DNA of 54,908 nt from Verrucomicrobiota bacterium (lineage in GTDB: Bacteria > Verrucomicrobiota > Verrucomicrobiia > Opitutales > Opitutaceae). Below are positions 1-54,908 of the stretch, one piece after another. Position numbers and translations under genes: made by a program. The stretch lies in assembly GCA_016871775.1 (NCBI GenBank), contig VHCI01000006.1, positions 1 to 54,908 on the forward strand. The letters run 5' to 3'. How positions within the stretch are numbered: the stretch's first letter is position 1; every line of letters starts with the position of its first letter. A model generated the notes under the pieces. The model searched no databases. It was not told the origin of the DNA and saw nothing but the letters and a program-made list of their open reading frames with translations.

Positions 1-659
1 GCCGGCCGGGTGCAGGCCGCATCTTCAAGCCCGAGATCACCGAGGGCAATCCGGAGGTCCAACGCCTGCTGTACTCGCGGCGCCTGCCCGGCTTCTACCG
101 CCAGCTCCACGGTAAGGAGGTCCGGTATTGAGACTACCGGTGGCTTTGCGCGGTCGGCCCCGGCCAGCGCACCAACCCACACTGCGACCGGCCCTATGCG
201 GGCCGCGGCACCCACGGCCATATGACCTGCTCGCTCCCCCACGGGGACATCTCCTTTGAGCTCGGCGGCCTGATGGTGCTCAAGGGCTCGCTCCGCCGGA
301 CGGACCTGCGGCGGAGCTACGTCTACCGCGACGCCGACACCTACTGCACGAAACGGGCCGACGAGGTGGCCGATGCCTGGGCGGGCCGCTGGACCTTCAG
401 CGGGACCCTCTCGCGCAACCCGCCCGTGCTGCGGCGCAAGTTCGGCGGCCGCTGGCTCGCCGCCGAGCACGCCGCCGGGGATTTCCTCGCCTGCGGGATG
501 TTCCTCGTGAACGCTTCCATCGACAACCGCACTGCCAACCAGCTCCGCTTCTCCAGCGACAGCCGCCAACAGCCCGCCAGCGAGCCCGTTGACGACCACT
601 GGGGCGGCGCCAAGACCCCCGGCCAGGGCACCGCCGGCAAGCGCGGCTGCGTCCGCTAA
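1..659 (+). pseudogene. Phytanoyl-CoA dioxygenase (PhyH) family gene, interrupted, 5' end outside window
   Basis: One reading frame runs from base 3 to the stop at 657-659 but is broken by an in-frame TGA at 129-131, between Tyr and Asp codons. Both sides read as one Fe(II)/2-oxoglutarate dioxygenase. The part before the stop ends in a Leu-Pro-Gly-Phe-Tyr-Arg segment. The part after holds the HxD metal motif (His-Cys-Asp, 180-188), a 'GGLMVLKGSLRRTDL' segment, and a C-terminal 'SSDSRQQPASEP' segment typical of this bacterial PhyH group. The position where family members carry the distal iron-binding His (usually V-H-A-S) reads Val-Asn-Ala-Ser here. A nonsense codon plus loss of a metal ligand suggest a decaying gene. 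A separate protein starting at ATG 222 is possible but would lack the HxD motif. Family recognition is confident; a sequencing error at 129-131 cannot be excluded from the window alone. Confidence 0.75.
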
Positions 660-691
660 AACCTCCCCCCGCCAGCCGTCTCCGCTGCCTG

Positions 692-1780
692 ATGACCAAG
701 ACCTACCGCGCCGTCCTCGCCGGCACCGGCGGCATCGCCGACGCCCACGTCCGGGCCGTTGAATCAACCCGCGGTCGGGTGGAGCTCGCAGCCGCGATGG
801 ACGTCGACGCCGCCCGCCTTCGCGCCTTCGGCGAACGCCACCCCGGCCGCCGCCTCTTCGCCGACTACGCGGAAATGATCCGGGAGGTGCGGCCCGACTT
901 GGTGATCATCGCCACCCCGCCCGCGACGCACGTGCCGATGGCCGTGGCCGCGATGGAGGCGGGCGCGCACGTCTGGAGCGAGAAGCCGCTCTGCGGCTCC
1001 CTTGCCGAGCTCGACGTCCTCGCCGCCGCCGAGCGCCGCACCGGCCGGCAGATCACCTGCGTGTTCCAGATGCGTTTCGCGTCCTCCACCGCCCACCTCC
1101 GGGCGCTGGCCACCGCTGGCCGGCTGGGGCGCCCGCTGGTCGCCGTTTGCAACACCCTCTGGTACCGGGACGCGTCCTACTACGCCGTACCGTGGCGCGG
1201 CACGTGGAAAAGCGAGTTCGGCGGCCCCACGATGGGCCTCGGGATCCACGCGATGGACCACCTCCTGCACCTCCTCGGCCCGTGGGCCGAGGTCCGCGCC
1301 ACAGCGGCCACCCTCGACCGCGCGATCGAGGTCGAGGACCTTTCCGCTGCCCTCATCACCTTTGCCAACCGCGCGGCCGCCACGGTCACGAATAGCGCCC
1401 TGAGCCCGCGCCAAGAGACCTACGTGCGCCTCGATTACCAACTGGCGACGGTCGAGCTGACGCACCTCTACGGCTACACCAAGAACCACTGGCGCTTCAC
1501 GCCCGCGCCCGGCGCCCCCGCGGACCTCGCCGCCGCTTGGGCCGACTTCCCGCCCGACGTCGGCTCCACGCATGAGGCGCAGCTGGCGGACCTGTTGGCG
1601 CACCTCGATGCTGGCACCCGCCCCCACACCGCCCTCGAGGGTGTCCGCCCGACGCTCGAACTGCTCAGCGCCATCTACAAGTCCGCCTTCACTGGCGAGG
1701 TCGTGCGCGCCGGTTCCATCCGGCCTGGCGATCCCTTCCACGCCGCGGTCAACGGCGGCGGCCCCCGTTCCCCGCGCTGA
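692..1780 (+). CDS. Gfo/Idh/MocA family NAD(P)-dependent oxidoreductase
   Basis: 362 residues, the usual length for the family. The N-terminal Rossmann fold begins with the dinucleotide motif GTGGIA (residues 11-16). A Ser-Glu-Lys-Pro segment (96-99) carries the conserved EKP lysine, and the C-terminal alpha/beta domain holds a G-I-H-A-M-D-H segment in the position of the catalytic histidine. Members oxidise or epimerise sugars, inositols and sugar acids with NAD(P); the substrate cannot be read from the sequence. It starts 32 bases after the broken PhyH gene and is followed after 22 bases by a small secreted protein, so it is probably part of a plus-strand catabolic operon ending with a sulfatase. 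Cytoplasmic: no signal peptide. Confidence 0.9.
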   Translation: MTKTYRAVLAGTGGIADAHVRAVESTRGRVELAAAMDVDAARLRAFGERHPGRRLFADYAEMIREVRPDLVIIATPPATHVPMAVAAMEAGAHVWSEKPLCGSLAELDVLAAAERRTGRQITCVFQMRFASSTAHLRALATAGRLGRPLVAVCNTLWYRDASYYAVPWRGTWKSEFGGPTMGLGIHAMDHLLHLLGPWAEVRATAATLDRAIEVEDLSAALITFANRAAATVTNSALSPRQETYVRLDYQLATVELTHLYGYTKNHWRFTPAPGAPADLAAAWADFPPDVGSTHEAQLADLLAHLDAGTRPHTALEGVRPTLELLSAIYKSAFTGEVVRAGSIRPGDPFHAAVNGGGPRSPR

Positions 1781-1802
1781 AGCCCCTTTACCCTCCCCGC
1801 CG

Positions 1803-2324
1803 ATGTTCCCCGCCCGCCTGCTCACGCTCGCCCTTCTGCTCGCCGCCCCTGCCAGCGCGCAGGGCACGTATCCCGGCCTCCGCCAAATCCTCACCGAGAC
1901 CGAGTGGAAACGCGCCGGCCTCGACCGCCTCACGCCCGACCAGCTTGGCGTGATCGACGCCGCGCTCATCCGCTTCCAGATCGCCGAGGCGCGCGGCACC
2001 ACCCCCTCCGCCGACTCGCTTGAGCCGCCGCCAGGCGCCTCGCCCGCTGAGGCGACGATCCACCGCGCCCGGGCCTGGGACCGCTTCGGCCTCGACCGCC
2101 TCCGCGGAGACTGGCGCAGCCATCCGCCGATGAAGGCCAAGGTCACCTCGTGGCAGGGGGCCAACAAGTTCGCGCTCGACCTCGGCCAGGTCTGGGAGGG
2201 CCTCGAGTCGATCCCCTGGGACCTCCTCGGCCAAGAGATCCTGATCGAGCCGCGCCCGCTCAACGGCTACGCGCTTAAGGTCGGTCCGGACTCAATGGCC
2301 GTGCGTGTCCGCCGCGTGCGCTGA
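1803..2324 (+). CDS. Small secreted protein of unknown function
   Basis: 173 residues from ATG 1803. I chose this start because it opens directly with a signal peptide (M-F-P-A-R followed by a Leu/Ala-rich stretch ending A-S-A-Q), and the frame upstream overlaps the previous gene. The mature part contains an R-L-T-P-D-Q-L segment near residue 40, a pattern often seen in short helical repeats of exported proteins, then a Pro-rich linker and a C-terminal region rich in Trp and Leu that looks beta-structured. No enzyme motif is visible. It lies in a tight plus-strand run (22 bases after the oxidoreductase, 8 bases before the mutarotase-like gene). Function unknown. Confidence 0.75.
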   Translation: MFPARLLTLALLLAAPASAQGTYPGLRQILTETEWKRAGLDRLTPDQLGVIDAALIRFQIAEARGTTPSADSLEPPPGASPAEATIHRARAWDRFGLDRLRGDWRSHPPMKAKVTSWQGANKFALDLGQVWEGLESIPWDLLGQEILIEPRPLNGYALKVGPDSMAVRVRRVR

Positions 2325-2332
2325 TCCGCGCG

Positions 2333-3187
2333 ATGCTCACCCTCGCCGACGCCGGCCTCCGGGTGGAGGTGCTCGATCCCGGGGCGGCGGACGAGCTGCC
2401 GCGGCAGGGCCTGCGTTTCTGCCGGGGCGCGTACGTCTGGCAGATCCACGACGACCGGCTGGGCCCGCTGCTCTCCGGCCCCGAGTACCCCGCGCCCGCG
2501 CCCTTGCCCTTCAACGGCCAGGGCCTGCCCGAGTCCTTCCGCCACCGCACCCGCGACGGCCGCCCGCTTACTTGGCGCGGCGACGAGGGCCTCGCGCCCG
2601 GCATCGGCCGCCTCGGCCTCGACGCTCGCGGTGAACCCGTTGTCGTGGCCCCCTGCGCGTGGACGATCACCCGCCTGCTCGGCCAATTGGTGTTCCAGAC
2701 CCGCGACGCCGGCGCCGGCCTCGCCTACAAGCTGGCGCGGCAGCTGGAGCTGCGGGAACGCACCCTGCACTCCCGCACCCAGCTGACCAACACCGGCCCC
2801 GGGCCGCTCCGGCTGCAATGGTTCGCGCACCCGTTCTGGCCGCTGCGCGACGGCGCCGCGCGGGTGCGGCTGCCGGCGGGCACCCGCCTCCCGGAGAACC
2901 CCGGCTTCGCCGTCGACGCCGCCGGCACGCTCGCTTTCCGCCGGCCGTTCCGCACCGCGGAGGACCAGCAGTTCGCGCTCTTGGAACTGCCGCCCGCCCG
3001 CCCGCTCACGCTCACCCTCGACCACCCCCTGCTCCCCCGCGTGGAGCTCAGCGCCAGCTTCGCGCCGGACGAGTGCCCCGTGTGGGCCAACGCCCGCACC
3101 GTCTCGGTGGAACCCTACCTCACGCTGGACCTCGCCCCCGGCGAGACCCGCCACTGGGAGCTCCGCCACGCCTTCCCCGCCGTCTGA
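2333..3187 (+). CDS. Galactose-mutarotase-like (aldose 1-epimerase fold) protein
   Basis: 284 residues, no signal peptide. The sequence is consistent with the beta-sandwich mutarotase superfamily: an early R-V-E-V-L-D-P-G strand, a central L-R-E-R-T-L-H-S-R-T-Q-L-T-N-T-G segment (the 'L-N-T-G' region common to these folds), F-A-H-P-F-W (candidate active-site His), and a C-terminal E-P-Y-L-T-L-D-L-A-P-G-E-T-R-H-W motif typical of aldose-epimerase-like proteins. Such proteins interconvert sugar anomers or act on hexose derivatives. The neighbours (Gfo/Idh oxidoreductase upstream, sulfatase 13 bases downstream) fit carbohydrate catabolism. Assignment rests on fold-level pattern only; the exact substrate and catalytic competence are unknown. 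Confidence 0.65.
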   Translation: MLTLADAGLRVEVLDPGAADELPRQGLRFCRGAYVWQIHDDRLGPLLSGPEYPAPAPLPFNGQGLPESFRHRTRDGRPLTWRGDEGLAPGIGRLGLDARGEPVVVAPCAWTITRLLGQLVFQTRDAGAGLAYKLARQLELRERTLHSRTQLTNTGPGPLRLQWFAHPFWPLRDGAARVRLPAGTRLPENPGFAVDAAGTLAFRRPFRTAEDQQFALLELPPARPLTLTLDHPLLPRVELSASFAPDECPVWANARTVSVEPYLTLDLAPGETRHWELRHAFPAV

Positions 3188-3200
3188 CCCCACCCCGCCG

Positions 3201-4628
3201 GTGACCCCGCCCCGCCCGCTGATCCCCCTCGTCCTCGCGCTCGCCGTCCTCGACCCGCTTCTCGCCGCGGCCGCACCCGCCCCACGCCCCAACGTGATCT
3301 ACTTCCTTGCGGACGACCTCGGCTACACCGACGTCGGCTGGCACGGCGGGGACATCGCCACGCCGCACCTCGACCGCCTCGCCGCCGCGGGCGCCAAGCT
3401 GAAGCAGTTCTACGTCCTGCCCGTCTGCTCGCCCACCCGCGCCGCCTTCCTCACCGGCCGTTACCCGATCCGCCACGGCCTGCAGATCGGCGTGGTCCGC
3501 CCGTGGGCGCAGTACGGGCTGCCGTTGGAGGAGACCACCCTCGCCCAGGCGCTCGCCGGGGCCAGCTACGCCACCGCCATCGCGGGTAAATGGCACCTCG
3601 GGCACTTCCGGCCTGAGTACCTGCCCACCCGGCGCGGCTTCCAGTCCCAGTACGGCCACTACAACGGCGCCCTCGATTACTTCACCCATCAGCGGAACGG
3701 CGGGCACGACTGGCACCGCGACGACCGCGAGAGCCGCGACGCCGGCTACACCACGGTGCTGGTGGGCGACGAGGCGGTGCGGGTGGTGGAGAACGCCGAT
3801 CCAGCGCGCCCGTTCTTCCTCTACGTGCCCTTCAACGCCCCGCACACGCCGCTCCAGGCCCCGGAGGAGTACCTGCGCCGCTACGCGCACGTGGCCGACG
3901 CGAAGCGCCGCACCTACTCCGCGATGGTCACCTGCCTCGACGACCAGGTAGGCCGCGTCGTGACCGCCCTTGAGCGCCGCGGCCTGACCGGGCACACATT
4001 AATCGCGTTCTCCAGCGACAACGGCGGCCCGATCACCCTCGGCGCCACCAACGGCCCGCTGCGCGCCCAGAAGGGCACCGTGTACGAGGGCGGGGTCCGC
4101 GTGCCCGCCTTCGCCACCTGGCCGGGCGTCATCCCCGCCGGCACCGTCGTCCAGGCCCCCCTGCACATCGTCGACTGGTACCCGACCCTGCGGCGCTTGG
4201 CCGGCATCACCGCCGCGCCGGCCCGGCCGCTCGACGGGCGCGATGCCTGGGCGACGATCACCGCGGGCGCGCCCTCGCCCCACGAGGCCATCTTGCTGAA
4301 CGCCTACCCCCGCGGCGGCGCGGTGCGGATGGGCGACTGGAAGCTGGTCCGCAACGGCGCGATCGGCGCCAACGACCGGCCCGAAAGCCCGGCCACGACC
4401 GGCAAGAAAAAGGACGGCAAGAAGGCGGCCACGGCCGCGGAGACGATCGAACTCTTCAACCTCGCGGCGGATCCGGGCGAACAGGAGAACCTCGCCGCGC
4501 GCCACCCGGACATGGTCCAGGAGCTCGCCGCCCGGCTCGAGGCTTTCGCGCGCGAGGCCCTGCCCCCCAAGGCGGAGGCGGCCCCCGAGGGCTTCCGCGC
4601 GCCCCGCATCTGGGGCCAGCCCAACTGA
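3201..4628 (+). CDS. Exported sulfatase (formylglycine-dependent, arylsulfatase type)
   Basis: 475 residues from a GTG start. An N-terminal signal peptide (to about residue 26) is followed by the first metal-binding strand N-V-I-Y-F-L-A-D-D-L-G-Y (Asp38-Asp39). The sulfatase signature Cys76-Ser-Pro-Thr-Arg80 is intact, with Cys76 the residue oxidised to formylglycine, followed by A-A-F-L-T-G-R. Later motifs include G-K-W-H-L-G-H and the S-S-D-N-G-G metal ligands. A Lys-rich insertion (G-K-K-K-D-G-K-K) lies near the C-terminus. It hydrolyses sulfate esters, probably on glycans, in the periplasm. No sulfatase-maturing enzyme is in the window, so activation depends on a gene elsewhere. It ends a plus-strand run and converges with the peptidase gene, 16 bases apart. 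Confidence 0.92.
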   Translation: MTPPRPLIPLVLALAVLDPLLAAAAPAPRPNVIYFLADDLGYTDVGWHGGDIATPHLDRLAAAGAKLKQFYVLPVCSPTRAAFLTGRYPIRHGLQIGVVRPWAQYGLPLEETTLAQALAGASYATAIAGKWHLGHFRPEYLPTRRGFQSQYGHYNGALDYFTHQRNGGHDWHRDDRESRDAGYTTVLVGDEAVRVVENADPARPFFLYVPFNAPHTPLQAPEEYLRRYAHVADAKRRTYSAMVTCLDDQVGRVVTALERRGLTGHTLIAFSSDNGGPITLGATNGPLRAQKGTVYEGGVRVPAFATWPGVIPAGTVVQAPLHIVDWYPTLRRLAGITAAPARPLDGRDAWATITAGAPSPHEAILLNAYPRGGAVRMGDWKLVRNGAIGANDRPESPATTGKKKDGKKAATAAETIELFNLAADPGEQENLAARHPDMVQELAARLEAFAREALPPKAEAAPEGFRAPRIWGQPN

Positions 4629-4644
4629 AGTCGGCGGCCGGACC

Positions 4645-5475
4645 TCAGCGCGCCGCCGCGCCGGACGCGGCGGCCAGCTCCGGCACCGGTTCACCGGCCA
4701 CCAACTCCCGGTCGCGACCCACTTCGTAGAGCCAGCCCTGCCCCGCGGCCAGCCGCGCCGTCCCAGCGTGGAGCCGCACCACGGAGGCGTCGGCCAATGC
4801 GAGGACGCGCTCCCCGGGATTGAAGCGCAGGTAACCGCGGATCTTTCCCGCCCGGAGCCGGAAGTCCGTCTCCTTGCTGGGCGGCGGATGATGCGGGTTG
4901 ATCGTCACCGGCAGCAGCCCGAGGGCCTCGCGCGAGGCCACGTCCGCCACCGGAAAATCGTTGGTGGTGCCAATGCGTCGTCCGATGACGTTGGCGCCCG
5001 CGCTCGAGCCCCCGCACGGCACGCCGGCGAGCGCCCGCTCCCGGATCAGCTCCAGCTGGCCCGTCCGCTGCAACTCTCCCAGCAGCACGAAGGTCTCGCC
5101 GCCTCCGAGGAAGATGCCGTCCGCCTCCCGCAGCAGCGCCAAGGCGCCGGGCGCGTCGCGGCGGTGCAGGGACTGCACCGCGCGCAGCCCCAGCTCGCCG
5201 AACGCGGCCTGCAATCGCGCGTCCATCGCGTCCCGCTCGGACGGGTGCGTCGCGTGCAGGACCAGCGCCAGCCGCCGGACCGCCCCGAAATGGGCGTGCA
5301 TCACCCCCTCGATCGACAAGGCGAACCGAGAGCCGCGGATCATCGAGCCCCCGGCCACGAGGATGGAGGGCGCTCCGCCGGCGGCTGACGGCGCGGCGGA
5401 GCGAGCGCGGACCGCCACGGCCGCCGCCGTGGCGGCGAGGAAGGTGCGGCGGGGCAGCGGGAGGTCAGTTACCAT
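4645..5475 (-). CDS. Exported peptidase E-like protein (family S51, cyanophycinase/dipeptidase E fold)
   Basis: 276 residues from ATG 5475. A longer frame exists upstream, but this start opens a Tat-like leader (P-R-R-T-F-L-A-A-T-A-A-A) and overlaps the preceding sulfatase stop by 11 bases, indicating translational coupling. The S51 core is clear: D-G-I-F-L-G-G-G-E-T, then the nucleophile elbow C-G-G-S-S-A-G-A-N with Ser158 as the likely catalytic Ser, and I-N-P-H-H with the candidate catalytic His195. E. coli PepE is a cytosolic Asp-specific dipeptidase, while cyanophycinases cleave beta-Asp-Arg; the twin-arginine leader suggests this one acts outside the cytoplasm. Its pairing with a sulfatase hints at a role on glycopeptide material, which is inference. 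Confidence 0.8.
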   Translation of the reverse strand: MVTDLPLPRRTFLAATAAAVAVRARSAAPSAAGGAPSILVAGGSMIRGSRFALSIEGVMHAHFGAVRRLALVLHATHPSERDAMDARLQAAFGELGLRAVQSLHRRDAPGALALLREADGIFLGGGETFVLLGELQRTGQLELIRERALAGVPCGGSSAGANVIGRRIGTTNDFPVADVASREALGLLPVTINPHHPPPSKETDFRLRAGKIRGYLRFNPGERVLALADASVVRLHAGTARLAAGQGWLYEVGRDRELVAGEPVPELAAASGAAAR

Positions 5476-6925
5476 CGGACTTGACCTTGCGCTTCCCCGC
5501 CTTGCCCGCCTTCGCAGCCTTCTCCTTCGGCACGGCGCTGACTCCCGAGTTGGGCGTGGGCATCGGGGCATTCAGCTCACGGCGCCACTCGAGGAGCCGG
5601 GCGTGCAGCGCGCGGGCCCGCTCGGGCTGCGCGGACGTCAAGTTCACGCGCTCTCCGACATCCTCCCGCAGGTTGTAGAGCTCAAGCCGGCCGTCCTCAA
5701 GGAACTCCATCAGTTTCCAGTCCCCCTCGTGGATCAGGCTGACCGGCGTTGTGCGCCACTGACCCGACCCGGCCCCGAGGTAGCCCGGGAAGTGCTGGAA
5801 GATGGCCGGCCGCGCGAGTCGCGCGCCTGGATCCCGTAGCAGCGGGAGCAGGTTCTCGCCGTCAAGCACCTGCCCGGCGGGCAAAGGCGCCCCAGCGGCC
5901 GCGGCGAGGGTTGGGAGCAAGTCGACGTGGATGGTCGGCACCGCGCGCGTCTGCCCCGCCGGGATACGGCCGGGCCAGCGGGCGAGGAACGGCACCCGCG
6001 TGCCGCCCTCATACAGGCTACCCTTGCCGCTGCGCAGCGGCGCATTGTCGGTAACATCCTCCCGCTCGTTGCGAACCCCCTCGCGGGCATAGCCGCCCAC
6101 GCCGCCATTATCGCTGGCGAAAATCAGCAGCGTATTTTCCGCGAGCCGCAGTTCATCCAGCAGGGCCATGATGCGGCCGACGCTCTCGTCGACGCTCGCG
6201 ATCATCGCCGCGTAAACCGGGTTGCGATGGCCGCCCGCGGCCGGCTTGGCGCGGAAGCGCTCGATCAGTTCGGGCTTGGCTTGGTGCGGCGTGTGCACGC
6301 CGAAGTGCGGCAGGTAGAGGAAGAAGGGGCGGTCGCGATGGCGGCGGATGAAGTCCACCGCGCGGTCCGTGAGGAAATCCGCGAGGTACTGGCCCTTGGG
6401 GTAGGTCGTCGCGGGCTCGGTCTCGAAGTCGAAGTGGCGGCCGTTCGAGACGATAGCCTCGTCGAAGCCGCGGCGGCCCGGCACGTACTCGCCGCGCTGG
6501 CCGAGGTGCCACTTGCCGAACATCGCCGTGGCGTAACCGGCGCCCTTCAGCACTTGGGGCAGCAGGACGCGGTCAAGCGGTAGGCTGCTGACGTTGTCGA
6601 CCGGACGCAGCGAGCGGGAGGACCAGTCGAAGCGGTCGATGCCGCCGACGGTGTAGACGCCGGTGCGAGGCGCGTACTGGCCGGTCATCAGCGCGGCACG
6701 GGTGGGCGCACAGTTCTGATGGTGGTGGTGGTTCATCAGCCGCGTGCCCTGCGCCGCGAGGCGGTCGAGGTAGGGTGTCTCGTAGAACCGGCTGCCCTGC
6801 ACGCCCAGGTCGGTGTAGCCGAGGTCATCGGCCAAAATGAAGATGATGTTGGGCCGGGCGGGCGCGGGCGCAGCGACCGCGGGGAGCGCGGCCAGGAGAA
6901 GTAGCAGGGGGGCGAAAGAACCCAT
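5465..6925 (-). CDS. Exported sulfatase (second paralog)
   Basis: 486 residues with a signal peptide (M-G-S-F-A-P-L plus a Leu/Ala run to about residue 22). Metal-binding N-I-I-F-I-L-A-D-D-L-G-Y is followed by the signature Cys72-Ala-Pro-Thr-Arg76 (formylglycine site), preceded by a curious four-histidine run (66-69). G-K-W-H-L-G-Q and A-S-D-N-G-G motifs are present. The C-terminus is unusually Lys-rich (K-E-K-A-A-K-A-G-K-A-G-K-R-K). Substrate unknown. It is divergent from the MBL-fold gene across ~120 bases and its stop overlaps the start of the peptidase E-like gene. It differs enough from the 3201-4628 sulfatase to be a distinct subfamily rather than a recent duplicate. Confidence 0.92.
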   Translation of the reverse strand: MGSFAPLLLLLAALPAVAAPAPARPNIIFILADDLGYTDLGVQGSRFYETPYLDRLAAQGTRLMNHHHHQNCAPTRAALMTGQYAPRTGVYTVGGIDRFDWSSRSLRPVDNVSSLPLDRVLLPQVLKGAGYATAMFGKWHLGQRGEYVPGRRGFDEAIVSNGRHFDFETEPATTYPKGQYLADFLTDRAVDFIRRHRDRPFFLYLPHFGVHTPHQAKPELIERFRAKPAAGGHRNPVYAAMIASVDESVGRIMALLDELRLAENTLLIFASDNGGVGGYAREGVRNEREDVTDNAPLRSGKGSLYEGGTRVPFLARWPGRIPAGQTRAVPTIHVDLLPTLAAAAGAPLPAGQVLDGENLLPLLRDPGARLARPAIFQHFPGYLGAGSGQWRTTPVSLIHEGDWKLMEFLEDGRLELYNLREDVGERVNLTSAQPERARALHARLLEWRRELNAPMPTPNSGVSAVPKEKAAKAGKAGKRKVKSDGN

Positions 6926-7050
6926 AACAGCAATCTAAAATAAACCCGGCGCGGGCGGAGGGCGAGCCGGGATTCCGGGGTCCCCCGCGATCTAGGTGCG
7001 CTTTTAGTTTGGCGCCGTCGCCGCACGCGCCTTGATCGCCGCCCGTGGCG

Positions 7051-7848
7051 ATGCGCTTCACCATTTTGGGCAGCGGCAGCGCGGGCAACGCGGCGCTGCT
7101 CGTGACGGCGGAGGCGCGCGTGCTGATCGACGCCGGCTTTTCCGCCCGCCGCCTCGCACAGCTCCTTGCCGCGCGGGGCGAGGCCCTTGAGCGCATCGAC
7201 GCCGTCTTTCTCACCCACGAGCACGGGGACCACGCCGGGGGGATCGACGGACTGCGGCGCCACCCGCACCTTCGCGTGTTCGCCAACCACGCCACCAGCC
7301 GCGCCGTGCAGGCGGGGCTCTCGTGGAACGTGGGCTGGCAATACTTCGAGACCGGCAGCCGCTTCCGCTACCGGGACCTCGAGGTCGAGACGTTCGCTGT
7401 GCCCCACGACGCGCAGGACCCGGTCGGCTTCCGCTTCACCCACGGGCGCGTGGATGACCCGGCCGCCCCGCCGCGGACCCTCACGTGGCTCACCGACCTC
7501 GGACACGCGCCCCTCAACGTCCGCCAATGCCTCCGCGACTGCGACGCCGTCGTCGTCGAGTCCAACCACTGCCCGCAGTTGCTGCAGGCGGACCCCCGCC
7601 GCCCCTGGGCGCTCAAGCAGCGCATCGTCGGCCGCCATGGCCATCTCTCCAATGAGGCCGCGGGCGAACTGCTCGCCGCCGTGGCCAGCCCGCGCTGGCG
7701 CCACGTGTTCCTCACCCACCTCTCGCGCGACTGCAACACGCCCGCCGCGGTCGAAGCCGCCCTCGCTGGCGTCCGCGCCACCTTGCCCACCTGCGCCTTC
7801 GCGGTCGTCCCGCCCGGCGTCTCCACTCCGTGGTGCGAGCTCGGCTGA
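7051..7848 (+). CDS. Metallo-beta-lactamase-fold hydrolase (YycJ/WalJ-like)
   Basis: 265 residues from ATG 7051; a GTG two codons earlier (7045) is an alternative start. The protein opens with F-T-I-L-G-S-G-S-A-G-N, the diagnostic N-terminus of the YycJ-like group. The metal motif T-H-E-H-G-D-H is at 55-61, and further ligands are plausible at the T-W-L-T-D-L-G-H segment and the V-F-L-T-H-L-S-R-D-C-N segment near residue 235. YycJ/WalJ proteins are predicted metal-dependent nucleases or phosphodiesterases linked to cell-wall or DNA-repair processes; here that is only family inference. Cytoplasmic. It is followed after 58 bases by pyruvate kinase on the same strand. Confidence 0.85.
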   Translation: MRFTILGSGSAGNAALLVTAEARVLIDAGFSARRLAQLLAARGEALERIDAVFLTHEHGDHAGGIDGLRRHPHLRVFANHATSRAVQAGLSWNVGWQYFETGSRFRYRDLEVETFAVPHDAQDPVGFRFTHGRVDDPAAPPRTLTWLTDLGHAPLNVRQCLRDCDAVVVESNHCPQLLQADPRRPWALKQRIVGRHGHLSNEAAGELLAAVASPRWRHVFLTHLSRDCNTPAAVEAALAGVRATLPTCAFAVVPPGVSTPWCELG

Positions 7849-7906
7849 GCCGCGGCTCCGGTCCCGGGCTTGCCCCGCAGTCCCCGCGGGCCACCATCAC
7901 GTCCCG

Positions 7907-9328
7907 ATGACCGCGCCTTGCCGCCACACCAAGATCATCGCTACCCTAGGTCCCGCCACCGACGGCGAGGCAATGCTCGGCCGCCTGCTGGACGCCGGGG
8001 TCGACGTCCTGCGGCTCAACATGGCCCACGCCAACCACGACTGGACGCGCGCCGTCATCCGCCGGATCCGCGAGGTGAGCGGCCGCCAGGGCCGCGAGGT
8101 CGCCGTCATGATGGACATCAAGGGCCCGGAGATCCGCACCGGCACCCTCCGCGCCCCGCTGGCCCTGCGCGAAGGCGACCCGCTCGACCTCGTGGTCGAT
8201 CCTGCCGCCCCGGCCCGCCCGGGCGTGCCCGCTGTGACGGTCAACTACCCCGGCCTCCTGCACGACGTGCCGGAGGGCGCCGTGGTGCTGGTGGACAATG
8301 GCCTGCTCCGCTTCCAAGTGGAGGCGAAGGACGCGGCGCGGCTGGCCTGCCGCACGCTCCTCGCGGGTGAGCTGGGTTCCCGCCGCCACATCAACCTGCC
8401 TGGCGTCCGCGTCTCGCTGCCTTCGTTCACCGCGAAGGACCGGGCCGACACCCTCGTGGGCCTCGAGGAGGGGATCGACTTCCTCGCGCTGTCCTTCGTG
8501 CGCGCGGCGGAGGACCTCGAAGCACTGCGGCGCTTCCTTGAGGAGCGGCGCTCCCGGGCCCGGATCATTGCGAAGATCGAGGACCAGTCGGCGATCACCA
8601 ACCTGGAGGCCATCATCGAGGCGTCCGACGGCCTGATGGTGGCGCGCGGCGACCTCGGCATCGAGTGCCCCTTCGAGGAACTCCCCGTCATCCAGCGGCG
8701 CGCGATTCGCGCGTGCCTTGCCCGCGGCCGGCCCGTGATCGTCGCGACGCATATGCTCGAGTCGATGATCACCCAGCCGGTGCCCACCCGCGCGGAAATC
8801 TCCGACGTCGCCCACGCGGTCTTCGAGCAGGCGGACGCCGTGATGCTCTCCAGCGAGACGACAGTCGGCCGTTACCCGGTCGAGTGCGTACGGATGCTCG
8901 ACGGGATCGCGCGGCGGATCGAGCGGGAGACGGCCGGGGAGGCGGGCAGCGGCGCCGCAGTCACCAGCGAGCCGATGAAGGTTCTCCACGCCGCAGTCAC
9001 CCTTGCCCGCCAGATTTCCGGCGCGCGCCTGGTCACTTTCACCCGCCACGGGTTTATGGCCCAGGGCCTCGCCGCACTGCGGCCCGGCGCCGCCCCGATT
9101 CTCGCCTTCACGCCGGCGGTCGGCCTGCTCCGGCAGCTCCGGCTGCTCCGCGGGGTCGAACCGCACCTGCTGGAGCTCAGCGCGGATCCCAACGAAACCG
9201 TAACCCGCGCCCTCGCCTTCCTCCGCCGCAGCGGCCGCGCCACACCCGGGGACAAACTGGTGATCGCCACGGACATCGTCGCGGAGGACCGCCGCGTCGA
9301 CAGCGTGCAGCTGCGCACGCTGGCCTGA
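7907..9328 (+). CDS. pyk: Pyruvate kinase
   Basis: 473 residues from ATG 7907; the frame extends far upstream but that part is antisense-like overlap with the previous gene. It converts phosphoenolpyruvate and ADP to pyruvate and ATP at the end of glycolysis. Recognisable elements: T-K-I-I-A-T-L-G-P-A at the start, substrate Arg in L-R-L-N-M-A-H (33-41 region), the B-domain entry M-M-D-I-K-G-P-E-I-R-T-G, the signature I-I-A-K-I-E-D-Q-S with the catalytic Lys, M-V-A-R-G-D-L-G-I-E, and V-A-T-H-M-L-E-S-M. The C-terminal domain is complete and of normal length. It is convergent with the ECF sigma gene, 25 bases apart, with a small GC dyad between. Confidence 0.95.
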   Translation: MTAPCRHTKIIATLGPATDGEAMLGRLLDAGVDVLRLNMAHANHDWTRAVIRRIREVSGRQGREVAVMMDIKGPEIRTGTLRAPLALREGDPLDLVVDPAAPARPGVPAVTVNYPGLLHDVPEGAVVLVDNGLLRFQVEAKDAARLACRTLLAGELGSRRHINLPGVRVSLPSFTAKDRADTLVGLEEGIDFLALSFVRAAEDLEALRRFLEERRSRARIIAKIEDQSAITNLEAIIEASDGLMVARGDLGIECPFEELPVIQRRAIRACLARGRPVIVATHMLESMITQPVPTRAEISDVAHAVFEQADAVMLSSETTVGRYPVECVRMLDGIARRIERETAGEAGSGAAVTSEPMKVLHAAVTLARQISGARLVTFTRHGFMAQGLAALRPGAAPILAFTPAVGLLRQLRLLRGVEPHLLELSADPNETVTRALAFLRRSGRATPGDKLVIATDIVAEDRRVDSVQLRTLA

Positions 9329-9333
9329 GGCGG

Positions 9334-9352
9334 GCCCGGAGTTCGGCCGGGC
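9334..9352. terminator. Possible short bidirectional terminator between pyk and the sigma factor gene
   Basis: GCCCGG (9334-9339) pairs with CCGGGC (9347-9352) around a 7-base loop in the 25-base gap between two convergent stop codons. There is no T-run on either strand, so intrinsic termination is uncertain. Confidence 0.3.
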
Positions 9353-9353
9353 T

Positions 9354-9965
9354 TCAGCCGCGCCGCAGCCAGCGCTGGAGGCTGACCCGCAGCGCCGCGC
9401 GCGCCCGCTCGAGGCGACGCTCCACCGCCTTGGGCGTGGTGTCCGCGATCACTGCGATCTCCGCCTGAGCCAACCCCTCATACTCGAACAGCACCAGGGC
9501 CTCCCGCTGCTCGAGCGGCAGGGCCGCAACGGCCGCGCGGACCGCCTCCGCCCGTTCCCGCGCCTCCAACGCGCCCGCGCCATCCACGGTTTCGGCCGGC
9601 GGTAGGGGCGTCCACTCCTCGAGGGCCACCAGCGGCCGGCGGCGCCACCAGCGCAGGCGGTTGCGCGCGAGGTTCAAGGCGAGGGATAGCATCCAGGGAC
9701 GGAATTCCGCGCCGGCCCGGAAGCGGTCCCGCCTCTGCCACAGGCGCACGAAGGCCTCCTGCGCCAGCTCCTCGGCCTCCGCGGCATTGCCCACCAGCCG
9801 CGCGATCACGGTCTTCACCGGGCGCTCCCAGCGCTCCATCAGCGCCCCCAGCGCGGCCTCGTCCCCCGCCTGCGCAAGGGCCATTAGCTCCCGGTCGCGG
9901 GCGGCCGCCTCCTCGCCGGCGGCGAGGCTTGGCTGCGCACCGGCCGTCGAATCCGACGAACTCAA
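9354..9965 (-). CDS. ECF-type RNA polymerase sigma factor (CnrH-like position)
   Basis: 203 residues starting at TTG 9965, which overlaps the stop of the sensor gene by four bases (TTGA), so translation is probably coupled. An internal Met at residue 30 would cut into region 2. Region 2 runs from D-R-E-L-M-A-L-A-Q-A-G through A-E-E-L-A-Q-E-A-F-V-R-L-W to F-R-P-W-M-L-S-L-A-L-N-L-A-R-N. Region 4 (A-L-P-L-E-Q-R-E-A-L-V-L-F-E-Y-E-G-L... helix-turn-helix ending K-A-V-E-R-R-L-E-R-A-R) is complete. It directs RNA polymerase to a stress regulon. It is third in an anti-sigma, sensor, sigma operon, the order of cnrYXH of Cupriavidus, and lies next to a metal-efflux operon on the other strand, its likely target. 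Confidence 0.85.
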   Translation of the reverse strand: MSSSDSTAGAQPSLAAGEEAAARDRELMALAQAGDEAALGALMERWERPVKTVIARLVGNAAEAEELAQEAFVRLWQRRDRFRAGAEFRPWMLSLALNLARNRLRWWRRRPLVALEEWTPLPPAETVDGAGALEARERAEAVRAAVAALPLEQREALVLFEYEGLAQAEIAVIADTTPKAVERRLERARAALRVSLQRWLRRG

Positions 9966-10399
9966 GGCGCCAGCCGCACGCTCGGCGCCCCCTGATGGGT
10001 GTGTCCGCGGATGCGGGGCAGCACGAGGGCGAGATAACGCTCCCCCTGCGCCGCTTCCATCCGCGCCGCCACCTGCCGGAAGTGAGCCGTCATCGCCCCC
10101 ACGCAATGGTCCTCCAGCGCCGCGATCTCCGCCGCCGGCGCGGACCGCTCCCGAGCCGCGATGATAGCCGCACAGTGCACGCTGCACTCGATGCTGAATT
10201 CGTCGTGGAGGCGCCGCACGGCGGCGAAGCGGTCCGCGTCGAGCGAGAATTCCACCCGCAGCCATTCGAGCGCGTCGCCTTGCCGCGCCGCCACGCGCAG
10301 GGTCCGATCCCCGCTGGCGACAAAGGCGACACCAAAGGCGGCCGCGGCGACAGCGGCCACCAGCAGAAGCGTGAGGATCAGGTTCCGCGTCACGGGCAA
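9962..10399 (-). CDS. Periplasmic metal-sensor protein, membrane-anchored (CnrX/Metal_resist-like)
   Basis: 145 residues from a TTG start; GTG 10393 is an alternative. A single N-terminal hydrophobic segment (about 7-29) anchors a helical periplasmic domain. That domain resembles the heavy-metal-resistance sensor family: E-W-L-R-V-E-F-S-L-D near 45-54, R-R-L-H-D-E-F near 62-68, and a Cys/His cluster (Cys72, His75, Cys76, His98, Cys99, His106) with Met103 and a terminal H-x-H. CnrX uses His/Glu/Met ligands for Ni and Co; the Cys-rich set here is different and would suit a softer or different metal, which is inference. It follows the small membrane protein by 9 bases and overlaps the sigma gene start. 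Confidence 0.7.
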   Translation of the reverse strand: MPVTRNLILTLLLVAAVAAAAFGVAFVASGDRTLRVAARQGDALEWLRVEFSLDADRFAAVRRLHDEFSIECSVHCAAIIAARERSAPAAEIAALEDHCVGAMTAHFRQVAARMEAAQGERYLALVLPRIRGHTHQGAPSVRLAP

Positions 10400-10408
10400 C
10401 CGGTGGGA

Positions 10409-10711
10409 TCAGCGGGCGGGGACCATCCGGCGCGCGTCCAGTCCCGCCACATAGGCCGAGGCCAGGCGCGCGCGGTCCTCGTCCACCCGCGCGCGGGCGT
10501 GGTCGTACCCGCCTAGCGCCCCGCCGATCAAAGCCACCGCGAAGGCGCCCGCCACCAAGGGCGCTCGGCGGCGGGCGAACGCGGCCCAAGTCGCGCCGGC
10601 GACGCCCGCGCCCAGCCGTTCCCGCACCCCCCGTCGGAACCCGGGGTCCGGGGGAGGCTGAATGCGCCAAGAGGCCAAAAGGGTCGGCAGGGGATCGGGG
10701 GAGAAACTCAT
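10409..10711 (-). CDS. Small membrane anti-sigma-like protein (CnrY-like position)
   Basis: 100 residues from ATG 10711, preceded by AAGGTGG about ten bases upstream as a plausible ribosome-binding site. The N-terminal half is cytoplasmic and polar (about 47 residues), followed by one transmembrane helix (about 48-68) and a short basic periplasmic tail. That topology matches membrane anti-sigma factors such as CnrY, whose cytoplasmic arm holds the sigma factor. I see no zinc-binding (ZAS) motif. It is first of three same-strand genes (anti-sigma, sensor, sigma). Sequence similarity to CnrY itself cannot be shown by eye; the call rests on topology, size and position. Confidence 0.6.
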   Translation of the reverse strand: MSFSPDPLPTLLASWRIQPPPDPGFRRGVRERLGAGVAGATWAAFARRRAPLVAGAFAVALIGGALGGYDHARARVDEDRARLASAYVAGLDARRMVPAR

Positions 10712-10756
10712 GGTGTCGAACCACCTTACCCCGGCGGCCGGCAAATCCCCCTTGCC

Positions 10757-10782
10757 ATCTTGCCCGGGGACCCGGGCAAGAT
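10757..10782. promoter_or_regulatory. Perfect 12-bp inverted repeat in the divergent metal-regulator promoter region
   Basis: The half-site ATCTTGCCCGGG (10757-10768) is mirrored exactly at 10771-10782 across a 2-base spacer. It lies between the start of the anti-sigma-like gene (10711, minus) and the YHS gene (10832, plus). A tight dyad with a short spacer fits a protein operator; a hairpin in a 5' leader is the alternative. No T-run follows on either strand, which argues against a terminator. Confidence 0.55.
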
Positions 10783-10831
10783 TTCGCGGGGGAATGGCGG
10801 ATCTTGGGTGTAGGAAAGAGTGACCATAATC

Positions 10832-11140
10832 ATGAAATCCATACCCTCCCTCCTCGCGAGCATCCTTTTGCCCGTCGGCGCGCTCGCCGCCGCCGCCAAG
10901 ACGGACGCCGAGATCATCGCCGCCGCCCGTCCCACCTACCCGCTCAAAACCTGCCTCGTCTCCAACGAGCCTCTCGGCAGCATGGGCGAAGCCAGCGGTT
11001 ACATTTTCCGCGCCGAGGGCCAGCCCGACCGCGTGGTCTTCTTCTGCTGCGAGGGTTGCGGGGACGACTTCAAGGCCAACCCCGCCAAGTTCCTCGCCAA
11101 GGTCGACGCCGCTGCCAAGGCTCCCGCCAAGAAATCCTGA
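10832..11140 (+). CDS. Small exported YHS/TRASH-like metal-binding protein
   Basis: 102 residues from ATG 10832; a GTG at 10820 is an alternative but the purine-rich TAGGAAAGAG just upstream favours the ATG. A signal peptide (to about residue 22) precedes a short domain with Cys41 (K-T-C-L-V-S-N-E-P-L-G) and a Cys72-Cys73-x-x-Cys76 cluster (V-F-F-C-C-E-G-C-G-D-D-F-K-A-N-P-A-K-F-L). This is the layout of YHS/TRASH-like metal-binding modules found with copper resistance genes. A Lys/Ala-rich tail closes the protein. It is divergent from the sensor/sigma operon and upstream of the efflux genes, so it may serve as a periplasmic metal scavenger or chaperone; metal identity is inferred only. Confidence 0.75.
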   Translation: MKSIPSLLASILLPVGALAAAAKTDAEIIAAARPTYPLKTCLVSNEPLGSMGEASGYIFRAEGQPDRVVFFCCEGCGDDFKANPAKFLAKVDAAAKAPAKKS

Positions 11141-11313
11141 CCGCCCGCCCTGCGGTAGCACGAGGCGTCCCCGCCTAACCGTCACGTTCCGTTGTGCCGA
11201 CCTCCGGCACCGCCGCTTAGCCTTACCCGCATCGGGCCCGCGCTCCCCGCCCGCCGCCGCCCTCAAGAGCGCTCCCGTCCGCGATCGCCATCTCTGCCGC
11301 CTCCAATCGCGCC

Positions 11314-12708
11314 ATGCCCTTCATCCCGTCATCGTCTGCCTGCGGCCCCCCGATTTTCCAGTTTCGTCTCCCATCGACCCTCCGCTTCGCCTTTCGCGCC
11401 ATCTCCGCGTCGCTTCGCCTCTCGATCCTCCTCGCCGCCACCTCCGCCTCGCTGCCAGCAGCCGCTCCGATCGACTCCGCGCCGGCCTCCACCGCCGCCG
11501 GGGACGCCGGCCCCGCCCTGCTCGCTGCCGTGGCTCGCACCCCTCAACTCACCGCGGCCGCTCGTCGTATCGACGCTGCCCGCAGTCGCATCGGTGCCGC
11601 CGGTCGCATCCCCGATCCCGAGGTCGGAGCCATGGGTTCCCGGGTCACCGCCGACGCGATGGGTGAGAACCGCGATATGTGGGAACTCAGCATCCGCCAG
11701 CCCCTCCCCAAACGCGGCGAACGTGATGCCGACCGCGACCGCGCCGCCGCCGCCGTCACTCTCGCCGAAAGCGAGTTCGCGCTGACGCTGGCCGAAGTCG
11801 CGGCCGATGTTGCGATGAACCTCGCCGAGGCCGACGGCGCCGACGCCCGCGCCGCCCTGATCGAAACGCAACTCCGGCGTTTCGTCGCCGCCCTCGCCGT
11901 CGTCGACGCGCGCCTCGCCACCGGCACTTCCTTGCGTCTCGCGGATCGCCTCACGCTCCAGACGCGCGTCGCCGCACTTACCCTCCAACTCGACCAAGCG
12001 CAGCGCAGCGCCGCCGATGCCCGCGCCGCGCTCCGCGGTCGCCTCGCCCTCGCGCCTGATTCACCGCTCCCCGCCTACGCCGCCCCCGCGCTTTCATCCA
12101 TCGCCGCGACCGACTCGGCCGCCGTCACCAATGCCCGCGCCCGCGCGGCCGAAGCCGATGCCATGGGCCGCGTGGCTCGCGCCGGCGCTCAGCCCATGAC
12201 CGCCATCGGCGTGCGCTTCGAACGCGAACGCAGCAGAATGGGCAAGCAGGATACCGTCGGCCTCGCCCTCTCCTCCGAGATCCCGTGGCGCGCCCGCGGC
12301 TACGCCCGCGCCGAGGTCCGCGCCGCGGCGGCCGAGCGGGCCGCTGCCGCCGCGGACGCCGACGCCGCCCGCCACCGCGTCACCGCCACCCTCGCCCGCG
12401 TCGACCGCGCCGAACGTCTCGCCGCCACTGCCCGCCGGCTAGCCTCCGAGACCCAGGCCCGCCTCCAAGTCGAGCACGAGGCGCTCTCCCGCATCCTGAG
12501 CGTAGGCCAATTCTCCGGTGGCATGTCCTCCAGCGACTCCGCTGTGCTCCACGCCGTCGACATCCTCGAACGCACCACAATGACCCAAATCGAGATCATC
12601 GAGACCGAGACCTCGCTCCGCGCCGCGCGCGCCGAACTCTGGCGCCACGTCTCCGCTGCAACCCTGATCGCTCGCGCGCTCGACCCCGAATCCTCGACAC
12701 CCAACTAA
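11314..12708 (+). CDS. TolC-family outer-membrane channel of a heavy-metal RND efflux system (CusC/CzcC-like)
   Basis: 464 residues from ATG 11314. A long leader (hydrophobic core near residues 35-50, ending A-A-A-P) precedes an Ala-rich, alpha-helical outer-membrane efflux protein. The typical repeat pattern of two OEP halves is visible: R-I-P-D-P-E-V near 95-101, W-E-L-S-I-R-Q-P-L-P-K-R-G (about 122-134) in the first, and V-G-L-A-L-S-S-E-I-P-W-R-A-R in the second. It forms the outer-membrane duct for the pump encoded downstream. It is 173 bases after the YHS gene and 4 bases before a His-rich YHS-like gene. The exact N-terminus is uncertain because several in-frame starts precede the hydrophobic core. 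Confidence 0.85.
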   Translation: MPFIPSSSACGPPIFQFRLPSTLRFAFRAISASLRLSILLAATSASLPAAAPIDSAPASTAAGDAGPALLAAVARTPQLTAAARRIDAARSRIGAAGRIPDPEVGAMGSRVTADAMGENRDMWELSIRQPLPKRGERDADRDRAAAAVTLAESEFALTLAEVAADVAMNLAEADGADARAALIETQLRRFVAALAVVDARLATGTSLRLADRLTLQTRVAALTLQLDQAQRSAADARAALRGRLALAPDSPLPAYAAPALSSIAATDSAAVTNARARAAEADAMGRVARAGAQPMTAIGVRFERERSRMGKQDTVGLALSSEIPWRARGYARAEVRAAAAERAAAAADADAARHRVTATLARVDRAERLAATARRLASETQARLQVEHEALSRILSVGQFSGGMSSSDSAVLHAVDILERTTMTQIEIIETETSLRAARAELWRHVSAATLIARALDPESSTPN

Positions 12709-12712
12709 CGCG

Positions 12713-13081
12713 ATGAAACCGCTGCTCACCTTTCTTGCCACCTTCGCCCTCGGCGCCGTCATCGCTCTCGCCGTCCGCACCGCCCGCCACGAACCGCACG
12801 CCGCTCCCGCCGCCGATCCCCACGCTGGACACCATCACGCCGGACACGCCCACACCAGTTCCGGCGCCAACGCCCAGGCAGTCCCGGCCGCCGCGCCGGC
12901 CTCCTCCCCGGTGAACACCCTCTGTGCCATCTGCGGCATGAAGGCCGATCCCTCCCTGCCCACGGCCACCTATCAGGGCAAGACCATCGCCTTCGGCTGC
13001 CGCATGTGCCCTCCGAAATTCAAAGCCGCCTCCGACCAATACGGTCCACTCTACCTTCGCAACGAAGTGGTCAACCCCTGA
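12713..13081 (+). CDS. Membrane-anchored His-rich YHS-like metal-binding protein
   Basis: 122 residues. An uncleaved signal anchor (about 1-21) is followed by a His-rich stretch (residues 26-47, with H-A-G-H-H-H-A-G-H-A-H), an Ala/Pro linker, and a C-terminal YHS-like module with Cys71-x-x-Cys74 (L-C-A-I-C-G-M-K-A-D) and Cys96-x-x-Cys99 (F-G-C-R-M-C-P-P-K-F). The combination of His, Met and paired Cys suggests binding of copper, silver or zinc in the periplasm. It sits between the TolC-type gene (4 bases) and the adaptor gene (36 bases), so it is probably co-transcribed and may hand metal to the adaptor, much as CusF does in the E. coli Cus system. No CusF sequence similarity is seen. Confidence 0.8.
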   Translation: MKPLLTFLATFALGAVIALAVRTARHEPHAAPAADPHAGHHHAGHAHTSSGANAQAVPAAAPASSPVNTLCAICGMKADPSLPTATYQGKTIAFGCRMCPPKFKAASDQYGPLYLRNEVVNP

Positions 13082-13117
13082 CCCGCAGCCTCCAGCGCGG
13101 CCTCAGCTTTCCTCGCG

Positions 13118-14497
13118 ATGTCCTCCACCTCTGTCCCCCGTTGGCTCACGCCGCTCGCCGCCCTCCTTGGCGTCTTCGCCGGCGCCGCAGTTATCGTGCT
13201 CCTTCCTGCGTCCACCCTGTTTGTCTCCGCTCCGACGCAAGCGGAACTCGCCGCCGCGTCCGGCGCGACCGGCGAACGTTGGGCGTGCCCGATGATGGAC
13301 TTCATCGGCCAAAAGGCCGGCGACTGCCCCGTCTGCGGTATGAAAATGACCAAGGTCACCGCGGGCGAACTCACCGCCGAGCAGCGGCGCCGCATGGGCG
13401 TTGCCACCACGGTCATCGGCACTGGACCTGCCGTCGCCACCGTCCACGCCTACGGCACGGTTCGCTACGACGATCGCACCGCGCAGGTCGTCATTCCTCG
13501 CGTCGCCGGCCGCGTCGTGAAGCGCCATCCTGCCGCCCTTCACCCCGGCACCATCGTTGCCGCCGGCAGCCCCGTAATCGACCTCTACAGTCCCGAAGTC
13601 TTCACCGCCCAAAGCGAACTCGCGGCCGCGCTCAGACTCCCCGACGGCCACTCGCTGCACGCCCTTACCGAACGCTTCATGCGCTGGAATCTTCTGCCCG
13701 TCGCCACCGCCATACTCCAAGGCGGCGCCCCTGTCGACACCATCACGCTTACGACGCCGTTCGCCGGGATTGTCACGGCCGCGGGCGACTCCGCTGAGGG
13801 CATGGCGCCCGGTCGTCTTCCGCAAGTCGGACACGAAATCAGGGCCGACACCCCGCTTCTCCGACTGGTCGAACCCCGCAGCTTTATGGTCGTAGTCCAC
13901 GTGCCCGAGGCTCGCGCCCACTGGCTGCGTCCCGGCCAACCCGTCCAGCTCTCCTCCGACGACCGCGGTCCGTTGCCCGACGTCGCTACCTCGATCTCCT
14001 GGGTCTCCCCGGAGCTCAACGCTGAGATTCGCGCCCGCGAAATCCACCTCCATCTCTCCGATCCTGCGCAACGTCTCCTCGCCGGAAGCCTCGTCCACGC
14101 GCGGATCCAGGTTTCGCTCACCGCCGACGAACTCGGCCTCCCCGGCGCCTCCACGCCCGTCGCTGCGCCGCCAACCGCTTCATCCCACTCCGCTCCGCTC
14201 AGCGCCACCTTGGTGCCTAAAAGCGCGGTCCTCTCCACCGGCATCCGCCATGTCGCGTGGAAAGTGTCCAGCCGCCAAGTGGACGGCCGCGTCTCCTTTG
14301 TCCTCGCCCCGCTCGCGCTCGGTCCACGCCTTGAGTCGCCTACCGGCGAAGACGCCTACGTCGTCCGTGCTGGCCTCCAGCCGGGCGATGAGGTCGCGAC
14401 GCAGGGCGCGTTCTTGATCGACTCCCAGTCTCAGCTCGCCGGCTCCCCCAGCCTCCTCTTCCCGGTCGGTGCCGTCGCCGCGCCGCACCAGCACTGA
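13118..14497 (+). CDS. Periplasmic adaptor (membrane fusion protein) of heavy-metal RND pump, CusB-like, with heavy-metal-binding motif
   Basis: 459 residues. An N-terminal transmembrane anchor (about 8-32) is followed by a heavy-metal-binding motif W-A-C-P-M-M...G-D-C-P-V-C-G-M-K-M (Cys57, Cys70, Cys73), in which the usual Cys-Pro-Met-His reads Cys-Pro-Met-Met. Then come the barrel-sandwich hybrid (V-R-Y-D-D-R-T-A-Q-V-V-I-P-R-V-A-G-R-V) and the second half (T-L-T-T-P-F-A-G-I-V-T near 207-217), and a beta-barrel region ending with G-L-Q-P-G-D-E-V-A-T-Q-G-A-F-L-I-D-S. The protein links the RND pump to the outer-membrane channel and, in CusB, passes Cu(I)/Ag(I) to it. It is followed after 35 bases by the pump gene. 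Confidence 0.88.
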   Translation: MSSTSVPRWLTPLAALLGVFAGAAVIVLLPASTLFVSAPTQAELAAASGATGERWACPMMDFIGQKAGDCPVCGMKMTKVTAGELTAEQRRRMGVATTVIGTGPAVATVHAYGTVRYDDRTAQVVIPRVAGRVVKRHPAALHPGTIVAAGSPVIDLYSPEVFTAQSELAAALRLPDGHSLHALTERFMRWNLLPVATAILQGGAPVDTITLTTPFAGIVTAAGDSAEGMAPGRLPQVGHEIRADTPLLRLVEPRSFMVVVHVPEARAHWLRPGQPVQLSSDDRGPLPDVATSISWVSPELNAEIRAREIHLHLSDPAQRLLAGSLVHARIQVSLTADELGLPGASTPVAAPPTASSHSAPLSATLVPKSAVLSTGIRHVAWKVSSRQVDGRVSFVLAPLALGPRLESPTGEDAYVVRAGLQPGDEVATQGAFLIDSQSQLAGSPSLLFPVGAVAAPHQH

Positions 14498-14532
14498 GCT
14501 CCAGACTCTCCGCTCTGAACTCGCCCCCCCCG

Positions 14533-17500
14533 GTGCTCGCCTCCTGCATCCGCAATCCGCTCCTTACGCTCAGCGCCGCGCTTGCCCTCGCGTTCGCCGG
14601 CCTGTGGTCGTGGCGGCAGGTGCCGGTCGATGCGATCCCGGACCTCAGCGACAACCAAGTCATCGTCTGGGCCGAGTGGCCCGGCCAGAGTCCGCAGGAC
14701 GTCGACCGCCAAGTCACCTCGCGCCTCACCCGCGAGCTCCAGGGGCTGCCCGGCGTGGCAACCGTTCGCGGACTCTCTCTTTACGGTGCCAGCTACCTCT
14801 ACGTTATCTTCGAGGATCGCCGCGATCTCTACGAGTGCCGCACGCGCGTCCTCGAGCGTCTTTCCCAACTCGGCAACTTGCTTCCGTCTGGCGTGAAACC
14901 CCGCCTCGGCCCCGACGCCACCGCCATGGGCCAAGTCTACGCTTTCACGCTCCAGGGGCCGCGCGATCTCGAGTCCAAACGCTACCTGCTCGACCAGATC
15001 GTCGTGCCCGCCCTGCGCGCCGTTCCAGGGGTCTCGGAAGTTGCCCCCGCCGGTGGCGTGGTCCGGGAATATCAGATCGACGTCGAGCCTACCCGCCTCG
15101 AGGAGCAAGGCCTCACGCTCGACATGCTCATGATGTCCGTCCAGGCCGCCGGCCGCGATGTCGGCGCGATGAGCGTCGAAAATAGCGGCATCGAAACCAT
15201 GATTCGAGGCGCCGGCTTTATCCGCACCGTCGCCGACGTGGAAGACATCGTCCTGCGTGGAAACCGCGCCCTCGGCGCCGGCCTGCGGCTGGGCGACATC
15301 GCCACCGTCACTCTCGGCGGCCAAGTGCGTCAGGGCTTGCTCGCTGACGCCCATGGCGAACAGGTCGGCGCGATTGTCGGTCTCCGCGTTGGCGAAGACC
15401 CCGCGCGCGTGATCGCGGCCACCAAACGCCGCCTCGCCGATCTCGCCCCCACCTTCGCCCGCGAGCAGGTCTCCGTCGTCCCGTTCTACGACCGCACGCA
15501 GCTCATCCGCGAGACGACGTCCACGCTCTCGTCCACGTTGGTCGAGGCGGTCGTCACGACCGCAATCGTCGTGATCGGGTTTCTGCTGCACGTCCGCGCG
15601 AGCCTCGCCGTCGCACTCAGTCTCCCGCTCGGGATGCTGTTCACGTTCCTGGTGATGCACGCCGCCGGCGTCGGCGCCAACATCATGAGTCTCGCCGGCA
15701 TCGCCATCGCCATCGGCGTGATGGTCGACTTCGGCATCATCGTGACGGAAAACATTACGCAGCACCTCGTCGACCTGCAGGCGAAGTGCCGACGCGAGGG
15801 CCGCGCGATGCCCACGTCGCCGTTCGATCCTGAGGTCACCGCCGCCGTCATCAGCGCCACCCACGAGGTCGCCCGCCCACTCCTCACGTCCGCCGCCACG
15901 ACGGTCATCGGCTTCCTGCCCATTTTCGCTCTGACGGACCAGGCCGGCCGCCTCTTCGCTCCGCTCGCCCTGACTAAATCGCTCGCGATCAGCGGCGCAG
16001 TGCTTTTCGGGACGCTGCTCGTGCCCGTGCTCTGCCGCCTGCTGCTGCCGCCGTGGCACGTGCGCAGGCCCGTCCTCATCGCCCTCGCCGGTCTCACCGG
16101 TGGCCTTGCGTTCGGCTGGTTCATCCGCGACGGGTGGAGCTTGCCGCAAGACTACGGGCGCTGGTCCATCGCTGTCCCGGGCTGGCTGTTCGCTCCGCTC
16201 TTCGCCACCGCGGTCGCGTTCACCGTCTGGCGTCTCGGTCGCGAACAACTGGTTAACTACGAGGAAAACCCGGCGAGTCGCGCCATCCACGCCGCCTACG
16301 AATGGGCCTACGGCCACTTCCAACGCCACAAGCTCGCGTTCACCTTCACCATTGTGATGCTGGCGTGCGGCGGCTACTTGCTCGGCCTCGGTTGGCCCGC
16401 CGTCAGCACCCCGCTCCGCGCTGGCTTCGCCGCCGTCGGCGCCGACCTCTCCCGTCTCGAACTAGACCGCACCCTCACGCGGGCCTTCCCAGGCGCCGGC
16501 TCCAGTTTTCTGCCACCTCTCGACGAAGGCAGCCTGCTCTTCATGCCTTCGCTACCCGCCACCGCGGGCCTCGGCGAAACCCAGCGCGTGATGCAGATCC
16601 AGAATCGCGCCATTGCTTCCGTCCCCGAGGTCGCCGGCCTGATGGGCAAAATGGGCCGCGCCGAGACCGCGCTCGATCCCGCCCCCATCGGCATGATTGA
16701 GACGGTCGTGCTGCTGAAACGCTACGCCGCTTGGCCCGTGCACGAGATCACCGCGCCCGACGGTTCCGTCGAGAAACGCCCCCGCACGCTCGCCGAAGTC
16801 CGCGCCGCCCTCGCCGCACTGACCGATATCCCGGGCGTCGCGCCGAGTTGGCTCCAACCGATCGAGACGCGCGTCGTCATGCTCTCCACCGGCATCCGCA
16901 GTCTCATCGCCCTGCAGGTCCTCGGCGACGATCAAGACGCCCTCGAACGCTTCGCCGAAGCCGCGGAGAAAGTCATCCAAGGCACACCGGGCGCCGCCGA
17001 TGTCCAGATGCCGCGCGAAGGCGGCAAGCCCTACGCCGAAGTCCGCCTCGATCCTGCCCGGCTCGCTCGCTTCGGCCTCACCGTCGAACAGGTGATGCGC
17101 AGCATCGAAACCGGCCTGGGCGGGATGGCCCTAAGCTACTCCGTCGAGGGCGCGCTGCGGTATCCCGTCCGCATCCGCTACCTCCGCGAGCGCCGCGACG
17201 ACGCGGACGAACTCACCCAGCTTCAGGTCCCCGTCACGGGTGGGCACGGCGCCATTCCGCTCTCCAGCCTGCTCGCCGCACCCTCCATCTACACGCTCGA
17301 GTTCTCCTCCGCCTCTCAACTCTCAACCTTCACCGGTAAGCTTTCCCTCACTCACCAGCGCAATTTCACCCTTCTCTCCCCGACGCGCGCGGAACTCACC
17401 CTCCCCGCCGGCGAATCCCTCGACTCCATTCTCCAACTCATCACGCGTCACTCATCACTCGCCACTGCTCCCTCTGTCACTGCGTCGCGCAGCGACGCGA

Positions 17501-18267
17501 CGGGCCTTACCTACACCGTCGGCCCGATGGCCATCCGCTCCGAAGGCGGAAGCCGCACCCAATACGTCCTCCTCAACGCCCGCGAACGCGGTGAGGTTGA
17601 GGTCGTCCGCGACGCCGACGCCCGTCTCCGCGCCGCGCTTGCCGACGGTCGCCTGCAGCTTCCCGCGGGCGCCAGCTACCGATGGGTCGGCCGCTACGAG
17701 CAGAAGCTCAAAGCCGACGCCTCCCTCCGTTGGATCATCGCCATCTCGATGCTTGTCATGGTCGTGCTCATTTACGTCGGCACGCGCAGCTGGCTCATCA
17801 CCGCGATCATCATCGGGGCCAACGCCACCGTCACCACCGCCGGCGGCTTCTTCTTCGTTTGGCTCTGGGGCGCCGAACTCACCACTGCCGTTATCGTCGG
17901 GTTCATCGTCTTGCTTGGCGTTATGTTCAACGACGGCATCTTGCTCGGCACCTACCTGCACGAACAATTCCGCACGCCGCCACGCGACGTCACCGAGGTT
18001 CACGCGCGCGTCTTCCACGCTGGCCTGCGTCGCCGCCGCCCCGCGATTATGACCAACGCGACCACCCTCCTGTCGCTGATCCCGGTGCTCTGGTCGACGG
18101 GTCGCGGCGCGGAACTGATGCAGCCGATGGTCCTGCCCGTGGTCGGCGGAATGATCTTCGACCTCGTGTCACTCTTCTCCGTCCCGCTTTACTTCACGTG
18201 GTACTGGGAACGCCGGCTGGCCCGCGCCGGCCCGGTAACCGCTGCCACTCCCGCCCCGGCGCTCTGA
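14533..18267 (+). CDS. Heavy-metal RND efflux pump, CusA/CzcA family
   Basis: 1244 residues from GTG 14533, about 200 longer than E. coli CusA. Family landmarks: P-V-D-A-I-P-D-L-S-D-N-Q-V near the start, L-G-P-D-A-T-A-M-G-Q-V-Y, G-G-V-V-R-E-Y-Q-I-D-V, N-I-M-S-L-A-G-I-A-I-A-I-G-V-M-V-D-F-G in TM4 with its proton-relay Asp, and E-G-S-L-L-F-M-P. Three methionines (Met671, Met721, Met783) align by context with the Cu(I)/Ag(I) ligands Met573, Met623 and Met672 of CusA: the first pair is also 50 apart, the second pair carries about 13 extra residues from a loop insertion. Extra segments also lie after TM6 and around 17300-17500. It exports metal using proton motive force, as the inner part of the tripartite pump. 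Metal specificity is inferred. Confidence 0.9.
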   Translation: MLASCIRNPLLTLSAALALAFAGLWSWRQVPVDAIPDLSDNQVIVWAEWPGQSPQDVDRQVTSRLTRELQGLPGVATVRGLSLYGASYLYVIFEDRRDLYECRTRVLERLSQLGNLLPSGVKPRLGPDATAMGQVYAFTLQGPRDLESKRYLLDQIVVPALRAVPGVSEVAPAGGVVREYQIDVEPTRLEEQGLTLDMLMMSVQAAGRDVGAMSVENSGIETMIRGAGFIRTVADVEDIVLRGNRALGAGLRLGDIATVTLGGQVRQGLLADAHGEQVGAIVGLRVGEDPARVIAATKRRLADLAPTFAREQVSVVPFYDRTQLIRETTSTLSSTLVEAVVTTAIVVIGFLLHVRASLAVALSLPLGMLFTFLVMHAAGVGANIMSLAGIAIAIGVMVDFGIIVTENITQHLVDLQAKCRREGRAMPTSPFDPEVTAAVISATHEVARPLLTSAATTVIGFLPIFALTDQAGRLFAPLALTKSLAISGAVLFGTLLVPVLCRLLLPPWHVRRPVLIALAGLTGGLAFGWFIRDGWSLPQDYGRWSIAVPGWLFAPLFATAVAFTVWRLGREQLVNYEENPASRAIHAAYEWAYGHFQRHKLAFTFTIVMLACGGYLLGLGWPAVSTPLRAGFAAVGADLSRLELDRTLTRAFPGAGSSFLPPLDEGSLLFMPSLPATAGLGETQRVMQIQNRAIASVPEVAGLMGKMGRAETALDPAPIGMIETVVLLKRYAAWPVHEITAPDGSVEKRPRTLAEVRAALAALTDIPGVAPSWLQPIETRVVMLSTGIRSLIALQVLGDDQDALERFAEAAEKVIQGTPGAADVQMPREGGKPYAEVRLDPARLARFGLTVEQVMRSIETGLGGMALSYSVEGALRYPVRIRYLRERRDDADELTQLQVPVTGGHGAIPLSSLLAAPSIYTLEFSSASQLSTFTGKLSLTHQRNFTLLSPTRAELTLPAGESLDSILQLITRHSSLATAPSVTASRSDATGLTYTVGPMAIRSEGGSRTQYVLLNARERGEVEVVRDADARLRAALADGRLQLPAGASYRWVGRYEQKLKADASLRWIIAISMLVMVVLIYVGTRSWLITAIIIGANATVTTAGGFFFVWLWGAELTTAVIVGFIVLLGVMFNDGILLGTYLHEQFRTPPRDVTEVHARVFHAGLRRRRPAIMTNATTLLSLIPVLWSTGRGAELMQPMVLPVVGGMIFDLVSLFSVPLYFTWYWERRLARAGPVTAATPAPAL

Positions 18268-18288
18268 AGCTTCCGGAGGGATGATTCT

Positions 18289-20301
18289 GTGACCGTCCTC
18301 CCCTCCCCCACCGAGCCCGTCCATATGGGCCTGCCCCACGAGCGCCACCTGCGCCCGCGGCTCTGGGTCGCGCTCGGCTCGGGGATCCCCGTGCTGCTGC
18401 TGGCGATGGGCGGGATGGTCGCGCCCGGGCTGGTGCACGGCCTCGATCCTGTCCTCCTCGCGTGGGTCCAACTTACGCTCACCACGCCGATCTTCCTCTG
18501 GGCCGGCGCGCCGCTCAACCGCCGCTGGTGGCGCTCGATCCGCGAGCGCGACCCGAATATGTTCACGATGACGGTCACGGGGACCGGCGCCGCCTACCTC
18601 TACAGCGTGGTCGCGACGCTTGCCGGGGATAGTTTCCCCGCAGCCCTCCAGACCGCACACGGGCCGCCGTTGTACTTCGAGGCCGTGGCCTTCATCACGA
18701 CCGTCGTCCTGCTCGGTCAGATCCTCGAGCAACGCGCCCACGCCCGCACGGGCGAGGCTCTTGAGGCGCTGCTCCGCCTTGCCCCGCCCATCGCCCACCG
18801 CGTCGCCGCCGACGGACGCGAGGAGGACATTCCTCTCGCCAACGTGCGTCCCGGCGAACTCCTGCGCGTGCGCCCGGGCGAGCATCTTCCGGTCGACGGC
18901 CGCGTGGCCTCGGGCGCGAGCGACGTCGATGAATCGATGCTCACCGGCGAGCCGTTGCCCGTGCCCCGCCGGGTGGGCGACCCGGTCCGCGCCGGCACGC
19001 TCAACACGACCGGCTCGCTGCTGCTCACCGCGGAGCGAGTCGGCGCGGACACCGTCCTCGCGCAGATCATCCGGCTCGTAACCGCCGCGCAGGAGAGCGA
19101 GGCTCCCATCGCCCGGCTCGCCGACCGCGTCACCGCTTGGTTCATCCCCGCCGTGCTGGCTCTGGCGCTGACCACCGCGGTCGCTTGGCTCGCCTTCGGC
19201 CCGGCGCCGCGCGTGCCGCTCGCCCTGCTCAATGGGGTCGCGGTGCTGATTATCGCCTGCCCGTGCGCGCTCGGGCTGGCGACCCCCGTCTCGATCGTCA
19301 TGGGCATCGGCCGGGGGGCCCGCGCGGGTATCTTGGTGCAGGATGCGGCCGCACTGGAGCAACTCGCCGGCACCACCGTGCTTCTGCTCGACAAGACGGG
19401 CACGCTAACCGCCGGCCGGCCCCGCGTGGCCGCCGTGCTCCCGGCGGGCTCCGGAACTTTACCCGAGGAACTGCTGCGGCTAGCGGCCGCTGCCGAGGCG
19501 TCCAGCGAGCATCCCTTGGCGCGCGCGCTCGTCGCCGCGGCCACGGAGCGAGGGCTCGCGTTGCCAGCCGCGGAGGATTTCCGGGCAGAGCCGGGCGTCG
19601 GGGCTTCGGCTCTGCTCTCCGGTCGACGGGTCAAAGTCTCCCGCCTAACGGGCCCGGTCCCGACCCTGCCGCCCGCGGCGGCCGGAGCTACGCTGGTCGA
19701 GGTGCGCATCGAGGGCGCGATTGCCGGGTGCATCGCCCTCGCGGACGAGTTGAAGCCTTCCGCCGCGCCCGCGGTTCGCTCCCTGCGCGCGCTGGGCTGG
19801 CGGGTGGAGCTGGTTACCGGGGACCGTGCGGAGGCGGCCGCCCCGGTCGCGGCGGCCCTGGGCCTCGACGCGTGGCACGCCGGAATCTCACCCGCGGGCA
19901 AGCAGGACCTCGTGCGCGCGCGGCGGGCCCGCGGGGATCGAGTGGCATTCGCAGGCGACGGCCTCAACGACGCGCCCGCCCTCGCCGCCGCGGATGTCGG
20001 GATCGCGATGGGGGACGGCACCGACGTCGCGCTGCGCAGCTCCGGCGTGGTGCTGCTCCAAGGCGATCTGGCGGGACTCGTCCGCGCCGTCCGTCTTAGC
20101 CGGGCGACCCGTCGCAACATCCGGCAGAACCTCTTCTGGGCGTTCGCGTACAACTTCGCGGGCCTGCCCCTCGCCGCCGGAGTCCTATACCCGTGGACGG
20201 GCTGGCTGCTGCACCCGATGGTCGCGAGCGTCGCGATGAGCCTGAGCTCGCTCACCGTCGTGGCCAACGCGCTCCGACTTCGTCACCTGCGGATTGACTG
20301 A
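18289..20301 (+). CDS. copA: Copper-translocating P1B-1-type ATPase lacking an N-terminal metal-binding domain
   Basis: 670 residues from GTG 18289, with GGAGGG at 18275-18280 as a well-spaced ribosome-binding site. ATPase motifs are complete: T-G-E-P (219-222, actuator), Cys324-Pro-Cys326 in the transport helix, phosphorylated Asp368 in D-K-T-G-T-L-T, S-S-E-H-P-L-A, and G-D-G-L-N-D-A-P-A. The Cu(I)-class signatures are present in the last two helices: Tyr-Asn followed by Pro (Y-N-F-A-G-L-P) and M-S-L-S-S. The N-terminus (residues 1-25) has no HMA domain and no CxxC, unlike most CopA proteins. It expels cytoplasmic Cu(I) to the periplasm, where the RND system can remove it. 21 bases after the pump gene. 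Confidence 0.9.
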
Positions 20302-20358
20302 GCGGCCTGCCCCGCAGCTTTTTGGCCTCTCGGAGAGTTCTCTCGCCCGACCACCGGT

Positions 20359-20745
20359 ATGGACTCCCCTTCCTTCCTGACGCCGCAGATGCGTACGATC
20401 GACTACGTCATTCGCAGGGTGACCTGCGGTTTGCCGGGATCGAGCTCGATCCCCGCGAGGCCGTCGTGGCCGAGACCAGCGCGATGATTTATATGCAGGC
20501 CGGCCTTGGGAGGGGAACCATCACCGGCAACGGCTCCGCGCGCTCACGTGGGCTGCCTGGTGCGCTCCTCGGGCCCGGCAGGCGCCTCCTCACCAGGGAG
20601 TCGCTGTTAACAAGGGACTTCTAGGATCGAGGGGCTGGTCGCCGCAAGGCCGCCCTCGGCGGGACCTACCCGGGCCGGATCATCCCCGCGCTGCTCGCGA
20701 GCCTTGGCGGCGAATTATTCGCGCTGAAGGACCCGCACTTCAGCG
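20359..20745 (+). pseudogene. AIM24/TIGR00266-family gene remnant with frameshift and nonsense codon
   Basis: ATG 20359 opens a frame reading M-D-S-P...M-R-T-I-D-Y-V-I-R-R (to about 20418). Homology then continues one frame over: G-D-L-R-F-A-G-I-E-L-D-P-R-E-A-V-V-A-E-T-S-A-M-I-Y-M, matching the 'QxVEIELDPGEAVVAEAGAMMYM' pattern of the AIM24-like family, then R-R-L-L-T-R-E-S-L-L, a TAG stop at 20622-20624, and in the same frame beyond it G-T-Y-P-G-R-I-I-P...L-G-G-E-L-F-A-L-K-D, again a family hallmark ('YPGKIIP...GGELICQKDAF'). Similarity stops about 20745, well short of the usual ~260-residue length. So the gene has one frameshift, one nonsense codon and a lost 3' part. Family recognised from memory of its conserved blocks. 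Confidence 0.7.
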
Positions 20746-21087
20746 CGCACAAGCCGGTAGCGGTACGGCGCCGGGCTGATGCCCACGAGGCGCGTCGGGG
20801 AGGAATCTGCGAGATCGATGAGCTCCACCAAGGCGCCCGACCCGAGGTTCGCGACGCGGATCCGGCCGACAGGGCCGAGCCGCGGCTCGCTCGCACGGGT
20901 GAGCCCGAGCCGCGCGTCGCCGGCGGCGCCCGGCGCGGGAAGGAGGAGACGAGGCTGAGCCCGCGCGAGGGCCCGCCGAGGTCCCGACCGGCCAAAGCGG
21001 CCAAGAGGCGATGCAGGCACCCCTGACAACTTGAAGGCGGGCGGGCGCCGCCGCCGCAGCGTGCGCGCGCTGGACGGCCGGACGGGG
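20746..21087. other. Gene-poor stretch between the AIM24 remnant and the ybbP-like gene
   Basis: About 340 bases with no supported gene. The minus strand keeps a short open frame (stop at 20715-20717) reading V-A-N-L-G-S-G-A-L-V-E-L-I-D-L-A-D, which looks protein-like but has no start, no partner and overlaps the remnant gene. It could be the tail of another decayed gene. Confidence 0.4.
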
Positions 21088-23691
21088 CTAGCTTTCCTCG
21101 CGGAGCACTTCGAGCGGGGGTTGGCGGACGATGCCCCGGTTGGCGAGGAACCCGACCGCCACCGTGGCGCCGGCCACCGCGACGATGCCCACCGCGAGCA
21201 CCGGGATCGGGAAGGCCGGCGGAATGCGGAAGGCGAAGTGTGCGACCAACGCGTTGCCGCCGAGCGCCAGGGCCCCGCCCACCACCGCCGCCAGGCACCC
21301 GAGGACCGCGTATTCCACCAACTGGATGCGCCGGAGCTGCGCCGCACTGGCCCCAAGGGTGCGGAGCAGCACCGTCTCGCGGACCCGCTGCAACCGACCG
21401 GTGAGCACCGCGCCCACCAGAACCACAAGGCCGGTGAGCACGGTGAAGGCGGCCATGAACTCCACCACGAAGCCGACCCGCGACAACACGCTGTCGACCG
21501 TCTCAAGGACCAGCGCGAGGTCGATCGCGCTAACATTGGGGCAGGCGGCGACGACCGCGCGCTGGACTCGCGCCGCGTGGCCCGCATCCGTGGTGCGGAC
21601 GGCCATCACGTGGAACTTGGGTGCCTCCTCCAGCACGCCGGCGGGGAACACCACGAAGAAGTTCGGCTCGAAGCGGCGCCACTCCACTGCGCGCACGCTC
21701 GTGATCCGGGAGCGCACCGTTACGCCCTGCACGTCCCACGTCAGCTCATCGCCCAGTGCCGCGCCCAGGTCGCGCATCAGGCCCTCCTCCACAGAGATCG
21801 GCACCACCTCCGTGCCAGGCGACGCCCGTGGGGTGAACTCGCCCGCCACCAACCGCTCCGCGCCGCCCAGGCTCTCGCGGAAGGTCGTGCGGTACTCGCG
21901 GCGCAGAATCCAGCTCGCCGGGCGCCGCGCGCCTTCGCCGCCCCGCCGCCCGTCCCGCGCCGCCTCGGCCTCGTCCGGACGGCCGCGGGGCGTACCCCGG
22001 AACAATTCCTCGACCGGACGTCCACGCACCGCGGCGAGGCGCATCGTAACGATCGGGGCCTCGACCAGCAGCGGGGCCCCCGCCCCCGCCAACGCACGCG
22101 CGAGCGCTTCGCGTTGGTCGTCTTGGATGTCAAATAGGAGCAGGTTAGGCCGCGTGCCGGCCCCAGCTGAAGCCAACTCGCGCAGCAGCGTGGACCGGGC
22201 GAGGAACAGGGTGAGCATCAGGGCACACCCGAGCCCAAGGGAGACCAGGAGCAAGACGGTGCGGTTGTTCGGCCGGTGCAGGTTGGCGATGCCCTGGCGG
22301 ATGACATAGGGCGCGCCGCGAGGGACGGCGCGGCGGGCGAGCCAGGAGGTCACTCGAGCCAGGAGCCAGAGGATGCCCAAAGCGCCCGCGAGCGCCGCGG
22401 TGAAGCCGAGTCCCTCGCGCCAGCCACCGGACTGCCACGCGGCCAATCCTGCGATCGCGACAACGATGAGGCCCGCGACCACCAGCCGCCAAGGATCAGG
22501 CCGCACGTCCTCGGCCTCCGCCAGCGCAGAACGCAGCGCGCTGAGGGGCGGCACCCGCCGTACGGCCAACAGCGGCAGCAGCGTGAAGAGCAGGCACAGG
22601 ATCACCCCCGCCCCGATCCCACGCGCGACCGCCGGCCACGCGACGAAGAACTCCACCGGAAACGGCACCACATCCGCCAGCAGCCGCGGCAGCGCCATTT
22701 GCAAACCCACCCCAAGGGCGGCCCCGGCCAGCGCACCCGCGAGCCCGAGCGCTACGCCCTGCACCAGGTACACCGCGAAGCTCTGCCCCGCCGAGGCTCC
22801 GAGGCAGCGCAGCACCGCGACCGTCGTGAGCTTCTGGCGCACGTGGGCGTAGATCGCGCTCGCCACGCCGATCGCACCGAGGATGAGCGCCACGAAACCG
22901 ACCAGCCCAAGGTACGCCTCAATGTTATCCAGCGCGCGCCCCAGGCTCCGCCGCCGCTCGGCCACCGTGTCAAAGCCCAGCCCGTCCGCGCGGAACCGCT
23001 CCCGAAAGGAGCGCGCCACCGCTTCGGGCGTGCGCCCCGGCGGCAACTCCAGCATCAAGCGGTGCCGTACCAACACGCTGCGCTCGGTCAACCCGGTCGC
23101 AGCCAGGGCTGCCGCTGGGATCAGGATCCGCGGGGCCGCGGTCGCCGAGAACGCGGTCGACTCGCCAGGTAGTTTCCGCAGCGCCCCCGCGACGAGGAAC
23201 TCCGCCGAGCCCAAGCGCAGCCGTCCACCCACCGGCACCTCAAACTGGCGCAGCAGCGTCTCCTCGACGATCGCTACCGGCGTGCCCTCGCGCAGCCGCG
23301 CCGGCGCCGTCTCGGGTTCCGTGGTGAGCTCGCCGAAGAAGGGGAAGCGGCCCTCGAGGGCCCGGACATTCACCAGCCGGGTGGCGCCCCCCGCATCGGG
23401 AAAGACGACCATCGACGAGAAACTCTGCTCACGCGCGACGGCCGAAGCCTGCGCGCCGGCGTGCGCGAGCATTTCCGCGCCGAAGGGGTTGCGGCTCGTA
23501 ACGATCAGGTCCGCCCCAAGCAGGCCCTTGGCCTGCCCGTCGACGGCGCGGTCCAGATTGGCTCCGAGTGAGCCAATGGCCACGAGCGCAGCGATGCCGA
23601 GCACGATGGCTGAGGAGAACAGCAGGAGTCGGCGCCGCGAGGCGCGGGAGTCGCGCCAGGACAGCCGCAGGATGAAGGGGAGCGTCCGCAT
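21088..23691 (-). CDS. ybbP: FtsX-type ABC transporter permease, YbbP-like
   Basis: 867 residues, matching the long YbbP permeases. An N-terminal transmembrane helix (W-R-D-S-R-A-S-R-R-R followed by L-L-L-F-S-S-A-I-V-L-G-I) precedes a MacB-like periplasmic domain, then three helices with G-F-V-A-L-I-L-G-A-I-G-V-A-S-A-I, a second periplasmic domain, and three C-terminal helices. The motif for coupling to the ATPase (V-A-V-L-R-C-L-G-A-S and L-R-T-L-G-A-S) occurs twice. With YbbA it forms an ABC complex that works on membrane or envelope substrates rather than simple transport; the true substrate is unresolved. The ATPase gene lies 5 bases upstream on the same strand, and a tesA-type esterase gene diverges from that, as in E. 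coli. Confidence 0.85.
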   Translation of the reverse strand: MRTLPFILRLSWRDSRASRRRLLLFSSAIVLGIAALVAIGSLGANLDRAVDGQAKGLLGADLIVTSRNPFGAEMLAHAGAQASAVAREQSFSSMVVFPDAGGATRLVNVRALEGRFPFFGELTTEPETAPARLREGTPVAIVEETLLRQFEVPVGGRLRLGSAEFLVAGALRKLPGESTAFSATAAPRILIPAAALAATGLTERSVLVRHRLMLELPPGRTPEAVARSFRERFRADGLGFDTVAERRRSLGRALDNIEAYLGLVGFVALILGAIGVASAIYAHVRQKLTTVAVLRCLGASAGQSFAVYLVQGVALGLAGALAGAALGVGLQMALPRLLADVVPFPVEFFVAWPAVARGIGAGVILCLLFTLLPLLAVRRVPPLSALRSALAEAEDVRPDPWRLVVAGLIVVAIAGLAAWQSGGWREGLGFTAALAGALGILWLLARVTSWLARRAVPRGAPYVIRQGIANLHRPNNRTVLLLVSLGLGCALMLTLFLARSTLLRELASAGAGTRPNLLLFDIQDDQREALARALAGAGAPLLVEAPIVTMRLAAVRGRPVEELFRGTPRGRPDEAEAARDGRRGGEGARRPASWILRREYRTTFRESLGGAERLVAGEFTPRASPGTEVVPISVEEGLMRDLGAALGDELTWDVQGVTVRSRITSVRAVEWRRFEPNFFVVFPAGVLEEAPKFHVMAVRTTDAGHAARVQRAVVAACPNVSAIDLALVLETVDSVLSRVGFVVEFMAAFTVLTGLVVLVGAVLTGRLQRVRETVLLRTLGASAAQLRRIQLVEYAVLGCLAAVVGGALALGGNALVAHFAFRIPPAFPIPVLAVGIVAVAGATVAVGFLANRGIVRQPPLEVLREES

Positions 23692-23696
23692 CCGCG

Positions 23697-24392
23697 TCAG
23701 GCAAGCCCATCCGCCACCACCGCGCCGCCGCGCAGGCGAAGGATCCGGCCGCAGCGCCGAGCGAGCTCGAGGTCGTGAGTCACAAGCACCAGCGTCGTGC
23801 CCCGCTCGTGGTTGAGCCCAAAGATGAGCTGCGTCATCGCGTGGGCGGTGGCGCCGTCGAGGTTCCCCGTTGGCTCGTCGCAGAAAAGGATGCGCGGCCG
23901 GTTGATGAAGGCCCGGGCGAGGGCCACGCGCTGCTGCTCACCACCGGACAGCTGCACCGGGTAGTGCTCGTGCCGCTCCTCCAGCCCCACGCGGGCGAGC
24001 AGCGCGCGGGCCTCCGCCTCGGCTTTCGCCCCGCCCTCGCCGCGGAGTTCCACGGGGACGAGCACGTTCTCGAGCGCAGTCAGGGTTGGTACCAGCTGGA
24101 AATTCTGGAACACGAAGCCGACGTGGGCGTTGCGCACTCGCGCCCGCGCATCCTCCCCCAGCTCTCCAATCGCCGTTCCAGCCAATTCCACTTCCCCGGA
24201 GGAGGGCCGGTCAAGCCCCGCGCAGAGGCCGAGCAGGGTCGTCTTGCCGCTGCCGCTTGGCCCCACGATCGCGAGGCTCGCCCCCGCCGCCAGGGAGAAG
24301 CTAACCTCCTGCAGGACCGTCAGCCGGCGCCCGCCGGCAACGTCGTAGGATCGGGTCAACCGCTCGACTTTCAGCATCGTTTCACCGTTCAT
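23697..24392 (-). CDS. ybbA: ABC transporter ATP-binding protein, YbbA/LolD-like
   Basis: 231 residues from ATG 24392; ATG 24377 is an alternative and has a better-placed GGTGA upstream. A longer open frame extends over the divergent gene and was rejected. Walker A G-P-S-G-S-G-K-T (44-51), Q-loop in F-V-F-Q-N-F-Q-L-V-P-T-L-T-A-L-E-N-V, signature L-S-G-G-E-Q-Q-R-V-A-L-A-R-A, Walker B I-L-F-C-D-E-P-T-G-N-L-D, and the switch His in V-L-V-T-H-D are all present. The T-G-N-L-D ending is typical of the LolD/MacB/YbbA group. It energises the YbbP-like permease 5 bases downstream; a role in lysophospholipid or lipoprotein handling is family inference. Confidence 0.9.
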   Translation of the reverse strand: MNGETMLKVERLTRSYDVAGGRRLTVLQEVSFSLAAGASLAIVGPSGSGKTTLLGLCAGLDRPSSGEVELAGTAIGELGEDARARVRNAHVGFVFQNFQLVPTLTALENVLVPVELRGEGGAKAEAEARALLARVGLEERHEHYPVQLSGGEQQRVALARAFINRPRILFCDEPTGNLDGATAHAMTQLIFGLNHERGTTLVLVTHDLELARRCGRILRLRGGAVVADGLA

Positions 24393-24432
24393 TCGCGGCC
24401 ACAAAACACACGCGTCGACCGAACGCCAGCCG

Positions 24433-25104
24433 ATGCCAAAGATGAACCCGACCGCCCGCGCCCGCCGCCGCCTCCGCGGCAGCCTCCTGCTCGCCCTCGC
24501 CCTCCTCTCGCCCCTGCTGCCCGCGGCCACCCCCGCCGCCGCGCCACGCACAGTCGTGTTCCTCGGCGACAGCCTGACCGCCGGCTACGGCCTCGCGGAT
24601 CCTGCGAGCGAGGCCTACCCCGCGCTCATCGCCGAGCGCCTCCGCGCGGCTCGGACGCCCTGGAAGGTCGTCAACGCCGGGATCAGCGGGGACACGACCG
24701 CCGGCGGCCTGCGCCGCATCGACTGGACGCTCCGCGCGCCGGTGGATGTGCTCGTCGTGGCGCTCGGAGCGAACGACGGCCTCCGCGGCGTTGATCCCGC
24801 CGTCACGGCCGCCAACCTCCGCGGCATTATCGAGCGCGCCCGCGCGCGCCACCCCGCGGTCCGGATCCTGCTCGCCGGAATGCAGCTTCCGCCGGAACTC
24901 GGCGCAGCGCACACGGCCGCCTTCGCCCGCGTGTTCCCGGACGTCGCGGCCGCCACCGGATCCGCGCTCGTGCCGTTCCTTCTCGCCGGCGTCGGCGGCA
25001 ACCCCGCGCTCAACCTTGGCGACCGCATCCACCCCAACGCCGCCGGCCACGCCGTGATGGCCGCGACGGTCTGGTTCCTCTTGGAACCCCTCCTTGGGCC
25101 ATGA
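24433..25104 (+). CDS. tesA: SGNH/GDSL esterase, TesA-like (arylesterase / lysophospholipase L1)
   Basis: 223 residues with a signal peptide (Arg-rich N-region, hydrophobic core about 15-31, A-A-T-P-A-A-A). SGNH blocks: block I V-F-L-G-D-S-L-T-A-G-Y-G-L with catalytic Ser47, block III G-A-N-D-G-L-R-G, and block V D-R-I-H-P-N-A-A-G-H with the Asp/His pair. These match TesA (thioesterase I, protease I, lysophospholipase L1), a periplasmic esterase. It diverges from ybbA across 40 bases, the same arrangement as tesA/ybbA in E. coli. Its stop overlaps the start of the next gene by four bases (ATGA), so the two are likely co-translated. Confidence 0.9.
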   Translation: MPKMNPTARARRRLRGSLLLALALLSPLLPAATPAAAPRTVVFLGDSLTAGYGLADPASEAYPALIAERLRAARTPWKVVNAGISGDTTAGGLRRIDWTLRAPVDVLVVALGANDGLRGVDPAVTAANLRGIIERARARHPAVRILLAGMQLPPELGAAHTAAFARVFPDVAAATGSALVPFLLAGVGGNPALNLGDRIHPNAAGHAVMAATVWFLLEPLLGP

Positions 25105-26132
25105 AACTGCTCCTCCTCGGCGGCACCGGCGTCATCAGCACCGCCTGCACCCGCCTTGCCCTCGAGCGCGGACACGAGGTGACCCTCCTGACGCGCTCTG
25201 GCCGCGGCCTGCCCCCCGGCGCCCACGCGCTCACGGCGGACATTGCCGACCCACGCGCGGCCGCGGCGGCCCTCGCGGGCAGTCGTTGGGACGCCGTGGT
25301 CGACTTCCTCGCCTACGACGCCGCCGCGATCGAGGCGCGCCTTGCCCTCTTCCGCGGGAATACCGCGCAGTATGTATTCATCAGCACCGCCAGCGCCTAC
25401 CGCAAGCCGCCCGCCCGCGCGGTGATCACCGAGGACACGCCGCGCGAGAACTGCTACTGGCAATACTCCCGGCTCAAGATCGCTGCCGAGGCGCGCCTAA
25501 CCCGCGCGGGCCAAGAGGAGGGGTTCCCCTACACCATCATCCGGCCCTCGCTCACCTACGGCGACACCGTCTTCCCACTCGCCCTCAACTGCTGGACCAA
25601 GAGCTTCACCAACATCGCGCGGCTCCGCGCGGGCAAGGGGCTGATCGTCCCAGGCGACGGCCTCACGCCTTGGACGATCACACATAACTCAGACTTCGCG
25701 CAGGGCCTGCTGGGCCTGCTCGGCCACCCCGGCGCCCTCGGTGAGGCGTTCCACATCACTTCCGAGGAGGCGCCAACCTGGAACGAGCTCTACACCCTCA
25801 CCGCCGCCACGGCCGGCGTCGCCCAACCGCGCCTCGTGCACATCCCCTCAGAGTTCATCACCGAGTGCCTGCCCGAGTACACCGGCACCCTCCTCGGCGA
25901 CAAGGCCAACCCCGCCCTTTTTGACCTGACCAAGCTCCGGCGGCTCGTGCCCGGGTACGCGCCGCGCGTCCCGTTCCGCGAGGGTATCGCGCGCACGCTC
26001 CGCTGGTTCGATGCGGACCCGGCCCGCCAAGGAATCGACGCCGAGGTGGACGCGAAGTGGGACCGCCTCATCGCCGCCTACGAACGCGGCCTCGCCGCTG
26101 CCCGCGCGGAGTTTGCCTCGCGCGCCACCTGA
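25101..26132 (+). CDS. NAD-dependent epimerase/dehydratase family protein (extended SDR-like)
   Basis: 343 residues, beginning M-K-L-L-L-L-G-G-T-G-V-I-S with the Rossmann glycine motif G-G-T-G. A D-F-L-A-Y-D segment and F-I-S-T-A-S-A-Y follow, then the active-site Tyr and Lys in C-Y-W-Q-Y-S-R-L-K (Y-x-x-x-K spacing), and I-I-R-P-S-L-T-Y-G-D, which is characteristic of extended SDRs acting on nucleotide sugars or related substrates. The C-terminal W-F-D-A-D segment is typical of the related subgroup. Overlap with the esterase gene is probably only compact packing. Substrate unknown. Confidence 0.82.
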   Translation: MKLLLLGGTGVISTACTRLALERGHEVTLLTRSGRGLPPGAHALTADIADPRAAAAALAGSRWDAVVDFLAYDAAAIEARLALFRGNTAQYVFISTASAYRKPPARAVITEDTPRENCYWQYSRLKIAAEARLTRAGQEEGFPYTIIRPSLTYGDTVFPLALNCWTKSFTNIARLRAGKGLIVPGDGLTPWTITHNSDFAQGLLGLLGHPGALGEAFHITSEEAPTWNELYTLTAATAGVAQPRLVHIPSEFITECLPEYTGTLLGDKANPALFDLTKLRRLVPGYAPRVPFREGIARTLRWFDADPARQGIDAEVDAKWDRLIAAYERGLAAARAEFASRAT

Positions 26133-26522
26133 CCCACGCGGCACCCGTCTCGCCTCCGGCCCCGCCTGGCGGCGGCGCGCGCAGGAATTCCTTGAAGCGG
26201 TCGAAGGAAGGCCCGAACTAGGCGTGCGAGCATACGACCGGGTTGAGGCCGGGGAGCCGCGGGGCGCGGAGGCGAGGCCGATGCCTCACGGGAGGCAGGT
26301 CGTCCGCCCAGCAGCCCGGGCTACGGCCAGCCCACAGCCTGATTGCCCCGCGCGCTGAACCGAAACGATGTAAGTGGAGGCGGAGCAACGGGGGTGAGAT
26401 GGCGAGCGGATCTCAGCGGCGAGAAACCGGAGAACACGCGGAGATCATGACGACGGGAGAGAGCCGCTGCCAAGTGCCGGTAGGTCACCTCGATGCGGCC
26501 CGATCAACTGCATCTTTCCAGC
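26133..26522. other. 390-base intergenic region; repeat copy A lies in its right part
   Basis: No supported gene. The right part (26357-26525) carries one copy of the dispersed repeat described separately. The left part (26133-26356) shows nothing I can assign; a short plus-strand frame at 26243-26554 is not protein-like. Confidence 0.5.
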
Positions 26523-26525
26523 TTA
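26357..26525 (-). repeat. Dispersed ~170-bp repeat, copy A (starts at the tsaD stop codon)
   Basis: Read on the minus strand from base 26525 (TAA of tsaD) down to 26357, this stretch aligns with 36222-36389 of the plus strand. The first 53 aligned bases match at 43 positions. After a more diverged middle, the closing segment again matches (shared blocks CTCGCCGC, TCCGCCTCCA and CATCGTT). The two copies are in opposite orientation ~10 kb apart. The strand given is the sense in which copy A aligns to copy B read forwards. Confidence 0.7.
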
Positions 26526-27572
26526 GGACGCGAGCGGCGCGTCGGGCTCGATGACGAGCCGGCAGGGATCGCCCGTCACCGCGCCAGCCGGATCGACCGC
26601 GGCCGCAAAGGCGATCATCCCCGCGTTGTCGCCGGTGTGGCGCGGTTCCGCAGCAAAAAACGGGATGCCCCCGCGCCGCGCCTCCGCCTCCAGCGCCAGC
26701 CGCAGCAGCCGGTTGTTCGCCACGCCGCCCGAGAGACCCACGCTACGCAGCCCGCCGCCCTCTCGGGCCAGCACCCGCCGCACCCGTGCCGTCAGGGCGT
26801 CGATCACTGCCGCCTGGTAGCTCGCGCAAAGGTCCGCCCGCCGCGCCTCAATCTCGGGCACGGTCATCCGCTCCAACTGGTAGCGGAGGCTCGTCTTCAG
26901 GCCCGAGAAACTGAAGTCCAGTTCGTCGCCGCGCCCGCCGCCGCGCGGGAACGCGAAGGCGTCCGCCCTGCCCTCCCGCGCCCGCCGCTCGACCTCGGGG
27001 CCGCCGGGATAACCGAGTCCGAGGAGCTTGGCCCCTTTGTCCAACGCCTCCCCCGCCGCGTCGTCCAGCGTGCGCGCGAGGACGGTGAGTCGCCGCCCCT
27101 CGTCCACGACGAAGAGCAGTGTGTTACCTCCGGACACAATCAGGCCGAGGTGCGGCAGCAGCGCAGCGAGGCGCGCGGGAAACTCCGCCGGAGCTGCGGC
27201 GTGCACCGGAATGAACGGAGACCAAGCGTGCCCGCGCAGGTGGTTAACGCCCAGCAGCGGCACGCGCAGCGCCAGCGCGAGCGCCTTGGCCGCCGCCACC
27301 CCGAGGGCAAGGCACGCGGCCAGACCCGGGCCATGCGTCACCGCCACCGCGCCCACGCCGCCGAAGCCCACCTCGTCCCGCGCGCGCGCCAGCAACGCCG
27401 GGAGATTCCGGAGGTGCTCGCGGGTGGCCAAATCCGGCACCACGCCCCCGTAACGCTCGTGCAGGGCGATCTGGCTTTGCACCCATTCGCCGCGGAGCCC
27501 CGTCGCCGGGTCCAGCAGCGCCACCGCCGACTCGTCGCACGAGCTCTCCAGCGCGAGGATCAGGCCGTTCAT
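26523..27572 (-). CDS. tsaD: tRNA N6-adenosine threonylcarbamoyltransferase TsaD
   Basis: 349 residues, normal length. TsaD transfers the threonylcarbamoyl group onto A37 of tRNAs decoding ANN codons (t6A), working with TsaB and TsaE. It starts I-L-A-L-E-S-S-C-D-E-S-A-V-A, has the metal-binding H-L-R-G-H (H-x-x-x-H) segment in G-V-N-H-L-R-G-H-A-W-S-P, L-I-V-S-G-G-N-T, F-S-F-S-G-L-K-T-S and the closing H-T-G-D-N-A-G-M-I-A. Its ATG overlaps the stop of the S41 protease gene by four bases, so translation is coupled. Immediately after its stop codon lies repeat copy A. Confidence 0.96.
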   Translation of the reverse strand: MNGLILALESSCDESAVALLDPATGLRGEWVQSQIALHERYGGVVPDLATREHLRNLPALLARARDEVGFGGVGAVAVTHGPGLAACLALGVAAAKALALALRVPLLGVNHLRGHAWSPFIPVHAAAPAEFPARLAALLPHLGLIVSGGNTLLFVVDEGRRLTVLARTLDDAAGEALDKGAKLLGLGYPGGPEVERRAREGRADAFAFPRGGGRGDELDFSFSGLKTSLRYQLERMTVPEIEARRADLCASYQAAVIDALTARVRRVLAREGGGLRSVGLSGGVANNRLLRLALEAEARRGGIPFFAAEPRHTGDNAGMIAFAAAVDPAGAVTGDPCRLVIEPDAPLAS

Positions 27573-28861
27573 CCGCGAGTTCCCCCGTTCCCGTCAAGCA
27601 GGCGCAGGCCGCGCAGCATCGCCAGCGCCGTCTCCAGCTGCCGGTCCGCCACCGGCGCAAAGCCGAACCGGGCCTCGAATTCCGCGGTCCCCAGATCCGG
27701 CCGCGAGCGCTGCTGCGCCAGCCGAGAATCCTCCTCCGGCGTCATCACCACCTCGACGTGGGGCCGCACCCCCTGCTCGTGGATCGAGGTCCCCGCCGGC
27801 GTGAAATACCGCGCGGTGGTCAGACGGAGGCCCTCGCCGTCCCGCAGCTTAAAGATCGACTGCACGGAGCCCTTGCCGAAGGTCCGCTCGCCCACGACGA
27901 CGGCACGGCCGGCGTCCTTGAGCGCTCCCGCCACGATCTCGGCCGCGCTGGCGCTGCCGGCGTTGACCAGCACCGCGATGGGCAGGGACCACGGGGCGCC
28001 GCCGCCAGCCGCCCGGAAGCGCTCGTTGTCCTGCGGGCGGCGGCCGCGGGTCTCGACGATCAGCTCCCCCTCCCGGAAGAAGACCTGCGCCACCTCCACC
28101 GCCGCCTCGAGGAGCCCGCCCGGGTTGTTGCGCAGGTCGAGCACGAGTGCGCGGATGCCCTGTTCGGCGAGCCGCGCGAGCGCGAGGCGCAACTGACGCC
28201 CGGTGTGTTCCGAGAATTCCGTCAACTGCACGTACCCCACCCCGTCCGCCAGCACCCGCGTCCCGCGGACGCTCTCGATACGGATCAGCTCGCGCGTGAG
28301 GGTGAGCGTGAGCGACTCCCGCACGCCGGGGCGCTGGATCCCGACGATCACGGTGGTGCGCGGCCGGCCGCGGAGCCGGCTGACCACCGCGTCGACGCCC
28401 CCGGTCGCGACCGGCTGGCCGTCGATCGCCACGATCTCGTCCCCGCGGCGGATGCCCGCACGTTCGCCAGGTGTGCCGGCCATCGGGGCGATCACGACCA
28501 CCCGGTTCTGGCGCGTCTCGACCTGGACACCGATCCCGCCGAACTCGCCGCTTAGGTCCTCCTCGACTTGGTCGTGGGAGGCCTTTTCGAGGAACTCGGA
28601 GTGCGGGTCGAGCGCCTCAAGCATCCCGCGCAGGGCGCCGCGCGCGAGGCCAGCGTAGGATACGGCGGTGGCGTCAACGTACTGCGCGTTGACCAGTTCC
28701 ATCACCTCCCGGACGTAGGCGGAGGCGCGGGCGAGGTCCCGGTCGGGCCACCAGCGCCAAGCCGCCGCCACCTTCACCGCTGCAAGGGAGGCGGCAACGC
28801 CCAGCAGCACGCCGGGGGCGAGGGTGAGAAAGCGGTTGCCCATCCCGCGCACGATGGGCAT
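27569..28861 (-). CDS. S41-family carboxyl-terminal processing protease (CtpA-like)
   Basis: 430 residues from ATG 28861; ATG 28843 is an alternative. A signal anchor (about 10-35) is followed by an N-terminal helical region, a PDZ domain (G-G-I-G-V-Q-V near 108 to R-R-G-D-E-I-V-A-I-D-G-Q-P-V), and the S41 catalytic domain with L-V-L-D-L-R-N-N-P-G-G-L-L, the nucleophile Ser in V-L-V-N-A-G-S-A-S-A-A-E-I, and Lys in T-F-G-K-G-S-V-Q. It trims C-termini of periplasmic proteins. It precedes tsaD with a 4-base overlap and diverges from the MidA-like gene across only 16 bases, so both promoters must be compact or lie inside coding sequence. Confidence 0.92.
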   Translation of the reverse strand: MPIVRGMGNRFLTLAPGVLLGVAASLAAVKVAAAWRWWPDRDLARASAYVREVMELVNAQYVDATAVSYAGLARGALRGMLEALDPHSEFLEKASHDQVEEDLSGEFGGIGVQVETRQNRVVVIAPMAGTPGERAGIRRGDEIVAIDGQPVATGGVDAVVSRLRGRPRTTVIVGIQRPGVRESLTLTLTRELIRIESVRGTRVLADGVGYVQLTEFSEHTGRQLRLALARLAEQGIRALVLDLRNNPGGLLEAAVEVAQVFFREGELIVETRGRRPQDNERFRAAGGGAPWSLPIAVLVNAGSASAAEIVAGALKDAGRAVVVGERTFGKGSVQSIFKLRDGEGLRLTTARYFTPAGTSIHEQGVRPHVEVVMTPEEDSRLAQQRSRPDLGTAEFEARFGFAPVADRQLETALAMLRGLRLLDGNGGTRG

Positions 28862-28877
28862 CGCCCTCGCGTTGTAA

Positions 28878-29861
28878 ATGGGATCATCCGCCCCCGCTCG
28901 CGCCCCCGCCTCGCCAGCCTTCCTCGCCGCCTTCCGCGCGTCTGCGGGGGCTGCCGGCCGCTTGAGCTTCGCGCGCTTTATGGAACTCGCGCTCTACCAT
29001 CCGGAAGTTGGCTACTACCGGGCGGACCGCCCACGGGTGGGCCGCGCGCCGGGTACCGACTTCATCACGTCCGCCACCGTCGGACCACTCTTCGGGGAAC
29101 TGGTCGTTGCCGCCACCACCCACCTGCTCGGACCAGACGCTGCGGCCCGCCACACGTTCGTCGAGCTCGGCGCCGAGCCGGGAAGGAGCTTGCTTGCGGG
29201 CGTCGCTCACCCCTTCGCCTCGGTGCGAACCCTGCGGCTCAGCGATCTCCTCGCGCTGAGCGGGGACTGCGTCGTGTTCTCCAACGAGTTGTTCGACGCC
29301 CAGCCCTGCGTGCGGACCGTGTACCGGGACGGCGAGTGGCGCGAGCGAACGGTCGAACTCACTGCGGACGGCGCGCTCGCGGAGGGGGAGGTGCCGTATC
29401 CCGACGACCGCCAGCCGGCCCCGGAGGGCTACGCGTTTGACCGGCCCCTCGCGGCGGCGCGGCTCGCTGGGGAGATCGCCAGTCAGCCTTGGCGAGGGCT
29501 ATTCCTCGCGTTTGACTACGGCAAGACCGAGCTTCAGCTGCGCACCGAGTGCCCCGCCGGCACGGCGCGTGCCTACCACCGACACCGGCAGGAGCCGGAC
29601 CTCCTCGCACGGCCCGGGGAGCAGGACCTGACCTGTCACGTGTGCTGGGACTGGCTCGCGGCTGATTTGGTCGGGGCGGGTTTTGGCGCGGCGGGCCTCG
29701 AATTCCAGGAGACCTTTTTCGTGCGGCACGCGGGACCGGCGATCGCCGCGGTAAGCGCGACGGAGGCGGCGCGATTCAGCCCCCGCAAGCAGGCGCTGCT
29801 GCAACTGCTGCACCCGGGGCAGATGGGCCAGCGCTTCCAGGTGCTGCACGCCCGCCGCTGA
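28878..29861 (+). CDS. SAM-dependent methyltransferase, MidA/NDUFAF7 family
   Basis: 327 residues. The opening S-F-A-R-F-M-E-L-A-L-Y-H-P-E-V-G-Y-Y block is the family hallmark, followed by G-T-D-F-I-T-S-A-T-V-G-P-L-F-G-E-L and the SAM-binding F-V-E-L-G-A-E-P-G-R. V-V-F-S-N-E-L-F-D-A-Q-P matches the 'ANEFFDALP' motif. Eukaryotic NDUFAF7 methylates a Complex I arginine; bacterial members are mostly uncharacterised. The E-P-G-R segment is E-G-P-G in many homologues, a modest variation. Cytoplasmic. tRNA-His follows on the same strand after 61 bases. Confidence 0.85.
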   Translation: MGSSAPARAPASPAFLAAFRASAGAAGRLSFARFMELALYHPEVGYYRADRPRVGRAPGTDFITSATVGPLFGELVVAATTHLLGPDAAARHTFVELGAEPGRSLLAGVAHPFASVRTLRLSDLLALSGDCVVFSNELFDAQPCVRTVYRDGEWRERTVELTADGALAEGEVPYPDDRQPAPEGYAFDRPLAAARLAGEIASQPWRGLFLAFDYGKTELQLRTECPAGTARAYHRHRQEPDLLARPGEQDLTCHVCWDWLAADLVGAGFGAAGLEFQETFFVRHAGPAIAAVSATEAARFSPRKQALLQLLHPGQMGQRFQVLHARR

Positions 29862-29922
29862 AACCGCCCGAGGAATGGGTTGACAGTCCCGGCGCCGGCC
29901 CCGACTTTTTCCAACCCCTTAC

Positions 29923-30000
29923 GGCGGCCATAGCTCAGTTGGTTAGAGCACAAGATTGTGGATCTTGGGGTCGCGGGTTCAAATCCCGTTGGCCGCCCCA
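29923..30000 (+). tRNA. tRNA-His (anticodon GTG)
   Basis: The cloverleaf is complete. G-1 (29923) is encoded and pairs with C73 (29997), as expected for tRNA-His. The acceptor GCGGCCA (29924-29930) pairs with TGGCCGC (29990-29996), and CCA is encoded (29998-30000). The anticodon stem CAAGA/TCTTG encloses the loop TTGTGGA, giving GTG. The T arm GCGGGTTCAAATCCCGT is standard. The 3' end is followed by degenerate mobile DNA, consistent with tRNA genes being integration targets. Confidence 0.97.
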
Positions 30001-30117
30001 TTTTCGGTTTCGGGAGGGAATTCGGCCGTCGGAGGAGTCGGTCAGGACCGGGTCCAAGTGGGACGGGGGACCGGTCCAGATTGGCACTTTGTTTGGCACC
30101 TTCGCGGTTGACGCCCG
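30001..30117. other. Short gap between tRNA-His and the transposase remnant
   Basis: 117 bases without a gene. The minus strand reading through the tRNA gene resembles the C-terminal tails seen in some tRNA-linked tyrosine recombinases (K-V-P-N-K-V-P), but nothing upstream supports an integrase gene. Confidence 0.3.
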
Positions 30118-30560
30118 TTGAAGTCGACGGACGTCAAAGCTCTGGTCAAACAGGCCATGCGCAGCATAGGGCACCCGAGTTCATCCTCTCTCACAACGGC
30201 TCGGAGTTTATCGCCCACGAACGCCAAGCCTGGCTGGCCGCTGAGCAGATCAAGACGATCTACATCGAGCCAGCCAGTCCTTGGCAGAACGGCTTCGTGG
30301 AGTGCTTCCACGGCCGCTTCCGCGATGAGTGCCTCAACTGCGAGCAGCTCTGGACGCTCACCGAGGCGACGGTGGTGATCGAGGACTTCCGCATCGACTA
30401 CAATACGCGGAGGCCTCACAGACAACGTGGATACCGCAGACTTGCGTACAACGCCGCCCAGCTGCCTCCTGTCCCGACTCCGGTCGGCCTCCGGCCTCCC
30501 TCCGCCGGGACAATCCAAACCCGACCGACCAGACCAACCCATGACAGGCCCCACGACTAA
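30118..30560 (+). pseudogene. Degenerate IS3-family transposase (orfB C-terminal integrase core) remnant
   Basis: Only the end of the DDE integrase core remains. T-D-V-K-A-L-V-K-Q-A-M-R-S (30122-30160) lies in one frame. After a frameshift near 30165, the other frame reads A-P-E-F-I-L-S-H-N-G-S-E-F-I-A, Y-I-E-P-A-S-P-W-Q-N-G-F-V-E, H-G-R-F-R-D-E-C-L-N and W-T-L-T-E-A, then N-T-R-R-P-H-R. These are the conserved blocks of IS3-group OrfB proteins. The second catalytic Asp (normally S-D-N-G) is His here, and the first Asp and orfA are missing, so it cannot be active. It follows tRNA-His by ~120 bases and abuts the porin gene. No terminal inverted repeats were found nearby. Confidence 0.8.
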
Positions 30561-30581
30561 CTTTCTTGTTGGTTCGAAAAG

Positions 30582-31838
30582 GTGAGGCCGGTCACACCTT
30601 CACGCAGCCTCTCGGCGCTCACGCTGCTGTTCGCCGGCCTCATGTCGCCGCTCTGCGCTGCGCCGGACGCGAAGACGCTCCGGGCCGAGGCCGTGAAGGA
30701 GCGGAGCCTCAAGGACCGCTACGAGAACCTCGGCTTGCTGCACAAGGACGCGAACCATCCTTGGCTGCAGGAATTCTGGGTGCTGGGGCGCTATCACGGG
30801 CATCACCACGCCGCTGAGGGCGACCATGGCGACGACGCGGGGTACGAGAGCCGACGCGTTCGCCTCGGCTTTCAAGCCACGATGCTGAGGAACCTCTACC
30901 TAAACGCGCAGGCGATCAGCGGCAGCGACTTCGAACCTAGCTACAACGGCTTCACCGAGCTCTGGGCACGCTGGCTTTTTACTGACGCCGTGAACCTCAC
31001 CGTCGGCCAGCAGAAGCACCGCTTCACCCACGACCGCAACGTCTCCAGCCGCTACATGAGCTTCATGGAGCGCTTGATGTTCACCAACCTGATAGGGCTG
31101 GACTACACCCCGGCCGTCACCCTCTCGGGCCGTATCGAGAAGCTCGACTACTACGCAGGAGTCTTCTCCAACGCCACGGGAAGGGACATGGGCTCGGCGT
31201 TCACCGAGCTGCACTCCGGCTCGTCGTTCCTCGCGGCCGGCACCTACGACCTCGGCGCGTTCCTCGGCGCCGACTCGGCGCATTTTTACGGCAGCTACCT
31301 CCACACCAAACTGGGAAGCGGCGCAACCAACCTGACGCGCTTTGACAGCGCGGTCTCCGGAGCGCTCATCCTGACCGAGGGGGCCGCCGCCCTAGTCACG
31401 GAGCTCACCGCCGGATTCGGAGGTCAGCGCGGCGACGCGGTCGGCCTCAACATCCAGCCGAGCTACTTCCTGACCGACACCCTCGAGGTGGTCGCGCGCT
31501 TCCAAGCGGCTTCCGCTAGTGAAGCCAACGGACTGCGAGCCCAACGTCGCTACGAGGCCCCGGCGGGCATGCTGGACGGCGACGCCTACCGAGCCGTCAC
31601 CCTCGGGCTCAACAGGTTCGTCGCCGGCCACCGCTTGAAACTGATGGCGAGCGTGGAATACGCCAAGATGAACGACCGGGACGTCTTCACCTTCTGCGCC
31701 GGTTTCCGCGTGTTCTTTGGCCCCCATCACAGCGCGTCCTTCCCAGGCAACAAGATGCTCATGGGCTTGCCTCGAAAAAGTGACAGGCAGAAGGGGTCAG
31801 GACGAAACCTGCAACGCCGAGCCCGATTGACGATCTGA
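30582..31838 (+). CDS. Outer-membrane porin, phosphate-selective (OprO/OprP) type
   Basis: 418 residues from GTG 30582 with GAAAAGG just upstream. A signal peptide (to about residue 28) is followed by a short coiled region and a 16-strand-like barrel: alternating polar/hydrophobic strands such as R-R-V-R-L-G-F-Q-A-T, N-L-T-V-G-Q-Q-K-H-R-F, Y-Y-A-G-V-F-S-N-A-T-G and M-A-S-V-E-Y-A-K-M. The pattern agrees with the phosphate-selective porin family (PF07396). A His-rich loop (H-G-H-H-H-A-A-E-G-D-H) lies near residue 75. The natural end would be expected near F-F-G-P-H-H-S; the last ~20 residues run into the inverted-repeat element at 31794 and look like read-through sequence. Likely anion uptake. 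Confidence 0.75.
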   Translation: MRPVTPSRSLSALTLLFAGLMSPLCAAPDAKTLRAEAVKERSLKDRYENLGLLHKDANHPWLQEFWVLGRYHGHHHAAEGDHGDDAGYESRRVRLGFQATMLRNLYLNAQAISGSDFEPSYNGFTELWARWLFTDAVNLTVGQQKHRFTHDRNVSSRYMSFMERLMFTNLIGLDYTPAVTLSGRIEKLDYYAGVFSNATGRDMGSAFTELHSGSSFLAAGTYDLGAFLGADSAHFYGSYLHTKLGSGATNLTRFDSAVSGALILTEGAAALVTELTAGFGGQRGDAVGLNIQPSYFLTDTLEVVARFQAASASEANGLRAQRRYEAPAGMLDGDAYRAVTLGLNRFVAGHRLKLMASVEYAKMNDRDVFTFCAGFRVFFGPHHSASFPGNKMLMGLPRKSDRQKGSGRNLQRRARLTI

Positions 31839-31883
31839 CCGCCAGGCCAGACGCACGGCCGGTTGCAGGTTTCATCCTGATCC
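31794..31883. repeat. Imperfect inverted repeat, 22-base arms, at the porin 3' end
   Basis: The left arm 31794-31815 (core TCAGGACGAAACCTGCAAC) and right arm 31862-31883 match at 20 of 22 positions when one is reverse-complemented, with a 46-base spacer. The left arm overlaps the last codons of the porin gene. It resembles palindromic REP/RAYT-type or small transposon-end elements; no T-run follows, so it is not a standard terminator. Confidence 0.65.
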
Positions 31884-32349
31884 TTGCTACCCATTAGGCC
31901 ATAACCGTACCGTCGTCTCGAAATGTCGGCGAAAGCGCCTACGCCCCTTCCCCTCAACATTTCGCTGCACGCAGTAGGGCGCGTTCGGCCGCTCCGGGCG
32001 GTCAAAAACCCATACACCAAGGTTCGACCTTGATTGGCGTTTGGTTGGCTCCATCTGGTTGGGTCCTGTGAGGTCGGCGACGGATGGTCGCGAAGAAAGA
32101 CTCGAACCCTTCGGCCCGCTCGCCCGCGCAGGCCGAGACGCCTTCTTCGCCCACCTGTAGCTCGACCAGGCCCCTCGGTGCCATCCCCAAGCGCCTCGCC
32201 GCTGGAGGACCCCGGCCCCCTCCCCCGACGCCCCCTCCCGACGCCGGCTCCTGCCACCAAAGAGAGACCTCCCCACAGCGCACCTCCGCGATTCCCGTTC
32301 CTCGCTCCTGCGCTTGCCACCCGGGCTCCCCGCGGTTGCCCTGCGGGCG
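31839..32349. other. Intergenic region between porin and PQQ-like protein genes
   Basis: About 510 bases. It contains the right arm of the inverted repeat, an 8-base inverted pair CGAAATGT/ACATTTCG (near 31919 and 31966), and a short palindrome around CAAGGT-TCG-ACCTTG (near 32020). No gene with convincing protein-like composition was found on either strand; frames at 32084-32353 are Pro/Ala-rich artefacts of base composition. Confidence 0.4.
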
Positions 32350-33684
32350 ATGAAAACCGCCGTCGTCCTCGGGCTGCTGCTGCCGATTTTCGCCGTCGCC
32401 GCCGGAAACTGGCCGCAGTACCGCGGACCAGCCGCCAGCGGCGTCGATGCCTCCGCCCCCCTCCCCGTGAGCTGGAACGTCTCGACCGGCGAGAACGTCC
32501 GCTGGCAGAGCAGCGTCCCCGGCCTCGCTCACTCCTCGCCGATCGCCTGGGAGGACCGCCTCTACGTCTCCACCGCGGTCCAGAAGAATGCCTCCCTCAA
32601 GGTCGGCCTCTACGGCAGCATCGAGTCCGTGCCCGAGAAGGACCCGGTGCAATGGCGCCTGCTGGCCCTCGACCGCCGCACCGGAAAGGTTGTCTGGGAC
32701 GTGACCGCGCACGAGGCGGTCCCGCGGGTCAGCCGTCACCCGAAGGGCACGCACTGCAACTCCACCCCGGCGACGGATGGCCGGTACCTCGTCGCCATCC
32801 TCGGCTCCGAGGGCCTGTTCTGCTTCGACCTCACGGGTCGGCTGCTGTGGCGCAAGGACCTAGGCCCGATGGACTCCGGCTACTTCCAGGTGCCGACCGC
32901 CCAATGGGGCTTCGCCAGCTCGCCGGTCATCCAAGACGGCAAGGTCATTGTGCAATGCGATGTGCAGCAAGACTCCTTTCTCGCCGTGTTCGATGTCACC
33001 GATGGCCGCGAGCTCTGGCGGGTGGCCCGCAAGGACGTCCCGACCTGGAGCACGCCCACCGTCGTCCGCTCCGCCGGCCGGGTGCAGATCGCGGTGAACG
33101 GCTGGCGCCACACCGGCGGGTACGACTTCGCCACCGGCCGCGAGTTGTGGCGGTTGGACGGAGGCGGCGACATCCCCGTGCCCACGCCGGTCGCCGCTCA
33201 CGGGCTGATCTACCTCACCAGCGCGCACGGACGCCTGCGGCCGATGCGCGCGATCCGGGCTGGCGCCCTTGGCGATCTGACGCCGAACGACACGGGGACC
33301 CCGAACCCGGCCAGCGCCGCGATCGTCTGGAACCACGACAAGAAAGGGAACTATATGCAGACGCCGATCGTCGTGGGCGATCTGCTCTTCGGGTGCGCGG
33401 ACATCGGCCTGCTCACCTGCTTCGACGCGCGCACCGGGGAGATCCGCTACAGTGAGCGGGTGAACCCGCGGAGCGAGGGTTATACGGCTTCGCCCGTGTC
33501 CGACGGCCGGCACCTGTACGTGACGAGCGAGCTGGGCAACGTGCATGTGATCCCGGCGACCACCTCCTTTTCGATCGCGGCGACCAACGCGCTGGGGGAG
33601 ACCTGCCTGTCCACCCCGGCACTCGCCGGCGGCACCCTCTACTTCCGCACCCGGGAGAAACTGGTAGCGGTGGGGCATCCCTGA
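32350..33684 (+). CDS. Exported PQQ-like beta-propeller repeat protein
   Basis: 444 residues from ATG 32350. I chose it because a signal peptide (M-K-T-A-V-V-L-G-L-L-L-P-I-F-A-V-A-A) starts there; an in-frame ATG 12 codons earlier adds only a polar stretch. The mature protein opens N-W-P-Q-Y-R-G-P, the usual start of this exported propeller family in Planctomycetes and Verrucomicrobia, followed by repeated blades with W/A-x-D-x-x-T/R-G-x-x-x-W patterns (for example V-F-D-V-T-D-G-R-E-L-W-R-V and L-T-C-F-D-A-R-T-G-E-I-R-Y). No Cys-His quinoprotein active-site motif is seen, so it is probably a structural or binding propeller. It converges with rmuC. Confidence 0.88.
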   Translation: MKTAVVLGLLLPIFAVAAGNWPQYRGPAASGVDASAPLPVSWNVSTGENVRWQSSVPGLAHSSPIAWEDRLYVSTAVQKNASLKVGLYGSIESVPEKDPVQWRLLALDRRTGKVVWDVTAHEAVPRVSRHPKGTHCNSTPATDGRYLVAILGSEGLFCFDLTGRLLWRKDLGPMDSGYFQVPTAQWGFASSPVIQDGKVIVQCDVQQDSFLAVFDVTDGRELWRVARKDVPTWSTPTVVRSAGRVQIAVNGWRHTGGYDFATGRELWRLDGGGDIPVPTPVAAHGLIYLTSAHGRLRPMRAIRAGALGDLTPNDTGTPNPASAAIVWNHDKKGNYMQTPIVVGDLLFGCADIGLLTCFDARTGEIRYSERVNPRSEGYTASPVSDGRHLYVTSELGNVHVIPATTSFSIAATNALGETCLSTPALAGGTLYFRTREKLVAVGHP

Positions 33685-33759
33685 GCAGCCAGCCCGCGGC
33701 TGCGCCGGGCGGGACGCTCCCCGGAGGCCAGGCGATGATTCCGATTCGGTGGTCGCCGC

Positions 33760-35286
33760 TCAACCGCCGCCAGGCAGCGACCGGACGTTGGCCTCGCGCA
33801 GCACCATGGCCGCGGGCTCAAGCTCGGCCGGGAGGCGTTCGCGGTCGCCGGCCAGCTCAGCGGTTTCGCGCGCCCCGGGCAGCAGGCGCCCATTGAACGA
33901 TCCCACCGCGCTGTTGTAGGCCTTGCTGGCCGTCTCGAGTCCCTTGCCGACCTTCTCCAAGTGCTCGGCGAAAACGCTGATGCGCCCGAGCAGTTCTCGG
34001 GCGCTGTCGCCGATCCGGCGGGCGTTCTCGTTGAGCTTGGCCTGCTGCCACTGCAGCGCGCAGGTGCGCAGTAGCGCGAGCAGCGTGGAGGCGGTGGTGA
34101 TGATCACCCTCTGGTCGAGGGCCTCCTCGTAAACCGTGGCATCCTCCTCTAAGGCGGCGATGAGACCGCTCTCCAGCGGGACGAAGAGCACGGTGATCTC
34201 CACCCCGCCGCCAAGGGCTTTGGCGTACTCGCGGGAGGCGAGGCCGCGCACGTGAGTGCGCAGCGCCTGAGCGTGCGCGGTGCGCCGGGCGGCGCGCTCG
34301 GCGTCGGACAGCGCGAGGTCGAGGGAATCGAGGTAGGCGCTAAGCGGGACCTTGGCGTCGATCGGGACAAAGCGCCCGCCGGGCAGCCGCACGGTCATAT
34401 CCGGCCGCAGCCGATCCCCCTCGTCCCCCTGCACGCTGGCCTGCTCGCTGAAATCGACGTTGTCGACCAGCCCGGCCATCTCGGCAATGTTGCGGAGCGA
34501 GACCTCGCCCCAGCGGCCACGCTGCCGGTTGTCCCGCAGCGCGCTGGAGAGCGTCTGGGCGGCGGTGGACGCCCGTTGCTGCAGGTCGGAGATCTGCTTG
34601 AGCTGCTCGCCCAAGGTCTTGGCGTCGCCCTCTCGCCGTTCGCCGAGTTCCCGGACCAGCCGTTCGTTTTTCTCCAATTGTTCCTTGAGCGGAGTGAGCG
34701 TCGCCTCGATCTGCTTTCGCCGCGACTCCAGCTCCTGCTGGGAGAGGGAATGCTGGCTCGCGAAGTGCTCCTTGGCCTGTTGGAAAAGCGCCTGCGCGCT
34801 TTGCCGGAGGAGGTCCCCGCCGGTGGCCTTGAATGTGTCGGTGAGCGCGGCCTTGGACTGCTCGATGGTGGCCTTCAGGTCGGCGATGGACTTCTCCCGC
34901 TCGGCGAGCACCTTTTCCCTCGCGGCCTCCCGCTCGGCCATTTGGGTCGTCGCCTGCCCCAGCTGCTGTTGCGCCGCGGCGAGCTCGCGGCCGGTCTGCT
35001 CGCCTCGGGCCCGCTCGGCGTCGACTTCATTGCCCAGAAGGCAGACCTGTTCCCGGGCGGCGTCGCGTTCCTTCTGCGCGGCGACCGCGCCCTGCTCGGC
35101 GGTGCGCAGGTCTGCGCGGAGCGTGGCCGCCTCGGTACGGAGCGACTGGAGTTCCTGCTGGGCAACCTGAGCCACCGCGAGGGCCTGCGCCGTGGCGCGA
35201 GCCTTGAGCAGGCAGAAAACGGTCGCGCCGGCCGCGCCCAGCACGCCCCCGCCCGCGAAACACAACAGCAAGGGGAAATCATCCAT
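33760..35286 (-). CDS. rmuC: DNA recombination protein RmuC
   Basis: 508 residues. A single N-terminal transmembrane helix (about 7-28) is followed by a long coiled coil (about 35-240, rich in A/E/K/Q heptads) and the RmuC nuclease-like domain: R-G-R-W-G-E-V-S-L-R-N-I-A-E, D-M-T-V-R-L-P-G-G-R-F-V-P-I-D-A-K-V-P-L and V-I-I-T-T-A-S-T-L-L-A-L-L-R-T. RmuC limits inversions at short repeats in E. coli. The family's DAK motif is present. It converges with the PQQ-like gene (75 bases apart) and diverges from the 27-residue-repeat gene across 165 bases. Confidence 0.93.
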   Translation of the reverse strand: MDDFPLLLCFAGGGVLGAAGATVFCLLKARATAQALAVAQVAQQELQSLRTEAATLRADLRTAEQGAVAAQKERDAAREQVCLLGNEVDAERARGEQTGRELAAAQQQLGQATTQMAEREAAREKVLAEREKSIADLKATIEQSKAALTDTFKATGGDLLRQSAQALFQQAKEHFASQHSLSQQELESRRKQIEATLTPLKEQLEKNERLVRELGERREGDAKTLGEQLKQISDLQQRASTAAQTLSSALRDNRQRGRWGEVSLRNIAEMAGLVDNVDFSEQASVQGDEGDRLRPDMTVRLPGGRFVPIDAKVPLSAYLDSLDLALSDAERAARRTAHAQALRTHVRGLASREYAKALGGGVEITVLFVPLESGLIAALEEDATVYEEALDQRVIITTASTLLALLRTCALQWQQAKLNENARRIGDSARELLGRISVFAEHLEKVGKGLETASKAYNSAVGSFNGRLLPGARETAELAGDRERLPAELEPAAMVLREANVRSLPGGG

Positions 35287-35451
35287 ACGGTCAGCCGTAG
35301 TCCACCCCTCCGCCGGGAACGAGTGAAAAGCGGCGCCCGGATCGCGCGAAGGGGCCAGTCGGTCGCGGCGAGCCGGGCCGTGACGCGCTTGCGCTCAGGA
35401 AGGGTCGTTCGCACGCTGCTTGATTCGCGATCCTCGCCCCACCCTACCCGG

Positions 35452-35928
35452 ATGAGACTCCTCCTCCCCCTCCTGGTCCCCTTGACCCTAGCGGCCGTGG
35501 ACGCGGGCAACCTAACGGTCACCACTCTCGCGCGGCCGGATGCCCTCGGGCGCGTGCGCAGCGAGGTGCGGGACCCGCAGGGTCGCAAGGTGGGCACCGT
35601 CGAGACCCGCGCGCAGCCGGACGCCCTCGGCCGGGTGAAAAGCGTGATCGTGGATGCCTCCGGGAAGCGGATTGGCACCGCCGAGACGACCGCCACCCAT
35701 GACGCGCTCGGGCGGGTAAAGACCACCTTCCGCGACGCGACCGGGCGCACCACCGGCACCGGCGTCACCCCGGCCCGGCCCGACGCCCTCGGCCGCACCA
35801 CCACCGTGTTCCGCGACTCTCAGGGTCAGCGCACCGGGACCGCCGTTTCCCGCCCGCCGGACGCCTTGGGCCGGGTGAAGACGGAGGTGACGGGCCAGGT
35901 GCCGATCAAACGACCTGGCTCACCCTGA
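35452..35928 (+). CDS. Small exported protein of 27-residue tandem repeats (D-A-L-G-R-V repeats)
   Basis: 158 residues from ATG 35452, with a signal peptide (M-R-L-L-L-P-L-L-V-P-L-T-L-A). The mature part is almost entirely repeats. Five copies of P/H-D-A-L-G-R begin 27, 27, 27 and 26 residues apart, each unit running D-A-L-G-R-V, a charged turn D-x-x-G-R/K and G-T-x-x-T/S. The corresponding DNA period is 81 bases. The D-A-L-G-R and D-x-x-G pattern recalls YD/Rhs beta-hairpin repeats, but with a different unit length and no core toxin or transmembrane part. No enzyme motif. Function unknown; probably a small beta-solenoid or envelope protein. Confidence 0.8.
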   Translation: MRLLLPLLVPLTLAAVDAGNLTVTTLARPDALGRVRSEVRDPQGRKVGTVETRAQPDALGRVKSVIVDASGKRIGTAETTATHDALGRVKTTFRDATGRTTGTGVTPARPDALGRTTTVFRDSQGQRTGTAVSRPPDALGRVKTEVTGQVPIKRPGSP

Positions 35929-36389
35929 GGCGCCGCGGGCGAAAGGTGCGCGCAACTTTCTGCCGCGGACCGGCCGGCAGGGGATTGCCCACGCCCGTTG
36001 GGGCAAAAGTACTCACGGACCGGGGACGGATGCCCTGAACCCACGGGCGCCGAGCCACCCGCGGGTCTGGCGCGCGTCGCGGTCATCTACCAAAAGCAAA
36101 TCGGCAACCGGGAGGCGGAGGCCTTCGACGCCAGACGCAACGGCGACGGCCGGTCCGGGCACCTAAACTCACTAGAAAAACCTCTAGCCGTGGTGTGACG
36201 GCTCGAGCTGAGGAGCCAGAACTCAGCCGGAACGATGCGGTCGATCGGGTCACATCGCGGTGATCTGCCGGCACCTTTCTGAGGCCCTTTCCCGTCGCGT
36301 TCAAACTCCGGGTACTACTCGATCTCTCGCCGCGGAAATGCGCTCCCCAACTCGCCCCGCTCTTCCGCCTCCAATGGCATCGTTCCGCC
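35929..36389. other. 460-base intergenic region containing repeat copy B
   Basis: No supported gene. Repeat copy B fills 36222-36389. The left part (35929-36221) has only a short Ala/Gly/Arg frame (35998-36198) without protein-like character. Confidence 0.45.
36222..36389 (+). repeat. Dispersed ~170-bp repeat, copy B (ends at the clpC stop codon)
   Basis: Aligns on the plus strand with the minus-strand reading of 26525-26357 (copy A). It ends flush with the clpC stop (36390-36392). Copy A begins on the tsaD stop. So both copies touch the 3' end of a minus-strand gene, but in opposite orientation relative to it. Confidence 0.7.
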
Positions 36390-38924
36390 TTAGGACGCCA
36401 CGCCGCTGGCGGCGGCCGGGGGAGTCTTCTGCTTGAAGATCAACTTGTCACCGTCCCGCACGACCAGGCAGGGCTCGCCATCCTTGACCTCCCCACGCAG
36501 GATCGCCTCCGCCAGCGGGTCCTCGAGGTAGTGCTCGACGGCGCGCCGGAGCGGACGCGCCCCATACTTCTCGTCGTAACCCTTGTCGATCAACAGCTGC
36601 TTGGCCTCCGGGGAGAACTCGAGCGTGATCTTCCGCTCGTCCAGCCGGCGAGCAAACTTCGCCGTCTCAAGATCCACGATTTTAACCAGGTCGTTCTTGT
36701 CCAAGGGCCGGAAGAAGATGATGTCAGAGATGCGGTTCAGGAACTCGGGCTTGAACACCCGCTTGGACTCCTCAAGCACCTTCTCCCGCATCCGCTCCGA
36801 GTCGTTGAAGCTGGCGGCGGCGGCGGCGAAGCCCATCGAGGTCTGGCGCTGCAGGAGCTGCGCGCCGACGTTCGAGGTCATGATGATGATCGTGTTCCGG
36901 AAATCCACGGTGCGGCCGAGGGAATCCGTTAGGCGGCCGTCCTCCATGATCTGCAGCAGCAGCTGCAGGGCGTCCGGGTGGGCCTTTTCGACCTCGTCGA
37001 ACAGGATGACCGAGTAGGGCCGGCGGCGCACGGCCTCAGTGAGCTGGCCCCCCTCCTCGTAGCCCACGTAGCCCGGGGGCGAGCCGACGAGGCGGGAGAC
37101 GGCGAACTTCTCCATATACTCGCTCATATCGATCTGGATGAGCGCCTCCTGGTTGCCGAACATCTGGGCCGCGAGCTGCTTCGCGAGCATCGTCTTACCG
37201 ACGCCCGTGGGACCAACGAAGAGGAAAGAGCCAATGGGCCGGCGCGGGTCCTTCAGGTCGGCGCGGGAGCGGCGCAGGGCGCGGGAGATCGAGACGGCGG
37301 CAACGTCCTGGCCGATGACGGCCTTCTGCAGCTCGGTCTCTATCTGGAGCAGCTTTTCGTTGTCCTTCTTCTCCATCCGCGAGAGCGGAATGCCGGTCCA
37401 GTCGGCGACCACCTGCATCATCAGGTCCTCGTCAATGGCGACGCGCTTCTCGTCCCGGCGCTTCTTCCAGCCGGCAGTGATCTCCTCCTGGCGGGCCCGA
37501 AGCTGCTTTTCCTGGTCGCGGAACTTGGCCGCCTCCTCAAAGTGCTGATCGCTGATCGCCTTCTCCTTCTGGGCGCAGATGGCCTCGATCTGCGGGGTGA
37601 GGTCCTCAATGTCCGCAGGCCGGCTGAGGGCGGCGATGCGGGCGCGGGAACCGGCCTCGTCCATAACGTCGATCGCCTTGTCCGGCAGGAAGCGCCCAGT
37701 GATGTAGCGGTCGGAAAGTTTGGCGGCGGACTCGAGGGAGGCGTCGGTGAAGGTGGCCTTGTGGTGGTCCTCGTACTTGCCGCGAATGCCTTTAAGGATG
37801 AGCACGGTGTCCGCGACCGAGGGGGCCTCGACCTTGACGGACTGGAAGCGGCGATCGAGGGCGGAGTCTTTCTCGATGTGCTTGCGGTACTCGTTGAGGG
37901 TGGTGGCGCCCACGCACTGGAGCTCGCCGCGGGAGAGGGCGGGTTTGAAGATGTTGGAGGCGTCCATCGCGCCCTCGGCAGCGCCAGCCCCGACGATCGT
38001 ATGGAGCTCGTCGATGAAGAGGATGATGTTCTTCGCCCGGCGGATCTCGTCCATCACGGCCTTGATGCGCTCCTCGAACTGGCCGCGGTACTTGGTGCCG
38101 GCGACCATCAGGGCGAGGTCGAGGGTGATGACCTTCTTCTCGGCTAGGATCTCGGGAACGTTGCCGGAGGCGATCTCCTGGGCCAAGCCCTCGACGATGG
38201 CGGTCTTGCCAACGCCGGCCTCGCCGATAAGGACCGGGTTATTCTTGGTGCGGCGACAGAGGATCTGAATAACGCGGCGGATCTCGTTGCGGCGGCCGAC
38301 CACGGGATCCATCTCGCCCTTGCGGGCGAGCTCGGTGAGGTCGCGGCCGAAGGCCTTAAGGGCGGGGGTCTTGACCTCCTTCTTTTCCTCCGCCTGGGCA
38401 CCTGGACGCTGCGAGCTGCCGGCAGCGGTCTCCTCGCCAGGCTCACCGCCCTCCCCGGACTGGCCTCCGGAGAACTGGGGGTCGAGCTCCCGAAGGATCT
38501 CGTTGCGGGTGCGCTCGATGTCGATCTCGAGGGACTTGAGCACCCGGGCGGCGACGCCCTCGCCTTCCCGCAGGAGGCCGAGGAGAATGTGCTCCGTGCC
38601 CACGTAAGAATGGCTGAGGGCCTTGGCCTCCTTGCCGGCGAGCGCGAGCACCTTCTTGACCCGTGGGGTGTAGGGGATGCTGGCCTGCGTCTTGGTCTCC
38701 TGGCCGGTGCCGACCTGCTTCTCCACGGCGGCGCGGACGGTCTCAAGGTCGAGGCCCATTTTCTGGAGCACGCTGACGGCGACGCCCTGGCCCAGCTTGA
38801 TCAGCCCGAGCAGGAGGTGCTCGGTGCCGACGTAGTTATGATGGAACCGGTCAGCCTCCTTGCGGGCCAGCGCGAGGACCTGCTGCGCCCGGGGAGTGAA
38901 ATTGTTCATTGGTTCTTGGGACAT
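36390..38924 (-). CDS. clpC: Clp protease ATPase subunit ClpC
   Basis: 844 residues from ATG 38924; ATG 38909 is an alternative. The frame upstream overlaps mcsB and was not used. It has two N-terminal Clp repeats ([16 protein letters not shown] and [10 protein letters not shown]), a first AAA+ module with Walker [10 protein letters not shown], an inter-domain UVR-type helical pair ([11 protein letters not shown]...E-E-A-A-K-F-R-D-Q), and a second AAA+ module with G-P-T-G-V-G-K-T-M. ClpC unfolds proteins for ClpP; in Bacillus it recognises substrates phosphorylated on arginine by McsB. The mcsA and mcsB genes lie directly upstream (mcsB 22 bases before). clpP is not in the window. Confidence 0.95.
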
Positions 38925-38946
38925 GGGAGAGGAGGGTTCGGCGAGT

Positions 38947-40059
38947 TTAGGTGGCGGCGCCGGGGTTCGCGGGGCGGACTTCGGGGCGCGGGAAGGAGGC
39001 AAACTCGGCGCGGAGCCGGGTGGCACGGAGGGCATCGCGCAGGGCGGGATCGCACTCACCGCGGTGGGCGTGCTGGAGGTGGCCCGGTTGCGCCTCGATC
39101 AAGAGGCGATCAATGAGCGAGCGCTGGTCGTCCGGGAACAGGCCCAGATCGATGCCGAGGCGGAGCAGCGACAGCAGGTTCATCGCCTCACCGGAGGTGA
39201 GCAGGTGCGAATTTTTCAGGATTCCGTAGGCGCGGCCGATCTTGTCGTAAAGCTTGCCCGCATCGGCCTCGAGGAGCTTGGCCCGGGCGTTTTGCTCATG
39301 CTCGACGATAGACTGCAACACGCTGCCGAGGCGCTTGAGGATAACCTCCTCGGCCTCGCCGAGAGTCGTCTGGTTGGAGATCTGGAAGATGCTGCCGCTA
39401 GCGTCAGAGCCCTCGCCGAAGAGGCCGCGGACGACCATTCCGAGCTGGTTAACCGCGCGGACGACCTTCTCCATCTGGTTGGAGATGACGAGCGCCGGAA
39501 GGTGCATCATCGCGGAGGCGCGCATCGCGGTGCCCAGATTGGTGGGGCAGGCGGTGAGAAAGCCGAGCGTCGGGGAGAAGGCGAAGTCGAGGTGCTCCTC
39601 GAGGGCAGAGTCGAGGTCGTTAATCGCGGTCCAGGCGCGCTTCAGATTGAGGCCGGCGCGGAGGACCTGGACGCGGAGGTGATCTTCCTCGTTGACCATC
39701 AGCGAGAAGGCTTGGTCGCGGCTAATCAGGACGCCCGCGCCGCCCTTCGAGCCGCTGAGCTCCCGGCTAATCAGATGGCGTTCGACGAGGATCTGGCGCT
39801 CGAGTTCGCCGAGGTCGGAGACGGCGAAGTTGAAGCAGCGCTTCATCTGCGGCAGGCGGGCGACCGCGTCGCGGCAGGTAGACAGGATTCGCTCGCGCTG
39901 GGCGGGTTTCGCCCAGCCGGGGAAGGAGTGCCCAACCACGTTGCGCGCGAGGCGGATTCGCGTCATCAGCACGATGGCGGTCTTGGTGCTGCCCGGATCG
40001 GTGAGTTCCGACGGGGCGCTCAGCAGCGCGGCTAGGGATGTGGAATCCTCACGGGGCAT
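38947..40059 (-). CDS. mcsB: Protein-arginine kinase McsB
   Basis: 370 residues with the guanido-kinase fold: V-L-M-T-R-I-R-L-A-R-N (30-40), N-E-E-D-H-L-R (123-129), C-P-T-N-L-G-T-A-M-R-A-S with Cys171, and G-E-G-S-D-A-S-G-S. McsB phosphorylates arginines of damaged proteins and of CtsR; pArg marks them for ClpCP. A C-terminal R-D-x-x-R-A motif (Arg341, Asp342, Arg345) matches the pArg-binding allosteric motif known for Firmicute McsB. That argues for a true protein-arginine kinase rather than a phosphagen kinase. Its ATG overlaps the end of mcsA by 11 bases and clpC follows 22 bases downstream. Confidence 0.92.
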   Translation of the reverse strand: MPREDSTSLAALLSAPSELTDPGSTKTAIVLMTRIRLARNVVGHSFPGWAKPAQRERILSTCRDAVARLPQMKRCFNFAVSDLGELERQILVERHLISRELSGSKGGAGVLISRDQAFSLMVNEEDHLRVQVLRAGLNLKRAWTAINDLDSALEEHLDFAFSPTLGFLTACPTNLGTAMRASAMMHLPALVISNQMEKVVRAVNQLGMVVRGLFGEGSDASGSIFQISNQTTLGEAEEVILKRLGSVLQSIVEHEQNARAKLLEADAGKLYDKIGRAYGILKNSHLLTSGEAMNLLSLLRLGIDLGLFPDDQRSLIDRLLIEAQPGHLQHAHRGECDPALRDALRATRLRAEFASFPRPEVRPANPGAAT

Positions 40060-40558
40060 CTAGATGGAAGGACTGCTTCACCTGGTTGATCTCGTCGCGG
40101 GTGCGGGCGGCGTCCTCGTAGCGCTCGGACTTGATAGCCTCGGTGAGGTCGAGTTCGAGCTTGGTGAGGCGGTCGTAGAGGGATTTCCGCTCCAGCGAGC
40201 GGGCGGGCACTTTGCCGCTGTGGGTGACCCCACTGTGCATATTGGCGAGCATCGGCTCGACCAGCGTGGCGAAGGCCTCGTAGCAGGCAGGACAGCCGAG
40301 GCGGCCGTGCTTTTTAAACTCGAGGGGCGTGTGGCCGCAGCGGGAGCAGCGGGTGCCCGGGGCGGGTGGGGCGGCATCGGGCGTGAGGGAGGCCTTCAGC
40401 AGCAGGTCAGCGAGCGAGAAACCGCCCGGGTCCGTGACCCCCTTGGCCTCAGCGCAAGCCTCGCACAAGTCGACCTTGTGCACCTTGTTGTTCACGATCT
40501 GCGTGAGGTGCACGGTGGCAGGCTTGGAGCAAAGGTCGCACTTGAGCGGATTGGCCAT
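40049..40558 (-). CDS. mcsA: McsA-like zinc-finger/UVR protein, activator of McsB
   Basis: 169 residues. Two zinc-ribbon-like cysteine pairs are present: Cys-Asp-Leu-Cys near residue 8 with C-E-A-C near 33, and C-S-R-C near 71 with C-P-A-C near 89. A C-terminal UVR helical hairpin (L-T-E-A-I-K-S-E-R-Y-E-D-A-A-R-T-R-D-E-I) follows. McsA activates McsB and binds metal or senses stress in Bacillus. It is first of a three-gene operon with mcsB (11-base overlap) and clpC. No ctsR lies upstream; the next gene is an aminotransferase, so regulation must differ from Bacillus. Confidence 0.9.
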   Translation of the reverse strand: MANPLKCDLCSKPATVHLTQIVNNKVHKVDLCEACAEAKGVTDPGGFSLADLLLKASLTPDAAPPAPGTRCSRCGHTPLEFKKHGRLGCPACYEAFATLVEPMLANMHSGVTHSGKVPARSLERKSLYDRLTKLELDLTEAIKSERYEDAARTRDEINQVKQSFHLDAP

Positions 40559-40666
40559 GGGAACAATTTTTGACGCGCTCTAAATGATGCAACAGGCGCC
40601 GGGACTGGCAAGTGCGGCGATGCGATGCAGGGCTCGTTTGTGGGCCCCGGTAGGCGGTGGCCCGGC

Positions 40667-41533
40667 TCAGATCCGGGTGCCCTCGACGAGGACGCGGCGC
40701 CGGAAGGCCTCGAGCACCCGGCGGGTGACGGGGCCGGGCTTGCCAGTGCCGATCTCCCGGCCGTCGAGCTTCACCGCGGGGATGACCTCGGCGCCGGTGC
40801 CGGTCAGGAAGCACTCGTCGGCGATCCAGACATCGTAGCGGGTGAGGTTCACCTCGCGCAGGGGGAGGCCGAGTTCCTGAGAAATATCGAGGATCGCGGA
40901 GCGGGTGACCCCCTTCAGAGCGCCTTGAGAGGAGGCGGGCGTTAGGATCTCGCCCTTGTGCACCAAGAAGATGTTATCCGCGGTGCATTCGGAAACGTAG
41001 CCCTGGTCGTTGAGCATAATTGCCTCGAGGGCCCCGGCCTGACGCGCCTCAATCTTGCCAAGGATGTTGTTCAGGTAATTGAGCGACTTGATTGTCGGGG
41101 GCAGTGCGGCGGGATTGATGCGCCGGGTGGGCACCGTGACGATCGACAGCCCGTGCTCGTAATGCTCGGCCGGGTAGAGCGAGATCTTACCCGCGATGAT
41201 GAAGACCGTGGGCTTGGCGCACAGCCAAGGGGAAAGCCCGAGGTCGCCGACGCCGCGGGTGACCACGAGCCGGATGTAGCCGTCGGTCAGATTATTCTGG
41301 CGGCAGCACTCGCAGGTCGCAGCGCTGAGCTCCGCCCGGGGCATTGGCAGCTGGAGCAGAATGGCCTTGGCGGAGTATTCGAGGCGTTCGAGATGCTCCT
41401 CGAGGCGGAAGATGTTGCCCCCGTAGATCCGGATGCCCTCGAAGACCCCGTCGCCATAAAGAAGCCCATGATCGAAGACGGAGACCTTGGCGTCGTTGGC
41501 GTCGACGAACTTGCCATCCAGATAAATCTTCAT
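40667..41533 (-). CDS. ilvE: PLP-dependent class IV aminotransferase, branched-chain (IlvE) type
   Basis: 288 residues from ATG 41533; a GTG seven codons upstream is less likely. The catalytic Lys149 lies in T-I-K-S-L-N-Y-L-N-N, and the E-C-T-A-D-N-I-F segment (Glu182) matches fold-type IV aminotransferases. F-D-H-G-L-L-Y-G-D-G-V-F-E-G-I-R is the conserved N-terminal block. These enzymes make or degrade Val, Leu and Ile with 2-oxoglutarate as amino acceptor; D-amino-acid aminotransferase or ADC lyase are relatives, but the S-L-N-Y-L-N-N-I and T-G-T-G-A-E-V segments support a branched-chain enzyme. 108 bases separate it from mcsA on the same strand. Confidence 0.88.
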   Translation of the reverse strand: MKIYLDGKFVDANDAKVSVFDHGLLYGDGVFEGIRIYGGNIFRLEEHLERLEYSAKAILLQLPMPRAELSAATCECCRQNNLTDGYIRLVVTRGVGDLGLSPWLCAKPTVFIIAGKISLYPAEHYEHGLSIVTVPTRRINPAALPPTIKSLNYLNNILGKIEARQAGALEAIMLNDQGYVSECTADNIFLVHKGEILTPASSQGALKGVTRSAILDISQELGLPLREVNLTRYDVWIADECFLTGTGAEVIPAVKLDGREIGTGKPGPVTRRVLEAFRRRVLVEGTRI

Positions 41534-41592
41534 CGGAGCGAGCGTAGGGGCCACGGAAAAGCTTTGTCCAGCTTGCGGGGCAAGCGCGGGCC

Positions 41593-42045
41593 TCAGGTGA
41601 GCCGGGACTGAAGCTGGCGGCTGATGGCGCCGAAATCGAGCTGGGCGGCCTCGGGGCGTTGCTTGAGCGCGGCGATGACCTTGCCGAGTTCCTTGCGGCT
41701 GGTAGCGCCGGAGGCGCGGATGGCCTCGGTGAGGAGGGCCTCGACCTGTTCAGGGGGGAGGGCGCGGGGGAGGTAGCGTTCGAGGATGCGAATCTCGGCC
41801 TCGTTGGCGGCGACCAAATCGGCCCGGCCGCCGACAGCGAACTCGGACTTGGCGTCGGTAAGGTTCTTGACCGCCTTGCGCAGGGTGGTGAGCACAAGGG
41901 CGTCATCAATCTCGACGTTGGCGTCCATCGCGGCGCGCTTGATGGTGGCGTCGGCGGTGCGGAGCGCGGTGATGCTGGCGGAGTCGCGGGCCTTCATCGC
42001 GACGATAATGTCGGCCCGGAGGGTCTCGTAAGCGGGAGAGGGCAT
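41593..42045 (-). CDS. GatB/YqeY-domain protein
   Basis: 150 residues from ATG 42045; the open frame upstream (to 42153) is not protein-like. It is all helical with the typical blocks L-R-A-D-I-I-V-A-M-K-A-R-D, L-R-T-A-D-A-T-I-K, and the C-terminal S-R-K-E-L-G-K-V-I-A-A-L-K. YqeY proteins resemble the tail domain of GatB and likely bind tRNA, but the cellular job is not settled. Upstream on the same strand is only the divergent DUF2237 gene. Confidence 0.88.
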   Translation of the reverse strand: MPSPAYETLRADIIVAMKARDSASITALRTADATIKRAAMDANVEIDDALVLTTLRKAVKNLTDAKSEFAVGGRADLVAANEAEIRILERYLPRALPPEQVEALLTEAIRASGATSRKELGKVIAALKQRPEAAQLDFGAISRQLQSRLT

Positions 42046-42097
42046 ACCGCACATTCCAGGCGTGCGCTCCGTGGGGCAATCGTGATTTGCTAACCGG

Positions 42098-42469
42098 ATG
42101 ACTCCCCTGCCCTCCCGCAACATCCTTGGCGGGCTCCTGCGGCCGTGTTCCACGCGGCCGATGACCGGTTATTTCCGCAACGGGCGTTGCGACACCTGCG
42201 CGGAGGATACCGGGTGCCATACCGTGTGCGTGGAGGTGAGCGCAGAGTTCCTGGCGGCCAGCGGGGAGCGGGGCAACGATCTGTCGACGCCGCGACCCGA
42301 GTACGATTTCCCGGGGCTGGTGCCCGGCGACCGCTGGTGCGTGTGCGCGACGCGCTGGCTGGAATTGATCGAGGCGGGCGTGCCAGCGCCGATCGTGCCC
42401 GGGGCAACCCACGAGCGCACCCTAGACCTGATCCCGCGGGAACTGCTGCAGCGGCACGCCACGGCCTGA
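42098..42469 (+). CDS. DUF2237 family protein
   Basis: 123 residues. It matches the short DUF2237 proteins: N-I-L-G-G-L-L-R-P-C-S-T-R-P-M-T-G-Y-F-R, T-G-C-H-T-V-C, G-N-D-L-S-T-P-R-P-E-Y-D-F-P-G-L-V-P-G-D-R-W-C-V-C, and W-L-E-L-I-E-A-G. Conserved Cys residues (17, 31, 34, 40, 44) could bind metal or form a redox centre. Function is not known. It is followed after 8 bases by the methyltransferase gene, so they are probably co-transcribed. Confidence 0.85.
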   Translation: MTPLPSRNILGGLLRPCSTRPMTGYFRNGRCDTCAEDTGCHTVCVEVSAEFLAASGERGNDLSTPRPEYDFPGLVPGDRWCVCATRWLELIEAGVPAPIVPGATHERTLDLIPRELLQRHATA

Positions 42470-42477
42470 GCGCAAGG

Positions 42478-42975
42478 ATGAGTTGCCTCCGCGACACCTT
42501 TGCGACGGCCGCCGGGCCGTTTTCCCTGGCAGTCGACGCGCGGGGGGTGGTTGTCGGGGCGGTTTTCGGGGATGCTGGTGCGTTGCGGGCGCGGTTGCCG
42601 GGCGAGCGGCTGCGCCCTGACCCGGGACGGTGTGCGGCGGCGCGCTTGGAGGTGCAGGCCTATTTGGCGGGGGAAAGGCGGGATTTTACCGTGCAGGTGG
42701 AGGCGCGAGGCACTCCGTTCCAGAAGCGTGTCTGGGCGGCCTTGCGGGGCATTCCGCGGGGGGAGACGATTAGTTACGGAGACTTGGCGGCGAGGTTGGG
42801 TCGGCCGGGGGCGGCGCGGGCGGTGGGAGCGGCGAACGCCCGGAACGCAGTGTGCCTGCTCCTGCCTTGCCACCGAGTGATCGCGGCGGACGGCGGCCTG
42901 CAAGGCTACGCGTTCGGCCTCGAGAAAAAGCGCTGGCTGCTGGAACTCGAGGGGGTCACGGCGGATCGGCGGTAA
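42478..42975 (+). CDS. ogt: Methylated-DNA--protein-cysteine methyltransferase (Ogt)
   Basis: 165 residues from ATG 42478. A longer open frame upstream overlaps the DUF2237 gene and is rejected. The acceptor Cys131 lies in L-L-P-C-H-R-V-I-A, preceded by R-A-V-G-A-A-N-A-R-N and followed by G-L-Q-G-Y. I-P-R-G-E-T-I-S-Y-G-D-L-A is the DNA-recognition helix region. It removes O6-alkyl groups from guanine in a suicide reaction. There is no AraC-type or AlkA domain, so it is an Ogt- or MGMT-type single-domain enzyme. Confidence 0.9.
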   Translation: MSCLRDTFATAAGPFSLAVDARGVVVGAVFGDAGALRARLPGERLRPDPGRCAAARLEVQAYLAGERRDFTVQVEARGTPFQKRVWAALRGIPRGETISYGDLAARLGRPGAARAVGAANARNAVCLLLPCHRVIAADGGLQGYAFGLEKKRWLLELEGVTADRR

Positions 42976-43001
42976 AGGGGCGGGGTGGGCCGGACGCGAC
43001 T

Positions 43002-43086
43002 TGGTGCTCAGGAAGGGACTCGAACCCTTACGCCTTACGGCACACGCCCCTCAAACGTGTGTGTCTACCAATTCCACCACCTGAGC
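43002..43086 (-). tRNA. tRNA-Leu (anticodon GAG)
   Basis: Read on the minus strand from 43086: acceptor GCTCAGG pairs with CCTGAGC, D-arm TGGTGGAATTGGTAGA, anticodon stem CACGT/GCGTG (one T-G pair) with loop TTGAGGG giving GAG, a long variable arm as required for leucine, T-arm GGGTTCGAGTCCC, discriminator A and encoded CCA (43002-43004). It lies between ogt (plus strand) and pyrD (minus). Confidence 0.95.
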
Positions 43087-43187
43087 AGAAAGTCGAAGGG
43101 ACGAGGACTAAGGTGGATCGAAATAGCCTTGTCCAGCACCGAAATGTCCGCGGACGGCCGAAGGCCGCCGGATCGCCGCCGCGGGCC

Positions 43188-44249
43188 TTAGAACCTCTGG
43201 CGGGCGGCGAGTCCCCGTGCGAGCGCGGCTGCGAAGAAGGGGCCGCGGTAGATCATCCCAGTGTAGACTTGGACCAGCGCCGCACCTGCATCGAGCTTCT
43301 CGGCGGCGCCGGCGACATCGGTGATCCCGCCGACCCCGATGATGGGCAGCCGGCCCTCCGTGGCGCGGGCGGCGTAGCCGATGATCTCGGTGGAGCGCCG
43401 GCGGAGCGGGGCGCCGCTGAGCCCACCCACCTCGCCAGCGGCGGCGAAAGCCCCGGGCCGGGCGATCGTCGTGTTGGTAGCGATGAGGCCATCGAGGCGG
43501 AATTCGGCGACCACCGCCAGGACGGTGTCGATCTGCGGCCAGGAGAGGTCGGGTGAGATCTTGAGCAGCACCGGGACCGGGCGCCGGCCCGCGGCGGGGC
43601 GCTCGCGGTTCGCGGCGGTGATCGTCTGCAGCAATTCGCGGAGCCGGCTCTCGTCCTGCAGCTGGCGCAGGTTGGGCGTGTTAGGGCTGGAGACGTTGAG
43701 CACGACGTAGTCGGCCCAGTCGGCGAGCAGGCGGAAGCTGGAGAGGTAGTCCGCGGTGGCCTCCTCTAGAGGGGTGACCTTGGACTTGCCGAGGTTGATG
43801 CCGAGGGGGATGGCGCGGCGGCCGGGACCGGGTTGGCGGGCGAGGCGGGCGGCCATCGCGGTGGCGCCGCCGTTGTTGAAGCCCATCCGGTTGATCACGG
43901 CGTCCTCAGCGGGGTAGCGGAACATCCGGGGACGCGGGTTGCCCGGCTGGGCGTGGGCGGTAACCGTGCCGATCTCGACATGGCCAAAGCCGAGCGCGGC
44001 GGCGGCGGGCCAGGCCCGGGCGTCCTTGTCGAAGCCGGCGGCGAGGCCGACGGCGTTGGGGAAGGAGAGGCCGAAGGCGTGGACCGGGCGCCGGACGCGG
44101 GCGAGCCGTTGGTGTCGGGCAGTGAGGAGGCGGCAGAGAGGGGTGAGGCGACCAAGCATGGCCATTGCGTTAACGCCGAGCTCGTGCGCGTGCTCCGAAT
44201 CGCGGCGGAAGAGCGCTGGCCGCACCAGCTTTTCATAGAGCCTACCCAT
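43188..44249 (-). CDS. pyrD: Dihydroorotate dehydrogenase (quinone), class 2
   Basis: 353 residues from ATG 44249; upstream in-frame sequence up to 44369 is not family-like. The N-terminal membrane-associating helices (L-Y-E-K-L-V-R-P-A-L-F-R-R-D-S-E-H-A-H) mark class 2, which uses quinone. The TIM-barrel blocks F-P-N-A-V-G-L-A-A-G-F-D-K-D, N-R-M-G-F-N-N, I-N-L-G-K-S-K, N-V-S-S-P-N-T-P-N-L-R, and I-G-V-G-G-I-T-D are present. The catalytic Ser lies in N-V-S-S-P-N. It carries out the fourth step of UMP synthesis. Confidence 0.95.
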   Translation of the reverse strand: MGRLYEKLVRPALFRRDSEHAHELGVNAMAMLGRLTPLCRLLTARHQRLARVRRPVHAFGLSFPNAVGLAAGFDKDARAWPAAAALGFGHVEIGTVTAHAQPGNPRPRMFRYPAEDAVINRMGFNNGGATAMAARLARQPGPGRRAIPLGINLGKSKVTPLEEATADYLSSFRLLADWADYVVLNVSSPNTPNLRQLQDESRLRELLQTITAANRERPAAGRRPVPVLLKISPDLSWPQIDTVLAVVAEFRLDGLIATNTTIARPGAFAAAGEVGGLSGAPLRRRSTEIIGYAARATEGRLPIIGVGGITDVAGAAEKLDAGAALVQVYTGMIYRGPFFAAALARGLAARQRF

Positions 44250-44305
44250 TGCATCAAACAGGGCCCAAAGCGGCGGATTTGGCAAGGCGCCGAGTGGCGG
44301 AACTC

Positions 44306-44432
44306 TTTTTTTTGGAGGCGGTTCCGCAGCCGGACCAGCATCCGAGCGACCGCAAAAAACAGCACTCAATTTTGCTTGTTTTTTGAATCTGCGGAAGCAC
44401 GCTGCGCGAAAATTTCATCCGCTATTTTTTCC
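44306..44432 (+). promoter_or_regulatory. AT-rich leader upstream of the acidic-tail protein gene
   Basis: Within a very GC-rich window this stretch is conspicuously A/T-rich (T-runs near 44307, 44376 and 44426, A-run at 44355), between the pyrD start and the ATG at 44433. It is a probable promoter/leader region for the plus-strand gene and possibly also for pyrD; I could not place convincing -35/-10 boxes. Confidence 0.35.
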
Positions 44433-45221
44433 ATGGCCAGAGCAATCAAAGTGCTTGAGTGGTGTGTCGTCCGCCTCGGCGAGGATCACAACTGGTGGGT
44501 CGCCGAGACCAGCGACCCCGTGCGCTGGGACGTCGACGGCCTGAGCATCGTCGACCCGCGCCAGGTCCAACACCTCATCGAGTTGGTGGAGCCGCTGCGC
44601 GACTACGGCTTCGATCAGGACATTTTCGAGGCGGCGTTCATCCCGTTCCGCATCGACAGGGATCTGGGCAGCGGGAAGGTGCGCCTGAAGCGAATGAAGG
44701 AATCGCTGTTTGAGTCCGAGGATAAGCTGTTCGCGCTGCCGGACATCCTCGACGAGGAGAACGGACCCTATGCGGACCTGCTGGATCACCTTACCCGTTG
44801 CCGCGTAAAGATGCTCAACGACCTGTTCAAGTTCGAGGCCAAACTGTCGGTCGACGAGGTCGAGGATGAGATCCGCGAGGACCAGAACAGCAGCTTCATC
44901 CAAGGCAAGGCGGTGCACGTCTTTGAGGAAATCGGAGGTATTTTGGACTTCATGCCGGCGGGGCACGATCCGGACGAGGAAGGCCCGGCGAAGAGCGAGG
45001 ACCACGAGGCGAACGACGAGGACCTGCCCGAACCGGATCCTGAGGAGGAGGAGAAGCTCAAGAACGATGACTCTCTGAAGTGGGATGAGGACGGGGACGG
45101 AGAGGAAGACGAGGAGGGGAAGAAGAAGCAAGGCGAGGAGGACGAGGAGGACGAGGATGAGGACGGCGGGGACTCCGGCGACGAAGAGGAGAAACCGAAG
45201 TCCCGTTCGCGGAAGCGCTGA
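44433..45221 (+). CDS. Protein with long acidic C-terminal tail, unknown function
   Basis: 262 residues from ATG 44433; the open frame upstream overlaps pyrD and the AT-rich leader. The first ~170 residues form a mixed alpha/beta domain (W-C-V-V-R-L-G-E-D-H-N-W-W-V-A-E-T, then helical segments), with no enzyme motif I recognise. From about 176 to 255 the protein is dominated by Asp/Glu (runs such as E-E-E-E and D-E-E-D-E-D-E-D), closing with a basic K-P-K-S-R-S-R-K-R. The pattern resembles acidic nucleic-acid mimic or chaperone tails, or a Mg/Ca buffer, but that is guesswork. It stands alone on the plus strand, 102 bases before the next gene. Confidence 0.75.
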   Translation: MARAIKVLEWCVVRLGEDHNWWVAETSDPVRWDVDGLSIVDPRQVQHLIELVEPLRDYGFDQDIFEAAFIPFRIDRDLGSGKVRLKRMKESLFESEDKLFALPDILDEENGPYADLLDHLTRCRVKMLNDLFKFEAKLSVDEVEDEIREDQNSSFIQGKAVHVFEEIGGILDFMPAGHDPDEEGPAKSEDHEANDEDLPEPDPEEEEKLKNDDSLKWDEDGDGEEDEEGKKKQGEEDEEDEDEDGGDSGDEEEKPKSRSRKR

Positions 45222-45323
45222 ACCGTGGTCCCGTGGGCGGACGGTCGCCGGCGGTCCCGAGACGGGGACCTGGGGTTTTCCGCGCGCTTGCACCGGTGAG
45301 CCGCGCCGGTTTCCTCCGCCGCG

Positions 45324-45938
45324 ATGCCTGAGCCCTCGAGCGTCCGCCGTCCTTGGCCGCTGAAATGGATCGCCGTCGCGATCCTTGCGGTGGTGGTGCC
45401 GTACACTTGGCTGACACTGCACTTCCGGAAGCCGGGCCCGACCTTCCAACCGTACGAGGATCTGCGCCGGCAGGCGAACGTGAAGCGGCTGCTGGCGGCG
45501 GGCTACCAGCGCATTCCCCTGACCGCGCAGCTTCCGACGGACCGGCCCGCGGTGCCGGGCGGGGCGGAGACGCGGAGCGTTGCCGGCGGGCTGCCCGCGG
45601 ATCTCGTGGAGACGCTCGTGGAGCCGCTGCCGTTGGCGGAGGAGATTCTTACCGTGCGCGCGGCCCCGGCGCTCGCGCGGATGATGCCCTACTCGATCGA
45701 GCTGACGTGCCGGCTCGCCTCTGACCAGGAACAACTGGCCGGGGCAGACCTTTATGTGCGCGGGAACCAGCTGGTGCTCGCGCCGCGTTTCGAGCGGGTG
45801 GGCGGTGAGCTACAGACCCGCACGCGGCAGACCATCGCGCTGCTGACGCTGCCCGGCGGGACGCTGGCGCCCGGCGCGTACGAGGTGCTGCTGCCCGGCG
45901 GGCGCGGCTCGCGCGCGTGGCGGCTCGAGATCAAGTGA
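45324..45938 (+). CDS. Membrane-anchored protein of unknown function
   Basis: 204 residues. One transmembrane helix near the N-terminus (about 15-32, A-V-A-I-L-A-V-V-V-P-Y-T-W-L-T-L) after a basic stretch, leaving a large periplasmic part. No family motif recognised; the C-terminal region reads as beta strands (G-A-D-L-Y-V-R-G-N-Q-L-V-L-A-P-R-F and G-A-Y-E-V-L-L-P-G). It precedes the argA-like gene by 55 bases on the same strand, possibly co-transcribed. Confidence 0.65.
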   Translation: MPEPSSVRRPWPLKWIAVAILAVVVPYTWLTLHFRKPGPTFQPYEDLRRQANVKRLLAAGYQRIPLTAQLPTDRPAVPGGAETRSVAGGLPADLVETLVEPLPLAEEILTVRAAPALARMMPYSIELTCRLASDQEQLAGADLYVRGNQLVLAPRFERVGGELQTRTRQTIALLTLPGGTLAPGAYEVLLPGGRGSRAWRLEIK

Positions 45939-45993
45939 GCCGTGGCGGCTATTGACCTGCCCGTCCGCATCTCCGACAACTCGTCCCCCATCG

Positions 45994-47325
45994 ATGAGCT
46001 CCAGTTCCGGCACGCCCGCCCCCGCCTCGGCGATCAGCACTACGATCAAGCCGACGGACCTGCGCGGCATCCTGAAGTACGTGCCGCGCTTCCAAGGACA
46101 GATCTTCGTCATCGCGGTCGATGGCTCGATCATCGCGGACGACAATTTCAGCAACCTGCTGGTGGACATCGCGGTCCTGCGGTCCCTCGGCATTAAGGTG
46201 GTGCTGGTTCACGGCATCAGCCACCAGCTCCGCGAATTGTCGGAGCTGCGGGGCATCCCGATCTCCAACGCGGATGGCTCGGGCGCAACCGATTCAGCGA
46301 CGCTAGACTTGGCGGTGCGGGCAGCGGCGCGGGCGTCCCACGCTTTCATCGAGGGGCTGACCCAGAACCTGCTCAAGTGCGCGATCACGAACGCCGTGCG
46401 GGCCCTGCCGGTAGGGATCATCCGGGGCGTGGACCAGCAGCTCACCGGGAAAGTGGACCGGATCGACAAGGATTTCCTCGGGGAGCTGATCGACCGGCAG
46501 ATCATCCCGGTGCTCCCGCCGATCGGCTTCGGGCCGGACGGGAGGTCGCTGCGGCTGAACTCGGACCTGCTGGCGGCGGAGGTCGCGGAGGCGCTGCAGG
46601 CGACGAAGATCCTCTTCCTCGGGCCAATCGCGGGGCTGGGCATCGACGGCGAGTTCCGCCGGGAGATCTCGCTGGAGGCGCTCCAGCAGATCGCCCGCGA
46701 GGCGCCTGCGCGCATCGATCCGGCGGCCCTGAGCAAGGCGCTGCACGCGATTAAGGCGATCGAGACGGGGACGCCGCGCGTGCACATCCTCGACGGGCGG
46801 ATCTTCGACGGGCTGCTCAACGAGATCTTCTCCAACGACGGGGTCGGCTCGTTGGTCTACGGGAACGATTACCAGCAGATTCGACGGGCGCGGAAGGGTG
46901 ATGTGCGCCTGATCTACAACCTGACGCGTAACGCGGTCCGCCGCGAGGAGCTGATTTACCGGACCCAGCAGGCGATCGAGAAGAACATCGAACAGTTCTA
47001 CGTCTTCGAGGTCGACGAGAACATCATCGCCTGTGTGACCCTGTATTTCTATCCGGATTCGCCGCGCGTGGCGGAGGTGGGCTCGCTTTACGTGATGCCC
47101 TTTTACCACAACCGCGGGATCGGACGAAAGATGGTGGAATACGCGGGGATGGTCGCGAAGGAGCGGGGCGTCGACACCCTGCTGGCGCTGTCGACGCAGA
47201 ACTTCGGGTTCTTCACCAACGTCTGCGGCTTCGAGGAGGCCTTCAAGGAGGCCCTCCCCGAGGCGCGGTTGCGCGCCTACGAGGAGAGCGGGCGCAAAGC
47301 CAAGGTGCTGCGCAAGCCCCTCTGA
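45994..47325 (+). CDS. argA: Amino-acid N-acetyltransferase (N-acetylglutamate synthase, ArgA type)
   Basis: 443 residues from ATG 45994; an in-frame TTG at 45952 adds a Ser/Pro-rich stretch and is less likely. It is a two-domain enzyme: an amino-acid kinase domain (I-V-L-R-S-L-G-I-K-V-V-L-V-H-G region, then V-L-P-P-I-G-F-G-P-D-G near 180) and a C-terminal GNAT domain (G-S-L-Y-V-M-P-F-Y-H-N-R-G-I-G-R-K-M, the acetyl-CoA-binding R-x-x-G-x-G/A motif reading R-G-I-G-R). It makes N-acetylglutamate from glutamate and acetyl-CoA, the first step of arginine synthesis. No other arg genes are near. Confidence 0.9.
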   Translation: MSSSSGTPAPASAISTTIKPTDLRGILKYVPRFQGQIFVIAVDGSIIADDNFSNLLVDIAVLRSLGIKVVLVHGISHQLRELSELRGIPISNADGSGATDSATLDLAVRAAARASHAFIEGLTQNLLKCAITNAVRALPVGIIRGVDQQLTGKVDRIDKDFLGELIDRQIIPVLPPIGFGPDGRSLRLNSDLLAAEVAEALQATKILFLGPIAGLGIDGEFRREISLEALQQIAREAPARIDPAALSKALHAIKAIETGTPRVHILDGRIFDGLLNEIFSNDGVGSLVYGNDYQQIRRARKGDVRLIYNLTRNAVRREELIYRTQQAIEKNIEQFYVFEVDENIIACVTLYFYPDSPRVAEVGSLYVMPFYHNRGIGRKMVEYAGMVAKERGVDTLLALSTQNFGFFTNVCGFEEAFKEALPEARLRAYEESGRKAKVLRKPL

Positions 47326-47341
47326 GCGGCGACCGCCGCAA

Positions 47342-47353
47342 GCGGCCGGCCGC
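47342..47353. terminator. Perfect 12-base GC palindrome between argA and ridA
   Basis: GCGGCCGGCCGC lies between the convergent argA and RidA-family stop codons (43 bases). As a hairpin it leaves no loop beyond the turn, and no T-run follows; a bidirectional terminator is only a possibility. Confidence 0.25.
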
Positions 47354-47368
47354 GCGGGGGATTCCGGT

Positions 47369-47833
47369 TTAGCCGGCGACGGCCTCGGCGACCACTTGAA
47401 CCTCGACCGTACTGCCGCGGGGCAGACCGTTCACCGCGACCGCGGCCCGGGCGTGCCGGCCGGCTTCGCCAAAGATGGACACAAGCAGGTCGCTCGCGCC
47501 ATTGAGCACCGCGGGGCTCTCGGCGAAACCGTCCACCGCGTTGACGTAGCCGCTCACGAACACGATCCGAGAGACCCGGTCGAGGGAACCGACGGCGGCC
47601 CGCAGGTTCGCGAGCGTGTTGAGCACGCAGACTGCAGCGGCCTCGCGGGCGCTCTCGACGGTCTGCTCCCGGCCCACCTGGCCCACGTGAGTCTGGATGC
47701 CGTTACGCACCGCGATGGTGCCAGCGCAGTACAGCAGGTCGCCCGTCCGCACCACTGGAACGTAGCTGCCGGCAGCGATCGGCGGATCGGGGAGCGTAAG
47801 GCCGAGGGCGGCGAGACGGGTTTCGGGGGACAT
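47369..47833 (-). CDS. RidA/YjgF-family protein
   Basis: 154 residues from ATG 47833; the frame upstream overlaps the next gene and is not used. Family pattern: D-L-L-Y-C-A-G-T-I-A, V-N-A-V-D-G-F, and the substrate-binding Arg region G-R-H-A-R-A-A-V-A-V-N-G-L-P-R-G-S-T-V-E-V-Q-V. RidA hydrolyses reactive enamine/imine intermediates made by PLP enzymes. It has an N-terminal extension (L-A-A-L-G-L-T-L-P-D-P-P) typical of the YER057c-like subgroup rather than canonical RidA. It converges with argA. Confidence 0.85.
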   Translation of the reverse strand: MSPETRLAALGLTLPDPPIAAGSYVPVVRTGDLLYCAGTIAVRNGIQTHVGQVGREQTVESAREAAAVCVLNTLANLRAAVGSLDRVSRIVFVSGYVNAVDGFAESPAVLNGASDLLVSIFGEAGRHARAAVAVNGLPRGSTVEVQVVAEAVAG

Positions 47834-47885
47834 CGCCCCCACTCCACCGCGGTGGCAGCGCCGAGGCAATCCCTTCCTGCCCCGT

Positions 47886-48878
47886 TCAGGGCGCCGGCGG
47901 CAGGGCGACGCCGGCGAGGTCGAGGGGCGCCTCAAGGATCCCGAGTTCCCGCAACTGCCCGGCCAGCGCCGCGAGCCGCGCGGGGTCCAGTTGGCCGATG
48001 CGCTCGCCGCGGGCCGGGTCGCCGGTCACGAAACGCCCCGCGATCAGTTCACGCCGCGAGTGCGCGAGCAGGCCAGGCGACATCTGCGGGTTGCGCTGGA
48101 GGATCAGCGCATCAGCCGCGGCGGGATCACCCGTCAGATACTCGCGCCAGCCGCGGATCGAGGCCTGGACGAAGGCCCGGACGAGGTCGGGACGGTCCCG
48201 CACTAGGGAGCGGCGCGCGACGACGACGTGGTAGGGGTCGTAACCCGATTCCGCGAGGCCGAGCCAGCGCACCTCCCGGCCCTGGGCGCGGGCGAAGTAG
48301 GGCTCGTTCGTGATCATCACCTGCTGGATTAGTTCCGAGCGACCCAGGAATTCACCAAGGCCGTAGGTGTTCTGGCGCTTTTCGAACGTGATCCCGAAGC
48401 GGCGCTCGATGTACGGAAGCCAAGCCATACCGACGTTGCCGATGACGGTGCAGCCGGCGAGGTCCGGGAACGCGCGGACCGGACTGTCCGCGTGCACCAT
48501 CAGCGCGAGCGGCTCGTGCTGGAGGGTCGCCATCACCATCACCAGTGGGAGCCCGCGGCTGGCCGCGAGGAGGACATCGTCCGCGCGGAGCATCCCGAAA
48601 TCCGCGTCGCCGCGGGCAACCTTGAGCCGAATCCCCGAGCCCGGACCGCCGGGCCAGAGTTCGGCGTCGAGCCCCGCCGCCGCGTAGTGGCCGGCGGCGA
48701 GCGCCTGGTAAAAGCCACCGTGTTCCCCCTGCGGGAACCAGTCGGTCTGGAGCACCACCCGCGTGCGGGGCGCCGAGGGTGCCGCGGCGGGCGGCGGCTG
48801 TTCCGGCCCGCGCGCGCAGGCGCCCAGCGCCAAAAGGGCGAGGGCGAGGACGCAGCAGCGCAGCGGGCGGGGGCGCAT
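47886..48878 (-). CDS. Lipoprotein, NMT1/THI5-like substrate-binding protein
   Basis: 330 residues from ATG 48878. A lipoprotein signal (M-R-P-R-P-L-R-C-C-V-L-A-L-A-L-L-A-L-G-A-C) ends with an L-G-A-C lipobox. The mature part follows the NMT1/THI5 periplasmic-binding pattern: Q-T-D-W-F-P-Q-G-E-H-G-G-F-Y-Q-A-L-A-A-G-H-Y-A-A-A-G-L-D, G-G-P-G-S-G-I-R, and Q-V-M-I-T-N-E-P-Y-F-A. Members bind thiamine precursors (ThiY), aliphatic sulfonates or other small ligands. No ABC permease or ATPase is adjacent, so this is a solo binding protein. It diverges from the amidase gene across ~86 bases. Confidence 0.85.
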   Translation of the reverse strand: MRPRPLRCCVLALALLALGACARGPEQPPPAAAPSAPRTRVVLQTDWFPQGEHGGFYQALAAGHYAAAGLDAELWPGGPGSGIRLKVARGDADFGMLRADDVLLAASRGLPLVMVMATLQHEPLALMVHADSPVRAFPDLAGCTVIGNVGMAWLPYIERRFGITFEKRQNTYGLGEFLGRSELIQQVMITNEPYFARAQGREVRWLGLAESGYDPYHVVVARRSLVRDRPDLVRAFVQASIRGWREYLTGDPAAADALILQRNPQMSPGLLAHSRRELIAGRFVTGDPARGERIGQLDPARLAALAGQLRELGILEAPLDLAGVALPPAP

Positions 48879-48964
48879 TCCCCATCCAACCGCCGCGCAG
48901 CGGCGCCCGGCCAGCCCGAAACGCGCGGATTGCCACAGGCGGGGCGCGCGCCGAGCCTCCCAAG

Positions 48965-50227
48965 ATGACCTTCGCGGAGTGGCGCGGGATGGAACCGGCG
49001 GCGGCGGCGGCGGAAGTGCACCGCCGGGTGCGGACGCGGCTGGAACCCGCGCAGCAGCGCGCCGTGCTCGCGTGGCTCCGGCCCGAGGCGGAGCTGGCGG
49101 CGGCGCTCGCGGCGGCGGATCCGGGCCGACCGCTGGGTCGCGTACCCTATTTCGCAAAGGACCTCTTCGACTCGGTGGGCGCGCCGACGGCCGCGGGCTC
49201 GACGTTCCTGCCGCAGGAACGCACGGCGGGCGCGCGGGACGGAGCCCTCGCGGCGGCGTGCGCCCGAGCCGGGGCCGTGCTCGCGGGCAAGACCCACCTG
49301 CACGAATTCGCCTACGGCATCACCGGCGAAAACCCGCACCACGGGGACTGCCATCGGCCCGGCTTTCCTGGCCGGACCACGGGCGGTTCCAGCAGCGGTT
49401 CCGCGGCAGCGGTCGCGGCGGGGATCGTCCCGCTGGCGCTCGCGACGGACACGGGAGGCTCCGTGCGGGTGCCCGCGGCCTTCTGCGGACTTTTCGGCCT
49501 GCGGCTGACCCCCGGCGAACCCTGGATCGCGGATGCGGTGCCGCTGGCGCCGACCTGCGACACCGCGGGCTGGTTTACCGCTGGAGCAGAGGATCTCGCC
49601 GCCGTCATCGACGCGTTGTTGCCTCTGGAGCGGCCGGCGGAGCGCCCCCTGCGCGGCCGAAGCTGGGCACCGCCCAAGCTCAATCCGGAGGTGGCGGCGG
49701 CCTTCGCGCGGGCGGCCGGGCAACTTGCGGAGCCGGCAGAGGCCTCGCTCGCGGAGGGGCTGGCGGCGGGGTTCGCGCCCGCACTGGCGGCGTACCACAC
49801 GATCATCGCGGCGGAAGCCTGGGCATGGCACCGCGGCTGGTTTCCCCGCCGCGCGGCGGAGTACGACCCCAACGTGCGCCAGCGCCTGGAGAACGCGGCG
49901 CGCGTTACCCCGGAGCAAATGACGGCGGCGCGGGCCGCGGCAGAGGGCGTGCGGGCGGTCTGGCGGGAGTATTTCCGCGGCCACGATTTCCTCGTGCTGC
50001 CCGCGACGCCCACAGCGGCCCCGACCAAGGCGGAGTGCACCCCCGAGCTGCGCAACCGAATCATTCAACTCACCGCGCCCGCCAGCCTCGGCGGCCAGCC
50101 CGTGCTGTCGTTGCCCGTCGCCCTGCCCGGCGGGCTCACGACGGGGCTGCAGGTGATCTTCCCGGACCCCCGGGGCCCGGCGCTGCGCTGGGCGCTGCGG
50201 ACCTTCCAGCCGGACCGAGCAGTTTGA
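48965..50227 (+). CDS. Amidase-signature family enzyme
   Basis: 420 residues from ATG 48965; the upstream frame overlaps the divergent gene and is rejected. Amidase-signature catalytic triad: Lys65 (P-Y-F-A-K-D-L-F-D), the Gly/Ser-rich block T-T-G-G-S-S-S-G-S (138-146), and nucleophile Ser166 in [14 protein letters not shown]. The protein is slightly shorter than GatA and lacks its C-terminal tail. It hydrolyses an amide of unknown identity in the cytoplasm. The last 92 bases overlap the 3' end of the convergent amidohydrolase gene. Confidence 0.9.
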
Positions 50228-51074
50228 GGAGATTTTCACCAAAGACCGCAGTGTCGGCGCCGCCCGCGCGGGCCTCCGCAACCAGGCGGGCGAGCCCGGA
50301 GCCAGGTTCCCGCGGGTAGAGGTGGAGCGGGAGGTCGGAACCGAAGAGCACGCGCTCCGGCCCCACCGCGCGGAGGAACCGTTCCCAGATCGCGGGCCCG
50401 TGCATCAGCGGCGAGGCAGCGGTGTCGTACCAGACGTTCGCGGGCGCCGGGCCGTCGCCAGATAGAGGCAGCAGCCCGCCCCAATGCGCGAGGATGAAGC
50501 GGGTGCCGGGGAAGCGAAGCGCAAGCACTCGGAAGTCCGCCAGCGGCGTCGCAATGCGACCCGGGTACGGCCGGGCCTCTGGGTCGGTGACGTGCAGGTT
50601 CACCGGCCAGCCCGCCGCGCCCGCCCAGCCCAGAACGGACTCCAGACCGGGTGCGGTGAGGTCATGGTGCTGGGCGTGCGGAGACAACTCCCCCACCCCG
50701 CGGAGCCCCTCGTCGCGGGCGCGTTCCAATTCGGCGAGGCAGAGCGTGGGCCCGGCGGCGGGCTGCACCGTGGCGAAGGCCGAAAGGCGATCCGCGTGGG
50801 CGCGGAGGCAGGCGGCGAAGAAACGGTTCTGCGTGGCGCAGGAGGCGGCCTGCTCCCAGTACCAGCCAAGCAGCACCGCGCGCTCGATCCCGGCGGCGTC
50901 GAGTTCCCGCAGCAGTTCGTCCGCGCCCGGAAAACCCTGAACCATCCGACCGTCGCGTCGCCGGCGAGTGCAGAGCAGGGCCCAATGCGGTTCGCCGTGC
51001 GCGCCGGCCCAGCCCGCCGGGTCGCGGTTGATCTCCGGTGGATAGAGATGGACGTGGGCGTCGACGATCCGCAC
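50136..51074 (-). CDS. Amidohydrolase-2 family (TIM-barrel metal-dependent hydrolase)
   Basis: 312 residues. The opening I-V-D-A-H-V-H-L holds the first H-x-H metal site; later metal or active-site positions are plausible in V-N-L-H-V-T-D, F-I-L-A-H-W-G-G and V-L-F-G-S-D-L-P. The last ~30 residues are Gly/Ala/Pro/Ser-rich, encoded opposite the end of the amidase gene, and look like an accidental extension beyond the natural end at [10 protein letters not shown]. Substrate unknown; together with the amidase and the binding protein it may form a small degradative module, which is inference. Confidence 0.85.
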   Translation of the reverse strand: MRIVDAHVHLYPPEINRDPAGWAGAHGEPHWALLCTRRRRDGRMVQGFPGADELLRELDAAGIERAVLLGWYWEQAASCATQNRFFAACLRAHADRLSAFATVQPAAGPTLCLAELERARDEGLRGVGELSPHAQHHDLTAPGLESVLGWAGAAGWPVNLHVTDPEARPYPGRIATPLADFRVLALRFPGTRFILAHWGGLLPLSGDGPAPANVWYDTAASPLMHGPAIWERFLRAVGPERVLFGSDLPLHLYPREPGSGLARLVAEARAGGADTAVFGENLLKLLGPAGRSAAPSAAPGPGGPGRSPAAPS

Positions 51075-51083
51075 GGGTGCTAG

Positions 51084-52040
51084 TCAGGGGGCGGCGTAGA
51101 CCTCAGCCAGCTCCCGCAGCACGCCCTCGAGCTCGCGCAGGTAGACGTCCTCCGCGAGCTGGGCCTTGCGGGAGCGGACTTCAGCGAGCCGGCCCTCAAG
51201 ACTGTCGCGGCGGGCGCGGGCCTCGGGGGAGAGCCGGCGCTCCTCAGCGCTGGGGACCAGATGGAACTGGTGGGCGCGCAGCCCGTCGAGAGCGGCCCCG
51301 TCGCGGGCTCGGCGCGTCGCGAGGACGCCGCGGAACCAGTCGGGCGGCGTGCCGAGGCCGTCGCCGTTATCATCGAGGAGCGGGTGCTCGGTAGCGAGGC
51401 GGCCGGCGGCCTTGTAGAACTCGCGGGTGCGGTGGGCGGCAGCGAGGTAGGCCTCAAGCAAGGAGACCTGGCCATCGCGGTCCAAGTCGCTGGCCGGCTC
51501 GGCGACGGCCTCCGCGAAGTGGCGGCCGAAGCGCGTGTAGTTCTGCTCGTTGCCGCTGCGGGTGGCGGTGACCACGATGCGTCCCGGGCCGGCCAGACGA
51601 GGCAAAAATGGGGCGCTGGCGGAACCGGTGTGGACGAACGCGAGCGGGCGGCGGACGGCCTTGAGCCATTCGGCGAGTTCTGCCGCGGTGAAGTCTGGCC
51701 CGCGGAGGTTGAAACGGGACTCGCGGCCGTCGAACGTGCCGTGGCCGACCAGCACGAGCCACAGCTCGGCGTCGCCGGCGGCGGCCTCCTCCGCGAGCAA
51801 GCGCCGGAGCTGTTCCCGGTCGGGCGCGGCGCCTTCCGCTGGGGCCGCGCCCTCGCCGATGAGCCGGAGCTTGGCGCCAGCGCGGGCGCAGGCGTCGGTC
51901 CACGCCTTGACCTGCGCGGTGAAGTCGGGCGCGAACTCCGCGTCACCGGCGGGGCCGCACGCCAGAATCACGGTGGGCAGGCCGACGGCGCGCAGGGCCA
52001 CCACGGTGAGGGCGAGGGCGAGCAGCAGGCGGGGAATCAC
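51084..52040 (-). CDS. Caspase/legumain-fold (C13/C14-like) exported protein, possible pseudo-enzyme
   Basis: 318 residues from GTG 52040, which overlaps the upstream stop by four bases (GTGA). A signal peptide (1-20) precedes a caspase-like alpha/beta domain with the His dyad element V-L-V-G-H-G-T (His100). The strand expected to carry the catalytic Cys reads F-V-H-T-G-S-A-S-A-P-F (132-145), with Thr138 and no Cys. Two Asp-rich loops follow: D-L-D-R-D-G-Q-V-S-L-L-E (185-196), a textbook EF-hand-type calcium loop, and L-D-D-N-G-D-G near 225. The C-terminal third is helical. It may bind calcium without being a protease. Clustered with membrane VWA-type genes. Family call is fold-level. Confidence 0.65.
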   Translation of the reverse strand: MIPRLLLALALTVVALRAVGLPTVILACGPAGDAEFAPDFTAQVKAWTDACARAGAKLRLIGEGAAPAEGAAPDREQLRRLLAEEAAAGDAELWLVLVGHGTFDGRESRFNLRGPDFTAAELAEWLKAVRRPLAFVHTGSASAPFLPRLAGPGRIVVTATRSGNEQNYTRFGRHFAEAVAEPASDLDRDGQVSLLEAYLAAAHRTREFYKAAGRLATEHPLLDDNGDGLGTPPDWFRGVLATRRARDGAALDGLRAHQFHLVPSAEERRLSPEARARRDSLEGRLAEVRSRKAQLAEDVYLRELEGVLRELAEVYAAP

Positions 52041-54394
52041 GGGAGGCCTTTCCAGCGCCGGAGGCCCCACTCGGCGAGCAGGCACGCGAGGGCAAAGGCG
52101 AAGAAGAAGGGCGAGTGCCACGCGGGCTGAGTCCAGGTTTCCATCACGGGGGCGCGGAGTTCGGGCAGCCGGCGGACGAAGTCGTCGAGCTCGTCCGCGA
52201 GGACGGCGCGGCCGCCGGTGCGGCGGGCGAGTTCCTCGAGGAGCGCTACGTTGGGCTGGAGTAAGCGGAACTCCTCGGCGGCGAGGTCGCTGCTCCAGCC
52301 GGTCTCGGCCCGGCCGAGGTCGCTCCCGTCGGCGCCGCGGACGGTGGCGACCGCGCGGAAGCCGCCGGTCTGGCGGGGCACGTAGGAGGCCTCGTGCAGG
52401 CCGGGCTCGGCGGCGGCGGGCTCGGCGGCGAGCCGGAGCGGCGGCCCCGGCGGGGAGGAGGCGCCGGCGAGGAGGACAGGTTCCACCTCAAGGCTAACCA
52501 CTGCGTCGTCGACCGGCTGGAATTTCTCGTCGCGCACGCGGACCTGCAGGCGCTGTGCCCCATTGGGGTCTCCCGCGACGGGTTCCGCGCTGACCTGGAT
52601 CCGGCCCGGGACGTCGGCCACGAGCCAGCGCACCAACTGGCGCCAGGAGCGGGCCATATCCTCCTGGGCGGCCGCGTCGCGCATCCCCCAGCGCCAGAGG
52701 TCACCGACCATCAGGGCGGCGGTGCGCCCGCGGCCGAAGCGCTGCACGGCGAGGGCGGGGAGTTCCGTGCCCTTCTCGTCGCGCACGCTAGCGATGGCGC
52801 TGGCACCGGGCTTGAGGGCGCGCACGCGGTTCAGCACCTCAAAGGGCGGCATCGTCTCCAGCCGCGCGCGTTCCTCGCCCTCGGTCTCGCGCAGGCGGGC
52901 CCACGGCTGGAGCCAGCCCTCGCGCGAGAGCTGGAACTGCACCTTGGCCGGCCCAGCGGACTCCCCGGCAGAGCGATCGAGGTAGACAGGGAGCATCTCG
53001 CCCACGGGTGTGCGGTGGTAGCGCCCTTCTTGGAAGGATTCTATTCCCCCGAGCATCAGGAAACCGCCGCCGCGCTCGGACACGAAGCGCTGCAGGAGGG
53101 CCGCCTGGTCCGCGGAGAAGAACTCGGCCTCGAGGTCGTCGACGATCACCGCGTGGTAGCCGAAGAGCTCCTCTGGCGTGCGCGGAAAGCCGGCCCGCAG
53201 CTCCAGTTCGTCGCGGGTGTTGAGGCGCACGAGGACCGGCTGGTCGTAGCGCTGGACGTCCTCCGGGGCCTGGTTGCCGAAGCCCCGGAAGAGGGGGTTG
53301 CTGGTCTCGCCGGCGCGGCCCCGGAAATCGAACTTAGGCTCCCGCTTCGCCACCCGGATCAAACCCACCAACTGCAGCTGCTCGTCGCCCTCGATGGCCC
53401 GGTTGAGGAACTTGTACTCCCAATTCGGACGGCCGGAGACGTAGAGGACCCGAAGGGGTCCTCGCCCACGGTCGACGGTGATCACGCGCTGGTTGTTCAC
53501 CCGCGTGGCCTCGGAGGCCTCTTCGCCCGGAGGCGGGGAGACGCGCAACTCGTGGAAGGAGAGGCCGGGCTCCGCGGGCTTGAAGCGAAAACGGAAGGCG
53601 AGGGTCTCGCCGTCGCGGCGGACCTCGCGTGTCTGTTCCTGCAGGACCTTGCCGCTTCGATCCAGTAGGCGCGCGGTCACCGGACGGCCGGCGAACCCTC
53701 CCGCGACCACCTCGGCCTGCACGTCCACGGGAGCGTCCTCGAAAGCGGACTGGGTGAAGCCGACCTGGGCGAGCGAAAGGTCCCGTACCGCGCCGGGGCG
53801 GCCGATCACGACCGGATAAACGGGGGGCAGGCGGGCGAGATCGGCGGGCAGGCCGCCGCGGAGGTCCGTGGCGTTGCCGTCAGTGAAGAGCAGGATTCCG
53901 GCGAGGGGGCGTCCCGAGAGGCGCTCGCTGACCGCGCGCAGCCCGTGACCGAGGGCGGAGGCGCGGCCCTTGAAGGTGAGGTCGCGGAAGTCGGGCGAGG
54001 CCTGCAGGCGGGCGTCGAGGACGTAGCGGCGGACGTCGAAGGTGGCCGCGAGCGCCCCGGGCCACGCTGCGCGGGTGGGGTCAAGCAGGTCCCGGAGTTC
54101 CTCGCCGCGGGCGCGCGTAGCCCCCGGGTCACGGACCTGCAGGCTCTGGCTGTTGTCGGCAATGACCGCGAAGAGGTTGGCGCCAGGCCGCGCGCGCTGG
54201 CGGACCCACGTGGGTTCCAGGAGGCAAAGCGCGAGCGCGGCGCAGCCGAGGGCCTTGAGCGCCGCGAGGCCCCAGCGCCAAGGGTGACCGGCGGCCCGGT
54301 AGTAACCCCACGCCAGTGCGGCAAGCGCGCCGGCTCCGGCGGCGAGCGCGGGCCAGAGCCAGGGTCCGGCGGAAAAGGTGAGCGTGGACCCCAT
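52037..54394 (-). CDS. Large membrane protein with VWA-like and glutamine-amidotransferase-like domains
   Basis: 785 residues. Two N-terminal transmembrane helices (about 12-32 and 40-62) precede a VWA-like segment with a MIDAS-type motif (V-I-A-D-N-S-Q-S, then L-L-F-T-D-G-N). A beta-rich middle follows, then a class I glutamine-amidotransferase-like fold (V-L-Y-V-S-G-R-P-N-W-E-Y-K-F, V-I-V-D-D-L-E-A-E-F-F, G-G-G-F-L-M-L-G-G), and a final transmembrane helix close to the C-terminus. Such proteins accompany MoxR/Bat-type operons and probably act in envelope stress or protein maturation; no direct function is known. The downstream caspase-like gene overlaps its stop; the upstream gene ends 3 bases before it. 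Confidence 0.75.
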   Translation of the reverse strand: MGSTLTFSAGPWLWPALAAGAGALAALAWGYYRAAGHPWRWGLAALKALGCAALALCLLEPTWVRQRARPGANLFAVIADNSQSLQVRDPGATRARGEELRDLLDPTRAAWPGALAATFDVRRYVLDARLQASPDFRDLTFKGRASALGHGLRAVSERLSGRPLAGILLFTDGNATDLRGGLPADLARLPPVYPVVIGRPGAVRDLSLAQVGFTQSAFEDAPVDVQAEVVAGGFAGRPVTARLLDRSGKVLQEQTREVRRDGETLAFRFRFKPAEPGLSFHELRVSPPPGEEASEATRVNNQRVITVDRGRGPLRVLYVSGRPNWEYKFLNRAIEGDEQLQLVGLIRVAKREPKFDFRGRAGETSNPLFRGFGNQAPEDVQRYDQPVLVRLNTRDELELRAGFPRTPEELFGYHAVIVDDLEAEFFSADQAALLQRFVSERGGGFLMLGGIESFQEGRYHRTPVGEMLPVYLDRSAGESAGPAKVQFQLSREGWLQPWARLRETEGEERARLETMPPFEVLNRVRALKPGASAIASVRDEKGTELPALAVQRFGRGRTAALMVGDLWRWGMRDAAAQEDMARSWRQLVRWLVADVPGRIQVSAEPVAGDPNGAQRLQVRVRDEKFQPVDDAVVSLEVEPVLLAGASSPPGPPLRLAAEPAAAEPGLHEASYVPRQTGGFRAVATVRGADGSDLGRAETGWSSDLAAEEFRLLQPNVALLEELARRTGGRAVLADELDDFVRRLPELRAPVMETWTQPAWHSPFFFAFALACLLAEWGLRRWKGLP

Positions 54395-54397
54395 CGG

Positions 54398-54908
54398 TCA
54401 GCGGTCCTTCCCCAGTTCCTCGTAGTAGCGTCGCACCGCCTCGGCGAAGCGGGCGGGCACGGGATCACGGTCGAGCGGCACAAGCGGATCCCTCGATTCC
54501 CGCCGCGCGAGGTCCTCCGCCACACGGCTGCGCACCTCAAGCAGCGGGCGCAGAATCTGGAGTTGCACGGAGGCCCAGTCGGGCTTGCGGCGGTCCTGCC
54601 GGAAATCGCGGCGCACCGCGCGCGCGCGCTCGCGGGCGGAGGCGAGGGCGTTGCGCAACTCCGAAGACTCGACTAGGTCCTCGACGTCGCGGAGGCGCTC
54701 GCTCCAGCTGTTAAATTCCTCGCCGGTGAGCGGGCCGCGGGTGACGGCGCCGCCGAAATCTCCGCCGCCGCCGATCCCGCCGCGCCCCTCCCCTGCATTA
54801 AAAAGTGTATCGAGGCCGAGGGACTCCCGGCCGCCACCAGAGCCACCGCCGCGGCGCACGGGGCGCGGGCCATCGGCAGCCATCCGCTCGCCGGCCGGGC
54901 GGGCCTCG
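54398..54908 (-). CDS. C-terminal part of a large membrane-complex protein, cut by the window edge
   Basis: The frame is open to the window end, so the 161 residues from ATG 54883 are probably only the tail. A Gly/Arg-rich linker is followed by a helical domain: L-T-G-E-E-F-N-S-W-S-E-R-L-R-D-V-E-D-L, A-R-E-R-A-R-A-V-R-R-D-F, R-K-P-D-W and R-D-P-V-P-A-R-F-A-E-A-V-R-R-Y-Y-E-E-L. This ending (P-x-R-F-x-E-x-V-R-R-Y-Y-E-x-L) is seen in large membrane proteins (DUF4175-like) next to VWA/BatA-type genes. It precedes the VWA-like gene by 3 bases on the same strand. Family assignment is from memory. Confidence 0.55.
   Translation of the reverse strand, partial: EARPAGERMAADGPRPVRRGGGSGGGRESLGLDTLFNAGEGRGGIGGGGDFGGAVTRGPLTGEEFNSWSERLRDVEDLVESSELRNALASARERARAVRRDFRQDRRKPDWASVQLQILRPLLEVRSRVAEDLARRESRDPLVPLDRDPVPARFAEAVRRYYEELGKDR

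Follow-up and report, generated by a model that had tools for sequence, protein, structure and literature searches.

Does a short open reading frame that encodes a leader and little else but 27-residue repeats specify a real protein, and if so, what fold do the repeats build and what might that fold bind? The question is raised by a locus in a freshwater Verrucomicrobiota bacterium (assembly GCA_016871775.1, contig VHCI01000006.1), of which a stretch of 54,908 nt, hereafter the window, was analysed. The explanation that we favour, at a probability of roughly 0.55 for the whole, is that the frame, hereafter labelled P0001, encodes an exported, closed five-petal beta-flower that binds an anionic ligand. 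The gene, the predicted parts of its product and its two neighbours are as follows.

33760–35286, − strand: rmuC, divergent neighbour, outside the system (Pfam RmuC, E 2.3e-84)
35452–35928, + strand: P0001, coding sequence of the 158-aa repeat protein (translation, homologues, dN/dS 0.08–0.20)
35452–35505, + strand: likely signal peptide, residues 1–18 (by eye; leader kept in L004–L007 and L002; low pLDDT)
35512–35526, + strand: N-terminal strand, residues 21–25, half of the split fifth petal (DSSP of the AlphaFold2 model; would pair with the C-terminal strand)
35551–35610, + strand: predicted petal 1 hairpin, residues 34–53, tip D41-PQG (AlphaFold2 model)
35632–35691, + strand: predicted petal 2 hairpin, residues 61–80, tip D68-ASG (AlphaFold2 model)
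35713–35772, + strand: predicted petal 3 hairpin, residues 88–107, tip D95-ATG (AlphaFold2 model)
35797–35850, + strand: predicted petal 4 hairpin, residues 116–133, tip D122-SQG (AlphaFold2 model)
35875–35895, + strand: predicted C-terminal strand, residues 142–148, second half of the split fifth petal (AlphaFold2 model)
36390–39059, − strand: clpC-like AAA+ gene, convergent neighbour, outside the system (Pfam Clp_N, AAA_2, ClpB_D2-small)

P0001 is a genuine, conserved gene. Its frame is open throughout, from the ATG at 35452 to the TGA at 35928 (158 aa). Both strands carry long open frames in this region, as a spurious frame in high-GC DNA opposite or beside rmuC would have it, but in all 21 pairs of seven close homologues (P0001, L004–L007, L002 and L011) dN/dS lies between 0.08 and 0.20 and third-position substitutions predominate, so that the frame must be in use. 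Homologues reach down to ~30% identity in other genera and on a Bacteroidota plasmid, where the frame is annotated as a protein; together with the dN/dS values they refute the spurious reading, whose probability we regard as negligible.

Within the clade of P0001, the gene lies between rmuC and clpC, which are encoded on the other strand. In the interval that separates it from clpC, the window also contains the remnant of an alpha/beta hydrolase gene (36058–36174, + strand), 39 residues with 67% identity to the 3′ portion of a gene for a 431-aa alpha/beta hydrolase that is intact in L004 (5891–7186); the remainder has been lost in the window. In an all-against-all comparison of 26 neighbourhoods, including that of P0001, no neighbour is conserved across genera, which disposes of an operon or partner gene as a candidate and leaves no genetic clue to function. 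Neighbours are conserved within close clades only: rmuC and clpC in the P0001 clade, and ribonucleotide reductase in three g7 members.

The repeat of P0001 is an old protein-level repeat, kept by protein selection. Five DALGR motifs follow one another at spacings of 27, 27, 27 and 26 residues, and comparison of the protein with itself at a lag of 27 gives 51 matches in 113 positions, where 2,000 shuffles give 10.3 ± 3.0 and never exceed 27 at any lag between 5 and 59. The nearly regular 27-residue units beginning D-A-L-G-R, described in an earlier note on this DNA, are thereby confirmed. The 81-bp tandem repeat of the same note holds only in that 81 is the top lag in the DNA, with just 54% identity; it is not a recent array. 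Pairwise identity among the 72-base cores of the four complete units is 60–62%, and the locus is not listed as an array by Tandem Repeats Finder, a combination that rules out a recent DNA tandem array and indicates that the repeat is old and maintained by selection on the protein. The repeat-number variation that the note thought plausible is likewise ruled out among close relatives, since the repeat region measures 133 residues in seven of seven close homologues, but it does occur between distant subfamilies, with five or six units and three in phages. Unit identity to the homologues is 0.92–0.99 in register and 0.53–0.54 out of register (three pairs with P0001; values for L014 and L018, whose units were misplaced by parsing, are excluded).

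The distribution of the gene is patchy. The source genome has a second copy (L002, 83% identical) on a different contig, and a genome scan yields five loci in Opitutia/Verrucomicrobia metagenome-assembled genomes that are 83–94% identical to P0001. A profile of 13 family members (A1) matches 8 of 387 genomes across the phylum and, at E ≤ 1e-6, 15 of 252 genomes of the family Opitutaceae, the source genome being included in both counts; several genomes of the same genus are without the gene. An earlier family search had 20 of 200 genomes passing E ≤ 0.001, including the doubtful L022–L026, of which L022–L024 resemble anthranilate synthase (by eye) and L025–L026 large RHS proteins. Several further rows are damaged: L021 and L027 contain stops, L015 runs off the end of its contig and L020/L029 are frameshifted. 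L003, on contig C148 of the source genome, is a short 3′ fragment of the repeat gene and L030 is likewise a fragment; as sequences, both look like evidence of duplication followed by decay of the repeat gene. In a related genome, the second-copy gene (L008 4854–5435, the same gene as L028) keeps the repeats but has lost the start that encodes the leader, suggesting decay or relocation. A plasmid of Persicobacter psychrovividus (Bacteroidota) carries a relative with five units, recorded there as a hypothetical protein.

At its N terminus, P0001 has a hydrophobic leader, MRLLLPLLVPLTLAAVDA, which by eye looks like a signal peptide; residues 1–18 likely serve as such, and the protein is probably secreted. 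The mature part is hydrophilic (GRAVY −0.61) and has no cysteine for a lipoprotein. An AlphaFold2 model, built from a shallow alignment of five rows (A2, P0001 plus four homologues; 87–93% identical to P0001), has a mean pLDDT of 82.5 and a pTM of 0.74, with block means of about 86–94 over residues 21–150. By DSSP, the model consists of ten strands and no helix: an N-terminal strand (21–25), four hairpins (34–40/46–53, 61–68/73–80, 88–95/100–107 and 116–122/127–133) and a C-terminal strand (142–148), the first and last of which would close the ring. Short loops of 5, 4, 4 and 4 residues (DPQGR, ASGK, ATGR and SQGQ) alternate with long loops of 8, 7, 7, 8 and 8, and [DNEQ]xxG stands at the turn of each of the four predicted hairpins (DPQG, DASG, DATG and DSQG).

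This arrangement recalls the beta-flowers, which were first described from predicted structures and which, according to Durairaj et al. 2023 (PMC10584680), are shallow symmetric barrels of four-, five- or sixfold symmetry, built of short antiparallel strands that number 8, 10 or 12. In the same account, one side bears long loops and the opposite side short ones (9 versus 4 in the published example), their hairpin tips carry [DNEQ]XXG, the barrel has a hydrophobic channel, some members are lipoproteins, and they share a Pfam clan with Tubby, whose Tubby-like relatives are phosphoinositide binders or scramblases (PMC10584680). The Pfam families concerned are PF21784, PF21785 and PF21786, in clan CL0395. 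P0001 resembles a five-fold beta-flower in its ten short strands, predicted to form five hairpin petals, and beta-flowers at large in its unequal loops (4–5 versus 7–8 residues), and in its [DNEQ]xxG tips; its family likewise has five- and sixfold members. It differs from them in that its family scores under the Pfam cut-off, is very basic, combines a signal peptide with the absence of a lipobox, carries PDALGR or PNxFGET in the long loops and includes three-unit phage forms; unlike many beta-flowers, the model also has no central helix. On P0001, PF21785 (Bflower_2) scores 16.1 bits (E 0.011), under the cut-off of 38; at E ≤ 0.1 it matches 7 of the 13 A1 members (best 0.0081) and none of eight more distant ones, and a search of the source genome with this profile returns nothing. 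Reversed versions of eight family proteins match neither Bflower_2 nor Pfam RHS_repeat (0/8 each) but reach E ~0.001 to unrelated families, so single weak matches mean little.

Foldseek finds no match to the model in the PDB or BFVD at E ≤ 0.001, and no relative of solved structure found by sequence is convincing (best E 0.54). VIA-align places the model with nitrobindin 2a13 (Z 7.7, rmsd 4.1, 115 aligned), the aromatic prenyltransferase EpzP 4ee7 (Z 6.7, rmsd 2.9, 114 aligned) and the TULP1 Tubby domain 3c5n (Z 6.0, rmsd 3.4, 114 aligned), three structures that we take to be closed barrels. Most of its Z values are 5–8, however, which the tool also gives to unrelated structures that share a common arrangement, so that by themselves they count for little. 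Its list showed no beta-flower entry. The Tubby C-terminal domain (TULP1; 3c5n and 2fim, Z 6.0 and 5.7 over 113–114 residues) is an antiparallel beta-barrel like the model, but an intracellular one of twelve strands round a hydrophobic helix, whereas P0001 has ten predicted strands and no helix; no sequence similarity between the two was found. P0001 probably has the beta-flower architecture, and on the basis of the model we would place it with the beta-flowers by architecture, outside the Pfam sequence families, and not file it as an Rhs protein. Most likely, its sequence forms a new branch within a fold that was described not long ago; the sequence family appears not to have been described previously, while the fold itself is known, and literature searches on beta-flowers, YD/RHS in Verrucomicrobia, MORN/Tubby, five-fold repeats and Opitutaceae found no paper on it. 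The secreted beta-repeat scaffold proposed in the earlier note is thus supported, by the conserved leader and ten confident AlphaFold2 strands, but its novelty as a scaffold is not, as strand count, loop pattern and tip motif match the published five-fold beta-flower.

RHS/YD repeat proteins form a large shell with a core domain and a C-terminal toxin, and P0001 could be a small remnant or relative of such a shell, with one side open or as a component of a larger cage. It shares the DxxGR hairpin motif with these repeats and scores 34.8 bits with Pfam RHS_repeat (PF05593), above the cut-off of 22; 6 of the 13 A1 members also match at E ≤ 0.1, against none of the eight reversed controls, and the large RHS-like L025 and L026 are weak matches (E ~7e-4). 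The unit of 27 residues is nevertheless unlike theirs, P0001 has not a single YD dipeptide or tyrosine, NCBIfam YD_repeat_2x (TIGR01643) reaches only 10.7 bits against a cut-off of 15.8, and within the 158 aa there is no shell and no toxin or core domain match in Pfam. Among the eight more distant members, L050 alone passes the RHS_repeat cut-off (27 bits); L047, L048, L053 and others have no match at E ≤ 0.1. The family further shows a fixed number of five or six units, a leader of its own, scattered genera, and no toxin, core domain or neighbour, and either convergence or an ancient hairpin common to both may account for the shared DxxG(R) hairpin. A genuine YD/RHS protein was considered and downgraded on the failure of YD_repeat_2x and the absence of YD and tyrosine, and we judge the remnant improbable. 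The difference from YD/Rhs repeats drawn in the note stands on those same two points and gives way where RHS_repeat passes. Still more improbable is a beta-repeat that stays open and assembles by stacking or polymerising its units, as a fibre, adhesin or solenoid. The regular repeats and a phage version of just three units would suit it; the unit number is, however, constant in seven close relatives and five or six in distant ones, and in three six-petal members a pair of cysteines near the termini points to closure.

The predicted beta-flower comes in several sizes, counted by eye across the family. Five petals are found in the P0001 clade, L012, L013, L014, L049 and L082; six petals, one of them split, in L016, L017, L018, L019 and L047; and six complete hairpins in L050, L051, L053 and L055. 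The count is ambiguous in L048 and L052, which have an N-terminal strand and five complete hairpins. Among subfamilies with five or six petals, the split petal shifts its place. As a closed ring leads one to expect, terminal cysteine pairs occur: L050, L051 and L055 have exactly two mature cysteines, one just before the first strand and one just after the last, likely a disulfide clasp that closes the ring. One six-petal array is part of a larger protein, L047 1396–2703 (− strand, 436 aa), where it lies C-terminal to a low-complexity SYxxPxSYQP stretch; the N-terminal part we take to resemble an SHD1 domain.

Three-unit versions with a leader are encoded on five viral contigs of two phage types. 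By PHROGs, genes of the L061 contig encode both terminase subunits, small and large, together with an endonuclease and a single-strand DNA-binding protein, and the three-unit genes of L057 (4992–5276) and L061 (4920–5231) lie ~1–2 kb downstream of the terminase large subunit. In their product, two hairpins are flanked by single N- and C-terminal strands, which makes six strands in a model of mean pLDDT 65.4. A profile of the phage version matches 5 of 387 genomes, all previously matched by A1, so the phage and bacterial sets are one family. INPHARED phage records contain no match to the family, and in PHROGs the matches are weak throughout and fall on families without an assigned function, the best being that of L048 at 7.4e-5. 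A broader picture, which taken whole we consider unlikely, is that of a widespread, undescribed family of exported basic beta-flowers in Verrucomicrobiota and on a Bacteroidota plasmid, variable in ring size and opening, disulfide-clasped in one family, and with a three-petal half-flower in phages that may dimerise or join host subunits into a six-petal ring.

Charge offers a lead to function. All 23 members tabulated are basic, with pI 9.5–11.7 and a net charge of +4.7 to +14.8 (mature start by eye or at residue 20; the table leaves out L017 and L047, and the figures cover family members alone). In the long loops, the position three residues past the glycine is lysine or arginine in 27 of 35 P0001-clade motifs and in 30 of 31 in distant Opitutaceae, a preference that is weaker in other bacteria and phyla (9/19) and in phages (1/4); short-tip counts, being incomplete, are set aside. 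With its leader removed, P0001 would be an exported, soluble five-petal beta-flower, in which a mini-barrel of ten strands is closed by the four 27-residue hairpins and a fifth petal shared between the first strand and the last, with the short [DN]xxG tips on one rim and the longer PDALGR loops on the opposite rim. Its Arg/Lys-rich ring may bind an anionic ligand of the envelope or the environment, such as lipopolysaccharide, phospholipid head groups, an acidic polysaccharide or nucleic acid. The anion-binding site would recur once per petal, and a repeated or polymeric anion is the economical reading. The putative anion-binding role, taken by itself, is a tentative proposal.

Its main rival, unlikely in our estimate, has the barrel carry or shield a lipid or other apolar ligand in a hydrophobic channel, as opposed to binding a polyanion at the surface. 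The published channel, the lipoproteins among beta-flowers and the phosphoinositide binding or scramblase activity of Tubby-like proteins (PMC10584680) all speak for such a ligand, as do the nitrobindins and TULP1 among the VIA-align rows, but the mature protein is hydrophilic at the GRAVY given above, lacks a lipoprotein cysteine and shows no helix in its model. As a search of one literature collection for PF21785 returned PMC10584680 alone, no beta-flower function is at hand.

That the Pfam RHS_repeat label can fall on secreted proteins that are not Rhs proteins calls for caution in its use. The three-petal phage form is unusual. Beyond this, a compact secreted family with visible units and natural three-, five- and six-petal versions would be tractable for solving the fold, and these natural versions would provide a way to ask what sets ring size.
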